A DNA stretch of 64,000 nt from Sinotaia quadrata. Its lineage: Eukaryota > Mollusca > Gastropoda > Architaenioglossa > Viviparidae. The stretch is taken from positions 91,947,135 through 92,011,134 of the forward strand of contig CM054180.1 of the NCBI GenBank assembly GCA_028829895.1, read 5' to 3'. A program made the position numbers and the translations under genes. Each line of letters starts with the position of its first letter. The stretch's first letter is position 1. Shown piece by piece: positions 1 through 64,000 of the stretch. Below the pieces are notes generated by a model that had not been told where the DNA came from, did no database searches, and was given only the letters and a program-made list of their open reading frames with translations.

Positions 1-345
1 ACCCGACACTGCGTGCCATTTGTTTGTTAAAGAACCCGACATGAGTCCCATTCATTTACTAAAGAACCCGACATAGCGTCCCATTTAATTTGTTTGCTAA
101 AGAACCTGACACGACGTCCTATTTAATTTGTCTGCTAAAGAACCTGACACGGCGTCCTATTTAATTTGTCTGCTAAAGAACCTGACACTGGATCCCATTT
201 AATTTGTTTGCTAAAGAACCCGACACTGGATCCCATTTAATTTGTTTGCTAAAGAACCCGACACTGGATCCCATTTAATTTGTTTGCTAAAGAACCCGAC
301 ACGGCGTCCCATTTAATTTGTTTGCTAAAGAACCCGATGCTACAT
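1..345 (+). repeat. 38-bp tandem array, ~9 copies
   Basis: Units ACCCGACACTGGATCCCATT plus AATTTGTTTGCTAAAGA; the array extends off the left edge. The first copies are more divergent. Confidence 0.93.
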
Positions 346-1014
346 GCCATTTGCTTCTTTTCGACCTTTTTACTTGACCATATTTTAAAAAATGTATAAT
401 ATTACATACGCAATCAAATGACTCTGCCTTCAATGGATCATGAAAGTCACGTCCTGGTAACTCTGAGGATGAGTTTTCGTGTTGTGTTACTATTTAGTAA
501 TTTCGTATTCCTGATAACTCATTAACTTAACCCGCACCTACGAACACTATTAATACAATTTCTTGCTTTAACCAACAACTTAGGGATAATAAATAAATAG
601 TTAAGACCTTATGATATTTCCTGGAAATTTCAGGTAACCTTATCTGTAGCACAATAGATGAGATAGGCCTAAGTAGGCCTATATTATCTTTGTGCAAGTA
701 ATAACATTTACTTCATTTCTTTCTTCAGCAAGCTCATTTTAGTAAGTCGTCAGAATAGCAACTAAACGTAACAAATTTAATCATATCAGTTCAACTGCTG
801 CAGAAGTTTCACACGCTTTGACAAATATTACTCTTCATCTTCGTTTCCATTGTGTGCAATTTGTTCACTTATACAGTTGTCTCCCCTACCAGTGATATCG
901 CAGCACGCATTTACATTTTCTTTTAAGTCGGCAAATCCAATAATACACTATGCAGACAGCACCACTGCCTGAAATAGGCACACTGAATGTTTGCAGGCAA
1001 AGATCACCCTCTTT
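346..1014. other. unique sequence, no feature recognised
   Basis: AT-rich non-repetitive sequence with short unremarkable open frames and no splice pairs or RNA gene that I can support. Confidence 0.5.
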
Positions 1015-1985
1015 CAAAATTTTACCCTCTTCCGACTTTGACAAATTAACTGTCAGTAATTTTACATTCTGTCGTGACTTTGTGTCGGACAAATTAACTG
1101 TCAGCAGGACCGGGGCTAACATATGCTGCCTCCCCCCCCCCCCCCCCCCCGCAGAATAAGTATTCGGGCCTCCAAGGACGGGGGATGTTGGAGAGGGTCA
1201 CTTAAAAAAAAAAATCTGTAACTGTAAATAAAAAAAATCCTTTGTATGGGCCCCTGTTAAAGCCAGGATCCCCCCCCCCCCCCAGCATTTGCGGACTTCG
1301 CGGGTGACTGGCGCCGGCCCTGTCAGTAATTGTACATTCTTTCGTGATTTTGTGTCTGACATTGACCGCCCGTAATTTTACATTATTTTGTCTTTGTGCT
1401 TGACAAATTAACCGCCAATAATTCTTTTCTTTCCTGACTTTGTGCCTGACATTAACCGCCAATAATTTTACATTCTTTCATTCCTTTGTGTCTTATTTTC
1501 TTTCATTGCTGTCCTTGATAAATTAACCGCCAGTAATTTTACATTCCTTCGTAATATTCTTTCCCTGAAATTTTACATTCTTTCGTGACTTTGTGTTTTA
1601 CATTGACCGCTCGTAATATTACATTCTTTCGTGACTTTGTGCTTGACAATAACTGCCACTCTTTTGTGACTTTCTGCCTGACAGTAACCGCCCGTAATAT
1701 TACATTCTTTCGTGACTTTCTGCCTGACAGTAACCGCCCGTAATATTACATTCTTTCGTGACTTTATGCCTGACGGTAACCGCCCGTAATATTGCATATT
1801 TTCGTGAGTTTGTCTGACAGTAATCACTTGTAAAAATGACAGTAACTGCCACTCTTTTGTGACTTTGTGCCTGACAGTCACCGCCCGTAATATTACATTC
1901 TTTCGTGACTTTATGCCTGACGGTTACCGCCCGTAATATTACATATTTTCGTGAGTTTGTCTGACAGTAATCACTTGTAAAAATA
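1015..1985 (+). repeat. ~45-bp degenerate array interrupted by C-runs
   Basis: Units contain CCGTAATATTACATTCTTTC, then GTGACTTTGTGCCTGACAGT. An interruption at 1110-1310 contains homopolymer C runs at 1132-1150 and 1270-1283. The open frames here come from the 45-bp (15-codon) period. Confidence 0.9.
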
Positions 1986-1997
1986 CTTTTTTTTTCA

Positions 1998-2802
1998 TGA
2001 CTAGTATAATTATTTTGTACTAATAGTAGTAAATTATTTTGTACTAATAGTAGTATAATTATTGTTTACTAATAGCAATAAAATTATTTTGTACTAATAA
2101 CAGTATAATTATTGTATATTAATGCAGAAAAAATATTTTGTACTAATAGCAGTATATTGATTGTATATCTATAGCAGTACAATTATTTTGTACTAACAGC
2201 AGTATGATTATTTTATAGCAATACATTAAAAATTATTTTGTACTAACAGCAGTATAATTATTTTATAGCAATACATTTAAAATTATTTTGTACTAATAGC
2301 AGTATAATTATTGTATACTAATTGCATTAAAATTATTTTGTACTAGTAGCAGTATAATTAAGATATGCTAATAGCAGTACCATTATTTTGTACCATTAGC
2401 AGTATAATTATTGTATAAAAATAGCATTATAATTATTATATATACATAGCAGAATAATTATTATATACCAGTAGCAGTATAATTATTATGTATCAATAAC
2501 AGTATAATTATTGTATAAAAATTGTATAAAATTATATTGTAGTAATAGCAGTATAATTATTGTATAAAAATAGCATTATAATTATTATATAAACATAGCA
2601 GTATAAGTATTGTATAAAAATAGCATTAATATTATTGTACTAAAATGGCAGTATAATTATTGTATAAAAATAGTAGTATAATTATTCTATACCAATAGCA
2701 GTATAATTATTATATACCAGTAGCAGTATAAGTATTGTATAAAATAGCAGTATAATTATTGTACAAAAATAGGAGTATAATTATTGTATAAAAATAGTAG
2801 TA

Positions 2803-2837
<35 letters not shown>

Positions 2838-4395
2838 GTATAAAATAGCAGTATAATTATTGTACAAAAATAGCAGTATAATTATTGTACAAAAATAGTT
2901 ATAATTATTATATACCAATAGCAGTATAAGTATTGTATAAAAATAGTAGTATATTTATTATATATCAATAGCAGTATAATTATGATATTCCAATAGCAGT
3001 ATAATTATTATATACCAATAGAGTATAATTATTATATACCAGTAGCAATATAAGTATTGTATAAAAATAGCAGTATAATTATTGTAAAAAATAGCACTAT
3101 AATTATTGTATACAAGTAGAGTATAATTATTATATACCAATAGAATTATAATTATTATATACCTATAGTAGTTTCATTATTAAATACCAATAGAGTATAA
3201 TTAATATATACCAAATAGCAGTATAATGATTGTATACCAATAGCAGTAATTATTGTATACCAATAAAATATAATTATTATATACCAATATAGTATAATTA
3301 TTATATACCAATAGAGTATAATTATGATATACAATAAAGTATAATTATTGTGTACTAATAGAGTATAATTATTGTGTACTAAGAGAGTATAAATATTATA
3401 TACCAATAGAGTATAATTATTATATACCAATAGAGTATAATTATTATATACACCAATAGAGTATAATTATTATATACCAATAGAGTATAAGTATTGTGTA
3501 CCAATAGAGTATAATTATTATGTACCAGTAGAGTATAATTATTATATACCAATAGAGTATATTTATTGTGTACCAATAGAGTATAATTATTGTGTACCAA
3601 TAGTGTATAATTATTATATACCAATAGAATATAATTATTGGTACCAATAGAGTATAATTATTGTGTACCAATAGAGTATAAGTATTATATACCAATAGAG
3701 TGTAATTATTGTGTACCAATAGAGTATAATTATTGTGTACCAATAGAGTATAATTATTATGTACCAATAGAGTATAATTATTGTGTACCAATAGAGTATA
3801 ATTATTGTATACCAATAGAGTATAATTATTATATACCAGTAGAGTATAATTATTGTGTACCAATAAAATTATAATTATTATATACCAATAGAGTATAATT
3901 ATTATATAATAGTAGAGTATAATTATTGTGTACCAATAAAATTATAATTATTATATACCAATAGAGTATAATTATTGTGTACCAATAGAGTATAATTATT
4001 ACATACCAACAGAGTATAATTATTACATACCAATAGAGTATAATTATTGTTTACCAATAGAGTATAATTATTGTGTACCAATAGAGTATAATTATTATGT
4101 ACCAATAGAGTATAATTATTATATACCAGTAGAGTATAATTATTGTGTACCAATAGAATTATAATTATTATATACCAATAGAGTATAATTATTGTGTACC
4201 AATAGAGTATAAATATTGTGTACCAATAGAGTATCATTATTATATACCAATAGAGTATAATTATTACATACCAATAGAGTATAATTATTACATACCAATA
4301 GAGTATAATTATTGTTTACCAATAGAGTATAATTATTACATACCAATAGAGTATAATTATTGTGTACCAATAGAGTATAATTATTGTATACTAAA
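1998..4395 (+). repeat. 2.4-kb array of a 24-bp AT-rich unit, ~100 copies
   Basis: The longest array in the window. The unit is ACCAATAGAGTATAATTATT plus four bases (GTGT or ATAT). The left third is a diverged form (TAATAGCAGTATAATTATTG) and includes a pure (TTA)n run near 2806-2836; the right two thirds are more homogeneous. With a period of 8 codons, several frames stay open on both strands; these are not genes. Confidence 0.97.
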
Positions 4396-4790
4396 ACAGT
4401 AATGTTTAGTATTATGAAACAGTAATGGAGTTAGATATTTATACAAACATTATACGGTAATGATAATAAATTATTTGCAAAGTATCACGGTATTTCTGGG
4501 TTCTGTTAATCTGTATGGATAATCACAACATTATTAATAAAGATTATCATTACCAATTTATTTCTTGACATTGGGATGAACAGAGACAGGTTTCATCCTT
4601 CAGACTTTAGAAATACGTTTTAGGTTTTCGGTTTGGGGGTTTCCAAATCTCAAACTCGCAGATCACTATTGATTCTAGAAATCGCCAATAAAATTGTAGT
4701 ATTCCATGTGAGAGTCTGTCCATTACCAGTGTCCTTTAGTACTTTAACAAAAGTTTTAAAATAACTTGAAAGGGACTAATTTTAATTATA
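4396..4790. other. unique sequence, nothing recognised
   Basis: Non-repetitive AT-rich spacer between two arrays. Confidence 0.5.
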
Positions 4791-4794
4791 CCCC

Positions 4795-5225
4795 TAGAGC
4801 AAATCTTAATAAGACTATCTAAACATACTCACAAAAATCTCTTAATAAGACTGTCTAAACATACTCACAAAACAACTCCCAAATTGACGTTCCTTACTCA
4901 GCGCTCAGAGCAATTCTTAATTAGACTGTTCATAATATGACTCATAGAGCAACTCTTAATTAGACTGTTCATAATATAACTCATAGAGCAACTCTTAATT
5001 AGACTGTTCATAATATAACTCATAGAGCAACTCTTAATTAGATTGTTCATTATATATCTCATAGAGCAACTCTTAATTAGATTGTTCATTATATGATTCG
5101 TAGAGCAACCCTCAGACTGTTCATTATATGATTCGTAGAGCAACCCTCAGACTGTTCATTATATAATTCGTAGAGCAACCCTCAGACTGTCTATTATATA
5201 GCTCGTAGAGCAACTTCCAATAAGA
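4795..5225 (+). repeat. 39-bp array
   Basis: Units TCATAGAGCAACTCTTAATT with AGACTGTTCATAATAT, about eight copies; the right end carries CAACCCTCAGACTGTTCATT variants. A related pair with CTTAATAAGACTGTC lies at 4795-4870. Confidence 0.92.
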
Positions 5226-5339
5226 CTTACACAATTAAACTCCAATGGAGAACCTAGTAAACAATTCCTAATAAAAGTCAAAACACTAACTATACAGCTA
5301 AAGTCAAAATAACAGCGCCAACACTGACTATTCTTAATT

Positions 5340-5590
5340 AAAGTCAGCCCCCAGCACTACTAGCTATTCACCCAAAGTCAAATAACAGCCCCAGCACTAC
5401 TAGCTAGCTATTCACCCAAAGTCAAATAACAACCCCAGCACTACTAGCTAGCTATTCACCCAAAGTCAAATAACAGCCCCAGCACTACTAGCTAGCTATT
5501 CACCCAAAGTCAAATAACAACCCCAGCACTACTAGCTATTCACCCAAAGTCAAATAACAGCCCCAGCACTACTAGCTATAAAATAACAGC
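5340..5590 (+). repeat. ~44-bp array, 6 copies
   Basis: Units CAGCCCCAGCACTACTAGCT, then AGCTATTCACCCAAAGTCAA. Some copies lack one AGCT. Confidence 0.92.
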
Positions 5591-5634
5591 CTCCAACACC
5601 ACAAACTATTTACCTAAAGTCCCAGCAGTTCTGG

Positions 5635-5890
5635 GCAAAACTAAAGCTCTCAACTATTTCTTCAGTAGCTTCCAGTAAAACTATTTTTGAAACTCACAGA
5701 ACAGCTCTCAACTGTTTTACCAGTGGCTTCCGATATGGCTATTTTTGAAACTCACAGAACAGCTCTCAACTGTTTTACCAGTGGCTTCCGATATGGTTAT
5801 TTTTGAAACTCACAGAACAGCTTTCAACTGTTTTTCCAATGGCTTCCGATATGGCTATTTTTGAAACTCACAGAATAACTCTTAACTATT
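5635..5890 (+). repeat. ~58-bp array, 4 copies
   Basis: Units TATTTTTGAAACTCACAGAA then CAGCTCTCAACTG and AGTGGCTTCCGATATGG. Confidence 0.92.
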
Positions 5891-6890
5891 TCTCCAGTAG
5901 TATTGGAACTCAAGGAATAGCTTCATACAGAACACGTGGCCTTGTATAATGAACTCTCAATTGAAGACAGCGCGCAGTCGTATTCATGAAGATGGAATGT
6001 TCTTTATGTTGTTCGTCACCTCCTCTGGCACATTATATTTTGTTTTTAAAATATATTTGAAACGCAAATTGTCAGCGAAGCACTAGCTATACAGAAATTA
6101 TAAATATTCACAAATATTAATTGCTTTGATTTAAAAAATTCTTCACGTGTACAAAATTATGTGTGGAGAGCGACCGGGAATATTAATGTTTAGCTAAAAT
6201 TTTATGTTACTGATCTGTGCAGATAACAAATTGCTCTGTAATGACAGCTGTATATAAATTGAGGTAGTTTATCAAATTTTCTAATTATATGCATAAATTA
6301 CTAGCGCAAAAATCTTTATGGCAGACAGCCTTGAAATTTAATGTGCTTTCGCATTAAGAGAAAGTATTTAAAAGAAAACAATTCTAAGAAATACAATCGA
6401 CGAAGAAAGACGAAAATTAATGTTTTCGAAGGAGAAGTGTTTTATCACACAACTGTTGGAAAAAATAATGGCGGGAAAAGAGACAGTCTGAAAACAAGAA
6501 CGTCTGAACATTTGAAATTAGCCATTCAGTGATTGAATGAACGGCGGTATCAGTCCTATATAATAGTTTTATTTGAAATCAATATTGAAAAGCAAAACAA
6601 AAATAAATCAAACAAAAAAGTCTATAAAGGAAATAAAAATCTTGAAAAATAAATAAAATAAAAATAATAGAAACAATGAAATCTAAATATTTTCTGCAAA
6701 TAACTTCGTTAACACAACACAGCATTCCACATATAATTTCACCTAATTTTGGCACTTTATACTCCTATATATAATATATAAGTAGAGAATTAGCAGATGA
6801 AATACCGCTGTTGAATATATGTTGTTGTTGTTCGGGTTCTAGTTCAAGTGCCTGTCTCTATGTTCGTGTACGTATGCGTATGTTTATGCG
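5891..6890. other. unique sequence, no supported gene
   Basis: One 63-codon ATG frame (6341-6532), Lys/Arg/Asn-rich, with no recognisable family and no splice or promoter context; not called. Confidence 0.5.
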
Positions 6891-6892
6891 CG

Positions 6893-6895
6893 CGC

Positions 6896-6955
<60 letters not shown>
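6893..6955 (+). repeat. (GT)n microsatellite
   Basis: About 25 uninterrupted GT dinucleotides. Confidence 0.97.
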
Positions 6956-6958
<3 letters not shown>

Positions 6959-7204
6959 AAGTATAAAGTGTCAATTTATACATTTTTATATAGTACAATT
7001 AATTTTATTTTGAATTCTTGTATTTCCTGTGACTGTCAAGATTTTACAAGTATGAAGTATCAATTTATAAATTTTTAATTAGTACACTTAATTTAATTTT
7101 CTTGTATTTTCTGGTGACTTTGTCAAGGTGGAAATTATTATTTAACATAATATTCTTATCCACATTACAACGCCATGCCAATCTAAATATTTAAAATTCT
7201 TCAT

Positions 7205-7335
7205 ATTCATTGAACAAGTAGTCACTTTTGTAACACCATGAATTGAACAAGTAGTCACTTTTGTAACACCATGAATTGAACAAGTAGTCACTTTTGTAAC
7301 ACTATGAATTGAACAAGTAGTCACTTTTGTAATTT
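7205..7335 (+). repeat. 33-bp array, 4 copies
   Basis: Units ATTGAACAAGTAGTCACTTT then TGTAACACCATGA, almost identical. Confidence 0.95.
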
Positions 7336-7864
7336 GAATGGATCTTTCCACTCAGGCACGATACACATAAAGTGCTGAACGTTAAAGACTGGCTCATATA
7401 ATACACTACAATGGAATTGTGAATCAAGGAGAAGTGATTTAAATAAAAATCCTGCTTCGAAGGGAAACTATTTTTGAAATGTAATCTCTTGACTAAATAA
7501 AAAGGAAGACAAGATATTAGATTTATAAAGAATAACGTTTCTTTTTTTTTAATTTCAGAAGTGTGAAGATTCCTTTAGAATTAAATAAAATCTCCTCCTC
7601 TTGGCGACACTGTTTCTGAAATTAAGGGAAATAATTTCTTAATAACCCGTCACATAAATAATATTTACTTGTCATATTTTTTTGGGATAAGAATTTCTAC
7701 TAGCCGATGCATGCAGAGAATATGTGATGTTTAATAATAATTTTGTCTTTCTCTCTTCAATGGATCAAGATGGCTTGTTAATTTTTTCTTCTTTTGAAAA
7801 AAGAAAAATAAATAAAAGCTTTACAACTAAAAAACAAATCAAAATAAATAGATCTCTAGGTTAC

Positions 7865-8000
7865 AAATATGAACACCTTAAGACCTGTTGCTCGGGGAGT
7901 AAATAAAATTTAAATATGAACACCTTAAGACCTGTCGTTCTAAAATTTAAATATGAACACCTTAAGACCTGTCGTTCTTTGGGTAAATCAAATTTAAATA
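7865..8000 (+). repeat. ~45-55-bp repeat, 3 copies
   Basis: AAATATGAACACCTTAAGAC followed by CTGTCGTTC, separated by variable spacers. Confidence 0.85.
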
Positions 8001-8049
8001 CTGCGCATTCAAGACAAGAAGAAGATGTAGAGAAGCAAGAGTTTGTCCA

Positions 8050-8425
8050 TTAAAAAGTGTCTTTTCTGCGTACTACTTACTGATACAGTGTGCCTTTTTA
8101 TGCGCACTACTTAATGACACACATTAAAGCGTGCCTTTTTATGCGTACTACTTAATGACACACATTAAAGCGTGCCTTTTATGCGCACTACTTACGAAAA
8201 CGCATTAAAAAAATGTGCCTTTTTCTGCATAGTACTTATGCAAACACATTAAAATGATCCCATATCTGTACTATTTATTATATCAGCTCATTTCAGAATA
8301 TCTTTATCTACATATTACTGATGTAAACACATTAAAGTGTGTTTTTATCCTACATTCTAAAACACCTTAAAGTGTGATTTTTTTTTAGTACTATTTATGC
8401 AAACCACATTAATTGTGCCTTTGTG
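8050..8425 (+). repeat. ~41-bp degenerate array, ~8 copies
   Basis: Units GCGTGCCTTTTTATGCGTAC then TACTTAATGACACACATTAA, decaying to the right. Confidence 0.85.
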
Positions 8426-8449
8426 TGCTACTTTTGTTCCATATCATGC

Positions 8450-8910
8450 TAGTAAGGTTTGATAGTAATAGTAATTTCATAACAGGCCCATTAGGTTTCC
8501 AGAAGATTACATAAATTTCGGTGCTAGTCAAGTTTGACAGTAAAAGCTAACTTCATAACAAAACACACTAGATTAGAGAAGTTGAGATTCATTTCCAAGC
8601 CAGCAAGGTTGAAATGCATGTACTTGTTGCACAGCGAGATTACTATCGGTTTCAGAAGTTTAAATCTATTTCTACACCAGTAAAGTAGATAGTAAAAGCT
8701 TGTTTCACAGACGGTTTTCTATCGGTTACAAATTTAGATCAATTCCCACACCAGTAGGGTTTGATAGTAAAAGTTAGTTTCACAACGAGCTTACTATTGG
8801 TTACAGAAGTTGAGATCCATTTCAAGACTAAGGTTTGATAGTATAAGCTAATTTCATAACAGGACTTTTCTTGGTTACAGAGGTTTAGGTTCACTCCACG
8901 GTAGTAAGGT
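8450..8910 (+). repeat. ~75-bp degenerate array, ~6 copies
   Basis: Units with CAGTAAGGTTTGATAGTAAA, TTTCACAACGAGCTTACTAT and GGTTACAGAAGTTGAGATC. Confidence 0.8.
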
Positions 8911-8914
8911 TTGA

Positions 8915-9111
8915 TAGCAACAGCTACCTTCATAATATTCACACTGTAGATTACAGAAGTATAGCAACAGCTACCTTCATAATATTCACACTGTAGATTA
9001 CAGAAGTATAGCAACAGCTATCTTCATAATATTCACACTGTAGATTACAGAAGTATAGCAACAGCTACCTTCATAATATTCATACTGTAGATTACAGAAG
9101 TATAGCAACAG
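8915..9111 (+). repeat. 47-bp array, 4 copies
   Basis: Units ATAGCAACAGCTACCTTCAT, then AATATTCACACTGTAGATTA and CAGAAGT. It abuts the dispersed element at 9112. Confidence 0.95.
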
Positions 9112-9355
9112 GTGGATGTGGGCTCGCTAAATATAGATTAAAGGTTGGGATTGTCTTCTCCTTTAGTAAGAAGTTTTCCACCCATGGAAATATTGTGTGA
9201 ATGTGTGTCAATAATGTTGTGGAAGAGAGAAAACGTTTACATCGCCCATATTTCCGCCAAGTGACAGATGAGTGGTGTCTCTGGAGAATTATTAATAACA
9301 TAAATTAAAATTCTCATCACTTGTAATTACTTATGGATGATTAATTAATAATAAT
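9112..9355 (+). mobile_element. dispersed element, copy 1 (inverse copy at 20465)
   Basis: About 240 bp matching the reverse complement of 20465-20724 over most of its length: GTGGATG...GCTCGCTAAATATAGATTAA at one end and a TAATAAT-type tail at the other. Shared blocks include CTTCTCCTTTAGTAAG, GTGGAAGAGAGAAAACGTTT and TTCTCATCACTTGTAATTA. No coding capacity. A short retroposon with a TAA-rich tail is likely; the family is unknown. Confidence 0.8.
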
Positions 9356-9784
9356 TATCATAACCATTAACTAAGTGGCGTTAGCGTCACACTACCTATC
9401 TGTCTGTCTATCTGCCTGCTTGCCTGTCTATCTGTCTGTCTGTTTAGCTATAACTTACTATTACTATGCTTTGATATTCATTTATAAGCTACATACAGTA
9501 TTACTACGGGTAAATATCTGTATAGATTGAACATACTATTATTGTATCTCATATCGTATTAAGCATATTAGTATTTACGCTTAGGCATTACCCTTTATCA
9601 TGACTTAGGTTAATGATAATCACATTTGTAGGCAGAACATGAATGAAGCACAGATGAATGGTACTATATAAACTATATAAAAATTAATGCTCGACAAATT
9701 TAATATAACATTTTTTAACGATAGATAAGAAAGATATAGAATAACAGATCTAATGACGTTTGCAAACGTGCATCATTTTTACGA

Positions 9785-10275
9785 TTATAGGCATATTCTT
9801 TCTTGGTAGCTTTGATTGGTTGAAGGTACCCGAAATTATAAAATCTTCAGTCATATTCTCTTTGGTAGTTTGCTTGTTTGAAGGTAGCCGGAATGAAAAT
9901 ACTTCGAGCATGTTCTGTCTTGTTAGTTTGGTTGTTTGAAAGTAGCCGGAATGAAAATAATTCAGGCATGTTCCCTCTTGGTAGAATGAGATGGTCGGAG
10001 GCACCCAAAGCTGTAGGCATGTATTGGTGTCTTTGGTTGGTCGGAGGCACCAAAGCTGTAGGCATGTTTTGGTGTCTTGGGTTGGTCAGAGGTACCCAAA
10101 GTTGTAGACATGTATTGGTGTATTGGGTTGGTCGGAGATATCCAAAGCTGTAGACATGTATTGGTGTCTTGGATTGGTCGGAGATATCCAAAGCTGTAGG
10201 CATGTATTGGCGTCTTGGGTTGGTCGGAGATATTCAAAGCTGTAGGCATGTATTGGTGTCTTGGGTTGGTCGGAT
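9785..10275 (+). repeat. ~46-bp array, ~11 copies
   Basis: Units AAAGCTGTAGGCATGTATTG then GTGTCTTGGGTTGGTCGGAG. The left copies are diverged. Confidence 0.93.
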
Positions 10276-10389
10276 GTAGAGAAATCTGTAGAAAAGAGAG
10301 CTAGCGACCTTCTTGCAGTCCTAGACAGCGTGGAACATTAATTGGAGATCAACCTGTTCCATGTTGGGTCGTTCTGATCATCCCGCTTA

Positions 10390-10950
10390 AATGTCTACTT
10401 ACCTATTACACACACACTTCTGAATTAAATGTATGTGCTTATATAATACACACAACTACTATGATTAAATGTCTGTGTATATGTAATACACACAATTACT
10501 ATGATTAAATATATGTGTTTATATAATACACACTATTACTGTAACTAAATGTCTGTGTATATATTACATGCACTATTATTACATTAAATGTCTGTGTATA
10601 TATTACATGTACTATTATTACAGTTAAATGTCTGTTTATATGTTGCATGTACTATTATTACAGTTAAATGTCTGTTTATATGTTACACGTACTATTATTA
10701 CAGTTAAATGTCTGTGTATATATTACATGTACAATTATTACATTAAATATCTGTGTATATATTACATGTATATTATTACAGTTAAATGTCTGTGTATATA
10801 TTACATGTATATTATTACAGTGAAATGTCTGTGTATATATTACATGTACTATTATTACAGTGAAATGTCTGTGTATATATTACACGTACTGTTAAATGCT
10901 GATATACTGCGCACACTTTTGTTACGGTTAAATATATGTTTACATATTAC
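10390..10950 (+). repeat. ~39-40-bp array, ~14 copies
   Basis: Units TACAGTTAAATGTCTGTGTA then TATATTACATGTACTATTAT. Confidence 0.93.
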
Positions 10951-11469
10951 TCACTTTCACTGCTTTTGTTGGAAATTAATCTGAAAATATTATATATTTT
11001 AAAATTAATATTTATTCATGCTTGTATGCAAATATTAAGAGATAACTGATAGTGAAAACTGTAGTTTGTAGATAATGGGTAGCGATTACATGCTGTTTTG
11101 AGATAACGAGTAGTAGTGATACATACTATTTGAATATAACAGATAGTGATAACAAATTTCAATTATATAAATGCATTAGTGATTAAGAATAGTGAAATAA
11201 CGGCAGATGTTTAGAATAAAGCTTTTTTTGCATGGCTGTCAGGGAGGCACATGATGTGGAATGAATGAAAGAACTATGTTCTGGAGATGCTTTTAGCTGA
11301 ATGGGAATCTGGAACAAGGAAGCAAGCACTCGCGTTAAATGAGCAATGAAAGTTTGTAAGATGTTTGTTTGAAGAGGTAAATTTACTTAGACGTGCTCAT
11401 CGACTGTTATGCTGACAGGTCGGTGCCTTAGTTTGTTAATCTTAGAGGTCAAGTTGACAAGACTTGCAT

Positions 11470-12835
11470 GTAGCAGACAGGAATACGGTACATGTGACAA
11501 ACAACAGAAGTAACTATGTACATCTGACAAATAACAGACGTAACTACGGTACATCTGACTAACATCAATTGTCACTGTGCATTTCTGACTACGTACATCC
11601 GACAGAGTATATTTGACAGACAATAATATAACTACGTTCATCTGACAATGATAATGAAACTTGACTACTTACATCTGATAGACATGACTCCATTACGCAC
11701 ATCCCACAGACATTAGATGTGACTATATACATCCGATAGACAATAGACGTGACTATATAAAACTATATAAAAACTATATGCAACCGATAGAAAATAGACG
11801 TGGCTCTACATCCGATATACAATATACATGTCTATTTACACCCTACAGACAATAGTCTTGACAATGTACATCCGATAGCCACAAACTTGAATATGTCTAT
11901 CCGATAGACAATAGATGTTACTATGTGCAACCGACAGAGAATATACGTGACTATACATCCGATAGACAATAGATGTGATTTTGTACATCCGACAGACAAT
12001 AGATGTGACTATATATATCCGATAGACAATAGACGTGGCTATGTGCAACCAACAGACAATAGACGTGACTACTTCTGATAGAAAATAGATGTGACTATGT
12101 ACACCCGATAGACAATAGATGTGACTATATATATCTGATAGACAATAGACGTGGCTATGTGCAACCAACAGCCAATAGACGTGACTATTTCTGATAGAAA
12201 ATAGATGTGACTATGTACACCCGATAGACAATAGACGCGACTATGTACATCCGCTAGTAACTGACAGACAATAGACTTGACTATATACCTCCGATAGACA
12301 ATATATGTTTTATGTACAACCGATAAAGACGTAACAATATATATCCTATAGACATTAGACGTAACTGTATATTCACATAGACAATAGTCGTGGCTATATA
12401 CATCCGATAGACAATAGACGTGACTATATGCATCAAATAGACAAGACGTGACAATATATATATTCGATTGACAATTGACGTGACTATGTAATCCGATAGA
12501 TAATACACGTGACTATATACATCAGAGAGACAATAAACATGGTAATATGTATTCGATAGACAATAGATGTAATTCGATAGACAATAGATGCGACTTTGTA
12601 ATTCGATAGACATAGACGTGACTGTATACAACCGATAGATAATAGACGTGACTATATATATCCGATGGACAATAGACGTGACTATGTACATCCAATAAAC
12701 AATAGACGTGACTATATATAAATCCGATGGACAATAAACGTGACTATGTACATCCAATAGACAATAGACGTGACTATATATAAATCCGATGGACAATAAC
12801 ATGACTACATACAATCGACAGACAACTGATGTATC
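11470..12835 (+). repeat. ~30-bp array, ~45 copies
   Basis: Units GTGACTATGTACATCCGATA then GACAATAGAC, 1.35 kb long and variable in unit length (28-32 bp). Most conserved around 11940-12800. Confidence 0.93.
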
Positions 12836-12864
12836 TTGGCCTCTTGTCACCCGAATCATGGTTG

Positions 12865-13140
12865 AAGAAATTTCAAATAGACAGCTGACAGACTGATCTA
12901 GAAACTAAATGATCGTGCAGATTACTTTAAAATAGACAACAAACAAATTGACATAGAAGCCAGATGAACACACAAGTAACTTTAAAATAGACAGCAAAGA
13001 GACTGACATAGAAGCCAAATGTACATACAGGTAACTTTAAAATAGACAACAGACAGACTAACTTAGACGCCAGATGAAAACACGGGTAATTTTAAAATAG
13101 ACAACCGACAGACTAACTTAGAAGCCAGGTGAACACACTG
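12865..13140 (+). repeat. ~57-bp array, 4-5 copies
   Basis: Units ACTTTAAAATAGACAACAGA then CAGACTAACTTAGAAGCCAG. Confidence 0.85.
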
Positions 13141-13144
13141 ATTA

Positions 13145-14225
13145 CATAAACTAGTAAAGAACAAATGAAAATCGCATGTTGCAACAATAGGAAATGTTAG
13201 CAAAATGGATTTCAATGGAAAAATGTTGTTTAACCTAATCTAAATTAGTATATGTGTCGCTTGCATTTATAATAGTTTACAGCTTTGCTGACTTAGCACT
13301 TTACATCGTAATAAGAGTTGGGTGACTGACTTAGAACTCTTGAATGTTCGTTCGTACAACAACCTGGTAATTATTCTGTAGATTGTATATTATAATTTAC
13401 AAGACGTAATTGTGAAACGAGAGAATGAAAAGTACCAAACAGCAAATTATCATGGCTTTCCAGTGGACAGACGAAAGACAAGAGAAATTGATAACAGATA
13501 AAAAGGATGTACATGATATCAGCAATGATATATGGAGAAAGTAAAAACAACAAATATCTTTTAAATTAATGTAATAAAAAGAAAATATTTGTTTTACTAC
13601 TAAAACAACAACAATAGATTACTGGTATACTGATGTTTTAAATTTGTTTTACATTATTATTTAATAAAATTGGGCTATCTTTCAAACTTGAAAATGTCCT
13701 AACACACTTAATATCTTTTCCACAAAGGCTTTTGAAAAGTTGGAGACCAGTTATCTGAACCATGATGAAAGACGTGCACAAAGTAATTTATTTTTACATT
13801 TATTTCTGTATTCCTCTTTAATTTAATGATAAATAATATTTCTGTTCAAATACACTGCCCGCTTGTATCATAAATACGCACAAAACTTTGACAAGTAAGA
13901 AGAGTTTTCTTAAATTTTCACCCCGAAAGAAGTAACAATTTCGAACTTCACTCTAAGTTAGTACAACAGTTTCTCTTCATAAACTTAAACATATTTTTAT
14001 AGTTCCTCTCCTTTTTATTACACTTTCGCATTAAAAAATCAATGTTGGTAATTATTATAATGTTACTATTGTAAAGACTTTCAAATTACTGCAATGTTTT
14101 AAAATAAAATTTTAAAATAACATTATTGCTGATTTAATATAAATGATTTCATTGATAGAAGAATCTATTTTAACACAAATTTCTACTGTATAGTACATTT
14201 TTTTATTGACATTTTCTTCCTCATA
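13145..14225. other. unique AT-rich sequence, nothing recognised
   Basis: No arrays and no exon-like open segments. Confidence 0.5.
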
Positions 14226-14229
14226 CGAC

Positions 14230-15355
14230 TGACTTTCTCCACACCCCTCATCCATATGCATTATATTTACAGCAACATCTTATCATCTCACCAGTATACG
14301 TTGTAATGATCTCGACATCTTATCATCTCACCCATGTGCTTCGTAGTTAACATCTCTTTGTATCATAATTACCGTTGTTTTCGAGTGTTTCATCAATGTC
14401 CGTTATGCTTCACGTATTTTTTTCCTGAGCAAAGTGCATTATATTTAACATGTTTTACTATCAATATACTTACACTTCACATGTTTCTGTCTCACAGTCG
14501 GAAGTTATATTTCACGTGTTTTCTTCTTACCTTATATTTCTTTCATTAGTGTACGTTGCATTTCAAGTGCTATTATCTCACTAATGTATATTTCAGGTGT
14601 TGTATGTCACCAGTATACGTTACATTTCACGTGTTTTTGTCTCACACTTGTACATTACAATTCACCTGTGCCTGTCTCAACAATGTACATTTTATTTCAC
14701 TCTTCTTCTCACTTTTTTATCTAACATATGTTTGTCTCATCAGAGTAACTGAAGTTGAGTTGTATTTGCTCCAATAATATCCATTATCAGCAATGTCTGT
14801 ATAGTGCACGCGTTTCACGTCATCATTGTTATGTTTCATATCTCACTAGTATTCGTTATATTTAAATATTGTAATCTCACAACGCATGTTATACTTAATG
14901 TCTTTCGTTTTATCAATTTAGTCAAACGTTTCGTAGTTTTCTTCCCATCAGTTTAAGTTGAATTAATTTTTTTTTTCATATCACAGCGGACATTTAATTT
15001 AGAGTTTTATAGTCTCATCAGTGTATGTTATGTATGCATTTTTTTGCCTCACCTGTTTCTCCTCATGTTTTCGTTTCACAAATACCTTAACTTTAGGTGT
15101 CTTCAACTTACCAATATAGTCAAATTTAGCGTGTTTTCGTCTCACAAATATACGTTAACTTTAGGTGTCTTCAACTTACTAATAATAATATAGTCATATT
15201 TAGCGTGTTTTCATCTTACCAGTTTAATCGTATTTAGCGTATTGCTGTACTCCCACCAATATAGTAATATTTAGCATGTTTTCCATTCACCAATGAAGCC
15301 ATATTTAGAGTGTTTTATCTCACTAACGTTGTCATAGTGTGTTTTCATCTCACCA
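14230..15355 (+). repeat. degenerate ~35-60-bp repeats
   Basis: Recurring ATCTCACCAGTATACGTTA with CATTTCACGTGTTTTCGTCT. Strongly diverged, continuous with the regular array that follows. Confidence 0.7.
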
Positions 15356-15359
15356 ACAG

Positions 15360-15870
15360 GCCTATAGCCGCGTTTAGCGTATTTTCATCTCACCAATATA
15401 GTCATATTTAGCGTGTTTTTATTTCGCAAATATAGTTATATTTAGCGTGTTTTTATTTCGCAAATATAGTCATATTTAGTGTGTTTTTATTTCGCAAATA
15501 TAGTCATATTTAGTGTGTTTTTATTTCGCAAATATAGTCATATATAGCGTGTTTTTATTTCGCAAATATAGTCATATTTATTGTGTTTTTATTTCGCAAA
15601 TATAGTCATATATAGCGTGTTTTTATTTCGCAAATATAGTCATATATAGCGTGTTTTTATTTCGCAAATATAGTCATATATAGCGTGTTTTCACGCACCG
15701 ATATACATTAACGTTTTTCATGTTGTCATCGCACCAGTGGAAGTTATATTTCACACGTTTAAATCTCATCACTGATTTTTATTTCAGATGTTTTTGTCTG
15801 ACTATTATATATTTCACTGATATTTCACGTGTTTTCATCTGAGCAATGTACGTTACTCTACGCATATTCA
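15360..15870 (+). repeat. 34-bp array, ~9 regular copies plus diverged flank
   Basis: Units TATAGTCATATTTAGCGTGT then TTTTATTTCGCAAA, most regular at 15400-15690. Confidence 0.93.
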
Positions 15871-15986
15871 TCTCACTAATTTACATATTTTTACGTCATT
15901 TCCTCCCATCAGTATTCAGGATAATACGGTACGCCAGTTTTGCAACCTTTTTCCCGCTACCAAAGATCTTTTCTCCCTCCCCTCAG

Positions 15987-16076
15987 GCCATAGTGTTGAC
16001 ATTATGGAAGTCGCCTTCGATCGAAGACTAGCAAGCAGGAAACAATCTGGCGATGAACGTTGAGCTTGCACTAATG
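15987..16076 (+). other. candidate short exon (unassigned)
   Basis: A long pyrimidine tract ending CCCTCCCCTCAG precedes position 15987, and AATG|GTACGT follows 16076; the 90 bp between are GC-richer than the surroundings. All three frames contain a stop, but ATGAACGTTGAG near the end opens a frame reaching the donor in phase 0. It could be a 5' UTR/start exon of the CCN gene or a decoy. The repeat block upstream also carries CACCAG-type acceptor-like motifs. Confidence 0.2.
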
Positions 16077-16299
16077 GTACGTTTGTTTAGTTAGACATTT
16101 CGAAAGGTTGTATAGTCTCAGCCTCGCCTCGCCAAATTCTAACCAACAACAGATCATTACTTCTTCGGTTTACACGTTTATCGATTAATTTTTAATCAAT
16201 CAGTGTATGTCATTTTGAAAAAATAATTAGAAGGCGCAATATAGTGACGTTTGATACATTTTTCTTTTAAAATTCTTAAAATTTTAAAATGGATTTTTC

Positions 16300-16740
16300 T
16301 GGTTTTATTTTGTATTTGTTTGTTACAACTAAAGTCAAATGTTATGATGCGGATTAAATACTCTCATAGCGTTTACTTCATTACTGCATTCCTTTGTTGT
16401 ATACTGCAGTCAGCTATATTTTTGTATGTTGCATTCCTTAACTGTTTACTTCAGTACCTGTGTTCTTGCATATTACATTCTCTTGTTGTTGCTGTTGACA
16501 GTGAGACTACGTTGTATTAGTAACACAGTCCACATTCTAGTATTTGTTAAATTTCCCTTGCTGACAATATCCATATTCTTGGTTTATGTTATATTATCCT
16601 GGTGACGTTGTTCAAATCTTTGTTTTGAGTCCATTCCGTTAGTAACCCGCTGCTCACATTCTTGCTTTTGTGATACTTTCCTTTGATTTTGTATAAATGT
16701 TGTTGCCTATTACATTTCCTTGGAATATGATTGACAACAA
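16300..16740 (+). repeat. weak degenerate ~65-bp repeats
   Basis: Motifs such as TTGTATACTGCAGTCAGC, TTGCATTCCTTAACTG and CTTGCATATTACATTC recur loosely. Confidence 0.4.
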
Positions 16741-17114
16741 TTTCATTTATTCCATAAAAGGAAAGGTAACATGATAAAGGTACAACGTTTACAGATGAAA
16801 TGAGTTTACTTGTTAATTACGATTCAGGAATTCAGGTCTCAGATTTTCAAAGATGAATCTTTACTCAGTCGTATTTCTTTTGTGATTGTTTCCCTCAAAA
16901 CGCACGTGTTCTTGAGGCCATCCACAAGTGACGTGACTTGAAAGCAAGCATCACTGTTGACAGTAAATCTTTTGTTCGTTCATCAAGCTTGTGCATTACA
17001 ATTTTATTGTCAGTTAAAGATTTCGGATAGTGCTAGACAATTTTATTCCCAGCTACCATGTTCTGAATACGCAAACCAACAATATAGAGTTCTGATGTTT
17101 GTACAGGCAGCAAC

Positions 17115-17405
17115 TGAATACAGCATTAAAAGGTCATAGAGAATGTAAACGTTTTATAGTGGCTCTTGAATATTGCTTTAAAAGGCATAGAGAATGTAAA
17201 CGTTTTATAGTGGCTCTTGAATATTGCTTTAAAAGGCATAGAGAATGTAAACGTTTTATAGTGGCTCTTGAATATTGCTTTAAAAGGCATAGAGAATGTA
17301 AACGTTTTATAGTGGCTCTTGAATATTGCTTTAAAAGGCATAGAGAATGTAAACGTTTTATAGTGGCTCTTGAATATTGCTTTAAAAGGCATAGAGAATG
17401 TACAT
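17115..17405 (+). repeat. 51-bp array, 5-6 copies
   Basis: Units GCATAGAGAATGTAAACGTT, TTATAGTGGCTCTTGAATAT, TGCTTTAAAAG, essentially identical and so probably recent. 51 bp is 17 codons, giving open frames on both strands that are not genes. Confidence 0.97.
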
Positions 17406-17409
17406 GTTT

Positions 17410-18980
17410 TACATTGGCTCCTGAGCCGGAAAATGTTCTTTTGAATTTACACAACTGTATACAGAGTTTGATTCTGCTTGGCTCAGTTCTGGCAAAGGCT
17501 ACCTGTTAGATCTGTATTGCTATTTTGGCTGCCAGTTAATTTCATCTTAGACCTATGTGTCAGTCACTCATCCTTACTCAGCAGTTCTGGCAGGGAGGAT
17601 ATCCTATATTTGACTACAGTGGATTTAGACATATCTTCCCGAGCTGACATATTGCAGAAACATCATTCCAGTGGACTTTAAACTGCAAGTTATATTTGGA
17701 GAGTGTAAACTTATTTGCTTAACTGAGTGAAATCTTGTCAAAGCTGTAGCTGTAATATTATTTACTGTCACGGATATGGGGGAATATTATTTAAATTTTT
17801 TTTCTTTCTGTCATCATACTCTAAACAGTTAACTAAACAGCCAAACCAATTTAAAAATAGGAAAGGGCTAAAATAACTATTTTGTCAACAATGTAATATC
17901 TGGATGTGGAAACGTTAGTTGAGAAAGAGATAAATTTTAATAGTAGTTCGTGCCGGTGAATGGAAAAACGTAATTAATTTTTCGAGGACGTACGGATTTA
18001 CTTTTCTGCTGTTAGCAATACCAAAACAATCATTCGTGCCATGTATGAGGAACGTGATAGACCAAAGAGATACTAATTTCTCTTTGAGGAAACCCAGATT
18101 TGAGTGTTTTGAGATGCAGTTTATTTTTCAAAATCATCACTATAAAGTTTTGATAGTAGTATTGTTAAGGTTAGATTGATATTGTAATTGTGAAATTGTT
18201 TGTTGAAACAGAATTTTGAGTTATTTGAAAGTTGAAATTTATATTGTTATAGCTATATTTGTCAGTCTGTGTGTACAGAGTGTACTCTTGCCAGGTGGTG
18301 ATGAGTGAACTTGGTAATATAGTTTTAAAAATAAAATAAAAATAAGGGGTGCTCTGAGTAGGTAGGTAAAACAGGAAACTGTTTTCAACACTAAAGGTGT
18401 AAACTTGAATTTGCTACCATGCACTAACGGGGAAAGTGTGGACAGTCAGCAAAATTTGTCAGCAAGATTCAAGACTATGTGCATGCTGGATGGGGGTGTT
18501 GTGTGCTGAGAGGGGTTGTTTTCTAGCCAGCTCAGTGAAAATGTTGTACAAGGACTTTGTGTATAAAAGGGGATGACAGAGACAGAAATAGTGAGAAACA
18601 CCAAGAATGTAGTGTTTGGCATAGTGGTGGGAAGACCCTCAAGTTTCTACCTGTCTCGTATCTAGGGTCTCTATGATAACCGGCTGGCAACCAGTTAAGA
18701 GAACTTTTGGACACTGCAATATAGTGCCACAGATGTTTACCTGACTGTATTTTTTATGGCATGCTGTAAGAGCCGCCATCAGTGTCAAGATGGACTAGTC
18801 AAATGGACAGTCATCTCAGGTTTTCAAAAGACTGTGCAAAGGCTGCGGGTGATCGGCATTTTCCAGGCAGTAGAATAAGACTGGTGGAAGTTTGGCATCA
18901 CGGCGCACAGGATATATCGCAGATAGTCAGGAAGCGACCATGGAGCATGTCGCAGGATAACAGTGAGGATGACCCTTAAT
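17410..18980. other. long non-repetitive stretch, possible CCN 5' region
   Basis: No array. 18430-18975 is GC-richer than the surroundings and holds the TATA candidate. I see no supported exon with a signal peptide. Confidence 0.4.
18562..18570 (+). promoter_or_regulatory. candidate TATA box (TATAAAAGG)
   Basis: TATAAAAGG sits at the start of a non-repetitive, moderately GC-rich stretch (18430-18975), 3.5 kb before the IGFBP exon. Vertebrate CCN1/CCN2 promoters have TATA boxes. The stretch ends at AACA|GTGAGG (18963), a possible donor of a 5' UTR exon, followed at once by a repeat array. No start codon with a signal peptide is found inside. Inference only. Confidence 0.25.
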
Positions 18981-18984
18981 TAAG

Positions 18985-19140
18985 AGATGAGGAGTAATGA
19001 GAAACGTAATGAGATGAGAAGTAATGAGAAACGTAATGAGATGAGAAGTAATGAGAAACATAACGAGATGAGATGTAATGAGAAACGTAATGAGATGAGA
19101 TGTAACGAGAAAGGCCTAACAAGAAATGTAATGAGAGAAT
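18985..19140 (+). repeat. 27-bp array, 5-6 copies
   Basis: Units GAGATGAGAAGTAATGAGAA then ACGTAAT. Starts 20 bp after the AACA|GTGAGG site at 18963. Confidence 0.93.
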
Positions 19141-20464
19141 GAAACAGTAGCAGCGGGATGGCTGTTCTTTGGGTTATACCATGTATCGAGACGTCGATGG
19201 TGTTTTGTATATCTTCAACTCCCCAGCACGAGGAAAAAGGGACAATAACTATGTGAATAGAAAATACTAATTAGGGAGAGAATCTCAGAACACCTAAAAC
19301 TAAAGATTACAATTTTACTTAAGAATTAAACATCAAATTAAAGATAAACTTTAAACTTAATTTAAGTTTGATCAGTGAAGAGTCATTCTAAAATTAGTTT
19401 GAAAATATTGATGTGACTATGTTGAAAAGGACTTGCAAATCGAATGACATTGTTGTTTTTTCTTAAATTATTGAATTTGATATGGGGGCAGTGGCTCCAG
19501 AACTTTTGAATAATGACTATTATTTTATTTTGTAAATGCTTAGCTTATTTAGTAGAAGTAGTACGGCATGAATAATTATGAGTTTTATATTTCTTTTATT
19601 TTATTTCAACATTCTTTTCTTTTCCCCTACCCCACGGGTGTGAGTTGTGGATGGTTGACTAACTTGTGGGAGGAAACCCAAAGTTCAATAAATTATATTT
19701 TGATATTGAGACTTTTTCTGTCTATGGTTTTGAAAGAGTGGTTGAGGTCGTTATTACACGTTGTGTCGTCTATGCTGTCTACACTTCACCCTTACCCGTA
19801 TGCAGTCACACATGCAAACATGTCAGCAATATGTAACCTACATGCAGAATAAAATTCAAGTCAAACAACCATCTTGGTATTCTGTGTGTGGATTTGTAAT
19901 AACATCTATGCAAGTCCTACATGGCGTTGACTAACCACTTCCCCCCCCCCCTTTCTTCGGAGAGAAGGGTGGTGGTGACATTTACATACACTTTGCATCT
20001 TTATTGTGCCATTGCAACAAAACTATGTTAGTATGTTTAAGTAGCCATTGGTGTCAAACTAAGCTTTTATATTTTAAATATCACCAGTCTACTCATCATA
20101 GTTTTTTGTTCATTTTATCAATTGTCTACACCTATCTAGGTATGACTGACGTCGCTTCGTGGTTTTATAAATGTGCATTCAGCTGCGGGTGCGAGTGGAG
20201 TGAATGCTGCACACGGAACAAACATCTATAGTTACATCCACCCATAAATACTTCACAGTGTACAAAAAATCTTTCCAAGCATGATTTATGGTTCACTTAA
20301 TAAACAGTTAATTAATAATTTCGACATTTTCTTGACTAATCATATCGTTCTTCTTTGCTGCATGATACTATTTAGATAGTTAAACAACTGTTTATATCGG
20401 TAATCTTTCCGGCGTAACCTCCGTGATATTATTTGTTAAACCAATGCCACATATTTGATGGATA
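19141..20464. other. non-repetitive sequence
   Basis: Contains a poly-C run near 19940-19951 and the weak exon candidate at 19568; otherwise nothing recognised. Confidence 0.4.
19568..19639 (+). CDS. weak candidate for the CCN signal-peptide exon
   Basis: An ATG at 19568 opens a 24-codon stretch with a hydrophobic run (YISFILFQHSFLF) that ends ACGGGT|GTGAGT at 19640, in phase 0. Phase 0 is what the IGFBP acceptor at 22085 needs, so it would join as PYPTG-DTIWC. Against it: AT-rich composition, Phe/Tyr-heavy instead of a normal Leu-rich core, and no clear acceptor or promoter directly upstream. It could be chance; kept because phase, distance and donor all fit. Confidence 0.2.
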
Positions 20465-20724
20465 TTATTATTATTATTAATTAATCATTCAAAACTAATT
20501 ACAAGTGATGAGAATCTTAATTTATTTTATTAATGATCCTCCAACAGACACCACTCGTCTCTCTCACTTGGTGGATATACAGGGGCTGTAAATGTTTTCT
20601 CTCTTCCACAACATTAAAGATAAATATTTACCATCACACAATATTCTGTAGGTGGAAAACGTCTTACTAAAGGAGAAGACAAATCCGTCATTAATCTATA
20701 TTTAGCGAGCCCCCGTCCATCCAC
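20465..20724 (-). mobile_element. dispersed element, copy 2 (inverse of 9112-9355)
   Basis: Opposite orientation to copy 1; the tail (TTATTATTATTATTAATTAA) is at the left end and the GTGGATGG head at 20724. Divergence between the copies is moderate, with several small indels, so these are old insertions. Confidence 0.8.
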
Positions 20725-21042
20725 TTTTTTCTCCAACCTGAGGTTATCAATATGCATAAGAAGGTCAATAAATTTATTAAATCAGCCTTTAAATATACTT
20801 ATGACAAATACAATGAAATAGATTACTTGGCATCAATTATTTCCACGAAACCATGTTCAAATATTTCACAGTCTTATATCTCAAAAATACAATTCAACAA
20901 TTCAATACAAACCACAGGATAGCTCTTATCAGAGAACAATTGTCTTTTCTGCATGCTTTTGCAGCAATGTCACAGTTTATTGTCCATGTCAATTTCCATG
21001 TGTTTTCTCTCCTCAGATGTCATTGATTTGATTTGATTGATT

Positions 21043-21159
21043 GTAGGGGGCGCTTCCGGCTTCCGCCGCTTTCGCGCTGGGTGAGGGGTTGTGTGGGAAA
21101 GGGAGGGGGTGGTTTAGCCCACTGGCTATGTCAAAGTAGTTCTCATGTATCATTTCCAA
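21043..21159 (+). mobile_element. dispersed repeat B, copy 1
   Basis: About 115 bp nearly identical to 59980-60098: GTAGGGGGCGCTTCCGGCTT, a G-rich stretch, then CCACTGGCTATGTCAAAGTA and GTTCTCATGTAT. Both copies begin sharply at GTAGGGGG. Very GC-rich against the background. The element family is not recognised. Confidence 0.85.
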
Positions 21160-21604
21160 ACCTCAAATGTCAAAAACACTGATGCACTTTTATTCTCTCA
21201 AAGCAGCCAAGGCATTTTCTTTTCACCATGCCAGAATCCCTCAACCAGAATAAAAATTACAGCAATTCTATTACTTCCTTATACCAGAAATTGTTCATAT
21301 AGTCAGCATACTTTGTCATGATGCATTGAAGGAGTGTAGTGTATTCCTTTACACTTAAACTGTAGCAGATAATTCCCTCATCTCCCTGGTCAGAGCAGTG
21401 TACAATCAGTAAATTCAAATCATACACAAAAGGTAGAAAATAGAAAAGGCTACTTGCTCAGAAAAATATAATCAAGGAACAGGACTAAGCTTCCAGTTTA
21501 TCCCTTTATAATTCCATTCTTTCTTACATTCCAGTCTCAACTTAAGGTTATAGGCAGCCTGGGTGGTGGAGAATTAACATCTTGCCCATCTTCCAGCAAA
21601 ACGT

Positions 21605-22084
21605 TCCCCCCCACCATTACCAGATTACATTAATTGTATATGAATAGCAAATTCCATTCCACATATAACCAAATAAAGTTAATGTATTTAAACAACTATT
21701 TTCATTCCCCATTCCCATTATCATATTACATTAATTGATATATTTGAATAACTATTTCTATTCCCTACTCCCATTATCATATTACGTTAATTGATATTTT
21801 TAAACAACTATTTCCACTCCCCACTCCCATTATCATATTACGTTAACTTATATATTTGAACAACTATTTCCATTCCCCATTCCCATTATCATATTACGTT
21901 TAATTGATATACTTGAACAACTATTTCCACCACCCACCACCCACCACCCTTTGCAACATTTCATTATTTGAAGCATTTTATTAATTGTTGCTTTTAAATA
22001 ACTAATTCCATTTTTTCTCCTTGACGTATTATATTATGTGATGTATGTGAACAACTAATTGTTTTCCCACCCCCACTACCGCAG
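21605..22084 (+). repeat. ~57-bp array ending in the IGFBP acceptor
   Basis: Five to seven units with AACAACTATTTCC, then a C-rich run CCCACTCCCATTATC. The last unit is the functional pyrimidine tract and acceptor (AACAACTAATTG...CCCACTACCGCAG). An early unit also has CCATTACCAG. The array thus appears to be copies of the 3' splice-site region. Confidence 0.75.
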
Positions 22085-22292
22085 GACACTATCTGGTGCC
22101 ACTATCCCTGCCAGTGTCCGATAGAAGAGCTGACATGTCGCACTGGGGTGAGCATCATCAAGGACGGCTGTGGTTGTTGTTACATGTGCGCCAGGCAGCA
22201 GGGCGACATGTGTACTCCCCACGCTCGATGTGACGAAAAGAAAGAACTTTATTGTCAAAGCCCGTCAATCAACGAGACAGGTATTTGTAGAG
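22085..22292 (+). CDS. CCN exon: IGFBP domain
   Basis: The acceptor is a C-rich tract ending CTACCGCAG at 22084; the first codon is GAC in phase 0. Translation starts DTIWCHYPCQCP and contains the family signature GCGCCYMC (GCGCCxxC) followed by ARQQGDMC, with 12 cysteines in total, the canonical number for a CCN IGFBP domain. An N-E-T sequon lies near the end (SINETGIC). The exon ends AGAG|GTGAGT at 22292/22293, leaving phase 1, which matches the VWC acceptor. The same exon tail and donor are repeated in tandem downstream with the frame open to 22738, so the true exon end may vary (22292, 22358, 22424 or 22490). Domain identity is certain; the choice of donor is inferred. Confidence 0.93.
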
Positions 22293-23762
22293 GTGAGTCT
22301 TGCAATGAAGAACTGTTTTGTCAAAGCCCGTCAATCAACGAGACAGGTATTTGTAGAGGTGAGTCTTGCAATGAAGAACTGTTTTGTCAAAGCCCGTCAA
22401 TCAACGAGACAGGTATTTGTAGAGGTGAGTCTTGCAATGAAGAACTGTTTTGTCAAAGCCCGTCAATCAACGAGACAGGTATTTGTAGAGGTGAGTCTTG
22501 CAATGAAGAACTGTTTTGTCAAAGCCCGTCAATCAACGAGACAGGTATTTGTAGAGATAGGTATTGCAATGAAGAACTGTTTTGTCAAAGCCCGTCAATC
22601 AACGAGACAGGTATTTGTAGAGATAGGTATTGCAATGAAGAACTGTTTTGTCAAAGCCCGTCAATCAACGAGACAGGTATTTGTAGAGATAGGTATTGCA
22701 ATGAAGAACTGTTTTGTCAAAGCCCGTCAATCATCTAGGCAGGAATTTGTAGAGGTGAGTTTTGTAATGAATAAGAATGTATTTATAGAGTAGATGTTAA
22801 GGAATTAGAGGTATTTGTAGAGGTGAGTATCTGAGCATAAGAAGGTGTTAGTAGAAGTGAGTGTTAAGGAATGAGTAAGTATTCATCTACAAATATAAGA
22901 ATATTAACGAGATATAATATAATTTAAGATATAATATAATTTTAACAGTTATTTCGATGGACCATTCTCTTTGAAATAAGCGCATATAATTAGAATAGCT
23001 ATTTCAATGGACCATTTCATTTAAGTAAACATGCACATTTTATACAGTTATTTCATGGCATTAATTTTTATGAATTTGTAAAGTTATTTCTGTGTCTCAT
23101 TCTGATTTAAATAAACATACACAATTTATAGTTATTTCAAGAGGTTAGTTTCATTTGAATACACGTACATAATTTCTACATTGTTGATATTAATTTAAAT
23201 TATAAATTTATAAACATACTTAATTTGCATGTTCCTAGAGTCAATCGACAAAAATAATTTGCTTACATGTGGCAATTTACATTCTCACTTTCATTAAAAA
23301 CGCATTGTTCTATTTCCAAAGGATAATGACTTTGTTATCCTTGTATTAACAGACGTTAGTTTTGTGAGTAAGAAATAAAATTGAGATGTTGGCCTGAGTT
23401 CAGAATAACCTATTTTTCAAGAAACAATCATTTTTTATTTTACAGATAATCATACTTAAAATATAGGATTATTAGGTGCAATTAGATTATAATATGTTTA
23501 TTTAACTGGACTTTTAGTATAGCCGTATTCATTTAAGTGGACTCATAGTATAGCCGTATTTATTGGACTCTTATTATAGCCGTATTTATTTAAGTGGACT
23601 CTTAGTATAGCCGTATTCATTTAAGTGGACTCTTAGTATAGCCGTATTCATTTAAGTGGACTCTTAGTATAGCCGTATTTATTTAACTGGACATTTAATA
23701 TAACCGTAGTCATTTAACTGGACATTTAGTATAACCGCAGTCACTCTCTCTCTTTCTCTTAC

Positions 23763-23843
<81 letters not shown>

Positions 23844-26800
23844 TAAGCCTCTGTTACATTTAACTGAACTCTCAAGACAACATAATTAAACTATTTAAAT
23901 TGTTCGTAGTTTCTTTAATTGAAAATGGCTAGTTAACCAGTTCTATAATTTAAAATGGGTCTTATAAATTCTAATAATATTTCTGTTTTTCTTGTTACTG
24001 ACCTTACAGCCCGCGTGCAAAACCCTTGCCTTGTCGATGGAGTACTTTACAAAGATGGAGAGCAGTTTAAGCCGGATTGTTCGCGGGAGTGCACATGTCA
24101 AAACGGTTTCTATGGATGTGTCAGCAAATGTCCGCAAGACAGCCGCCCACCAGTTGGTGCCACCTGTCCGAATCCACAGTTGCTACCCGTCCCGGGCAAG
24201 TGCTGCAAGGAGTGGACGTGTCCTAAGCTGGATACCGGAAGTGAGGGAGGCAGTTTTCTAGATGGCGTGCACGGTTTGGAGAGCCAGGCTCTCATACTGC
24301 AGCGCCCATGGTGTAAGTGGTACCGGATAGTTTTCGAAATAACCGGCATGGTGTGAGTGGTACCAGATCGCTTGTGTTCCTTAATGGGTTACACTATTCT
24401 TGACTAGATCATTAGTGTTTCCTACTGGCTTTCACTTGATCCTAACTAGATAATTTGTATTACTTACAGGATAATACTTGGTCCTGACTGAATCATTTGT
24501 GCTACTTAAGGGTAATACTTGGTCCTGACTATATCATTTGTATTACTTACAGGGTAATACTTGGTCTGACTAGATCATTTGTATTACTTACAGGGTAATA
24601 CTTGGTCTGACTAGATCATTTGTATTACTTACAGGGTAATACTTGGTCCTGACTGAATCATTTGTGCTACTTACAGGGTAATACTTGGTTCTGACCAGAT
24701 CATTACTTACAGGGTAATACTTGGTCCTGACCAGATCTTTACTTACAGGGTAATACTTGGTCCTGTCCAGATCATTACTTACAGGGTAATACTTGGTCCT
24801 GTCCAGATCATTACTTACAGGGTAATACTTGGTCCTATTTTGGCATCCAGGTAACAATTTCACCATTCCCACTAATACAGGTGTTCATGTGTAATGTATC
24901 AATGTGTTATTAAATAATAACTGAATAAAATAATATTAAATAAATAATTAAAAACAGCATTCATGTTTTGATTCTTTTTATTTGGACCTCGAGTGTGTAG
25001 TCGGCCCCCGAACTGCTGTTTGATAGTTAATGCGGCCCTCGAAAAGTTTGGAGACCCCTGACCTACAGGGCAATACTTGGTCTTGAATAGATATTTAGTG
25101 TTAGGCCTAATTAAAGGGTAATACTTGGTCCTGACAATTCGTTTGTGGTATGGGTTAACTTGGTCCTTACTTGCATTTTTTACTGACTTACACTTGACAT
25201 TTGTCGTGGTATTTACTTACTGTATGAAACGTGCTATTGAGATTATTACTTTATTAATTTATTACAGTCGATATTGACTAGATCTCATTTATGTTATATA
25301 TTGCCTTACAGAAGGTATTTAAAATCATTATTATGTTACACTTAAACTTACTAGATATTTTCCGTGGACTGTATTACACTTGGTACAAATAAGTAATTAC
25401 ACTTGGTACTGACAAGATAATTACATTTGGTACTGACTAGATAATTACATTTGGTACTGACAAGATAATTAGATTTGGTACTGACTATTTAATTACACTT
25501 GGTACTGACTATTTAATTACACTTGGTACTGACAAGATAATTACATTTGGTACTGACTAGATTATTACATTTGGTACTGACAAGATAATTACATTTGGTA
25601 TTAACTTTTTAATTACACTTGGTGCTGACAAGATAATTACATTTGGTATTAACTTTTTAATTACACTTGGTACTGGCAAGATAATTACATTTGGTACTGA
25701 CTATTTAATTACACTTGGTACTGACAAGATAATTACATTTGGTATTAACTTTTTAATTACACTTGGTACTGACAAGATAATTACATTTGGTACTGACTAT
25801 TTAAGTACACTTGGTACTGACAAGATAATTACATTTGGTACTGACTATTTAATTACACTTGGTACTGACAAGATACTTACATTTGGTACTGACAAGATAA
25901 TTACATTTGGTACTGACTATTTAATTACACTTGGTACTGACAAGATAATTACATTTGGTACTGATTAGATTATTACATTTGATACTGACAAGATAATTTT
26001 CATTTGGTACTGACTAGATCATTTCACTTGGTATTGGCAAGATAATTACAGTTGGTACCGATTAGATCATTACACTTGGTATTGGCAAGATAATTACATT
26101 TGGTACTGACTAGATCATTACACTTGGTACTGACTAGATAATTACACTTGGTACAGATTAGATAAATACTCTTGGTACTGACTAGATAATTATATTTGAT
26201 ACAGATTAGGTAAATACACTTGGCACTGACTACGCTCCAAAAGTATTAATAAAAAAAGTGCGTGGTCTTTAAAGAGTGAAGCGAAACAGTAGTCTACTCC
26301 GGTTTTTGGCATTAAGAACTCACTAAGTGGGTTTCTAATAATTGTAATGTAGTCCACTCCGGGTTTGGCATTAAGAACTCACTGAGTGGGTTTCTAATAA
26401 TTGTAATGTAGTCTACTCCGGTTTTTGGCATTAAGAACTCACTAGTGGGTTTCTAATAATTGTAATGTAGTCCACTCCGGTGTTGACATTAAGAACTCAC
26501 TTAGTGGGTTTCTAGTAATTGTAATGTAGTCCACTCCGGTTTTGGCATTAAGAACTCACTTAGTGGGTTTCTAATAATTGTAATGTAGTCCACTCCGGTT
26601 TTGGCATTAAGAACTCACTAGTGGGTTTCTAATAATTGTAATGTAGTCTACTCCGGTTTTGGCATTAAGAACTCACTTAGTGGGTTTCTAATAATTGTAA
26701 TGTAGAAAACACCTCAAAAGAAACCTGCCAGCCTTCTTATTTACTTCTTCTTAAACCGTAAATACATTCCCACCTATGGCATTGTCATTGGGAAGGGAAA

Positions 26801-29800
26801 AAAGTGTTACAGCTTATTTCAGCTCCACGGGAAAGGAAGATAAAATGTGTTCTATGTTACATTTTTGCTCCATGAGAAGGAAAGATAAAGTGTTTCATGT
26901 GTTACAACTTTGTTCTACTCCATAGAAATGGAAAATGAAGTGTGTTACCTATGTTATAATTTAATTCTTCTCCATAAAGTGTGTTACATGTGTTATAATT
27001 TAATTCTACTCCATAGGAAGGGAAGATAAGTGTGTCACCCATGTTCATGTAGACGGAGAATCTGGCTTATAACTCAGAACACCGTTTCTAATGTTTCTGA
27101 ATGCTCAGATCAAACACGTTTTCTAGTGTATTTATTTTCGGGTCTTACAATATTTCTAGTGTATTCATTTTCGGGTCTTACAATATTTCTAGTGTATTTA
27201 TTTTCGGGTCTTACAATATTTCTTGTGTATTTATATGTAGCAACGTTTTACAGTGCATTATTTTTAGATCTTACAATATTTCCGGTATATTTATATGCAG
27301 ATCTAACAACACAGTTTCCAATGTATTTATTTCAGATCTAACAATATTTCAAGTATATTTATGTTTTGATTTAACATCATTTTCCAGTGTATTTAAGTTC
27401 TGATCTAGAATTACATTTTTACCAATGAATTTATATTCAAAATTAACAATCTTCCCCACTGTATTTTATGTTCAGAGCTAATAAAATTTCGAAGTCATTG
27501 ATGCCTAGATCTAACAACTTTTCAAAGTATTGATGTTCAGATCTAACAACTTTCCCAATATATTCATGTTCAGATCTAACAACTTTTCTAGTGTATTATT
27601 GCTCAGACCAAACAAGTTTCCAAAGCATTGCTGCCTAAATCTAAAAAGTTTTCCAGTGTATTGATGTTAAGATCTAATAAGTTTTCCATTGATAATTAGA
27701 TCTAACAACGAGCAAAGAAAGTACGTCCACAACGACGACTACCATCAAGCCTTACTGTCACGTGACCTCTACTGAGTGGTCCCCATGTTCAGTAACCTGT
27801 GACGCAGGCATGTCTGTACGCTTCGTCACTGACCCAACCACGTGCAGCTCACGACCGGACCGCCGTATCTGTCTTCTTAGACCATGTGGCCAGATTGTCA
27901 ATACTTATGTAAGTATTATACCTTGCTACATTGACTTGTATATCTTGCTACATTGACTTGTAAGGCTTAGTGACCACGTGGTCAATAATTTCGTAAGTAT
28001 ACAGTGCTACATTGACTTTTATACCAGCTACTTTGACTTTAAGGCTTAGGATCACGTTGTCAATACATAAGCATACCTTGCTTCATTGTCTTGCAAGTTT
28101 TTGTGACCTCATTGTCAATACTTATGTAAATATACCTTGCTATATTTGTCTTGTGAGGCTTTGTGACCACGCCATTCTTATAAATATACCACTCCTACAT
28201 TTGCCTTGTAAGGCTTTGTATTGTCAATAACACAGTAAATATTCTTTGCTACATTTGCCTTGTGACTTCGTTGTCAACACTTTTGTAAGTATATCTAGCT
28301 ATATTTGTCTTGTAAGACTTTGTGACTCTGCCGTCAGTACTTTCTACATTTTGTAAGGTTTCAAGTTCAGGTTGTCAATTTTTATGTAAGTATACTTTGC
28401 TTCATTTATCTTGTAAGTCTTTGTTTCTAGGTTGTCAATAATTTTGTCAGTATTTCTTAATGTATTTGTCGTCTTGATCTGTGCGGCCAAGTTGTCAATA
28501 TTTTTGTCAATATTTCTTAATGTATTTGTCGACTTGATCTGTGCGGCAAGGTTGTCACTATTTTTGTCAACATTTCTTAATGTATTTGTCGTCTTGATCT
28601 GTGCGGCAAGGTTGTCAATACAGTTGTTTTTTAATACTTTTTAATCTTGCTCCACAAGATATTTGATGAGTGTTAATGCCGTGGAATAAATATGTAGCTG
28701 CAGCAGTTGTTCTGAAAAGAATATGTAATAATTGCTTGTTTACTCTCTGTTCATTTTCAGGACGCTATTTGTCATTATCCAGTTTCAATATTCCTTGTCC
28801 CGGTACCAAGTTAATTAATCATTGTTTTATGATAGTGCAATGCGCATTTCCTTTTCTATTAAGTTAGAATATATGAGGTTTCCTGAGCTATGTCGGCCTG
28901 CTTAAACTCTATCATACATCACTCACTATCTTTGATCATAATACATTATTTCTTTGAGAAGAAATAATAATAAAATCAACATATGATTTCCATTTCCCAT
29001 TTTGTCTTCTGACCCTTAGACAAGAGAATTTATATTTTAAAATTTCACTGTAAGCTGTACTATAAATATAAATTACTGTGAAAAACTGAAGTAAATATCA
29101 GAATGGAGTGTATGGCTTAGAGTGTGAGGAGTGCACGAATTGAAGCTACTGCGTAAATAACAACAACCTTCTACTATCTACTACTGAGTCACTTGTTACT
29201 ACCTACTACTGAGTCACTTGTTATTACCTACTACTGATTCACTTGTTACTATCTACTACTGAGTCACTTGTTACTACCTACTACTGAGTCACTTGTTACT
29301 ACCTGCTACTGAGTCACTTGTTATTACCTACTACTGAGTCACTTGTTATTACCTACTACTGAGTCACTTGTTACTACTTACTATTGAGTCATTTGTTACT
29401 ATCTACTACTGAGCCACTTTTTACTATCTACTATTGAGTCATTTGTTACTATCTACTACTGAGTCACTTGTTACTACCTACTATTGAGTCATTTGTTACT
29501 ATCTACTACTGAGTCACTTGTTACTATCTACTGAGTCATTTGTTACTATCTACTACTGAGCCACTTTTTACTATCTACTATTGAGTCATTTGTTACTATC
29601 TACTACTGAGTCATTTGTTACTACCTACTATTGAGTCATTTGTTACTATCTACTACTGAGTCATTTGTTACTATCTACTACTGAGTCACTTGTTACTATC
29701 TACTGAGTCATTTGTTACTATCTACTACTGAGTCACTTATTCCTTACTACCTACTAGTGAGTCACTTGTTACTACCTACTACTACTGTGTCACTAGTTAT

Positions 29801-32800
29801 TACCTTCTATTGAGTCAGTATCTACTATGCTATTGAGTCAATGGCTACTACTATTCTATTTGAACAGGTTTCTGCACTAAACAATCTAGTTTCTGTTAGA
29901 CAAGTTTGCTCACTTAATGATTTAGCTGCTGTTAATGTGTGAGACTGGTTTGCTCACTTAGTGATCTAGGTATTGTTAATGTGTGAGACAGGTTTGCTCA
30001 CTTAGTGATCTAGGTATTGTTAGTGTGTGAGACAAGTTTGCTCACTTAGTGATCTAGGTATTGTTAGTGTGTGAGACAAGTTTGCTCACTTAGTGATCTA
30101 GGTATTGTTAATGTGTGAGACAAGTTTGCTCACTTAGTGATCTAGGTATTGTTAGTGTGTGAGACAAGTTTGCTCACTTAGTGATCTAGGTATTTTTAGT
30201 GTGTGAGACAAGTTTGCTCACTTAGTGATCTAGGTATTGTTAGTGTGTGAGACAAGTTTGCTCACTTAGTGATCTGCTAAATTTATGCACTTAATGATCT
30301 AGGTACTGTCTGCATTTGAGACAAGTTTGCTTACTTAATTATATAGATATTATTAGCGTGTGAGAAATTTCTGCCCACTAAAGGATCTAACTCTTATTAA
30401 TGTTTCAGACAAATTTATGAACTAAATAATCTAGGTACTGTTAGAGCAAACAGGCCTGTTAGTGTAGAGAATAATATGTAGAGTTCTTGAACTCTAAGAG
30501 TAATTCGAGCAGCGGTGTTTGGAACCTTGTGAAGTTTGTGCAGCAGGCAATGTGATAGATTGATTGAAGAAAGTTTGTACAGCAGGCAGTGTGATAGATT
30601 GATTGAAGCAGGTAGAAGAAAGTTGCAATAATCAAGTTTTGACAGCACTAAAAATGCTAGAATTTCATGATTTCAGCTGAGAGAGGGTTGCCTTAGCATG
30701 CATGTATTTATTGCTTGCTGACATAATGACAAACTACATTCCAATATGATATTCAGCTTCTCTGGATTGATTGTAAAAGACAATCTGAATGTCAGGATGA
30801 TATAATTTTGCAATAACCAATTGAGCTGAATTCAGTTTTTTGCAGTAAATTTGTAAATTTTCACTTTATCTTCCGTATCATTGCTTATTCAAACTGTACA
30901 TTTGCAAATTTATATTAATGATATGTTTATTTTTGTACTATATTTATTTATAATATGTTGACAGTTTGCCTGTGAATTCATCATTATGTTTAGTTATAGT
31001 ATTTTTACATTTGCTGTGTCATAAATAAGTTGTTACTGTTTATGTACATATATCTATAAATCCAGTAATGTTACTGTTTATATACATTCATTAGAAACTC
31101 AAATGATATGTTACTGTTTATATACATTTACTACAATCAGAAGCTAATAATATAAGAGCTGAGTCAGTTCATCATTAGCTCCGTTAGAAGATTGTTTATT
31201 TCGAAAAACAATGCCGTGAACATGAGACAAATTTCAAAACATATATGTTGATAACCCTTTACAGTTAACATTGGTGACATCAAACGCTGCGGAGACCTGG
31301 TAAATTATAATTTTAACTTATAGAACACTAAGGATCAAGCATAGTAAGACAAAACCCAGAGCATTTTAATGATTGAAAAGCTTATTATAATGGATCATGT
31401 CGTCAAATGTTCCATGCAAGAAGACCAGAACGTCACTTAATGTTCTATTCAGCTGAGCATTGACTGAGTATATAATTTAAAATATAATCTGTAAATCTGA
31501 TTAAGGCTGAATTAAGATAATATTAAGAAAAAGGAAATTTGTCATAATTAATGTTTGTACAGTGTTTAATACATCTAAACATGTACATATTAGGAAGTCA
31601 CAGTTTCATTTAGAGCGGTCCCTATGTTATGCCCCGTTTAGACATAAGGAATTTTACAACTATAACCCATAACACTGAAGAGACATAAGGAATTTTACAA
31701 CTATAACCCATAACACTGAAGAGACATAAGGAATTTTACAACTATAACCCATAACACTGAAGAGACATAAGGAATTTTACAACTATAACCCATAACACTG
31801 AAGAGACATAAGGAATTTTACAACTATAACCCATAACACTGAAGAGACATAAGGAATTTTACAACTATAACCCATAACACTGAAGAGACATAAGGAATTT
31901 TACAAATATAACCCATAACACTGAAGAGACCTAAGGAATTTTACAACTATAACCCATAACACTGAAGAGACCTAAGGAATTTTACAACTATAACCCATAA
32001 CACAAAAAAGAGACATAAGGAATTTTACAACTATAACCCATAACACAAAAAAGAGACATAAGGAATTTTACAACTATAACCCATAACACAAAAAAGAGAC
32101 ATAAGGAATTTTACAACTATAACCCATAACACTGAAGAGAACTGTGAAAATAATGATTCGAAGATCTACAATTCGTAGGCCGTCTTAGATATCTTAATAT
32201 TCTTAGATCTCTATAGAAAATGGACCACTTCATACTTCGCAGACTTCTGCCACAATGTATTTATACTTTCTAACTCTGTTTTCATTCGGACCAATTTGGA
32301 GTTCTCATTTGGACCAGTTTTGAGGCACGTTTATAATGAAAAATGATAGCTCATATCTGTTTGTACTGTGCGGTTAAGTCTTCACAACGTGCCATAGTTT
32401 ATAATGACAGACGATAGCTCATGTTTGTTTGTATTGCGCGGTCATGTTTTCACAACGTGCCATAGTTTATAATGACAGACGATAGCTCATGTTTGTTTGT
32501 ACTGTGCGGTCATGTCTTCACAACGTGCCATAGTTTATAATGACAGACGATAGCTCATGTTTGTTTGTGTTGCGCGGTCATGTTTTCACAACGTGCCATA
32601 GTTTATAATGACAGACGATAGCTCATGTTTGTTTGTACTGTGCGGCCAAGTCTTCACAACGTGCCATAGTTGAATATAATTTTCCACCGAGTGTTTCCTT
32701 CCTGGAATCAAGTTATTCATTTTGATGCCTGTCGTTGAACTATGTCCATATTGCTAAATGACTTAGGCTTGCAGTCAGTGTTATAATTTGTTTGTCATTG

Positions 32801-35800
32801 AACTAAGTCCATCTTGCTAAATGTCTTGAAGTTGCAGTCAGTGTTATAATTTCTTTTGTCAGTGAACCAAGTCCACTTTGCTAAGTGTCTTAGACTTGCT
32901 GTCAGTGTTATAATTTCTTCTGTCAGTGGACTAAGTCCACCTTGCCGAGTGTTCTACTTTGAAGTGAGTGTTATCTATTCTTATATCATTCATTAGACTG
33001 TCTACCCGCCGAATGCTCTGTTCTTAAAGTTCATGTTGACAAGACGTACGTGAGAAGAATAGGACCTACTTGTTGGTAATTTTTGATAACTCAGTACAAT
33101 CATTGTGTAAACAAAATTACTTCACATTTTTATAAAAGCTCTTTGCAAGTTTATACGAAGAAAAAAAGGAGATGAAGCCAATTATGAGATTGAAAAATGA
33201 ATTTAAGAGAGGTAAAAATGGATTAAATAATATATATATATATGTATGACCAGATGTTATGCATGGAATTTTTAATAATTTCCTATTTAACAGCATGTAG
33301 TTTCCTGACATAAGCATTTCAGTGAATTATTAATAGAACTGGGCTCTGTTTCTTTCTGCATCGAGCAGTGAAGCTATGGCAATTACAGACACGACGCCTG
33401 CAGGAGTTTGATTGTAATTCTAGATACTCCTTATGCTGTGGGCATATGCGGCACCCATGTGGCGCCATTTCATCCTGCCGTTGGCTACCCTAGACTCATC
33501 AAAGAAAATAAAATGAGGGAACTTTTGTAACACTCTACGCCGCACGCCCTCGCTAACTGAGAACGAAGAGAAAAGACTGGCGTGTTTTTACCCATTCCAA
33601 AGAGCGGTTGCCTCCTAACAAGCGCTCGTTCGGATCGTGGTAACCTGCCGATTGGTCAAGTGAACACTGAAGAACGTCTCGTTAGCCGATAGAGAATCCG
33701 CACCAGATCGCAGTGACGATCGATATATCCTTAATAAACAGAAACTGCTTTGGGGAATTCAATAAACGTTGCAATTATTATCCTTTCCACCGTGTTCTGT
33801 CGTGGTGGATGGCGTTCTTAAGTCTTCATATTTGCTGCTAACTGTTACTTCGAAAAGGCTATTGGGCTTAAGGCTTCCTCATTACGGAAAGCTATTGGGC
33901 TTGAGGCTTCCTCATTACCAAGGAAGCATGGAGACTCCTCTATACAGGTTCACTTCATTGCCGTTATATTGGTGTATTATAAAGGTCATTCAGATAATTA
34001 GTTTTGGTTTTGAATACGTATTTTGGATAAATGAGTAATTAAAGCTTTAAAAATTTTAGTGAGGAGATGATAGAATTGAAGACATAATTATATGTACAAC
34101 ACTTATTTCGTGGGAGCGAATGCTTACCATAGATGCAGATAGCAGGGTATTTATCCAGCACTGGCTTACCTTACAATCCAGGCAAGAAGTCGAATATCCA
34201 CTTAAACAACATTGACGTCATATTTCCGAGTTACTATCAATTTTGTAATAATCAAAAGCTAAATTACAGTTATAAAATGTAGATATATTTATTCTAAAGA
34301 TGTCATTTAACACGTGCATAAAGAACAGTGTTCTAAAGATAGATAGCGATACAAAATGAGACTACAGTTTTCTAAAGACAGATAGCGATACAAAGTGAGA
34401 CAACAGTGTTCTAAAGACAGATAGCGATACAAAATGAGACTACATTTTTCTAAAGTTAGGTGTTGATACAAAGTAAGATAATAGCTTTCTAAAGATAGAT
34501 GACAATATCAAGTAAGATAACTATGTTCTAAAGATAGAAAGAGATACCAAGTGAGACAACAGAGCTTTATATGTAGATGACTATACTAAGCGAGACAAAA
34601 GTGTTCTAAAGATAGAAAGAGATACCAAATGAGACAACAGAGCTTTATATGTAGATGACTATACTAAGCGAGACAAAAGTGTTCTAAAGATAGAAAGAGA
34701 TACCAAGTGAGACAACAGAGCTTTATATGTAGATGACTATACTAAGCGAGACAAAAGTGTTCTAAAGATAGAAAGAGATACCAAGTGAGACAACAGAGCT
34801 TTATATGTAGATGACTATTCAAAGCGAAACAGTTAAAGTGATTCTGAAGTTGGCAATAACATGGAGTTAATTCTAAAAATAAATACTGACATTTTTAAGG
34901 AGAATTCAGATATGACAAGAACTTTATAGTAATTAGGTTGGTCTTAAAGAGGGCGAAAACATCCAGACGTACTTAAATCTATATTAAAGATGAACTATTA
35001 TCATTATTATGTACTTGTTTTAAAATATTTCGATATCACCGTGTCTTATTTAAACAAATCTTAGAGACAACAAAAACGCTGAGATTATAAAGACAATCAA
35101 CTTAAACTGATCATAAAAATGATGAGAACACTTTGCTGTATTTAAATTGTTTTAAAGACAGAGAGACCACTTTGCTGTACTTATATTGTTTTAAAGATAT
35201 CGAAAACACTGTACCGTACCTACAATGTTTTAAAGACAGCGAGACCACTATGCTGTATAGATAGCGAGAACACTATTCTGTACTTACAATGTTTTAAAGA
35301 TAGCGAGAGCACTATTGTTTACCTACATTATTTTAAAGATAGCGAGAACGTTATGTTTACTTACAATGTTTTAAAGATAGCGAGAACACTATTCTGTACT
35401 TACAATGTTTTAAAGATAGCGAGAGCACTATTGTTTACCTACATTATTTTAAAGATAGCGAGAACGTTATGCTTACTTACAATGTTTTAAAGATAGCGAG
35501 AACATTATGTTATACTTACATTGTTTTAAAGATAGCGAGAACGTTATGCTTACTTACAATGTTTTAAAGATAGCGAGAACATTATGTTATACTTACATTG
35601 TTTTAAAGATAGCGAGAACGTTATGCTTACTTACATTATTTTAAAGATAGCGAGAACGTTATGCTTACTTACATTGTTTTAAAGATAGCGAGAACACTAC
35701 GCTGTACTTACAATGTTTTAAAGATAGCGAGAACGTTATGCTTACTTACATTGTTTTAAAGATAGCGAGAACACTACGCTGTACTTACAATGTTTTAAAG

Positions 35801-37981
35801 ATAGCGAGAACGTTATGCTTACTTACATTGTTTTAAAGATAGCGAGAACACTAAGCTGTACTTACAATGTTTTAAAGATAGCGAGAACGTTATGCTTACT
35901 TACATTGTTTTAAAGATAGCGAGAACACTAAGCTGTACTTACAATGTTTTAAAGATAGCAAGAACGTTATGCTTACTTACATTGTTTTAAAGATAGCGAG
36001 AACACTAAGCTGTACTTACAATGTTTTAAAGATAGCAAGAACGTTATGCTTACTTACATTGTTTTAAAGATAGCGAGAACGTTATGCTTACTTACATTGT
36101 TTTAAAGATAGCGAGAACACTAAGCTGTACTTACAATGTTTTAAAGATAGCAAGAACGTTATGCTTACTTACATTGTTTTAAAGATAGCGAGAACACTAC
36201 GCTGTACTTACAATGTTTTAAAGATAGCGGGAAATCTTTGCTGTGCTTAAATTGATTAATAAGGAAAAGAACACGAAGATGCACTTAAATTGTTTAAAAA
36301 GATAAAGAGAGCATCTTGTTATCCTTACATTGATCATATAGGTTATGTTAACACCATGGTATACTTAAACTAAAACACTAATATACAATTAAATCGATCT
36401 TAAATTTAGCTAGAATAGTATAATGTAGACAAGTGAGAGCATTGTGATTTATTTAAGTCGATCTTAAAGTTTGTAAGAATACCATGATGTACTTAAACGT
36501 GTCTTAAAACTGTCTAGAACACCGTCATGTACATAAAGCCGCATTTGATTTTTCAAAGAGATTGCATCTGTTCTAATCTCGAAGCTTTGCGATTTAATGA
36601 AGAATGAAATAAAAGATGGTTTAATAAATAAATACGACAAGAATGATTTTTGACTGTAGGACGCGATTAAGTATAATATTGCTATTTCTGTTCGGTAACT
36701 AACGCTGTACTCATCGTTACTTTCAGAATCACAACACTCTACCATTAATAGTAATTAATATTGTGACAGGATTTCAGAAACACAACACTATACCATTAAT
36801 AGTAATTAATATTGTGACAGGATTTCAGAATCACAACACTCTACCATTAATAGTAATTAATATTGTGACAGGATTTCAGAATCACAACTCTCTACCATTA
36901 ATAGTAATTAATATTGTGACAGGATTTCAAGCGATAACTGTAGGCCTACAGCTATTCATATTAACTAATAATGTTCTAATTACTGTGAAGTGCAGGGATG
37001 TGACATCTACGCTGCCATAAAAATGAACTAATAATATTCTAATCATTGTGATATATAGTAGTGACAAGTGCACTGCCATTAGCTTTAGCAAATAATTTTG
37101 TAATTCTTGTGACATGCAGGAAGGCAGCAAATGCACTGCCATTAGCTTTAGCAAAAAGTAATATTGGGACGTGACCACTACACTGCCATTAATGTGAACT
37201 AATGAAGCTCTATTTTTGTGACGTGTATAAATGCGAGAAGTACATTGTCAGTAGCATTAAATAATATTCTCAGTACTCTGAAGTGCAGAGATGAGACCAC
37301 TACTCTTCCATTAACACTGGCTAAAAATATTGTAATTATTGTGAAGCGCAGGATTTGGGCCACTATAATGTCATCAACATTAACTATTTATTGTTCTAAT
37401 TATTGTGACGTGCAGGAACGCGACCACCACAATGCCATTAACAATAACTAATGATATTCTAATTATAATTATTGTGACGTGCAGAGACTTATCCAAAACA
37501 TTGCCAATAACGATAAATAATAATATTCTAATTATTGTGACGTGCAGTGACGTGACCACAAAGTGCTATTAACATGAAATAATAATATTCTAATTATTGT
37601 GACGTGTAGAGACGCTGCCGCCATAGTACCATTAACTTGAAATAATAATGTTCTAATTATTATGATGTGCAGGGACGCGACAAGTGCACACCAACAACAC
37701 GAAGTGCTCACAAGCTGCACGTGCATCATCAAGACTGCATCAGCGTGCGTCAGTACCGCCTGAAGTGGTGCACGTCTTGCCGGGAAAACCGTTGCTGTTA
37801 CCCGAAGCGCTCGCGTACACGCTCCATGCGGTTCGAGTGCACGGGAGGAGTGCGGTTAACGCTGCAGTTCATGTGGATCAAGAAGTGTCGGTGCGATGAC
37901 AAATGTTATCGGCAAGATAAGCACAGACGCACCTATCGCTGGCGCCGCCAATACGGGCGTTCTCGTTTGGGTGGAGGTTGA
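22085..37981 (+). CDS. CCN-family matricellular growth factor (CTGF/CYR61/NOV-like), four visible coding exons, 5' end missing
   Basis: Spliced gene with coding exons 22085-22292, 24010-24312, 27700-27908 and 37673-37981, giving 342 residues plus stop without the signal peptide; vertebrate CCN proteins are about 350-380 residues. The domains run IGFBP, VWC, TSP1, CT, the full four-module CCN order, with 12+10+6+10 = 38 cysteines as in the family. Phases match at each join: 1/1, 1/1 and 0/0. CCN proteins are secreted and bind integrins, heparan sulfate proteoglycans and growth factors (known for the family). The introns are about 1.7, 3.4 and 9.8 kb and consist mainly of minisatellites. The initiator exon is not firmly identified, so this is partial at the 5' end. 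All four domains are present, unlike CCN5, which lacks CT; the paralogue cannot be assigned. Confidence 0.93.
22245..22870 (+). repeat. 66-bp tandem array seeded by the IGFBP exon end and its donor
   Basis: Eight or more copies of a 66-bp unit made of the last part of the IGFBP exon plus the first bases of the intron. Donors GTGAGT are intact at 22293, 22359, 22425 and 22491. The next three copies (22557, 22623, 22689) read ATAGGT at that place, and later degenerate copies regain GTGAGT at 22755, 22823 and 22857. As 66 is 22 codons, the frame stays open from the exon to TAG at 22736. Each unit encodes ESCNEELFC...NETGIC with three Cys and a sequon. Confidence 0.95.
22875..23490. other. intron sequence, mostly unique
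   Basis: AT-rich; loose recurrences of CAGTTATTTCAATGGACCAT at 22940-23160. Confidence 0.5.
23495..23745 (+). repeat. 31-bp array, ~8 copies
   Basis: Units TTTAAGTGGACTCTTAGTAT then AGCCGTATTCA. Confidence 0.93.
23764..23840 (+). repeat. (CA)n microsatellite
   Basis: About 38 CA dinucleotides, 170 bp upstream of the VWC exon. Confidence 0.98.
24010..24312 (+). CDS. CCN exon: von Willebrand factor C domain and start of hinge
   Basis: The acceptor is CTGACCTTACAG at 24009. With the phase-1 G from the IGFBP exon the reading is A-RVQNPCLVDGVLYKDGEQF and onward. It has 10 cysteines, with the CTCQNGFYGC segment and the closing CCKEWTC, matching VWC of CCN proteins. Two donors keep phase 1: GGAA|GTGAGG at 24241 and TGGT|GTAAGT at 24313. 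I prefer the second: the 72 bp between them are GC-rich and open, the site is a perfect GTAAGT, and this junction is duplicated just downstream (24355) and seeds the following repeat array. The first would give a 231-bp exon and a shorter hinge. VWC binds BMP/TGF-beta-type ligands in known CCN proteins. Confidence 0.9.
24300..24840 (+). repeat. ~38-60-bp array seeded at the VWC donor
   Basis: Begins with two copies of the donor region, GGTGTAAGTGGTACC (24311) and GGTGTGAGTGGTACC (24351), then about ten units with ACTTACAGGGTAATACTTGG and GACTAGATCATTTGTATT. The unit GGTAATACTTGGTCCTGA aligns with the donor-side sequence. Confidence 0.8.
24838..25060 (-). mobile_element. hAT-like non-autonomous element or fragment
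   Basis: Read on the minus strand, the right end at 25060 begins CAGGGGTCTCCAAACTTTT and continues with GGGCCGCATTAAC, typical of hAT (Charlie/Tip100-like) termini. It interrupts the VWC-donor repeat array, which resumes at 25061 with ACCTACAGGGCAATACTTGG. No transposase is present. I could not find a convincing second terminus or 8-bp target duplication, so the left boundary is approximate. Confidence 0.5.
25061..26230 (+). repeat. 24-bp array (ACTTGGTACTGAC family)
   Basis: About 45 units of roughly 24 bp, ACTTGGTACTGACAAGATAA with TTAC. They alternate between ACTTGG/CATTTGG and GACAAG/GACTAT forms, giving a 48-bp higher period. It is the same sequence family as the array starting at the VWC donor, so the two together span 1.9 kb of intron. 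Confidence 0.9.
26270..26705 (+). repeat. 59-bp tandem array, 7 copies
   Basis: Units begin GGCATTAAGAACTCAC and include TGTAGTCCACTCCGG. Copies are nearly identical with 1-2 bp indels at CTTAGTGGG/CTAGTGGG. Confidence 0.95.
26780..27040 (+). repeat. ~55-bp degenerate array, 4-5 copies
   Basis: Units contain CTCCATAGGAAGGGAAGAT, then AGTGTGTTACATGTGTTATA and TTTAATTCTACTC. Lengths vary. Confidence 0.7.
27095..27699 (+). repeat. ~36-45-bp array ending in the TSP1 acceptor
   Basis: About 15 units with TTCCAGTGTATTTATGTTCAG followed by ATCTAACAAC. The TSP1 exon itself starts ATCTAACAAC after ATTAG at 27699, so each unit carries an acceptor-like CAG plus the exon's first bases. Units near 27130-27230 use a GGGTCTTACAATATTTC variant. 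Confidence 0.85.
27700..27908 (+). CDS. CCN exon: Thr-rich hinge and thrombospondin type 1 repeat
   Basis: Starts after ATAATTAG at 27699 in phase 1; an alternative acceptor AGCAAAG at 27717 is also phase 1. It encodes a Ser/Thr-rich hinge (LTTSKESTSTTTTIKP), probably O-glycosylated and protease-accessible by analogy, then YCHVTSTEWSPC...VTC...TTC...RICLLRPC. Six cysteines and the WSPC motif identify the CCN-type TSP1 module. The exon ends AACACTTAT-like sequence (AATACTTAT|GTAAGT, donor at 27909) in phase 0, fitting the phase-0 CT acceptor. Edges of this exon are echoed in repeat arrays on both sides. The TSP1 of CCN proteins contributes integrin, VEGF and proteoglycan contacts (family knowledge). 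Confidence 0.92.
27872..28645 (+). repeat. ~65-75-bp degenerate array seeded by the TSP1 exon end and its donor
   Basis: Units resemble CTTAGTGACCACGTGG, then TCAATACTTATGTAAGTATA and CCTTGCTACATT, matching the exon end (CTTAGACCATGTGGCC...TCAATACTTATG) with its GTAAGTAT donor. GTAAGT persists at several units (around 27993, 28287, 28388) and is mutated elsewhere. The last three units near 28430-28620 form a regular ~62-bp block with CTTGATCTGTGCGGC. Confidence 0.85.
28650..29160. other. unique intron sequence
   Basis: Nothing recognised. Confidence 0.5.
29165..29830 (+). repeat. 25-bp array, ~25 copies
   Basis: Units GAGTCACTTGTTACTACCTA then CTACT. Deleted copies (CTATCTACTGAGTCA) recur in a pattern suggesting a higher-order unit. 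Confidence 0.95.
29870..30350 (+). repeat. 44-bp array, ~9 copies
   Basis: Units GAGACAAGTTTGCTCACTTA, GTGATCTAGGTATTGTTAGT, GTGT. Confidence 0.95.
30351..31630. other. mostly unique intron sequence
   Basis: A two-copy repeat with TTTGTGCAGCAGGCAATGTG at 30530-30605; otherwise nothing recognised. Confidence 0.5.
31636..32142 (+). repeat. 41-bp array, ~12 copies
   Basis: Units GAAGAGACATAAGGAATTTT then ACAACTATAACCCATAACAC. Three late copies share CACAAAAAAGAGAC, marking a secondary amplification. Confidence 0.97.
32330..32675 (+). repeat. 68-bp array, 5 copies
   Basis: Units TAGTTTATAATGACAGACGA, TAGCTCATGTTTGTTTGTAC, then TCTTCACAACGTGCCA. Copies alternate TACTGTGCGG and TGTTGCGCGG/TATTGCGCGG. 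Confidence 0.95.
32705..32975 (+). repeat. ~65-bp degenerate array, 4 copies
   Basis: Units CAGTCAGTGTTATAATTT, CATTGAACTAAGTCCATCTT, GCTAAATGTCTT. Confidence 0.85.
33335..33765. other. non-repetitive GC- and CpG-richer island inside the last intron
   Basis: About 430 bp with normal complexity (e.g. GCGCCATTTCATCCTGCCG, ACGCCGCACGCCCTCGC) in the middle of AT-rich arrays. No long ORF and no exon with paired splice sites that I can support. It could be a regulatory element or an old mobile element. Confidence 0.4.
34315..34835 (+). repeat. 39-bp array with 78-bp dimer
   Basis: Left part: 39-bp units TTCTAAAGACAGATAGCGAT. Right part: a 78-bp dimer combining TTCTAAAGATAGAAAGAGAT and CTTTATATGTAGATGACTAT halves, four copies. 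Confidence 0.93.
35130..36240 (+). repeat. 38/39-bp array with 77-bp higher-order repeat, ~28 units
   Basis: Type A (39 bp) has GCGAGAACACTAAGCTGTAC; type B (38 bp) has GCGAGAACGTTATGCTTACT; both start GTTTTAAAGATA. From about 35640 A and B largely alternate, forming a 77-bp dimer. On the minus strand each unit carries ATGTAAGTA, a donor-like motif. Confidence 0.96.
36700..37672 (+). repeat. ~51-70-bp array ending in the CT-exon acceptor
   Basis: The first four units (36710-36930) are regular, with CCATTAATAGTAATTAATAT then TGTGACAGGATTTCAG. Later units have TTCTAATTATTGTGACGTGCAG followed by GACGCGACCAC and GCCATTAAC. The real exon is preceded by TTCTAATTATTATGATGTGCAG-like sequence and starts GGACGCGACAAG, so branchpoint-like CTAAT, acceptor and exon start are all in the unit. 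At least seven upstream copies keep GTGCAG, ATGCAG or GTGTAG. Confidence 0.88.
37673..37981 (+). CDS. CCN terminal exon: C-terminal cystine-knot (CT) domain
   Basis: The acceptor is TATGATGTGCAG at 37672; phase 0. It encodes GRDKCTPT...HQDC...LKWCTSC...NRCCYPKR...FEC...IKKCRCDDKC: ten cysteines with the CT pattern seen in CCN2/CCN3 (C, C, C-x2-C, CC, C, C-x-C-x3-C). TGA is at 37979-37981. After the last cysteine there is an Arg-rich tail of about 25 residues (contains RRTYRWRRQYGRSR), more basic than I expect for vertebrate CCN tails; the RWRR tetrad fits a furin-type R-x-R-R site. CT mediates dimerisation and heparin binding in the family. GC content is far above the flanking introns. Confidence 0.95.
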   Translation, partial: GRDKCTPTTRSAHKLHVHHQDCISVRQYRLKWCTSCRENRCCYPKRSRTRSMRFECTGGVRLTLQFMWIKKCRCDDKCYRQDKHRRTYRWRRQYGRSRLGGG

Positions 37982-38009
37982 CACATGCCACTTAACAGTT
38001 ACCAATATT

Positions 38010-38136
38010 TTAGAAATGTAATGTACAACAAAGAACGCGAGTAGAGTGACACAATTGAAATGTACAACAAAGTACGCGAGTAGAATGACACAATTGTAAT
38101 GTACAACAAAGTACGCGAGTAGAATGATACAATTAG
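38010..38136 (+). repeat. 39-bp repeat in the presumed CCN 3' UTR, 3 copies
   Basis: Units GTAATGTACAACAAAGTACG then CGAGTAGAATGACACAATT, starting about 30 bp after the stop codon. Confidence 0.93.
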
Positions 38137-38139
38137 GCC

Positions 38140-38985
38140 TACTTGTTGGAATACAATCGTGCACACATTCGATAAAGTGAATAGTCGGCGTACAAGTACA
38201 TTAAGAACTGTAACCCACGTATAAATGAAATAATATAATAATAATGAAAGGAAATGGACAGAATGATGTATATCAGTCCAGAAACTTTTAGTAATTCTTA
38301 ACTTTTATCCACAAACTACATTATTTTCAACACTGGAAGAATAAAATACAGAGGTTACAGTTTGTGGGAAACTGACAGTTTTAGTGTCTAAATAATCGAA
38401 TACTCTGCACGGTGCATCCACAGTCAGTAACTATTGTTATCATGCAACACCTAGCATTCTATAAATACTGTTATTATGCAACACCCAACAGTCTATAGAT
38501 ACTCAGTTTTCGCTAAACACCAAGTAACCCTTATAAATTCTATAAATTACATGTTTCTATAAAATACAGCTGTCATTAACAGGTACTATCTTATGACACC
38601 TAGCATAGAATCTGTATGAAAAGTATTTCTTTTTTAACCTCCAGGAGAGAAACTGTACGAATGTATTACTATTTTTTTTGACACTTAACATACATCTTTT
38701 CAATGAATTCCGATTTTTGTATATAGTCAAGAACTGGAACTTGCATGCATATGTGCGAAAATTTATGTAAGTTCCAAGATGACTGGTTACTAGTTTGATT
38801 GTTGGAAATTAAATGCATAGATAAAGAACAGATATTTCAACTGATAAAACTAGTAATATGCCTATTATCATATAACAGTATTCCCAATATGCCTCCATAT
38901 GAAATATATTAACAGATACAAATATGTACTGAAAGTTTGATAGACTAATAAACAAACATATGCACTCACACAAATATATATGTAT
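38140..38985. other. 3' UTR and downstream, unique sequence
   Basis: AATAAA at 38340; otherwise AT-rich with no other feature. Confidence 0.5.
38340..38345 (+). promoter_or_regulatory. candidate polyadenylation signal AATAAA of the CCN gene
   Basis: First perfect AATAAA I see after the stop codon, about 360 bp downstream; it would give a 3' UTR of roughly 0.4 kb that includes the 39-bp repeat at 38010. AATAAA is frequent in AT-rich DNA, so this is only a position-based call. Confidence 0.4.
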
Positions 38986-38989
38986 TACT

Positions 38990-39400
38990 AGTCTGAGTTA
39001 TAATTTGTCTTAAATATTAATCTAAGAAGATTTATAAGTCTAGCAATAAAATATTAATCTGCCTAACAGGATTCATATGTCTACTTAATAAAATATTATT
39101 CTGGCATGATTCATAAGTCTAGCTAATAAAATATTAATCTGGCATACAGGATTCATAAGTCTAGCTAATTGGGGTATTAATCTGGCTTACAGGATTCATA
39201 AGTCTAGCTAATTGGAATATTCAAATGTTTAGCTAATAGAATATTAATCTGGCTTATAGGATCTATAAGTCTAGCTAATTGGGATATTAATCTTGCTTAC
39301 AGGATTCATAAGTCAGTTAATGGAATATTAATCTGGCTTACAGGATTCATAAGTCTTGCTAAATGAGATCTTCATTCATATGAATATTATTAATAGTCTG
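38990..39400 (+). repeat. ~43-bp array, ~8 copies
   Basis: Units ATAAGTCTAGCTAATTGGAA, TATTAATCTGGCTTACAGGATTC-like, of variable length. Confidence 0.9.
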
Positions 39401-39539
39401 GGTAACAGGATTCTCCATAATTTGCTTACATGACTGTTTATATTTAGCTGTAATAGTTGATTTTTGATTAATTAATTGCTTATCAGTTTATAGTAGGATT
39501 TTATATAGATTGCTTACAGGATTAGACTTGGCATGGCTT

Positions 39540-40500
39540 TGAGGGCTGCTCACTAATCAGGGTAACAATGCTGCTTTAGTAATCTGATCTGCTGAGTTAT
39601 TTATAATTGGGTTAGTATCATTTATAATTTAACTGAAAGTTAGTCATTAGTTATCTTGTCAAATAGTCTGCTTTTCAAATGCTATTTACATTTGAAAGGA
39701 TTATTTATTAGTCTAGATAGGAATGCTGTTGATTATTTTGGCCAAAAGCATTATTCTTTATTTATTTACAGGGTTGTTCATAGATGGCTAAATAGAATAC
39801 TCTTTAATCTGGCTAATAGTATTCATTATCTGGTTAACAATGATGTTCCTATTTTGGATACAGGATTTTCATAGTTTTGTTATACAGTCTGGTTAGAGAA
39901 TTATTCACAGTCCAATTACAGGATTGTTCATAGCCTAATGCTAGAGTTAGTTACAGTCTGTTTACAGGCCTATTCAAATCAGGTTACAGTGTTCTTCATA
40001 GTATATAGATAGGGTTAGTCATATTCTGTTGACAGGTTTATTTAGTCTGATTGCAGAGTTGCTCATACTCTAGTTACAATGTTAATCTCAATCTGGTTAG
40101 AAGTTTGTAGTCTAGTTATGAGGTTATCCTTAATCTAGTTAGAATGTGTTCATATTCTAGTTACAAGGTTAATATCAATATGGTTAAAGGTTCATAGTCT
40201 AGTTATGAGTTATCCTTAATCTAGTTAGAATGTATTCATAGTTTAGTTACAGGGTTAATATCAATCTGGTTAAAAGTTTGGTCTAGTTATGAGGTTATTC
40301 AAAACTAGTTAATCTAGTTAGAATGTGTTCAAAGTCTAGTTACAAAGATAGACCTAGTTGGGTTACATGCTTATTCAAAGTCTGATTATAAATGTTTTTA
40401 TAGTCATTACAAAAATATTCATGTCTACTTACAGATCTATTAAAGTCTGGATATTGCGTTGCTCATAGTTTGGCTTAAAGTGTGTTTATAATTTGGGTAA
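39540..40500 (+). repeat. degenerate ~30-60-bp repeats (TCTAGTTACAGG family)
   Basis: Many copies of AGTCTAGTTACAGGGTTA and ATCTGGTTAAAAGTTTG; a clearer ~65-bp period around 40060-40340. Confidence 0.75.
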
Positions 40501-40559
40501 CTTTTAGTAACTTTTAGATACCATAACCATTCATAGTCCTAGGAACAAAGAGAACTGAT

Positions 40560-40800
40560 GGACAATTAAATAGCAGTCTTGATCTTGGGGTTAGCTAAAT
40601 TTATTGAACAATTAAATAGCAGTCTTGGTCTTGGGGTTAGCTAAATTTATTGAACAATTAAAATTAACAGTCTTGGTCTTAGGATTAGCTAAATTTATTG
40701 AACAATTAAATAGCAGTTTTAGTTTTGGGATAAACTAAAATTATTGGATTTGATAAATAGCAGTCTTAATCTTGTAAACAATGAAAATTATTGGACTGGT
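40560..40800 (+). repeat. ~46-bp array, 5 copies
   Basis: Units GAACAATTAAATAGCAGTCT, TGGTCTTGGGGTTAGCTAAA, TTTATT. Confidence 0.92.
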
Positions 40801-40859
40801 TACATATATTTTTTTTAATAATAGTCTTTTTATTTAGCTCGAAGTTTACAAATACTGAC

Positions 40860-41205
40860 TGTCATGATTTTATTATAGTCAAGTGTTATGGTTAAATGGA
40901 AAGTTATATTTTTTGTTATAGTCAAGTGTTTATGGTTAAATGGAAAGTTATATTTTTTGTTATAGCTGAAGTGTTTATGGTTAAATGCAAAGTTATATAT
41001 TTTGTTATAGCTCGAGTATTTATGGTAAATGCAAAGTTATACTTTTGTTATAGCTCTTGTGTTTACAGTTAAAAACAAAATTATATTTTTATTACAACTC
41101 AAGTATTTATGGTTAAATGCAAAGTTATACTTTTATTATAGCTCAAGTGTTTACAGTGAAATGCAAAGTTATATTTTTTGTTACAGCTAAAGTGCACACA
41201 CACAT
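40860..41205 (+). repeat. ~44-bp array, 7-8 copies
   Basis: Units CAAGTGTTTATGGTTAAATG then GCAAAGTTATATTTTTTGTT. Confidence 0.92.
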
Positions 41206-41227
41206 ACTTATTATATTGTTATTTCTC

Positions 41228-41420
41228 TGGTTTAAAAAATAACTTAGTAAGCTCTCACAACTCACAACAAATTTATTCCTACTCCAAGAGAACATATCAG
41301 TTGATGATATGTTACTGTAAACTTAAAAAAAAATAACTTAGTAAGCTCTCACAACTCACAACAAATTTATTCCTACTCCAAGTGGACATATCAACTGATG
41401 ATATGTTACTGTAAGCTTTG
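41228..41420 (+). repeat. ~95-bp tandem duplication
   Basis: Two near-identical copies with ACTTAGTAAGCTCTCACAAC, ACAAATTTATTCCTACTCCA, TGATGATATGTTACTGTAA. Confidence 0.93.
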
Positions 41421-41439
41421 CATGTAAAAATGCAGAAGC

Positions 41440-41575
41440 ACATTTAATGACTGAAGTAATAACATTTAATAGTGAAGTAATAACATTTAATGACTGAAGT
41501 AATAACATTTAATGACTAAAGTAATAACATTTAATGACAGAAGTAATAACATTTAATGGCTAAAGTGATTACAAG
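41440..41575 (+). repeat. 22-bp array, 6 copies
   Basis: Units AATGACTGAAGTAATAACAT plus TT. Confidence 0.95.
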
Positions 41576-41934
41576 TAATCAGGCTCGACATTCATGTCTA
41601 AATTCACAAACCATTGACAGAGAGAGAAAGAAATGAGTATGTATGCGAAGCAAAGAAAGGATGGGAGATTGTTATAGAAAAAAAGTATAAATGTAAAAAT
41701 GTATTAAAAATATAATTTGTAAAAGAGTAAATGAAAGCGAGTAATTTGGCCTGTTTCTAAACAGCTTTAATTCACCCTCCCCCGCAAAGACAATTTGATC
41801 AGACGTGGAAGTATACAATGAAATATGACTAGCCCCTGGTGTCAGAAAACAATATAGGAAATTTATTTTTATTATATAGCATTAGAATAAAAAGCCAATA
41901 TAAGAACGATTACAGTCATTTGAAGCATACATGT

Positions 41935-42095
41935 GAACAATTATTACGGTAGACATTTGAAGTACACATTTGAACAGTTTATTACAGTAGACATTTTGAA
42001 GTAAACCCGTGAGCTACTCATTACAGTAGACATTTGAGGTACACATTTGAACAGCTTGTTACAGTAGACATTTGAGATACACATTTGAACAGCTT
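41935..42095 (+). repeat. ~38-bp array, 4 copies
   Basis: Units AACAGCTTGTTACAGTAGAC then ATTTGAAGTACACATTTG. Confidence 0.92.
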
Positions 42096-42129
42096 GTGAT
42101 CTTGTGCGTGGAATTTTAACGCTAATAAC

Positions 42130-42420
42130 TGCTTCGTGTTTATATCGTTCCCGTATAAATATTTTATATGAAACTTTTCGTTGTTTTGTATTTGTATCGT
42201 CACATTATAAATATTATTATTAAACTATTCTTTGTTTTATATTTCTGTTGTTCTATTATAAATATTTTTATTGTTTTGTGAGTCGTTCCAATATAAACAT
42301 TTGTATCAGATATTTTTCTTTATGTTGTTTTTGTTTCATTATAAATATTTGTATGAGAGATTTTTCTTTATGTTTTTGTATTTGTGTGCCAGTATAAATA
42401 TTTGTATTAACATTAATTTT
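42130..42420 (+). repeat. ~50-bp degenerate array, 5 copies
   Basis: Units TATAAATATTTGTATGAGA then TTTTTCTTTATGTTTTTGTA. Confidence 0.85.
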
Positions 42421-42559
42421 AATTGTTAATTGTTACAAGCCAGTGAACGTGTAATTCCATTTGACTGAATTTGTTCATTAAAATGATCACGTGCTTTACA
42501 TTTTCTTTCAGAACTTTGAGGACTCGTTTATGAACTTTTCTGATGATTTGTTGTAATAC

Positions 42560-42785
42560 AGTAGGGTAGCCCAGGGATCTATTGGTCTTGTGGCCAAGCG
42601 ACCTAGGAACTGGGTGGCCGAGGAATCTAGGGGCTAGAGGTCGAGATGACCTTGAAATCAAGATCAACTTTGTCGCTGAATTTTCTCGCTTGCGACTACC
42701 CAGTTCAGATTCCCCAATCGCAATAATTGCACAGAGCTTAGGGATTAAAGTTCACTTTACGTTTTATTATTATTATTATTATTTA
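42560..42785 (+). mobile_element. SINE-like element with TTA-repeat tail
   Basis: A 220-bp GC-richer unit. It contains GGTGGCCGAGGAA (like the A-box region of Leu/Ser tRNA), CAGTTCAGATTCCCC (like a B box) and a 3' (TTA)n tail at 42765-42782. The A-to-B spacing is longer than in a tRNA, so if tRNA-derived the head is rearranged. No second copy in the window. Confidence 0.4.
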
Positions 42786-43029
42786 ATCTAATCATTCATA
42801 ATCATGTATCTACGATTTATATTGTTTATTAAAAAGTTCTAAAAAAGAATAGAAAGATTGTCAAAATAAATGATGAACTCTATGTATGTCTTACTATATA
42901 TTTCTTTATTTAAAAATGCTTAAATGCGGGTGCCATTGTTACTAAGTATAATATTTTATGTATAGTTAATAACTGTTTAATTATTTAAAGTACAAGTTAT
43001 ATTCACAGTAATAATTCATATACATTCTC

Positions 43030-43715
43030 CATGCTAGTCTCCAAGCCCATTCTCCTACTCCACTCTCCAAGCCCATTCTCCTATTCCACTCTCCAAGCCC
43101 ATTCTACAGGTCCACTCTCCAAGCTCATTCTCCTACTCCACTCTCCAAGAACATTCTACAGGTCCACTCTTCATGCCCATTCTAAAGGTCCACTCTCCAA
43201 GCCTATTCTACAGGTCCACTCTCCAAGCTCATTCTAAAGGTCCACTCTCCAAGCTCATTCTCCTACTCCACACTCCAAGCCCATTCTACAGGTCCACTCT
43301 CCAAGCTCATTCTAAAGGTCCACTCTCCAAGCTCATTCTAAAGGTCCACTCTCCAAGCTCATTCTCCTACTCCACTCTCCAAGCCCATTCTACAGGTCCA
43401 CTCTTCATGCCCGTTCTAAAGGTCCATTCTAAAGGTCCACTCTCCAAGCCTATTCTACAGGTCCACTCTCCCAGCCCATTCTACAGGTCCACTCTCCAAG
43501 CCCATTCTCCAGGTTCACTCTCCATGCCAACTCTTCATGTCCACTCTCCACGCTCACCCTCCTCGCCCAATCTTCAGATTCACTCTCTATGTCCACTGTA
43601 CAGCCTCACTTTCCATGTCCACTGTACAGCCTCACTTTCCATGTCCTCTCTCATGGCTCACTCTCCATGCCGACTCTTATTCTCCAAGCCCACACTCCAT
43701 GTCCAATCTCCATAT
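43030..43715 (+). repeat. 26-bp array, ~24 copies
   Basis: Units CCAAGCCCATTCTACAGGTC then CACTCT. Pyrimidine-rich; variants TAAAGG and TCCTACT occur in blocks. Open frames of up to 200 codons arise from indels plus lack of stops; no protein is inferred. Confidence 0.95.
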
Positions 43716-43719
43716 ATAC

Positions 43720-44555
43720 TCCACCACGACAAAGAAAGGAAGAAGGAAAGGAATTCAAAGACATACTGCTACTGAAGCCTGAAAACCCCACCATTATACC
43801 ATTTCTTTTAAAATTAAACGTTTTGAAATATTGACGAAACACTCAATTTATCAATTCATCCATCTTTAACTCCCCCCCCCCCAATCTATCCTCTCACTTC
43901 TCCTGCATGACTAGAATCCACACTTAGTCTGATTCGTGAGCCAGTTTTAAGGGCAATGAGTGAATAGTTTGATAATGGTCACATTATTGTTTTCATAATG
44001 ATATACAGATAATTGAATTTAGAGATATTGTTATCATAATTACATATAGGTTCTTGATTTTGTGGAACTAAAATAAAATAATTAACATTGATTCTTTATT
44101 TGTTATTAAAAGAAATGAAATAAATTTAGTTTGGACATTTTGTTTTCACGGAATATAACAAAATGGCATAGTCTAAAACAAAGGTAAACGTAGGTTAACA
44201 TTAATTTATGTGACTATTGTGTGTATGTGCGATTGTATTTGTGAGTGAGAGAGAGAATGAAAGAGTAAAAAAGAGACAGAAACAGGTAGAATGACAGATA
44301 CTTTTGTGTGTGTGTGTGAGAGTGATTATTCATTTCATTTCACTTGTCCATTTCATTGTGGGATCAATACATATGTCAGCTTACACAGTGTGGAGACAAT
44401 GGGATGACCAAGTATTTACACAAATATGTCGCGAAGTGTAAGAGAAAATGCATTGAAGCGTGACAGTGAATTCTGGCATAATAACGTCAAATCAATCAAT
44501 TAAAAGAATAATATATATTCCATTATATTTTTCCATTCCATTATATTAATCCATT
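43720..44555. other. non-repetitive sequence
   Basis: Contains a C-run near 43873 and short GT/GA low complexity at 44240-44325; nothing else recognised. Confidence 0.5.
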
Positions 44556-44559
44556 TTAA

Positions 44560-44785
44560 TAAATATCATAGTCACGTTATTTTCTCTACTCACTCTCATC
44601 ATCACGTTATTTACTCACTATCATCGTCACGTTATTGTCTCTACTCATTCTCATCGTCAGGTTGTTTTTTCTACTCACTCTCATCATCAGGTTATTTACT
44701 CACTCTCATCATCACGTTATTTCTCACTATCATTGTCACGTTATTTCTCACTATCATTGTCACGTTATTTACTCATTATAATCAT
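44560..44785 (+). repeat. ~25-38-bp array, ~8 copies
   Basis: Units CACTCTCATCATCACGTTAT then TTACT. Confidence 0.9.
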
Positions 44786-44835
44786 GTGTTAAATGATACA
44801 TATTCATTAAATGTTTACTTCTACGTATTCATTTC

Positions 44836-45110
44836 GTAAATAATGTGTTTACTGCTACGTGTTCGTTTTGTATTAATAATGTGTTTACTGCTACGTGTTC
44901 GTTTTGTTTTAATAATGTGTTTACTGCTACGTGTTCGTTTTGTATTAATAATGTGGTTACTGCTACGTGTTCGTTTTGTATTAATAATGTGCTTACTGCT
45001 ACGTGTTCGTTTTGTATTAATAATGTGTTTACTGCTACGTGTTCGTTTTGTTTTAATAATGTGTTTACTGCTACGTGTTCGTTTTGTATTAATAATGTGG
45101 TTACTGAAAA
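44836..45110 (+). repeat. 36-bp array, ~7-8 copies
   Basis: Units GTGTTTACTGCTACGTGTTC then GTTTTGTATTAATAAT, nearly identical. Twelve codons, so frames stay open on both strands. GTGTTT/GTGGTT/GTGCTT variants repeat in an order suggesting a 4-5-unit higher-order duplication. Confidence 0.96.
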
Positions 45111-45635
45111 TATGCAGGATGCAAGCATAAGTGCCTAATTTATGTTAGTCGGGTGAACAGTAAACGGTTATATTGTTTTAAAGGAACTCATCGACTTTCA
45201 CCCTTCGTCTGTTCCCTTTTGTTTATGTCGTAATAGATTTTCTTGGGCTAAAAGGAAATTTAATGATACGACGTTTTAAATATACAAGCGACAAAGTTAA
45301 CTAATGGCAACAGTAAATCACGAAGTTAGAAAATGTAAAAGATTTTGCAGCAACATTTGCCTATAAAGCTGAAAATTAATTCGGAACTATTGTTCCATGA
45401 ATTTCATTTAGTTTTGTAAGCATCTCATGTGGTTGTGGTAAAGAGGTCACTCAAGTACACTTGATTTACTCACTATTACGTGTATTTGGTAACTAATTTT
45501 TGAATGTCAAGTTTTCCTATTGTTATATTAAACTTCATTGTTACTGCTTCGTATATGAAACTTGTGATTGTCTATGTAAGGATCACACTGGAATTTATTT
45601 AGGAGGGGTAACATTGTTTATTTTTTTTTTTTTTA
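45111..45635. other. non-repetitive sequence
   Basis: Nothing recognised before the micro-exon candidate. Confidence 0.5.
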
Positions 45636-45639
45636 CTAG

Positions 45640-45677
45640 ACGATGTTCTGAGGCCTTTCCTGCTTACTGTTACAGAG
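45640..45677 (+). other. candidate 38-bp micro-exon (unassigned)
   Basis: A T-tract of about 18 followed by ACTAG ends at 45639, and TTACAGAG|GTGAGT ends the segment at 45677. The downstream 43-bp array consists of copies of this donor region, the arrangement seen at CCN exons. The open frame reads CSEAFPAYCYR. The parent gene is unknown and there is no homology I recognise. Confidence 0.2.
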
Positions 45678-45975
45678 GTGAGTTGTTGTCAATGTCTGGT
45701 CTGAAGTGAATGTTACAGAGGCGAATTGTTGTCAATGTCTGGTCTGAAGTGAATGTTACAGATGCGAGTTGTTGTCAATGTCTGGTCTGAAGTGAATGTT
45801 ACAGAGGCGAGTTGTTGTCAATGTCTGGTCTGAAGTGAATGTTACAGAGGCGAGTTGTTGTCAATGTCTGGTCTGAAGTGAATGTTACAGAGGCGAGTTG
45901 TTGTCAATGTCTGGTCTGAAGTGAATGTTACAGAGGCAAGTTGTTGTCAGTGCAGTGTCTGGTCTGGAGTGAATG
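45665..45975 (+). repeat. 43-bp array, 7 copies
   Basis: Units TTACAGAGGCGAGTTGTTGT, CAATGTCTGGTCTGAAGTGA, ATG. The first unit has AGAGGTGAGT; later ones AGAGGCGAGT. Confidence 0.96.
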
Positions 45976-46089
45976 CTACTGTGATCCAGCTGTTTGTGAA
46001 GAAAAGTCTATCCTTATCAGACAAATTTCTCAAATTTCTTCTTTGAACGGGCAGTAGATGGGTTTGTTCGTATTTTCATTTCCGGGTAA

Positions 46090-46325
46090 TATGCGTTTTG
46101 AGCCACATATGTCTGGTATGTGACTGAGTCACAAGTATACATTTAACATATAACATTGAGTCATGCATATATCTGGTGTGTGACTGAGTCACAAGTATAT
46201 ACGTAACATACAGCATTGAGTCACGCATATATTTGGTGGGTGACTGAGTCACAAGCATATATATAAAGATTAAATGTTGAGCCATGCACATTACCTGTAC
46301 GTGATTGAGTCACAGATATACATTT
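46090..46325 (+). repeat. ~60-bp array C, left part, 4 copies
   Basis: Units GAGTCACAAGTATATACGTA, ACATACAGCATTGAGTCACG, CATATATTTGGTG. Same family as 47625-47875. Confidence 0.93.
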
Positions 46326-47260
46326 GTGGCAGTATGAGGGGTGGCCGCCAAACTTTCATTCATCTTTTAGATTCACAGGTCATCAGTCTACAATTAGACT
46401 CATGAGGGGGGTGGGGGTGTCTTGGGTTTAGATATCGCGTTTTCACATCTACCCGTTAGCTCCTCTCTTGCAAGAGGGCCATGGCGATTTCTGGCTATAT
46501 TATAAATCTTGGTAGATCTAGTAGGTCAAGTTGTAATAATTCGCCAGATATTTATCCTGAGCATGTGACCGGCACGGTTTATCTCTGTTTGCGCCGAAAT
46601 CGGACCCAAAATATCAGTCAACCTTGCAGTTATCAGAATAACATCGCTCAGAAAAGCTCTCCCAGGCGCCACTGGTAAAAAGAGTTTTTGCCAGAAAGCC
46701 CAGTCAGGTTGAACTTATAATTGTATTATGTATACTAGATATGATTATGCTTGTTATGCTAGCATTAATAATGTGTTCATTCATGTATAAATTTGTCATT
46801 TTAATTCCTTCTTTTCCATTTTCTTCTTTCATTCACTCATCCCCTCCTATTTCCTATGTAGGAATGACGTGTGTCTGGTGCACCAGTCATTGTCTTAGTG
46901 TCCGCTAGAAATTTAGAAAATGATACTATGTTTTAGAATCGACACCCTATCTACCCTATCTACCCTATCTGCTCTAATGCTTGCCAGTACCTGTCCCGTC
47001 TTGCGCCTCAATGAGCAACTGAATAGATTAGGCCCCCGCTTCTAAGTTTCCTTGACAGACACAAATAGACGAAAAGCTCACAGCCTGCGCTACATGGTCT
47101 AGCTGACCTCGCTGCCAGTCTACATAGTCGCAGCTCGGCATGTTTAAAGAAATAAATATACACAAACTCTAATTCTGTTAAATGGTGCACACTGAGCAAA
47201 TATCGAACACTTAGGACACATACGTGTCGTCGTGATTTAATGCAGTAATTCTTTCTGCCA
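46326..47260. other. non-repetitive insert between two halves of array C
   Basis: GC-richer at 46326-46700 (a 65-codon ATG frame at 46481 has no recognised family) and around 46990-47140, with a three-copy TACCCTATC motif at 46946. Possibly a mobile element; I see no termini or transposase. Confidence 0.35.
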
Positions 47261-47264
47261 CCAT

Positions 47265-47470
47265 TACTCTTTTCTATAAAGTTTTCTTCCATCCCTACAT
47301 TTATAAGTATTGGCGTAATTTTACTCTTTTCTATAAAGTTTTCTTATCCCTACATTTATAAGTATTTGAGGTTTTTAATTTGTGTCCTCGACACTTCTAT
47401 AAAGTTTTCATCCATCCCGAAATTTATAAGTATTTGCAGTTTTTAATTGGTTTCCTCGTCACTTCTGGAT
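47265..47470 (+). repeat. ~60-bp repeat, 3 copies
   Basis: TCTATAAAGTTTTCTTCCAT then CCCTACATTTATAAGTATTT. Confidence 0.88.
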
Positions 47471-47624
47471 TGGGGTCTCATAGCCATCTTTGTGATTATT
47501 ATTAAAAATTTCCTTTAACTGTCACATAAATTATTGTAAAACCTGACACTACTGAAGTGTGAGTGGACGTGTGGTTGGCTGTTTAAAGTCCTTTTATAAC
47601 ATATTCCTTAACCCCCCACGTCAC

Positions 47625-47875
47625 AACATGTAAACATACAGTGTGAAGTCACGCATATAATTTGTGTGCGACCGAGTCTCAGGTATACATGTAAACATAC
47701 AGTGTGAAGTCACGCATATAATCTGTGTGCGACCGAGTCTCAGGTATACATGTAAACATACAGTGTGAAGTCACGCATATAATCTGTGTGTGACCGAGTC
47801 TCAGGTATACATGTAAACATACGGTGGAGTCACGCATATAGTCGGTGTGTGATTGAGTCACAAGTGTATACGCAA
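47625..47875 (+). repeat. 61-bp array C, right part, 4 copies
   Basis: Units GTATACATGTAAACATACAG, TGTGAAGTCACGCATATAAT, CTGTGTGCGACCGAGTCTC, homologous to the 60-bp unit at 46090. Confidence 0.94.
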
Positions 47876-47957
47876 CAAATTAATTTAAAGTAAATAAATA
47901 ATTGCTTTTGTTTAAAACTTTGTGGATAGCTTTACTAAGTTTGACTTAACAGTTTGG

Positions 47958-47959
<2 letters not shown>

Positions 47960-48000
<41 letters not shown>

Positions 48001-48001
48001 C

Positions 48002-48061
<60 letters not shown>
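47960..48061 (+). repeat. (GT)n microsatellite with a GCGT interruption
   Basis: About 50 dinucleotides. Confidence 0.98.
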
Positions 48062-48062
<1 letters not shown>

Positions 48063-48650
48063 TATCCAGTTGAAAAGAATATTGATTAAACTTTAAACCA
48101 TTTTGTACTTACCAACCGAAATTGCACTTTTGTCAAATTAAGGAAGTGGGAGACGGTACAGTGTTTAAGAACATAGATTACATAGAGTTCAAAATTTGAA
48201 CTCTTTAAATGTGCTAATAACATTAAGTATTTAATATCTGTTAAATTATAGGAATAAGTGCTAAAAAAGTATAAGAAAAATATAAATACCTTTAAGCGGT
48301 GAAACTGCTAAAGAAATATAACCCAAAATTGTAAAACCTATTTTGCATTTTCAGAATTGTGAATTTATTACCAAGAGAGAAACTGATGTATTGAAGACAG
48401 GAACTACTTGTTGATCTGCAATTCTTACTGAATATCCTCTGTAGAGAAATTTACACTTTTCGGTTTTGATTCCAAGAGACACAATTGTGCCTACAAACAT
48501 AAGGCTGGGTCAATAGTGCTACATTAGTCACCTAATCTCTGGACGATATTTTTTTTAATGATTTATGTACTGGTTACTCAAGACTGATGAGGGATTCTGT
48601 TTAGGAAATGTTAGTAGTCATTCAGTCCTTAGCATTATTCTGTCACAAAC
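48062..48650. other. unique sequence, nothing recognised
   Basis: AT-rich, no array. Confidence 0.5.
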
Positions 48651-48654
48651 TAGC

Positions 48655-48850
48655 TATGCTACCATTGAGTCTTGACTTGTAACATTTTATGATTTATGTC
48701 ATTCCTGCTACCACTTTGTGACATTTCATGATTTACGTCAGTCCTGCCACCACTTGATATGTGACATTTTATGATTTACTTCAGTCTTGCCACCTCCTGT
48801 GACATTTCATGATTTACGTCATTCCTACCACCACTTGACCTTTGACGTTT
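48655..48850 (+). repeat. ~38-45-bp repeat, 5 copies
   Basis: Units GTGACATTTCATGATTTACG then TCATTCCTGCCACCACTT. Confidence 0.88.
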
Positions 48851-48854
48851 CAAG

Positions 48855-49985
48855 ACAATGCCAATGTCACCGTGTGCATCAACTGTTTCGTGCTAGATAG
48901 ACTGTAATATTGATTTAAACAGTTAGTGGAATAATCCTGAAAAATTGAATCCCAAAGTTAGATTTGACATGAAATTGGTCAACAAAGTTTTGCATGCTTG
49001 GGCCTTTTAATAATTTTTATTTAATTTTTTTAAAGCCAATCTGGGTGCTCAATACTACTCGACTAAGCTCAAGCAGAAAGGATCATTAAAAAAAGAAAAA
49101 AATGGAGAGAAGGAGATGGAGAGAAAGAAAAGACGAGGGATGAGGTGGCCAAAAGGCAATTCAGCAGTCAAAGAAATAAAAGGGTGAGAGATTAAAACCA
49201 GAGGAAACTTCAGCTGACGGGCATTCAGCTGAGCGTGGGATATTAAGCACCGCCGTTCATGTTGTCAATACGACGATTGATTTCTTCCTTCCTCATTCAC
49301 TTAGTGGTGCCAGGGCCAAGTGGGGGCTCCAGTCTAGCATCTACACTCATTTTATTGACCGCTTTCAACAGTTTCTGGTTCAAACCTCAGTCACTTTATT
49401 CAAATGTTAAGTCATTGTACTGCCGCAATACAAATATCAAAACACCCCGTTTGACTCAACAGTCGGCATACCATTTTGAATAAACAGCCATGATACAAAC
49501 AGACTTAATAATCATCAGCAGAACATCTATGTCGCTTTGACCCTACAGTCGCCAATAAAACAACCATACCACAATATAAATGAAAAAACATACCGCTTTG
49601 ATTGAATAATCGTTCAAAGAATAGCTATGCCGCTTTAATACAAAAATTAACGGAACAGCTATGTCTTTGACTCAACAATTGTCGTCAAAAAAAACTATTA
49701 AAACAAATGTGAATTAGTGCTTTTATAATAAACATTGCACTATTTTGAAACTATCTCAGTTTATAACAAGTTTAAGTTCATTTAATAAAATTATGAATTC
49801 ATAGTTTAACAATTATCATGACTTCATTATTTAAAATATAAGTTCAGACTTAATTAAGTAGTATAATACGATTTATTACTCGCTATATGATTATTTGATT
49901 AAAACATAATCAGGTTTACAATACTTTATTAATATTTTCATCCTTCAGTTTATTATATCACTTCTAGGACTGAATATTTCATAAT
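48855..49985. other. non-repetitive sequence
   Basis: Purine-rich at 49080-49190 and GC-richer at 49200-49400; weak recurrences of ATACCGCTTTGAC-like motifs at 49460-49700. No gene supported. Confidence 0.45.
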
Positions 49986-49989
49986 GTCT

Positions 49990-50590
49990 TTTAGCTGGAC
50001 CTTTAAACTTTCATCTAACTCATCGCCACGCCTAATTGATGGACCTTAAGACTTTCATCTAACTCATCGCCACGCCTAATTGATGAACCTTAAGATTTTC
50101 ATCTAACTCATGGCCACGCCTAATTGATGGACCTTTAGACTTTCATCTAACTCATGGCCACGCCTAATTGATGGACCTTTAGACTTTCATCTAACTCATG
50201 GCCACGCCTAATTGATGGACCTTTAGACTTTCATCTAACTCATGGCCACGCCTAATTGATGGACCTTTAGACTTTCATCTAACTCATGGCCACGCCTAAT
50301 TGATGGACCTTTAGACTTTCATCTAACTCATGGCCACGCCTAATTGATGGACCTTTAGACTTTCATCTAACTCATGGCCACGCCTAATTGATGGACCTTT
50401 AGACTTTCATCTAACTCATGGCCACGCCTAATTGATGGACCTTTAGACTTTCATCTAACTCATGGCCACGCCTAATTGATGGACCTTTAGACTTTCATCT
50501 AACTCATGGCCACGCCTAATTGATGGACCTTTAGACTTTCATCTAACTCATGGCCACGCCTAATTGATGGACCTTTAGACTTTCACCAAA
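49990..50590 (+). repeat. 44-bp array, ~13-14 copies, almost identical
   Basis: Units ATGGACCTTTAGACTTTCAT, CTAACTCATGGCCACGCCTA, ATTG. About eleven central copies look identical, so this is the most recently homogenised long array. Confidence 0.97.
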
Positions 50591-51070
50591 TTAGGTCTAC
50601 GATGTTTGCTTACTTGCTTGTATCAAATTAAGGCACTTTCATTAAACTAAAGCGGCAGCATTTTGCTTGCTTTTAGACTTTCATCAAATTAAGGCCACGG
50701 GTTTTTTTTTACCAAATTAAAGCCACATCTTTTCAATGAACCTTGTTAATTGTACAAATCTCAAAGATATTTCTTTGTGCTGGGTCATTTTAACTTTCAC
50801 CCAACTCAGAGACAACGATTTAGCTGGGCCATTTTAACCTTCACCAACTCAAAGCTTTACCTAGGCCCTTTGATGTTTACCTAACACAGAGAGAAAGTTT
50901 TAGCTGGGTCATTTTAACCTTTACCCAACTATGATTTTCGCCTAACTCAGAAAAAAGATTTTAACCTTCACCCAACGAGACAAGGCTTTAATTGGGCCTT
51001 TTGATGTTCGCAAAACTTAGAAATAAAATTTTAGCTGGATCTTTAGACTTTCACAAAATTTAGCGAGCTA
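50591..51070 (+). repeat. diverged flank of the 44-bp array
   Basis: Recurring TTTAGACTTTCATCAAATTA, CTGGGTCATTTTAACTTTCA and CACCCAACTCAGAGA. Confidence 0.75.
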
Positions 51071-51269
51071 TTTATAAAGGAGATTGTCAAAGCTACAACC
51101 GCTCTCAAGAGAATTTTTCCTAAGGGTTTCTTTAAAGTTTATCAGGAATTTTATCCTGGCAAGACTCAACAGTCGCTAGGACTTTCCCATAACTAAAGCC
51201 AACACCAAAGAATCTCCAGCATTTAATGGCCGGAATATTAAGTGCGAAAGGCAGACAGACGCAGGCGGG

Positions 51270-51480
51270 CGCACGAACATCTCTAACAAGACTCCAACTG
51301 AAACAAATGAACAGTTAAATGACAAATACAAACTTATGAACATTTCTAACAAGATTCCAACTGAAACAAATGAACAGTTAAATGACCAATACAAACTGTA
51401 TGAGCATTTTTAACAAGACGCCAACTGAAGCAAATGAACAGTTTTAAATGACCAATACAAACTGTACTAGCATTTGGAAT
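51270..51480 (+). repeat. ~63-bp repeat, 3 copies
   Basis: Units CATTTCTAACAAGACTCCAA, CTGAAACAAATGAACAGTTA, AATGACAAATACAAACT. Confidence 0.92.
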
Positions 51481-51489
51481 GAAACAAAC

Positions 51490-52140
51490 GTTCTGATATA
51501 ATTTTCAATGAACACTTGCATTTTGGTGTGAAAGTGTAAAATAATTCTAATAAAATCTGACGTGTAGTGTGAATCTATAAAATATTTCTAAAACAAAATC
51601 TGATGTATTAGTGTGAATCTATAAAATAATTCTAATAAAATCGGCTGTGTTAGTGTGAAAAATAAATAATTCTAATAAAATGTAATGTGTAAAAACCTAT
51701 TTTTATTCTCAGCAAAATATAACGTTCTAATATAAAAACTGATATAATTTTGAATGAATGGTTGAATATAATTTGAAACGTGACATACTTTTCAGTGAAT
51801 CCCTGCGTATTAATGTGATAACGTTGTACAATTCTCAGTGAAAGTGCTTTGTGTGAAAACGTTATCTATTGTGATTGAAATATTGTTTTAGTATGTAAAC
51901 GTGATTTGATTCTCTGTGTAAGCTTGCCTTTTAGTGTGAAAACCTGATATAAATCTCTGTGAAATCTTGTTTTATAGTGTGTAAACATGATGTAAATTTC
52001 TGTGAAATCTTGAACTTTAGTGTGAAAACGTAAATAATTTTCAGTTTTAATGGGAAAACATATAATTCTTAGTGCTATGTCATGTTCTAGTGTGAAAATG
52101 TGATGCAATTGTCAGTGAATACCTGCGTTTTGATGTGAAA
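51490..52140 (+). repeat. degenerate ~45-bp repeats
   Basis: Recurring TTAGTGTGAAAACGTGAT and AATTCTCAGTGAATCTTG motifs. Confidence 0.7.
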
Positions 52141-52179
52141 CCGCGATATTATTTTTTGTGGCTTGTGGCTTAATTTGAC

Positions 52180-52690
52180 AGCTCTAACAGAACTGTCACG
52201 AATGCTTGACAACTCAGTGAATGTTTGTGGGTAAGTTGGCAATAGTAACAGAACTATCAGTGAGATTCAGATTTAATTTGACAACTGGAACAGAATTGTC
52301 AATGACTTTCAGGTTTAAATTGACAACTGAAACAGAATTGTCATTAAATTGACAACTGAAACAGAACTGTCAATGACTTTCAGGTTTAAATTGACAACTA
52401 AAAGAGAATTGTCAATGACTTTCACGTTTAAATTGACAACTCAAACACAAAACTGTCAATAACTTTCAGGTTTAAATTGACAACTCAAATTCAGAACTGT
52501 CAATAACTTTCAGGTTTAAATTGACAACTCAAACATAGAACTGTCAATAACTTTCAGGTTTAAATTGACAACTCAAACACAAAACTGTCAATAACTTTCA
52601 GGTTTAAATTGACAACTCAAACACAGAACTGTCAATAACTTTCAGGTTTAAATTGACAACTCAAGCACAGAACTGTCAGTGATATTCAGC
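52180..52690 (+). repeat. 44-bp array, ~11 copies
   Basis: Units TTTAAATTGACAACTCAAAC, ACAGAACTGTCAATAACTTT, CAGG. GACAACT and AACTGTCA form a short inverted repeat within each unit. Confidence 0.95.
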
Positions 52691-52959
52691 AATGGGTCGA
52701 AGTAGGATGGCACACGTGCAGTTTAGTGTGGCTGCGCGAAACATGCTAACAGACGGATAAGAAAATGCAGGCGAACAGCTACACAAAATACGCGAAGGAT
52801 GTTTTATTTAATGCTCGCCTTTGACGTGTGATATATAGCCATAATGAATTGTATCTTTGGCAGGACGTAGCCAAGGTCGATTCACAGGGAGATAAAGTTT
52901 TATGCTGTCAGAGCTATAAACAACAATTAATTAATCACGTGGTCGTGGAGGCATTACAC

Positions 52960-53090
52960 TTTTAATGAAGTCACTAAATCAAGCCAGGAATATCAGGGAT
53001 GCAATTAATTAAGTCCCTAAATCAAGCAACAGGAATACCAGGGATGCAATTAATTAAGTCCTTAAATCAAGCAACAGGAATATGAAGGAT
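52960..53090 (+). repeat. ~45-bp repeat, 3 copies
   Basis: Units AAGTCCCTAAATCAAGCAAC, AGGAATACCAGGGATGCAAT. Confidence 0.92.
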
Positions 53091-53309
53091 GCAGTCAGTT
53101 CACTTAGACAAGACTTTCGGGAAAGTTTTCCCATTGGCATGACACAAATATCAGAACTGTTTCACTTTTCACTTTCTTCATCAAATTAAGAAAAAAACTT
53201 CTGGTTATCGATGTTATCGATGACCTGGCAGACAGTAGAAAATACTGAACCTATGAGACTGCAATATATGAGAACAAAAGAACTAAAAGTTAAAAAGTTA
53301 TGAAGGCTA

Positions 53310-53700
53310 TTATATTACTTTCTCTGTGTATTTATTATATTACTTTCTCTGATATCATGTGTATTTATTATATTACTTTTTAAGTAATATATTTTAATAT
53401 ATTTTATAATATTAAAAATATTCTGTATACTTATTATATTACTTTATCATGTGTGTATTTATTATATTATTTTCTCTGATATCTTGTGTATTTATTATAT
53501 TATTTTGTCTGATATCTTGTGTATTTATTATATTATTTTCTCTGATATCAAATGTATTTATTATATTACTTTATCTGATATCATGTATACTTATTATATT
53601 AATTTTTAAACAATATATTTTAATATAATTTTAAATAATATAGCAGATCTCTTGTGTATTTATTATATTACTTTGTCTGATATCTTGTGTATTTATTATT
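53310..53700 (+). repeat. ~33-bp array, ~10 copies
   Basis: Units TATTATATTACTTTCTCTGA then TATCTTGTGTATT; two copies carry an inserted TTTAATATATTTTATAAT-type stretch. Confidence 0.93.
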
Positions 53701-53948
53701 TGAACACAACTATTAGAATGTTTATGGAAAGAAAAATCCAAACATTATTTTATAATTATTAAATTTTCCCTTAGTTAGTGACAATTGACTTTTCCTTGTC
53801 AATCGTCTATGTTGTGACTAAGTTATCTAGAGGGAAATTGAGAGCTAGAGTCAGATTAAATAAATAAATGAATGTTATATGTTCCTAGCGTAGGTTAGAT
53901 GTTTGTGAATGTACTTTATGCTGTGTTCGTCCTTTACCTATAAATCAG

Positions 53949-54034
<86 letters not shown>
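53949..54034 (+). repeat. (GT)n microsatellite
   Basis: About 42 dinucleotides with one GAGT interruption. Confidence 0.98.
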
Positions 54035-55040
54035 TGAAGTGTGTAATGTGGACTGAGAGAGCAGGGTTGACTCCAGTAAAAAAGGAAGAGGGTGAGGGTA
54101 GTTAAAGAGAGGCTCAGCTACTCAACTAGTCTGTTTCCCCTCCATTCACATTCCACATATCCATACGCCACAATAATTCAGTTGATAGTTGGCTGAATGT
54201 TTATGCCTAACGATGAAGTTTGTTATGCAAATAGTCTTTAATTATTTGTTTAATGTTGAGAAATGTGGACGAATTAGAAATGTTTAAATGAGGTTATAAA
54301 TAATATAATTGGAGTATGCATTCATGAATAATTAAACACGATAAAACTATTCACAAGTAAATAACAAAATTATAATATTTTCTTTTTCGTCTAATTTTGT
54401 ACTCTTTTCTGTTCATATCTGTTCTTTTGTAGTTTAAAAAATACTTTTCTGTTCATCTCTTTATTGTATGATGGGGAATTTTCCCATATATTTTCTATAA
54501 ATTTTCATGTGTAATTTAAATTGAAGCTATTTGTAATTTGAATGACGTGTGCATTGCGTCATGTTGGTTTAGAAAAGAGGTCCTGAACGAGAGTCGTGCA
54601 TGGTGGTAGAGTTACTGACCGGTGTTTGACGTTTGCGTCAGATAGGTGAGCGAGTGTTTGTTGTTTAAATGTGCGTGATCAATGGCCGATAAGCATAGCG
54701 AGAGATTCTTATGCCAAACTTAGTATTTATTAATAGAGCAATTGACTGGACACTTAAACTCTGCAATTGCTTATGTTTCAGGGATTTTTGCTGTTGACTG
54801 TTTTTGGCTGTCTCTGTTTTTTTTTTGTTGATTATTTTGTCCCTGGCTGATTCTGAACTGATTTGATTGCCAACGGAGATTTGAAACTTGATACTTGTAT
54901 CATAACTAATTACACATATTTGATATAATTCATTATTACAAAGTCACCCTAGGGTAAAGCGGCGACACTCTGTTCTTTTGTAGTTAAAAATACTTTTAGG
55001 AATGATTTAAAAAAAATAAAAATATGAATAGTAAACACGA
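54035..55040. other. non-repetitive sequence
   Basis: No array or supported gene. GGTGGTAGAGTTACTGACC at 54602 is faintly tRNA-like but has no B box. Confidence 0.45.
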
Positions 55041-55044
55041 GTCA

Positions 55045-55262
55045 AACGGTTTCGAACAACTCAGGCTCATTTGATTCCTATTGGTCAAGCACGATTCCAA
55101 ACGGCTCTGAATAACTTAGTTTATTTGATTCTGATTGGTCAAACACGATTCCAAAACGGCTCTGAATAACTTAGTTTATTTGATTCTGATTGGTCAAACA
55201 CGATTCCAAAACGGCTCTGAATAACTTAGTTTATTTGATTCTGATTATTCAAACACGACCCA
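55045..55262 (+). repeat. ~54-bp array, 4 copies
   Basis: Units AACACGATTCCAAAACGGCT, CTGAATAACTTAGTTTATTT, GATTCTGATTGGTC. Confidence 0.94.
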
Positions 55263-55639
55263 AAAGTTCTGTTTCCACCATCGCAAGTGCAGTTAATCTG
55301 ACTAGTTTAAAGAACGACCGAGAACGGTTCCCTACAATTTAAGTGCAGTTGACTCTGTCGAACAATGCTCGAACTATTTCTCGATAAATTAAACGTAAAG
55401 TAGTGGTTGGAATAAAATGTTCGTGGAAAGAGAGAAAATTATAGAAATTTTTTATTTGGTTGTTTTATAAATAATAAAAGCTATTATGCTTATTTGACTA
55501 TAAATATTGCTAATATACAACAATGAGTTAAACAATTTCCTTTTGTATAACTCAAGTAATTTTAGTAGGCCATCTTAAGTAGTGAATGTAAACATCTTAA
55601 ATCGCCACATCTAAAATCTTTCTCTCATCTCAAGAACTG

Positions 55640-56035
55640 TATGTATAGATTTGTTTTACTTTTCACATCTCAAGTACTGAATGTATATATTTTTTAACTC
55701 CACGTCTCAAGTACTGAATATATACATTTGTTTTACTTTTCACATCTCTAGTACTGTATGTATACATTTGTTTTACTTTTCATGTCTCTAGTACTGGATG
55801 TATACATTTGTATTACTTTTCACATCTCAAGTACTGTATGTATACATTTGTTTTACTTTTCATGTCTCTAGTACTGTATGTATACATTTGTTTTACTTTT
55901 CATATCTCAAGTACTGTATGTATACATTTGTTTTACTTTTCATGTCTCTAGTACTGTATGTACTGTATGTATACATTTGTTTTACTTTTCATATCTCAAG
56001 TACTGTATGTATATTTTTTTACTCCACGACTCAAG
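55640..56035 (+). repeat. 40-bp array, ~9 copies
   Basis: Units CATGTCTCTAGTACTGTATG then TATACATTTGTTTTACTTTT; CATATCTCAAG and CATGTCTCTAG forms alternate, giving an 80-bp dimer. Confidence 0.96.
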
Positions 56036-56039
56036 TGGG

Positions 56040-57230
56040 AAATGTACACATCTTTTACTCGTCGCATTTCGAGTTCATTAGCACATTATATTTTGAAGCT
56101 ATAAATATACACTTTTTCCACTAGAAAGTTTGTACATTTTGTATTCCCAACAGCTGTAGTACAAATTGTACACACATTTCATTGCTCGAGCACAGACTTC
56201 ACCCCGTATCTTGACGCTCTGTCAGCAACGAGTTTGTGCGAATACATTCCTTTTTCATATCAGCTTTCTGGCATGATTTTAAAATAATGGAAGAACCCTC
56301 TCACTTTTTGACATTATGCTATTTGTTGATCTACAATCACACACACACATACACACACTGTGTGTATGTGTATACATTCATATGTCTGTCTCTAATAAAT
56401 GAGAGAGATTTAGATATCAATATATTTGTGGACTGTTTCCTCTTTGATAGGTGGCTGCACACTGCTGTGCCAGATCGCTCTTTGACCTCGGATAATAAAG
56501 GCATTCAGTGCGTTCTTCCGGTGAATCCAGTCCGTTGGGTGTGAAGGAAATAAACTTTAAGCAAAAGTGGAAATTGCCTGCGATTAATTTTACGCACATT
56601 TTTTTTTGTCAGCAGGTGATCATTACGTTGATAAATCTCCATGGTAAAAAAAAAAGAAAAAAAACTACTACACTTTCCCCCGCACGCAAATGCTGGTATT
56701 GTGAACGGCAAACAGAAATAGTGTTAGTTCTGTGGACGGACTGCATTACTCCTGTCGTGTGTCGTTTCTCATCACTACAATTTCTGCTTCATCGTTTGTT
56801 TCGCGTAAGTGAAATTATTTACTATGTTTCCTTCCCAAATAAAGGAGTAGGCAATTTACTAGAGAAAATGAATGAAGTAGTCAAAAATGTACTCAAGGAA
56901 TAAAACAAGTATACTATTAAAAATAAATAGTTCGGAATAATATTCAGAACATACATTATATATTCAGCAATCAACTGCAGGAATTAAATAAACGAGGTAA
57001 AACAGTAGTTACTCACAAGGGAAAAAGTATAATCAGTGAAATTTTTGGAACAAATGCATTTTAAAGTATTACTGACTAGCACAAAGCTCGTCAGACATTA
57101 AGCGGCCCCCACTCCTTGCAATAATTGGTCTGGTTAAAAGGTCACAATAAACTCAAAAGGTAACCATAAACTTGCTTGTTTAGTTGGCTTTGGCAAAATA
57201 ATTAGAATAAATAAAATTCTGAAGTATATA
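56040..57230. other. non-repetitive sequence
   Basis: An alternating CA/TG stretch at 56337-56385; the frames at 56236 and 56508 lack any recognised family. Confidence 0.45.
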
Positions 57231-57239
57231 TTGTACTTT

Positions 57240-58060
57240 TAGAATGGGTATGGACCATACCATTAGTATGGACCTATTTCTCGTGCGTTAAGTCCCGTAG
57301 CAATAATTAGAATGCTGAAAATTTTAGAGTAGCCTGTATAATTACACTAGTACACCATAGACCTACTTCTCGTGCGTTAAGTCCCTTGGAAATAATTAGA
57401 ATGCTGGAAATTTAGAATGTATAAATACACAAGTACAAAATACTTCTTATAAATTTGGTAATAATTACCATCTTTGAGATTTTAGGGCAATAATTATAGT
57501 CCTTGAAAATTTAGCGCTTATAATTCACAAGTATACTCTGCTTCCCTTGAGTTTAGTTTAATAGCAGGGTGGAGATTTTAGGGCAATAACTGTGATGCTA
57601 GGGTTTTTTGAGCAATAAATATAGTCATTGAGATTTTATGGCATATATTATTAATCCTTGAGATTTTAGGGCATATAATTGTATCAGAACAATAATTTTA
57701 ATCAATGAGTCTATGCGGGGCATAAGGCAATAACTTTTGACCAGGAAACTTTAGGGCAATAGTTATAGAAGTGATTTTAGGGTAATAATTGTAGTCCTGG
57801 AGATGTTAGAGCAATAATTATAATCTTTGAGATTTTAGGACATATATAATTATAGTCTTTGAGATCTTAGGACATATATAATTATAGTCCTGGAGATTTT
57901 AAGCAATAATTCTATCAGAGCAATAATTATAATGTTGGAGTTTACTGGGTAATAGGACTTATAAATATTGCCCTGGGAACTTTAGGGCAATAATTATAGA
58001 TGTGATTATAGGGCAATAATTGTAGTCCTGGTAATAATTACGTCCTCAAGATTTTAAACA
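57240..58060 (+). repeat. degenerate ~30-bp array, ~20 copies
   Basis: Units GGGCAATAATTATAGTCCTT then GAGATTTTA; preceded by a two-copy ~110-bp repeat with CTCGTGCGTTAAGTCCC at 57270-57420. Confidence 0.88.
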
Positions 58061-58349
58061 ATAACCTATAATTACACAAGTCAACTACTAGCTATGCACA
58101 AGTCGATGTGAGTGAGCGTTGATTTTAAGCACTAAATATACAGAATAATAATTAGGCATTACAAAGTGACGAGGTTGTGACACCACATAATGTTGTATCT
58201 TCAGCAAATTTAGAAATTGTACTATATTTTGTACTGCTCTTGAAAGCACTTTACACTATAAATATTATAACAAAGGTATTAACATATTTTATTGCTATTG
58301 TTCTATTTTTAATCAATTTTGAATATCTACATGATACAATTGCAGCATT

Positions 58350-58735
58350 TAGTGTCGTGAAAGTTAGTCTTAGTCACACTCGGCCTCTCCAACGAGCGTC
58401 TTTAAGTCAGTCTTAGTCACACTCAAATCAGTCTTAGTCACACTCAAATCAGTCTTAGTCACACTCAAATCAGTCTTCGTCACACTCGGCCTCTCCAACG
58501 AGCGTCTTTAAGTCAATCTTAGTCACACTCAAATCAGTCTTAGTCACACTCAAATCAGTCTTAGTCACACTCAAATCAGTCTTCGTCACACTCGGCCTCT
58601 CCAACGAGCGTCTTTAAGTCAGTCTTAGTCACACTCAAATCAGTCTTAGTCACACTCAAATCAGTCTTCGTCACACTCGATCTCTTTAACAAGCGTCTTT
58701 AAGTCAGTCTTAGTCACACTCGAGCCACTACTGAG
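58350..58735 (+). repeat. 21-bp array nested in a ~115-125-bp higher-order repeat
   Basis: Short unit AAATCAGTCTTAGTCACACTC-like (21 bp) in runs of two to three. Each run is closed by CTTCGTCACACTCGGCCTCT, then CCAACGAGCGTCTTTAAGTC. Three to four higher-order copies. Confidence 0.95.
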
Positions 58736-59275
58736 TATCGTACATGTCAGTTCTGCTTTTAACACGAATCTTTTTACATCGTACCAGAACTGTCAGCTTG
58801 TCACATTCGAGTATCTCTACCCGGTGCTTTAATTCTAACAATTTATTTTCTGAAATATATTTGTCTTCTAAGTATTTCATGAATGAGGATTTCCAACATT
58901 TATTCTGAAGCACATGTATTTCATTTAAACCCAAATAATTAGGAAATTCTAAAAGGTATATTTCACTAATGAGTTAAGACAATTAAGCAATGCCATTGCT
59001 AATACACTAAGTGATTCCTCTTAGGGTAATTATATTTATTATCACTTTCTGTATTCTGTTATTGTTGTTTTCATAGTAACTCTTTTAATAAATATAAGTT
59101 TAAAAACAAATTCCCCAGATTAAAATATGCATATGGTTGATAAAATAGTCCAATTTACTAAATATTCTAAGATATTACCAAAGAGGATAGCATACAGATG
59201 AATACAAGTTAAATTATAATAGGCTAGAAGAAAGTAATTTTGTATTATTGAGTGGGTAAACATATATCGCAATAC
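58736..59275. other. non-repetitive sequence
   Basis: Nothing supported. Confidence 0.5.
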
Positions 59276-59284
59276 TGTAAGCAA

Positions 59285-59615
59285 TACTCCAGTGTGTGAC
59301 TTGAGTTTATACCTGTCGGACAATAGGAGTGTACTCGTGTGACAAGAGTTACACAATGTCGGACAGTAGGAGTGTACTCGGGTCACTTGAGTTCATACAA
59401 TGTCAGACATTAGGAGTGTACTCGTGTGACAAGAATTATACAATGTCGGACAATAGGAGTGTGTACTCGTGTCACTTGAGTTTATACTATGTCGGACAGT
59501 AGGAGTGTACTCGTGTCACTTGAGTTTATACTATGTCGGACAGTAGGAGTGTACTCGTGTCACTTGAGTTTATACTATGTCGGACAGTAGGAGTGTACTC
59601 GTGTGACAAGACGTA
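59285..59615 (+). repeat. 44-bp array, ~7 copies
   Basis: Units TATGTCGGACAGTAGGAGTG, TACTCGTGTCACTTGAGTTT, ATAC. Confidence 0.96.
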
Positions 59616-59979
59616 AAGCTGACGTCTACTTTATTCCAGTACTCTTGTATATAGTTATCATATATAGATCAAATACAGATACTTCGCTACGTGCCAAAAT
59701 TAGAGCTTACAAGTACACATGTACACATAGCGTCACAATTTCTATGATAACTAATGCCAAAATTACAGACACAATTTTAAATGCTATTAAAATTTACTTT
59801 GTAAAGGAATGTCCAACTAAAAACTGATCTTGTTTTCGAAATTAATATTTTATATTTTGTACAAGTAGTTGCTCCCAAAATTAATAATACACCAGTGAAA
59901 TTAAAGCTCCCTCTTCTCCCAAGTAGTGTTCAGAGAACCTTGGAAGTTCTTGTAACAAGACTGAAGTATTGGATGGAGT

Positions 59980-60098
59980 GTAGGGGGCGCTTCCGGCTTC
60001 CGCCGCTTTCGCGCTGGGTGAGGGGGGTGTGGGGGAAAAGGGAGGGGGTGGTTTAGCCCACTGGCTATGTCAAAGTAGTTCTCATGTATTGTTTCCAA
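59980..60098 (+). mobile_element. dispersed repeat B, copy 2
   Basis: Matches 21043-21159 in the same orientation and starts at the same GTAGGGGG. It is followed by T-rich low-complexity DNA at 60200-60480 and by another GC-rich segment, so it may be the head of a longer retroposon. Confidence 0.85.
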
Positions 60099-60724
60099 TT
60101 GGACAGTTGTCCGCAGAGTTGTTTGGTGGCTTACTCGTTACCTCATGCCTGGCCGGTCAAGGCTGTCTGTCGTTCTGAGCTCTTGTTGTTCGGGTGTATC
60201 CCCTTTTTTTTTTTTTTTTTTAGTTTATTTATTTATTTTTTAAAAATTTTTTTAATTTTATTTTATTTTTAAAAAAAAACAACAAAGAATCCAACACCCT
60301 TTTTGTTTTTCTTCTCTTTTTTTTTTTCCTTTTATATTATTTAGCAGTTCTGATTATTATTATTTTTTCCTTTCTCCTGTTAATCATTTATCATTTGGCT
60401 TATTATGTTCCATTTTTACTTGTTTATTTACCTGGTTATAATAATTTAATTAGTTGTTTTTATATATCCATTTTATTTCCTTATTTACTTTGTAATTTTG
60501 TTGTATAAATTTAGGTGGTCCTCCCAATCATTACTTTAGTCGACCAATGGTGGGGCGGTAGGGGGCATCACTGGGGAAGCAGACGGAATGTAAAAAAGGA
60601 CAGACCTCCTGGGTGCAATGGGGTTGGGATGAAATAATAAACATATATATGTTACTACATGCACTTTCCGACGATACTTCAACAATACAACACACACACA
60701 CTCACACACACAAAAAAAAGTTCC

Positions 60725-61375
60725 TTTAACACATAGGTCCCATCCGGGGAAAAAACATAGGTTTATAATCCGACACTAGCTCCCAACTCATACCCAGTGG
60801 GTGACTGAGTGGAGGCAGATTACCGGCACCGGTTTGGGGGGTTATAGGTCTTGGGAATAAATCAAAAATCAAGGTTTGGGGGGTAAATTTCACACTGAAA
60901 CAAGAGCACCCCTTTAGGCTTCGTTGCGAGCTGTGTGTCTGAGGTATCCAGTGTGAGATTGTGGGGACTATAAAAAAGGTGATTATATATCTCGAGCTAT
61001 GTCTATAGTAGGCATCTATTGCTCGGGAACCATCTCGCAATACCTCCTGTGGTTTGTGCGAGAGGGAAAGGTTATGTTGTGGTTGGGTTCGTGGCCTTGT
61101 GGGGTGGTGGGGGAATGTTTGTGGGTGGGACCTGCCCATCGCATTTGCCACATTGGGTGGTGGTACTATGGGGCGCGCCAGGTCCGTTATTTTGGGACGT
61201 TGTTTTGGGTCGGTTTGTCTGCCGCCACCCAGCCCCCCACAAGGCTGGATTTTGGGGGGCGTCGCCTCATGTCGGATTTCCCCCGCCTTGCTGGCGGACA
61301 AAGCCAGCAATCGGCTATTGTAAAAAAAAAAAAAAAAAAAAAAAAGGAGGAAAAAGAAAAAGAAAAAGAAAAAGA
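60725..61375 (+). mobile_element. GC-rich segment ending in poly(A): retroposon-like insertion
   Basis: About 600 bp of GC-rich, non-repetitive DNA ends in AATCGGCTATTG followed by A24 (61321-61345) and an A-rich GAAAAA tail, the hallmark of a poly(A)-tailed retroposon on the + strand. Overlapping open frames exist in several frames on both strands (up to 194 codons on the minus strand), as expected from high GC; none resembles a known protein. The left boundary is uncertain and might reach repeat B at 59980. Confidence 0.5.
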
Positions 61376-61379
61376 AAAT

Positions 61380-62125
61380 TTCTAAATATTTAAAATTATC
61401 TATATATTCTCGGGCCCTGGATGGGATACTGTTATGTACATGGAGACTGAAGTATTATATAAGGGAGGCGCCTTTATACTATTACTGTAGATAACTCCAA
61501 GCTATGCCTGTAGAGGCAGCTTAAAACTATTGCATTAAGTAACTTAAAATTAGTGTAAACAGGAGGACAGCATTATGTAACATCGTAACTTGATAATCAT
61601 AACCAACTGGAATATTTGTCTGTGTGTTAGTATGACCAACGTCAAACAATACATAACTTCAATATAATTGCTAGACGATTAAATAAATAAATATGTAAGA
61701 ATGTGTTCTAGAACCCAGTTACTGGCAAAGGCAACTTGTAACATAGAAATTATGCCCTAAGTGAAACTCAATGCGTTATGAGCTCATGACACAAGCAAAA
61801 CATACTAGTTCTAATTATTTTTGTAAATGTAAACAATTGATGTGCATTGTCTCCCTTAAGAATGACAAGGTATACGTGCTATTAATCTTGGGTGGACGTT
61901 TACTCACCTAAATTATTTGGATTAAATGTTTGCACTTTATGGTCAAGATCTATATGTATCATTAAGTTTTTTTTAACTTCCCTCCCCACTTGTTTAAGTC
62001 ACAATTGCTTACAATACCTATGTTTTTTTCTATTCCAGTTTTGCACTTTAGACTTAAGGGTGACAACTGCGTCTCTTAACTGTTTGTAGTAGATCTATCC
62101 CACATTCTGACCACTAGCAACTTGA
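61380..62125. other. unique sequence upstream of the 62129 gene
   Basis: Presumed promoter region; no clear TATA box seen. Confidence 0.4.
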
Positions 62126-62128
62126 ACT

Positions 62129-62264
62129 ATGTCGCTCATAACATCTCTACTGTCACTTTTCCTCGTGGCTTGTCTATTGCCATTTCCGATATACTCAGCC
62201 TGCATCCAGAGTCCGTTGTCCTTTGACCTGTCACCAGAAGTACAAGCTCAAGCCAGGATGGCGG
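62129..62264 (+). CDS. first coding exon of a secreted protein gene (signal peptide), continues beyond the window
   Basis: ATG at 62129 starts MSLITSLLSLFLVACLLPFP, a textbook signal peptide with cleavage likely before the Cys in IYSACIQSPLSF. The mature start continues to EVQAQARMA. The exon ends GGCGG|GTAGGT at 62264/62265, phase 1, common for signal-peptide exons. I do not recognise the protein. A Cys at the mature N-terminus followed by a helix-like ...EVQAQARMA vaguely resembles the start of NTR/NtA-like domains (agrin, GGF-type neuregulins), but that is speculation from 22 residues. GC content is higher than the surroundings. The next exon may begin at 63962. Confidence 0.6.
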
Positions 62265-63044
62265 GTAGGTATTTCATAAACATGTAAATCTCCCAATCAG
62301 TATTAAAGTACAGTACAACTACACAAGCAGAAAATCAAACAAAGTAATTGCATACGTGAAATTAGGATTATTCATGAATGTAACCGTTGCTTGAACTTTA
62401 CTGTAACTCGTCGGTTTAATGGTGTGTCGTGTGTCGTGTGTGTGTGCGTTTCTGTGTGTATGCTGTGTGCATGTGTGTGCTATAAGTGTGCGTGTGGGTG
62501 AGTGGGACCGCTTTCGTGCCAGAGATTTGGTAGGGTAGGTGGAGTTACATGATGGATTGGTGGAAGTAAGGGTTTACCAGTTTATTAGACTGATATGACA
62601 CTTCTTTCAACTTCTTTTACCTGTCAGTCAGTTGACTGTGAGCTTCGAGCTAGGAAATTCAAGTTTCTAGGAGATTAAGATTTTACAGAGGAAGTGTTGC
62701 TTTTAGCAGTGTCAAGTCCCGGCATTTATTCAGTTAACGTTCAAGCTCAGATATTATGTTCTAAAGCACTCCTATTTCTAATGGTGTAACTTCACTTCTT
62801 AATTCCATAGTTTTAATTTTTATTCTGAGTTCATAATATTTTTTTTAGTCCTTTCCACTTTTTTATTTAGTTTTTATGTTTCTGCCATTTGGTTCAGTAA
62901 GTGAAGCTGTCCTGATGGGCTTGTTGGCAACGACGACGAATTGTCTTCATGCAGGAATTACACGATCTGTTCTGATTTCGAATCCCCGCAGTATTTCTTG
63001 TTGTAATGATTAATCTAAAGTGTAACAGTTGTGGTAATGATTTA

Positions 63045-63265
63045 TCTGACATTTTCTTGTCTTGGCTGTCTATATGTTGTCCATGACACTTTCTTGTCTT
63101 GACAGTCTATATGTTGTCCATGACACTTTCTTGTCTTGACAGTCTATAATTATATGTTGTCCATGACACTTTCTTGTCTTGACAGTCTATATGTTGTCCA
63201 TGACACTTTCTTGTCTTGACAGTCTATATGTTGTCCATGACACTTTCTTGTCTTTACAGTATAAC
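63045..63265 (+). repeat. 37-bp array, 5-6 copies, acceptor-like
   Basis: Units TCCATGACACTTTCTTGTCT, TGACAGTCTATATGTTG. Each has a pyrimidine run followed by GACAG, like the CCCGACAG|TTTATTGTCATTAC at 63962. Diverged copies (TTTACAGTCGAAC, TTTTACAGTCCACA) continue to about 63520. Confidence 0.95.
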
Positions 63266-63604
63266 TTTTTGTCGTAATTGTATTTTATTTGTATGGTTTA
63301 CCTAATAATAAATACAATTGTCTTCTTATTTTCACGGACATTTCCTCTCTTTACAGTCGAACTTTTTAAATGATATTTTCTTCGGCATTTCTTGTTTTAC
63401 AGTCCACATATTTGTACTCTTTCTTATATTTACAGTTTTCTCAGGTGGTCTGACATTTCGTGTTTTACAATCTACATAACTGTACTGGCACTTTCTTCTC
63501 TTTACAATCTAACTATTCAAAAGTTTTTTTTTATTCTACTATTTTTCATAACAGTTTCTTGAAATTACTTTCTGCCGTTTATTTTAAAACTTTTTTATCC
63601 TAGC

Positions 63605-63947
63605 GATATACCTGTTGTAGTGATACTGTTTGTAACAACATGATATACCTGTTGTAGTGATACTTGTTTGTAACAACATGATATACCTGTTGTAGTGATA
63701 CTTGTTTGTAACAACATGATATACCTGTTGTAGTGATACTTGTTTGTAACAACATGATATACCTGTTGTAGTGATACTTGTTTGTAACAACATGATATAC
63801 CTGTTGTAGTGATACTTGTTTGTAACAACATGATATACCTGTTGTAGTGATACTTGTTTGTAACAACATGATATACCTGTTGTAGTGATACTTGTTTGTA
63901 ACAACATGATATACCTGTTGTAGTGATACTTGTTTGTAACAACATTT
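63605..63947 (+). repeat. 38-bp array, 9 copies
   Basis: Units TGATATACCTGTTGTAGTGA, TACTTGTTTGTAACAACA, nearly identical. Because 38 is 2 mod 3, three units restore the frame and give long minus-strand frames in all phases; not coding. Confidence 0.97.
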
Positions 63948-63961
63948 TCTAATCCCGACAG

Positions 63962-64000
63962 TTTATTGTCATTACGGGAAAGAACGCCGTGCTCTCTTCA
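63962..64000 (+). CDS. possible second exon of the 62129 gene, cut by the window edge
   Basis: Sequence after TTTTCTAATCCCGACAG is open in all three frames and GC-richer than the intron. Phase 1, required by the 62264 donor, reads V-YCHYGKERRALF. The upstream 37-bp array at 63045 carries near-copies of this acceptor, which either supports a genuine junction or means this is another degenerate copy. Confidence 0.3.

Follow-up and report, generated by a model that had tools for sequence, protein, structure and literature searches.

In a CCN gene of the snail Sinotaia quadrata, tandem repeats flanking the exons contain the splice junctions themselves, which raises the question whether splice-junction DNA provokes tandem duplication, whether the spare splice sites are kept because they are used, or whether duplication simply runs across junctions. 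We examined the junctions of this gene in a window of 64,000 nucleotides (the whole stretch of DNA analysed, part of a 984-Mb animal genome in 26 contigs) and those of other genes of the same genome. The reading that we favour, with a probability of roughly three in four, is that the CCN arrays are minisatellites of the type called mirages, produced by general tandem duplication to which splice junctions are no barrier.

The four exons of the gene model (Table 1) join in phase to give one open frame of 342 amino acids, and each exon matched its own domain (IGFBP, VWC, TSP1 or cystine-knot) above the Pfam cut-off. The splice sites are predicted, and a first exon with a signal peptide was not located. 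The best relatives were gastropod CCN proteins, the closest being the CCN protein of Babylonia areolata (72% identity, 85% of the query covered). In an alignment that took in 5 of the 42 hits the joins ICR/ARV, RPW/YLTT and NTY/GRDKC were confirmed, and by this comparison at the protein level all three lie inside continuous conserved stretches of CCN proteins. The join of the IGFBP exon, ICR/ARV, corresponds to VCK/ARV in Babylonia, the linker across the VWC donor agrees with ...LILQRP.YLTT of the same species, with which the TSP1 exon edges are also conserved, and GRDKCTPTTR of the CT exon is common to gastropod CCNs. An alternative VWC donor at 24239 was ruled out, as it breaks the frame.

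Table 1. Exons and junction-linked repeats of the CCN gene (window positions; a slash marks the exon-intron boundary)
Feature	Position	Strand	Basis and details
CCN exon, IGFBP domain	22085..22292	+	Pfam PF00219, 1.4e-9; predicted acceptor cag/GACACT, donor AGAG/gtgagt
CCN exon, VWC domain	24010..24312	+	Pfam PF00093, 1.4e-9; predicted donor TGGT/gtaagt
CCN exon, TSP1 domain	27700..27908	+	Pfam PF19035, 1.5e-15; predicted acceptor ttag/ATCTAACAAC, donor TAT/gtaagt
CCN terminal exon, cystine-knot (CT) domain and stop	37673..37981	+	Pfam PF00007, 4.8e-8; frame
66-bp array at IGFBP donor	22242..22883	+	TRF and unit listing; eight units, the first being the exon end, followed by decayed copies
Weak dimer at VWC donor	24303..24368	+	22 nt at 91%, copy at +40, about 6 exonic nt
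Degenerate array of about 33 bp at TSP1 acceptor	27120..27709	+	TRF; unit ...ttcag/ATCTAACAAC; four spanning copies (relaxed limits)
Degenerate array at TSP1 donor	27909..28620	+	Copies of ...TTGTCAATACTTAT/gtaagtat; seven spanning copies, +84 to +657
Degenerate array of about 63 bp at CT acceptor	36963..37672	+	TRF; unit ...attgtgacgtgcag/GGACGCGAC; seven spanning copies, -63 to -677

Seven CCN junctions were searched for copies spanning the junction, either with standard limits (score of at least 17, at least 9 exonic nt, 650 nt of intron) or with relaxed limits (score 14, 6 exonic nt, 1000 nt of intron). With the standard limits such local copies were observed at four of the seven junctions, the IGFBP donor, the TSP1 acceptor, the TSP1 donor and the CT acceptor, all of which lie inside tandem arrays whose unit includes the splice site and the exon edge. 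The VWC donor added one copy under the relaxed limits only, and the IGFBP and VWC acceptors had none with either set. The phenomenon in the CCN gene is largely real, and the list given by the first-pass annotation is partly confirmed: four of the five junctions that it had named stand, the fifth (VWC donor) does so weakly, the VWC acceptor is without a clear case as it had stated, and its probable sixth junction, the IGFBP acceptor, has to be struck off.

The exon side of the units was also compared with 300 shuffles, using edges that were off by 1-2 nt at some junctions. The signal was strong at the IGFBP and TSP1 donors (0 of 300 shuffles as high at each) and modest at the TSP1 and CT acceptors (9 and 3 of 300, respectively), and at the IGFBP acceptor the exon edge did not stand out from the shuffles, 110 of 300 of which scored as high. 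On visual inspection, the 56-bp array near the latter site (21685-21929) bears a likeness only to the pyrimidine-rich stretch. Of the unit at the IGFBP donor, which begins at 22242, about 51 nt are exonic; the TSP1 donor unit has 25 exonic nt, and the acceptor units have about 10 (TSP1) and 11 (CT). For the two acceptors the exon-side probe scored better than 94 of 98 (TSP1) and 98 of 98 (CT) cross-gene comparisons.

In the IGFBP donor array four units, the exon unit included, retain GAG/GTGAGT, copies 5-7 share GAG/ATAGGT, in which the donor is gone, and the eighth and later copies are decayed. The best copies of this array are near the exon (Kendall tau -0.91). Such polarity was absent from the other three CCN arrays (tau -0.05 at the TSP1 donor, -0.15 at the CT acceptor and +0.18 at the TSP1 acceptor), so that the earlier generalization, copies best near the exon and decaying away from it, describes the IGFBP donor and none of the other three. 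Several identical units in a row at 22308-22505 point to recent turnover, as far as one assembly can tell. As a separate observation, the exon frame stays open through seven units of the 66-bp array (22242-22738); read-through or use of the decoys would therefore extend the CCN protein by 22-residue repeats that contain cysteine.

The control set consisted of 83 exons, with their flanking DNA, that belong to other genes of the snail and were obtained by protein-family searches with PF00007 (7 exons, the CCN one being left out) and PF00069 (the remainder). For 47 of the 166 edges no predicted site exceeded the score limit; with these removed, 119 junctions defined by script-predicted splice sites remained. 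With the standard limits, spanning copies were observed at 13 of the 119 junctions, compared with 2 of 2380 when the introns were those of other genes. The first-pass annotation had named a lack of such linkage in other genes as the result that would speak against it; linkage was found. Two control edges were duplicates of paralogues, and after their removal stricter settings gave 8 to 13 positives of 117 (null 0 to 1 of 1755), or 7 to 10 of 82, the nulls being 0 to 2 overall. A first test using exon-side probes had yielded 6 of 83 edges with a score of at least 14 versus 3 of 3392 cross-gene comparisons, and all six proved on inspection to be junction-spanning tandem copies. Among them were the L052 and L030 donors, the L043 donor, where two near-perfect copies are spaced by 50 nt, and the L001 acceptor, where two exact copies have a spacing of 42 nt. 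Some of the 13 positives are weak, namely the L062 donor (none of its copies has GT, and 9-11 nt are exonic), the L042 acceptor (score 17) and the L026 donor, whose junction falls in a gap. Among control junctions with at least three copies polarity was mixed (tau -1 at L049 and L052, -0.67 at L060 and -0.26 at L062), and it was opposite at the L030 and L042 donors (+0.33).

The likely mechanism is unremarkable, with duplication occurring everywhere, being purged from exons and being tolerated across junctions. Local tandem duplication, presumably by replication slippage or unequal exchange, would be ongoing throughout the non-coding DNA of the snail, and selection would remove duplications that fall within exons. 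A duplication straddling a junction would leave one intact exon with a working exon-proximal site, the spare copies going into the intron, and would therefore be tolerated like any intronic duplication; it is because the exon-proximal site still serves that duplication could run across splice junctions. Repeated rounds would then create arrays of decoy splice sites and exon scraps, which later drift. Related snails have conserved exon edges, from which we infer that the direction was from exon to array.

Decoys might instead be kept for use, the arrays providing alternative sites through which the protein gains in-frame repeats. The clearest case would be the IGFBP donor array, where 22, 44 or 66 residues could be added: its copies to +198 are in frame and open, and three live decoys of this kind have a 9-mer identical to that of the authentic donor. 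Against this, the donor is lost in copies 5-7 of the same array, and extra copies of the 22-residue stretch, the product of the 66-bp repeat, were absent from all five aligned gastropod CCN proteins (5 of 42 hits). Spanning copies numbered 60 in all, spread over 17 junctions (5 CCN and 12 control), and 42 of them retained GT or AG. Of these live decoys 22 were in frame, but only 4 of the 42 were also free of stops, three of them belonging to the IGFBP donor and one to the L060 acceptor. The nearest live decoy was in frame at 7 of 13 junctions, a proportion that points in the direction of use but has a p value of 0.10. Selection for frame was also considered, as the periods at first looked like multiples of three, and was rejected when the effect was gone on these junction-to-decoy distances; for TRF arrays of 20-120 bp the periods were distributed as 93, 76 and 85 by remainder 0, 1 and 2. 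The core of the nearest decoy was identical to the authentic core at the IGFBP, L043, L052 and L030 donors and at the L001 acceptor. Splicing at most of the same-core decoys would change the reading frame or lead to a stop. Probably, therefore, it is the exon-proximal site that serves, or else other products are lost.

The state of the splice dinucleotides might in part also have argued for use of the decoys. In an unmasked pooled count AG was mismatched in 0 of 40 cells at acceptors versus 88 of 574 cells elsewhere (p 0.004), and GT was mismatched in 24 of 81 cells at donors versus 201 of 1438 (p 0.0005). Twelve of these 24 mismatches came from one doubtful donor, L062, and when the IGFBP donor was set aside, 0 of 38 cells were mismatched at the four remaining CCN junctions in this count. 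When the site was masked before copies were sought in the CCN arrays, GT or AG was intact in 5 of 11, 7 of 9, 2 of 5 and 6 of 9 copies versus all-dinucleotide means of 0.57, 0.66, 0.51 and 0.85; neither special retention nor special loss was seen in these arrays, and conservation of the dinucleotides by selection was rejected as the signal had gone. We read the unmasked pattern as detection bias, judging from the masked control of the CCN arrays alone. Maintenance of decoys for use appears unlikely to us, and of the two options that the first-pass annotation had offered for the decoys, selected or tolerated, the former did not survive these comparisons, whereas tolerance remains the best fit.

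The same annotation had alternatively proposed that splice-junction DNA is a hotspot of tandem duplication, for instance through R-loops or U1-linked pausing; on this reading introns would grow outward from their ends. The spanning copies of the control set (13 of 119 junctions) and of the CCN gene (4 of 7) would agree with this, as would the somewhat higher frequency at donors than at acceptors (9 of 53 versus 4 of 66, p 0.077). A hotspot and the mere lack of a barrier can be separated by comparing exon interiors, junctions and introns. The same probe geometry was moved into introns and exon interiors, giving pseudo-junctions at 119 or 85 positions. Intron pseudo-junctions were positive at 22 of 119 (+60), 22 of 119 (+120), 11 of 85 (+200), 21 of 85 (+300), 17 of 85 (+400) and 21 of 85 positions (+500), that is, at 13-25%, and in exon interiors none of 119 was positive at either -70 or -100. 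The observed junction rate (11%) lies between the two, and therefore junctions are not enriched over introns. The intron rates were equal or higher under eight other settings as well, stricter ones among them. With 24-nt probes the profile had the same slope, from 0 in the exon through 6-7% at its edge to 10-16% over the initial 150 nt of the intron and 13-20% deeper in the intron, with 9.6% at +200. The junction rate was below that at intron position +300 (13 of 119 versus 21 of 85, p 0.013); its difference from the near intron (13 of 119 versus 22 of 119) was not significant (p 0.14), so that a mild junction effect may exist. Together with the polarity, which was present in only one of four CCN arrays, these data make a hotspot quite improbable.

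An origin of the arrays in a mobile or satellite family, of which they would be remnants and whose splice-like motifs would be due to chance, hardly deserves credence and was rejected: minisatellites are indeed dense in the window, but the CCN units, as had been claimed from the start, contain the splice site with their own exon edge and are local to it, with one 18-nt match in L004 as the sole exception in the window and 77 loci.

General tandem duplication agrees with the repeat content of the locus. Tandem arrays make up 54% of the CCN gene span (22293-37672), 41% of the window and 14% of the 58 fetched loci, and the CCN arrays are dense because the locus itself is array-dense; intron pseudo-junctions of the CCN gene were positive at 5 to 7 of 7. 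Junction-linked arrays account for about 2.7 of the 14.9 kb in the three CCN introns, or 18% (coordinates summed by hand). Arrays of all kinds contribute 54%, and the suggestion that duplicated junctions explain how the introns are built is not supported. Overall, the earlier interpretation is partly supported. The largest array of the window by TRF score is a 24-bp repeat of about 98 copies at 2003-4391. A perfect (AC)38 run is located at 23765-23841, in the intron upstream of the VWC exon, whose acceptor has no junction array.

The first-pass annotation knew of no named system of this kind, but the structure is that of the mirages, named in amphioxus (PMC3087553, PMC3902484). Mirages are minisatellite-like tandem duplications of exon/intron boundaries, found in the amphioxus globins BflGb6 and BflGb9 (PMC3087553) and in amphioxus PGBD5 and troponin C (TnC) (PMC3902484). 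The globin paper also cites the amphioxus Adh3 case (Canestro et al. 2002) and other amphioxus loci, gives the RT-PCR products of the globins as normal and proposes a route to new introns (PMC3087553); a role in intron evolution is proposed for mirages (PMC3087553, PMC3902484). As in amphioxus, the tandem units of the snail span a donor or an acceptor and include the exon edge along with intron (at 4 of 7 CCN junctions, with a fifth weakly so, and at 13 of 119 control junctions), 5' and 3' boundaries are both affected, and many but not all copies retain AG or GT (42 of 60 here). The snail differs in that the host is a mollusc, not a cephalochordate, the arrays are more decayed, five junctions of one gene are hit (one of them weakly) and the rate was sampled across other genes. 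Normal splicing was checked in amphioxus by RT-PCR (PMC3087553), whereas the snail junctions are predicted, and their open spliced frame speaks only indirectly for regular splicing.

Models of intron gain in which, as here, tandem duplication supplies the splice sites are older and documented for potato RdRp, vertebrate ATP2A1 and near intron pairs of Drosophila (PMC4974935, PMC2891723). There, a new intron arises inside an exon; in the snail, by contrast, existing introns lengthen, and their positions fit the conserved CCN joins. The IFI6 (6-16) minisatellite carries several splice donors, and introns derived from tandem arrays in human were reportedly described by Zhuo et al. in 2007. Both resemble the present arrays in having minisatellite units with splice sites, but they are single cases or alternatively spliced introns. 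A literature search of open-licence papers, which is weak evidence of absence, found neither a mollusc mirage case nor a genome-wide rate. What is new here is the mollusc case, which takes mirages beyond single genes of lancelets, and the sampled rate, a first one, of 13 of 119 junctions.

As a tentative reading, which we would not press, about 1 in 10 splice junctions of this genome could lie in an array with identical or near-identical decoys, the site being chosen by its exon-proximal position and not by its sequence. Junction duplication would then continually feed intron growth and, as in the array at the CCN IGFBP donor, supply ready-made repeat peptides in frame. Since most decoys would ruin the protein if used, the genome would, on the same tentative footing, amount to a large natural experiment on site choice. 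If the exon-proximal site is truly used among identical decoys, such junctions would constitute a test bed for splice-site choice and a measurable route of intron lengthening. Three aspects are worth following: the mollusc host, the rate sampled across other genes, and the live in-frame decoys of the IGFBP donor array.

Two observations concern individual control loci. At the end of a kinase-gene exon (L030:1700-2031) the coding stretch itself seems to hold one repeat unit already, and the true donor may therefore be one unit upstream of the predicted one. The cystine-knot exons of L003 and L004 (C4, about 108 kb apart) agree in match span and resemble each other at their edges; the two are probably a tandem gene pair.
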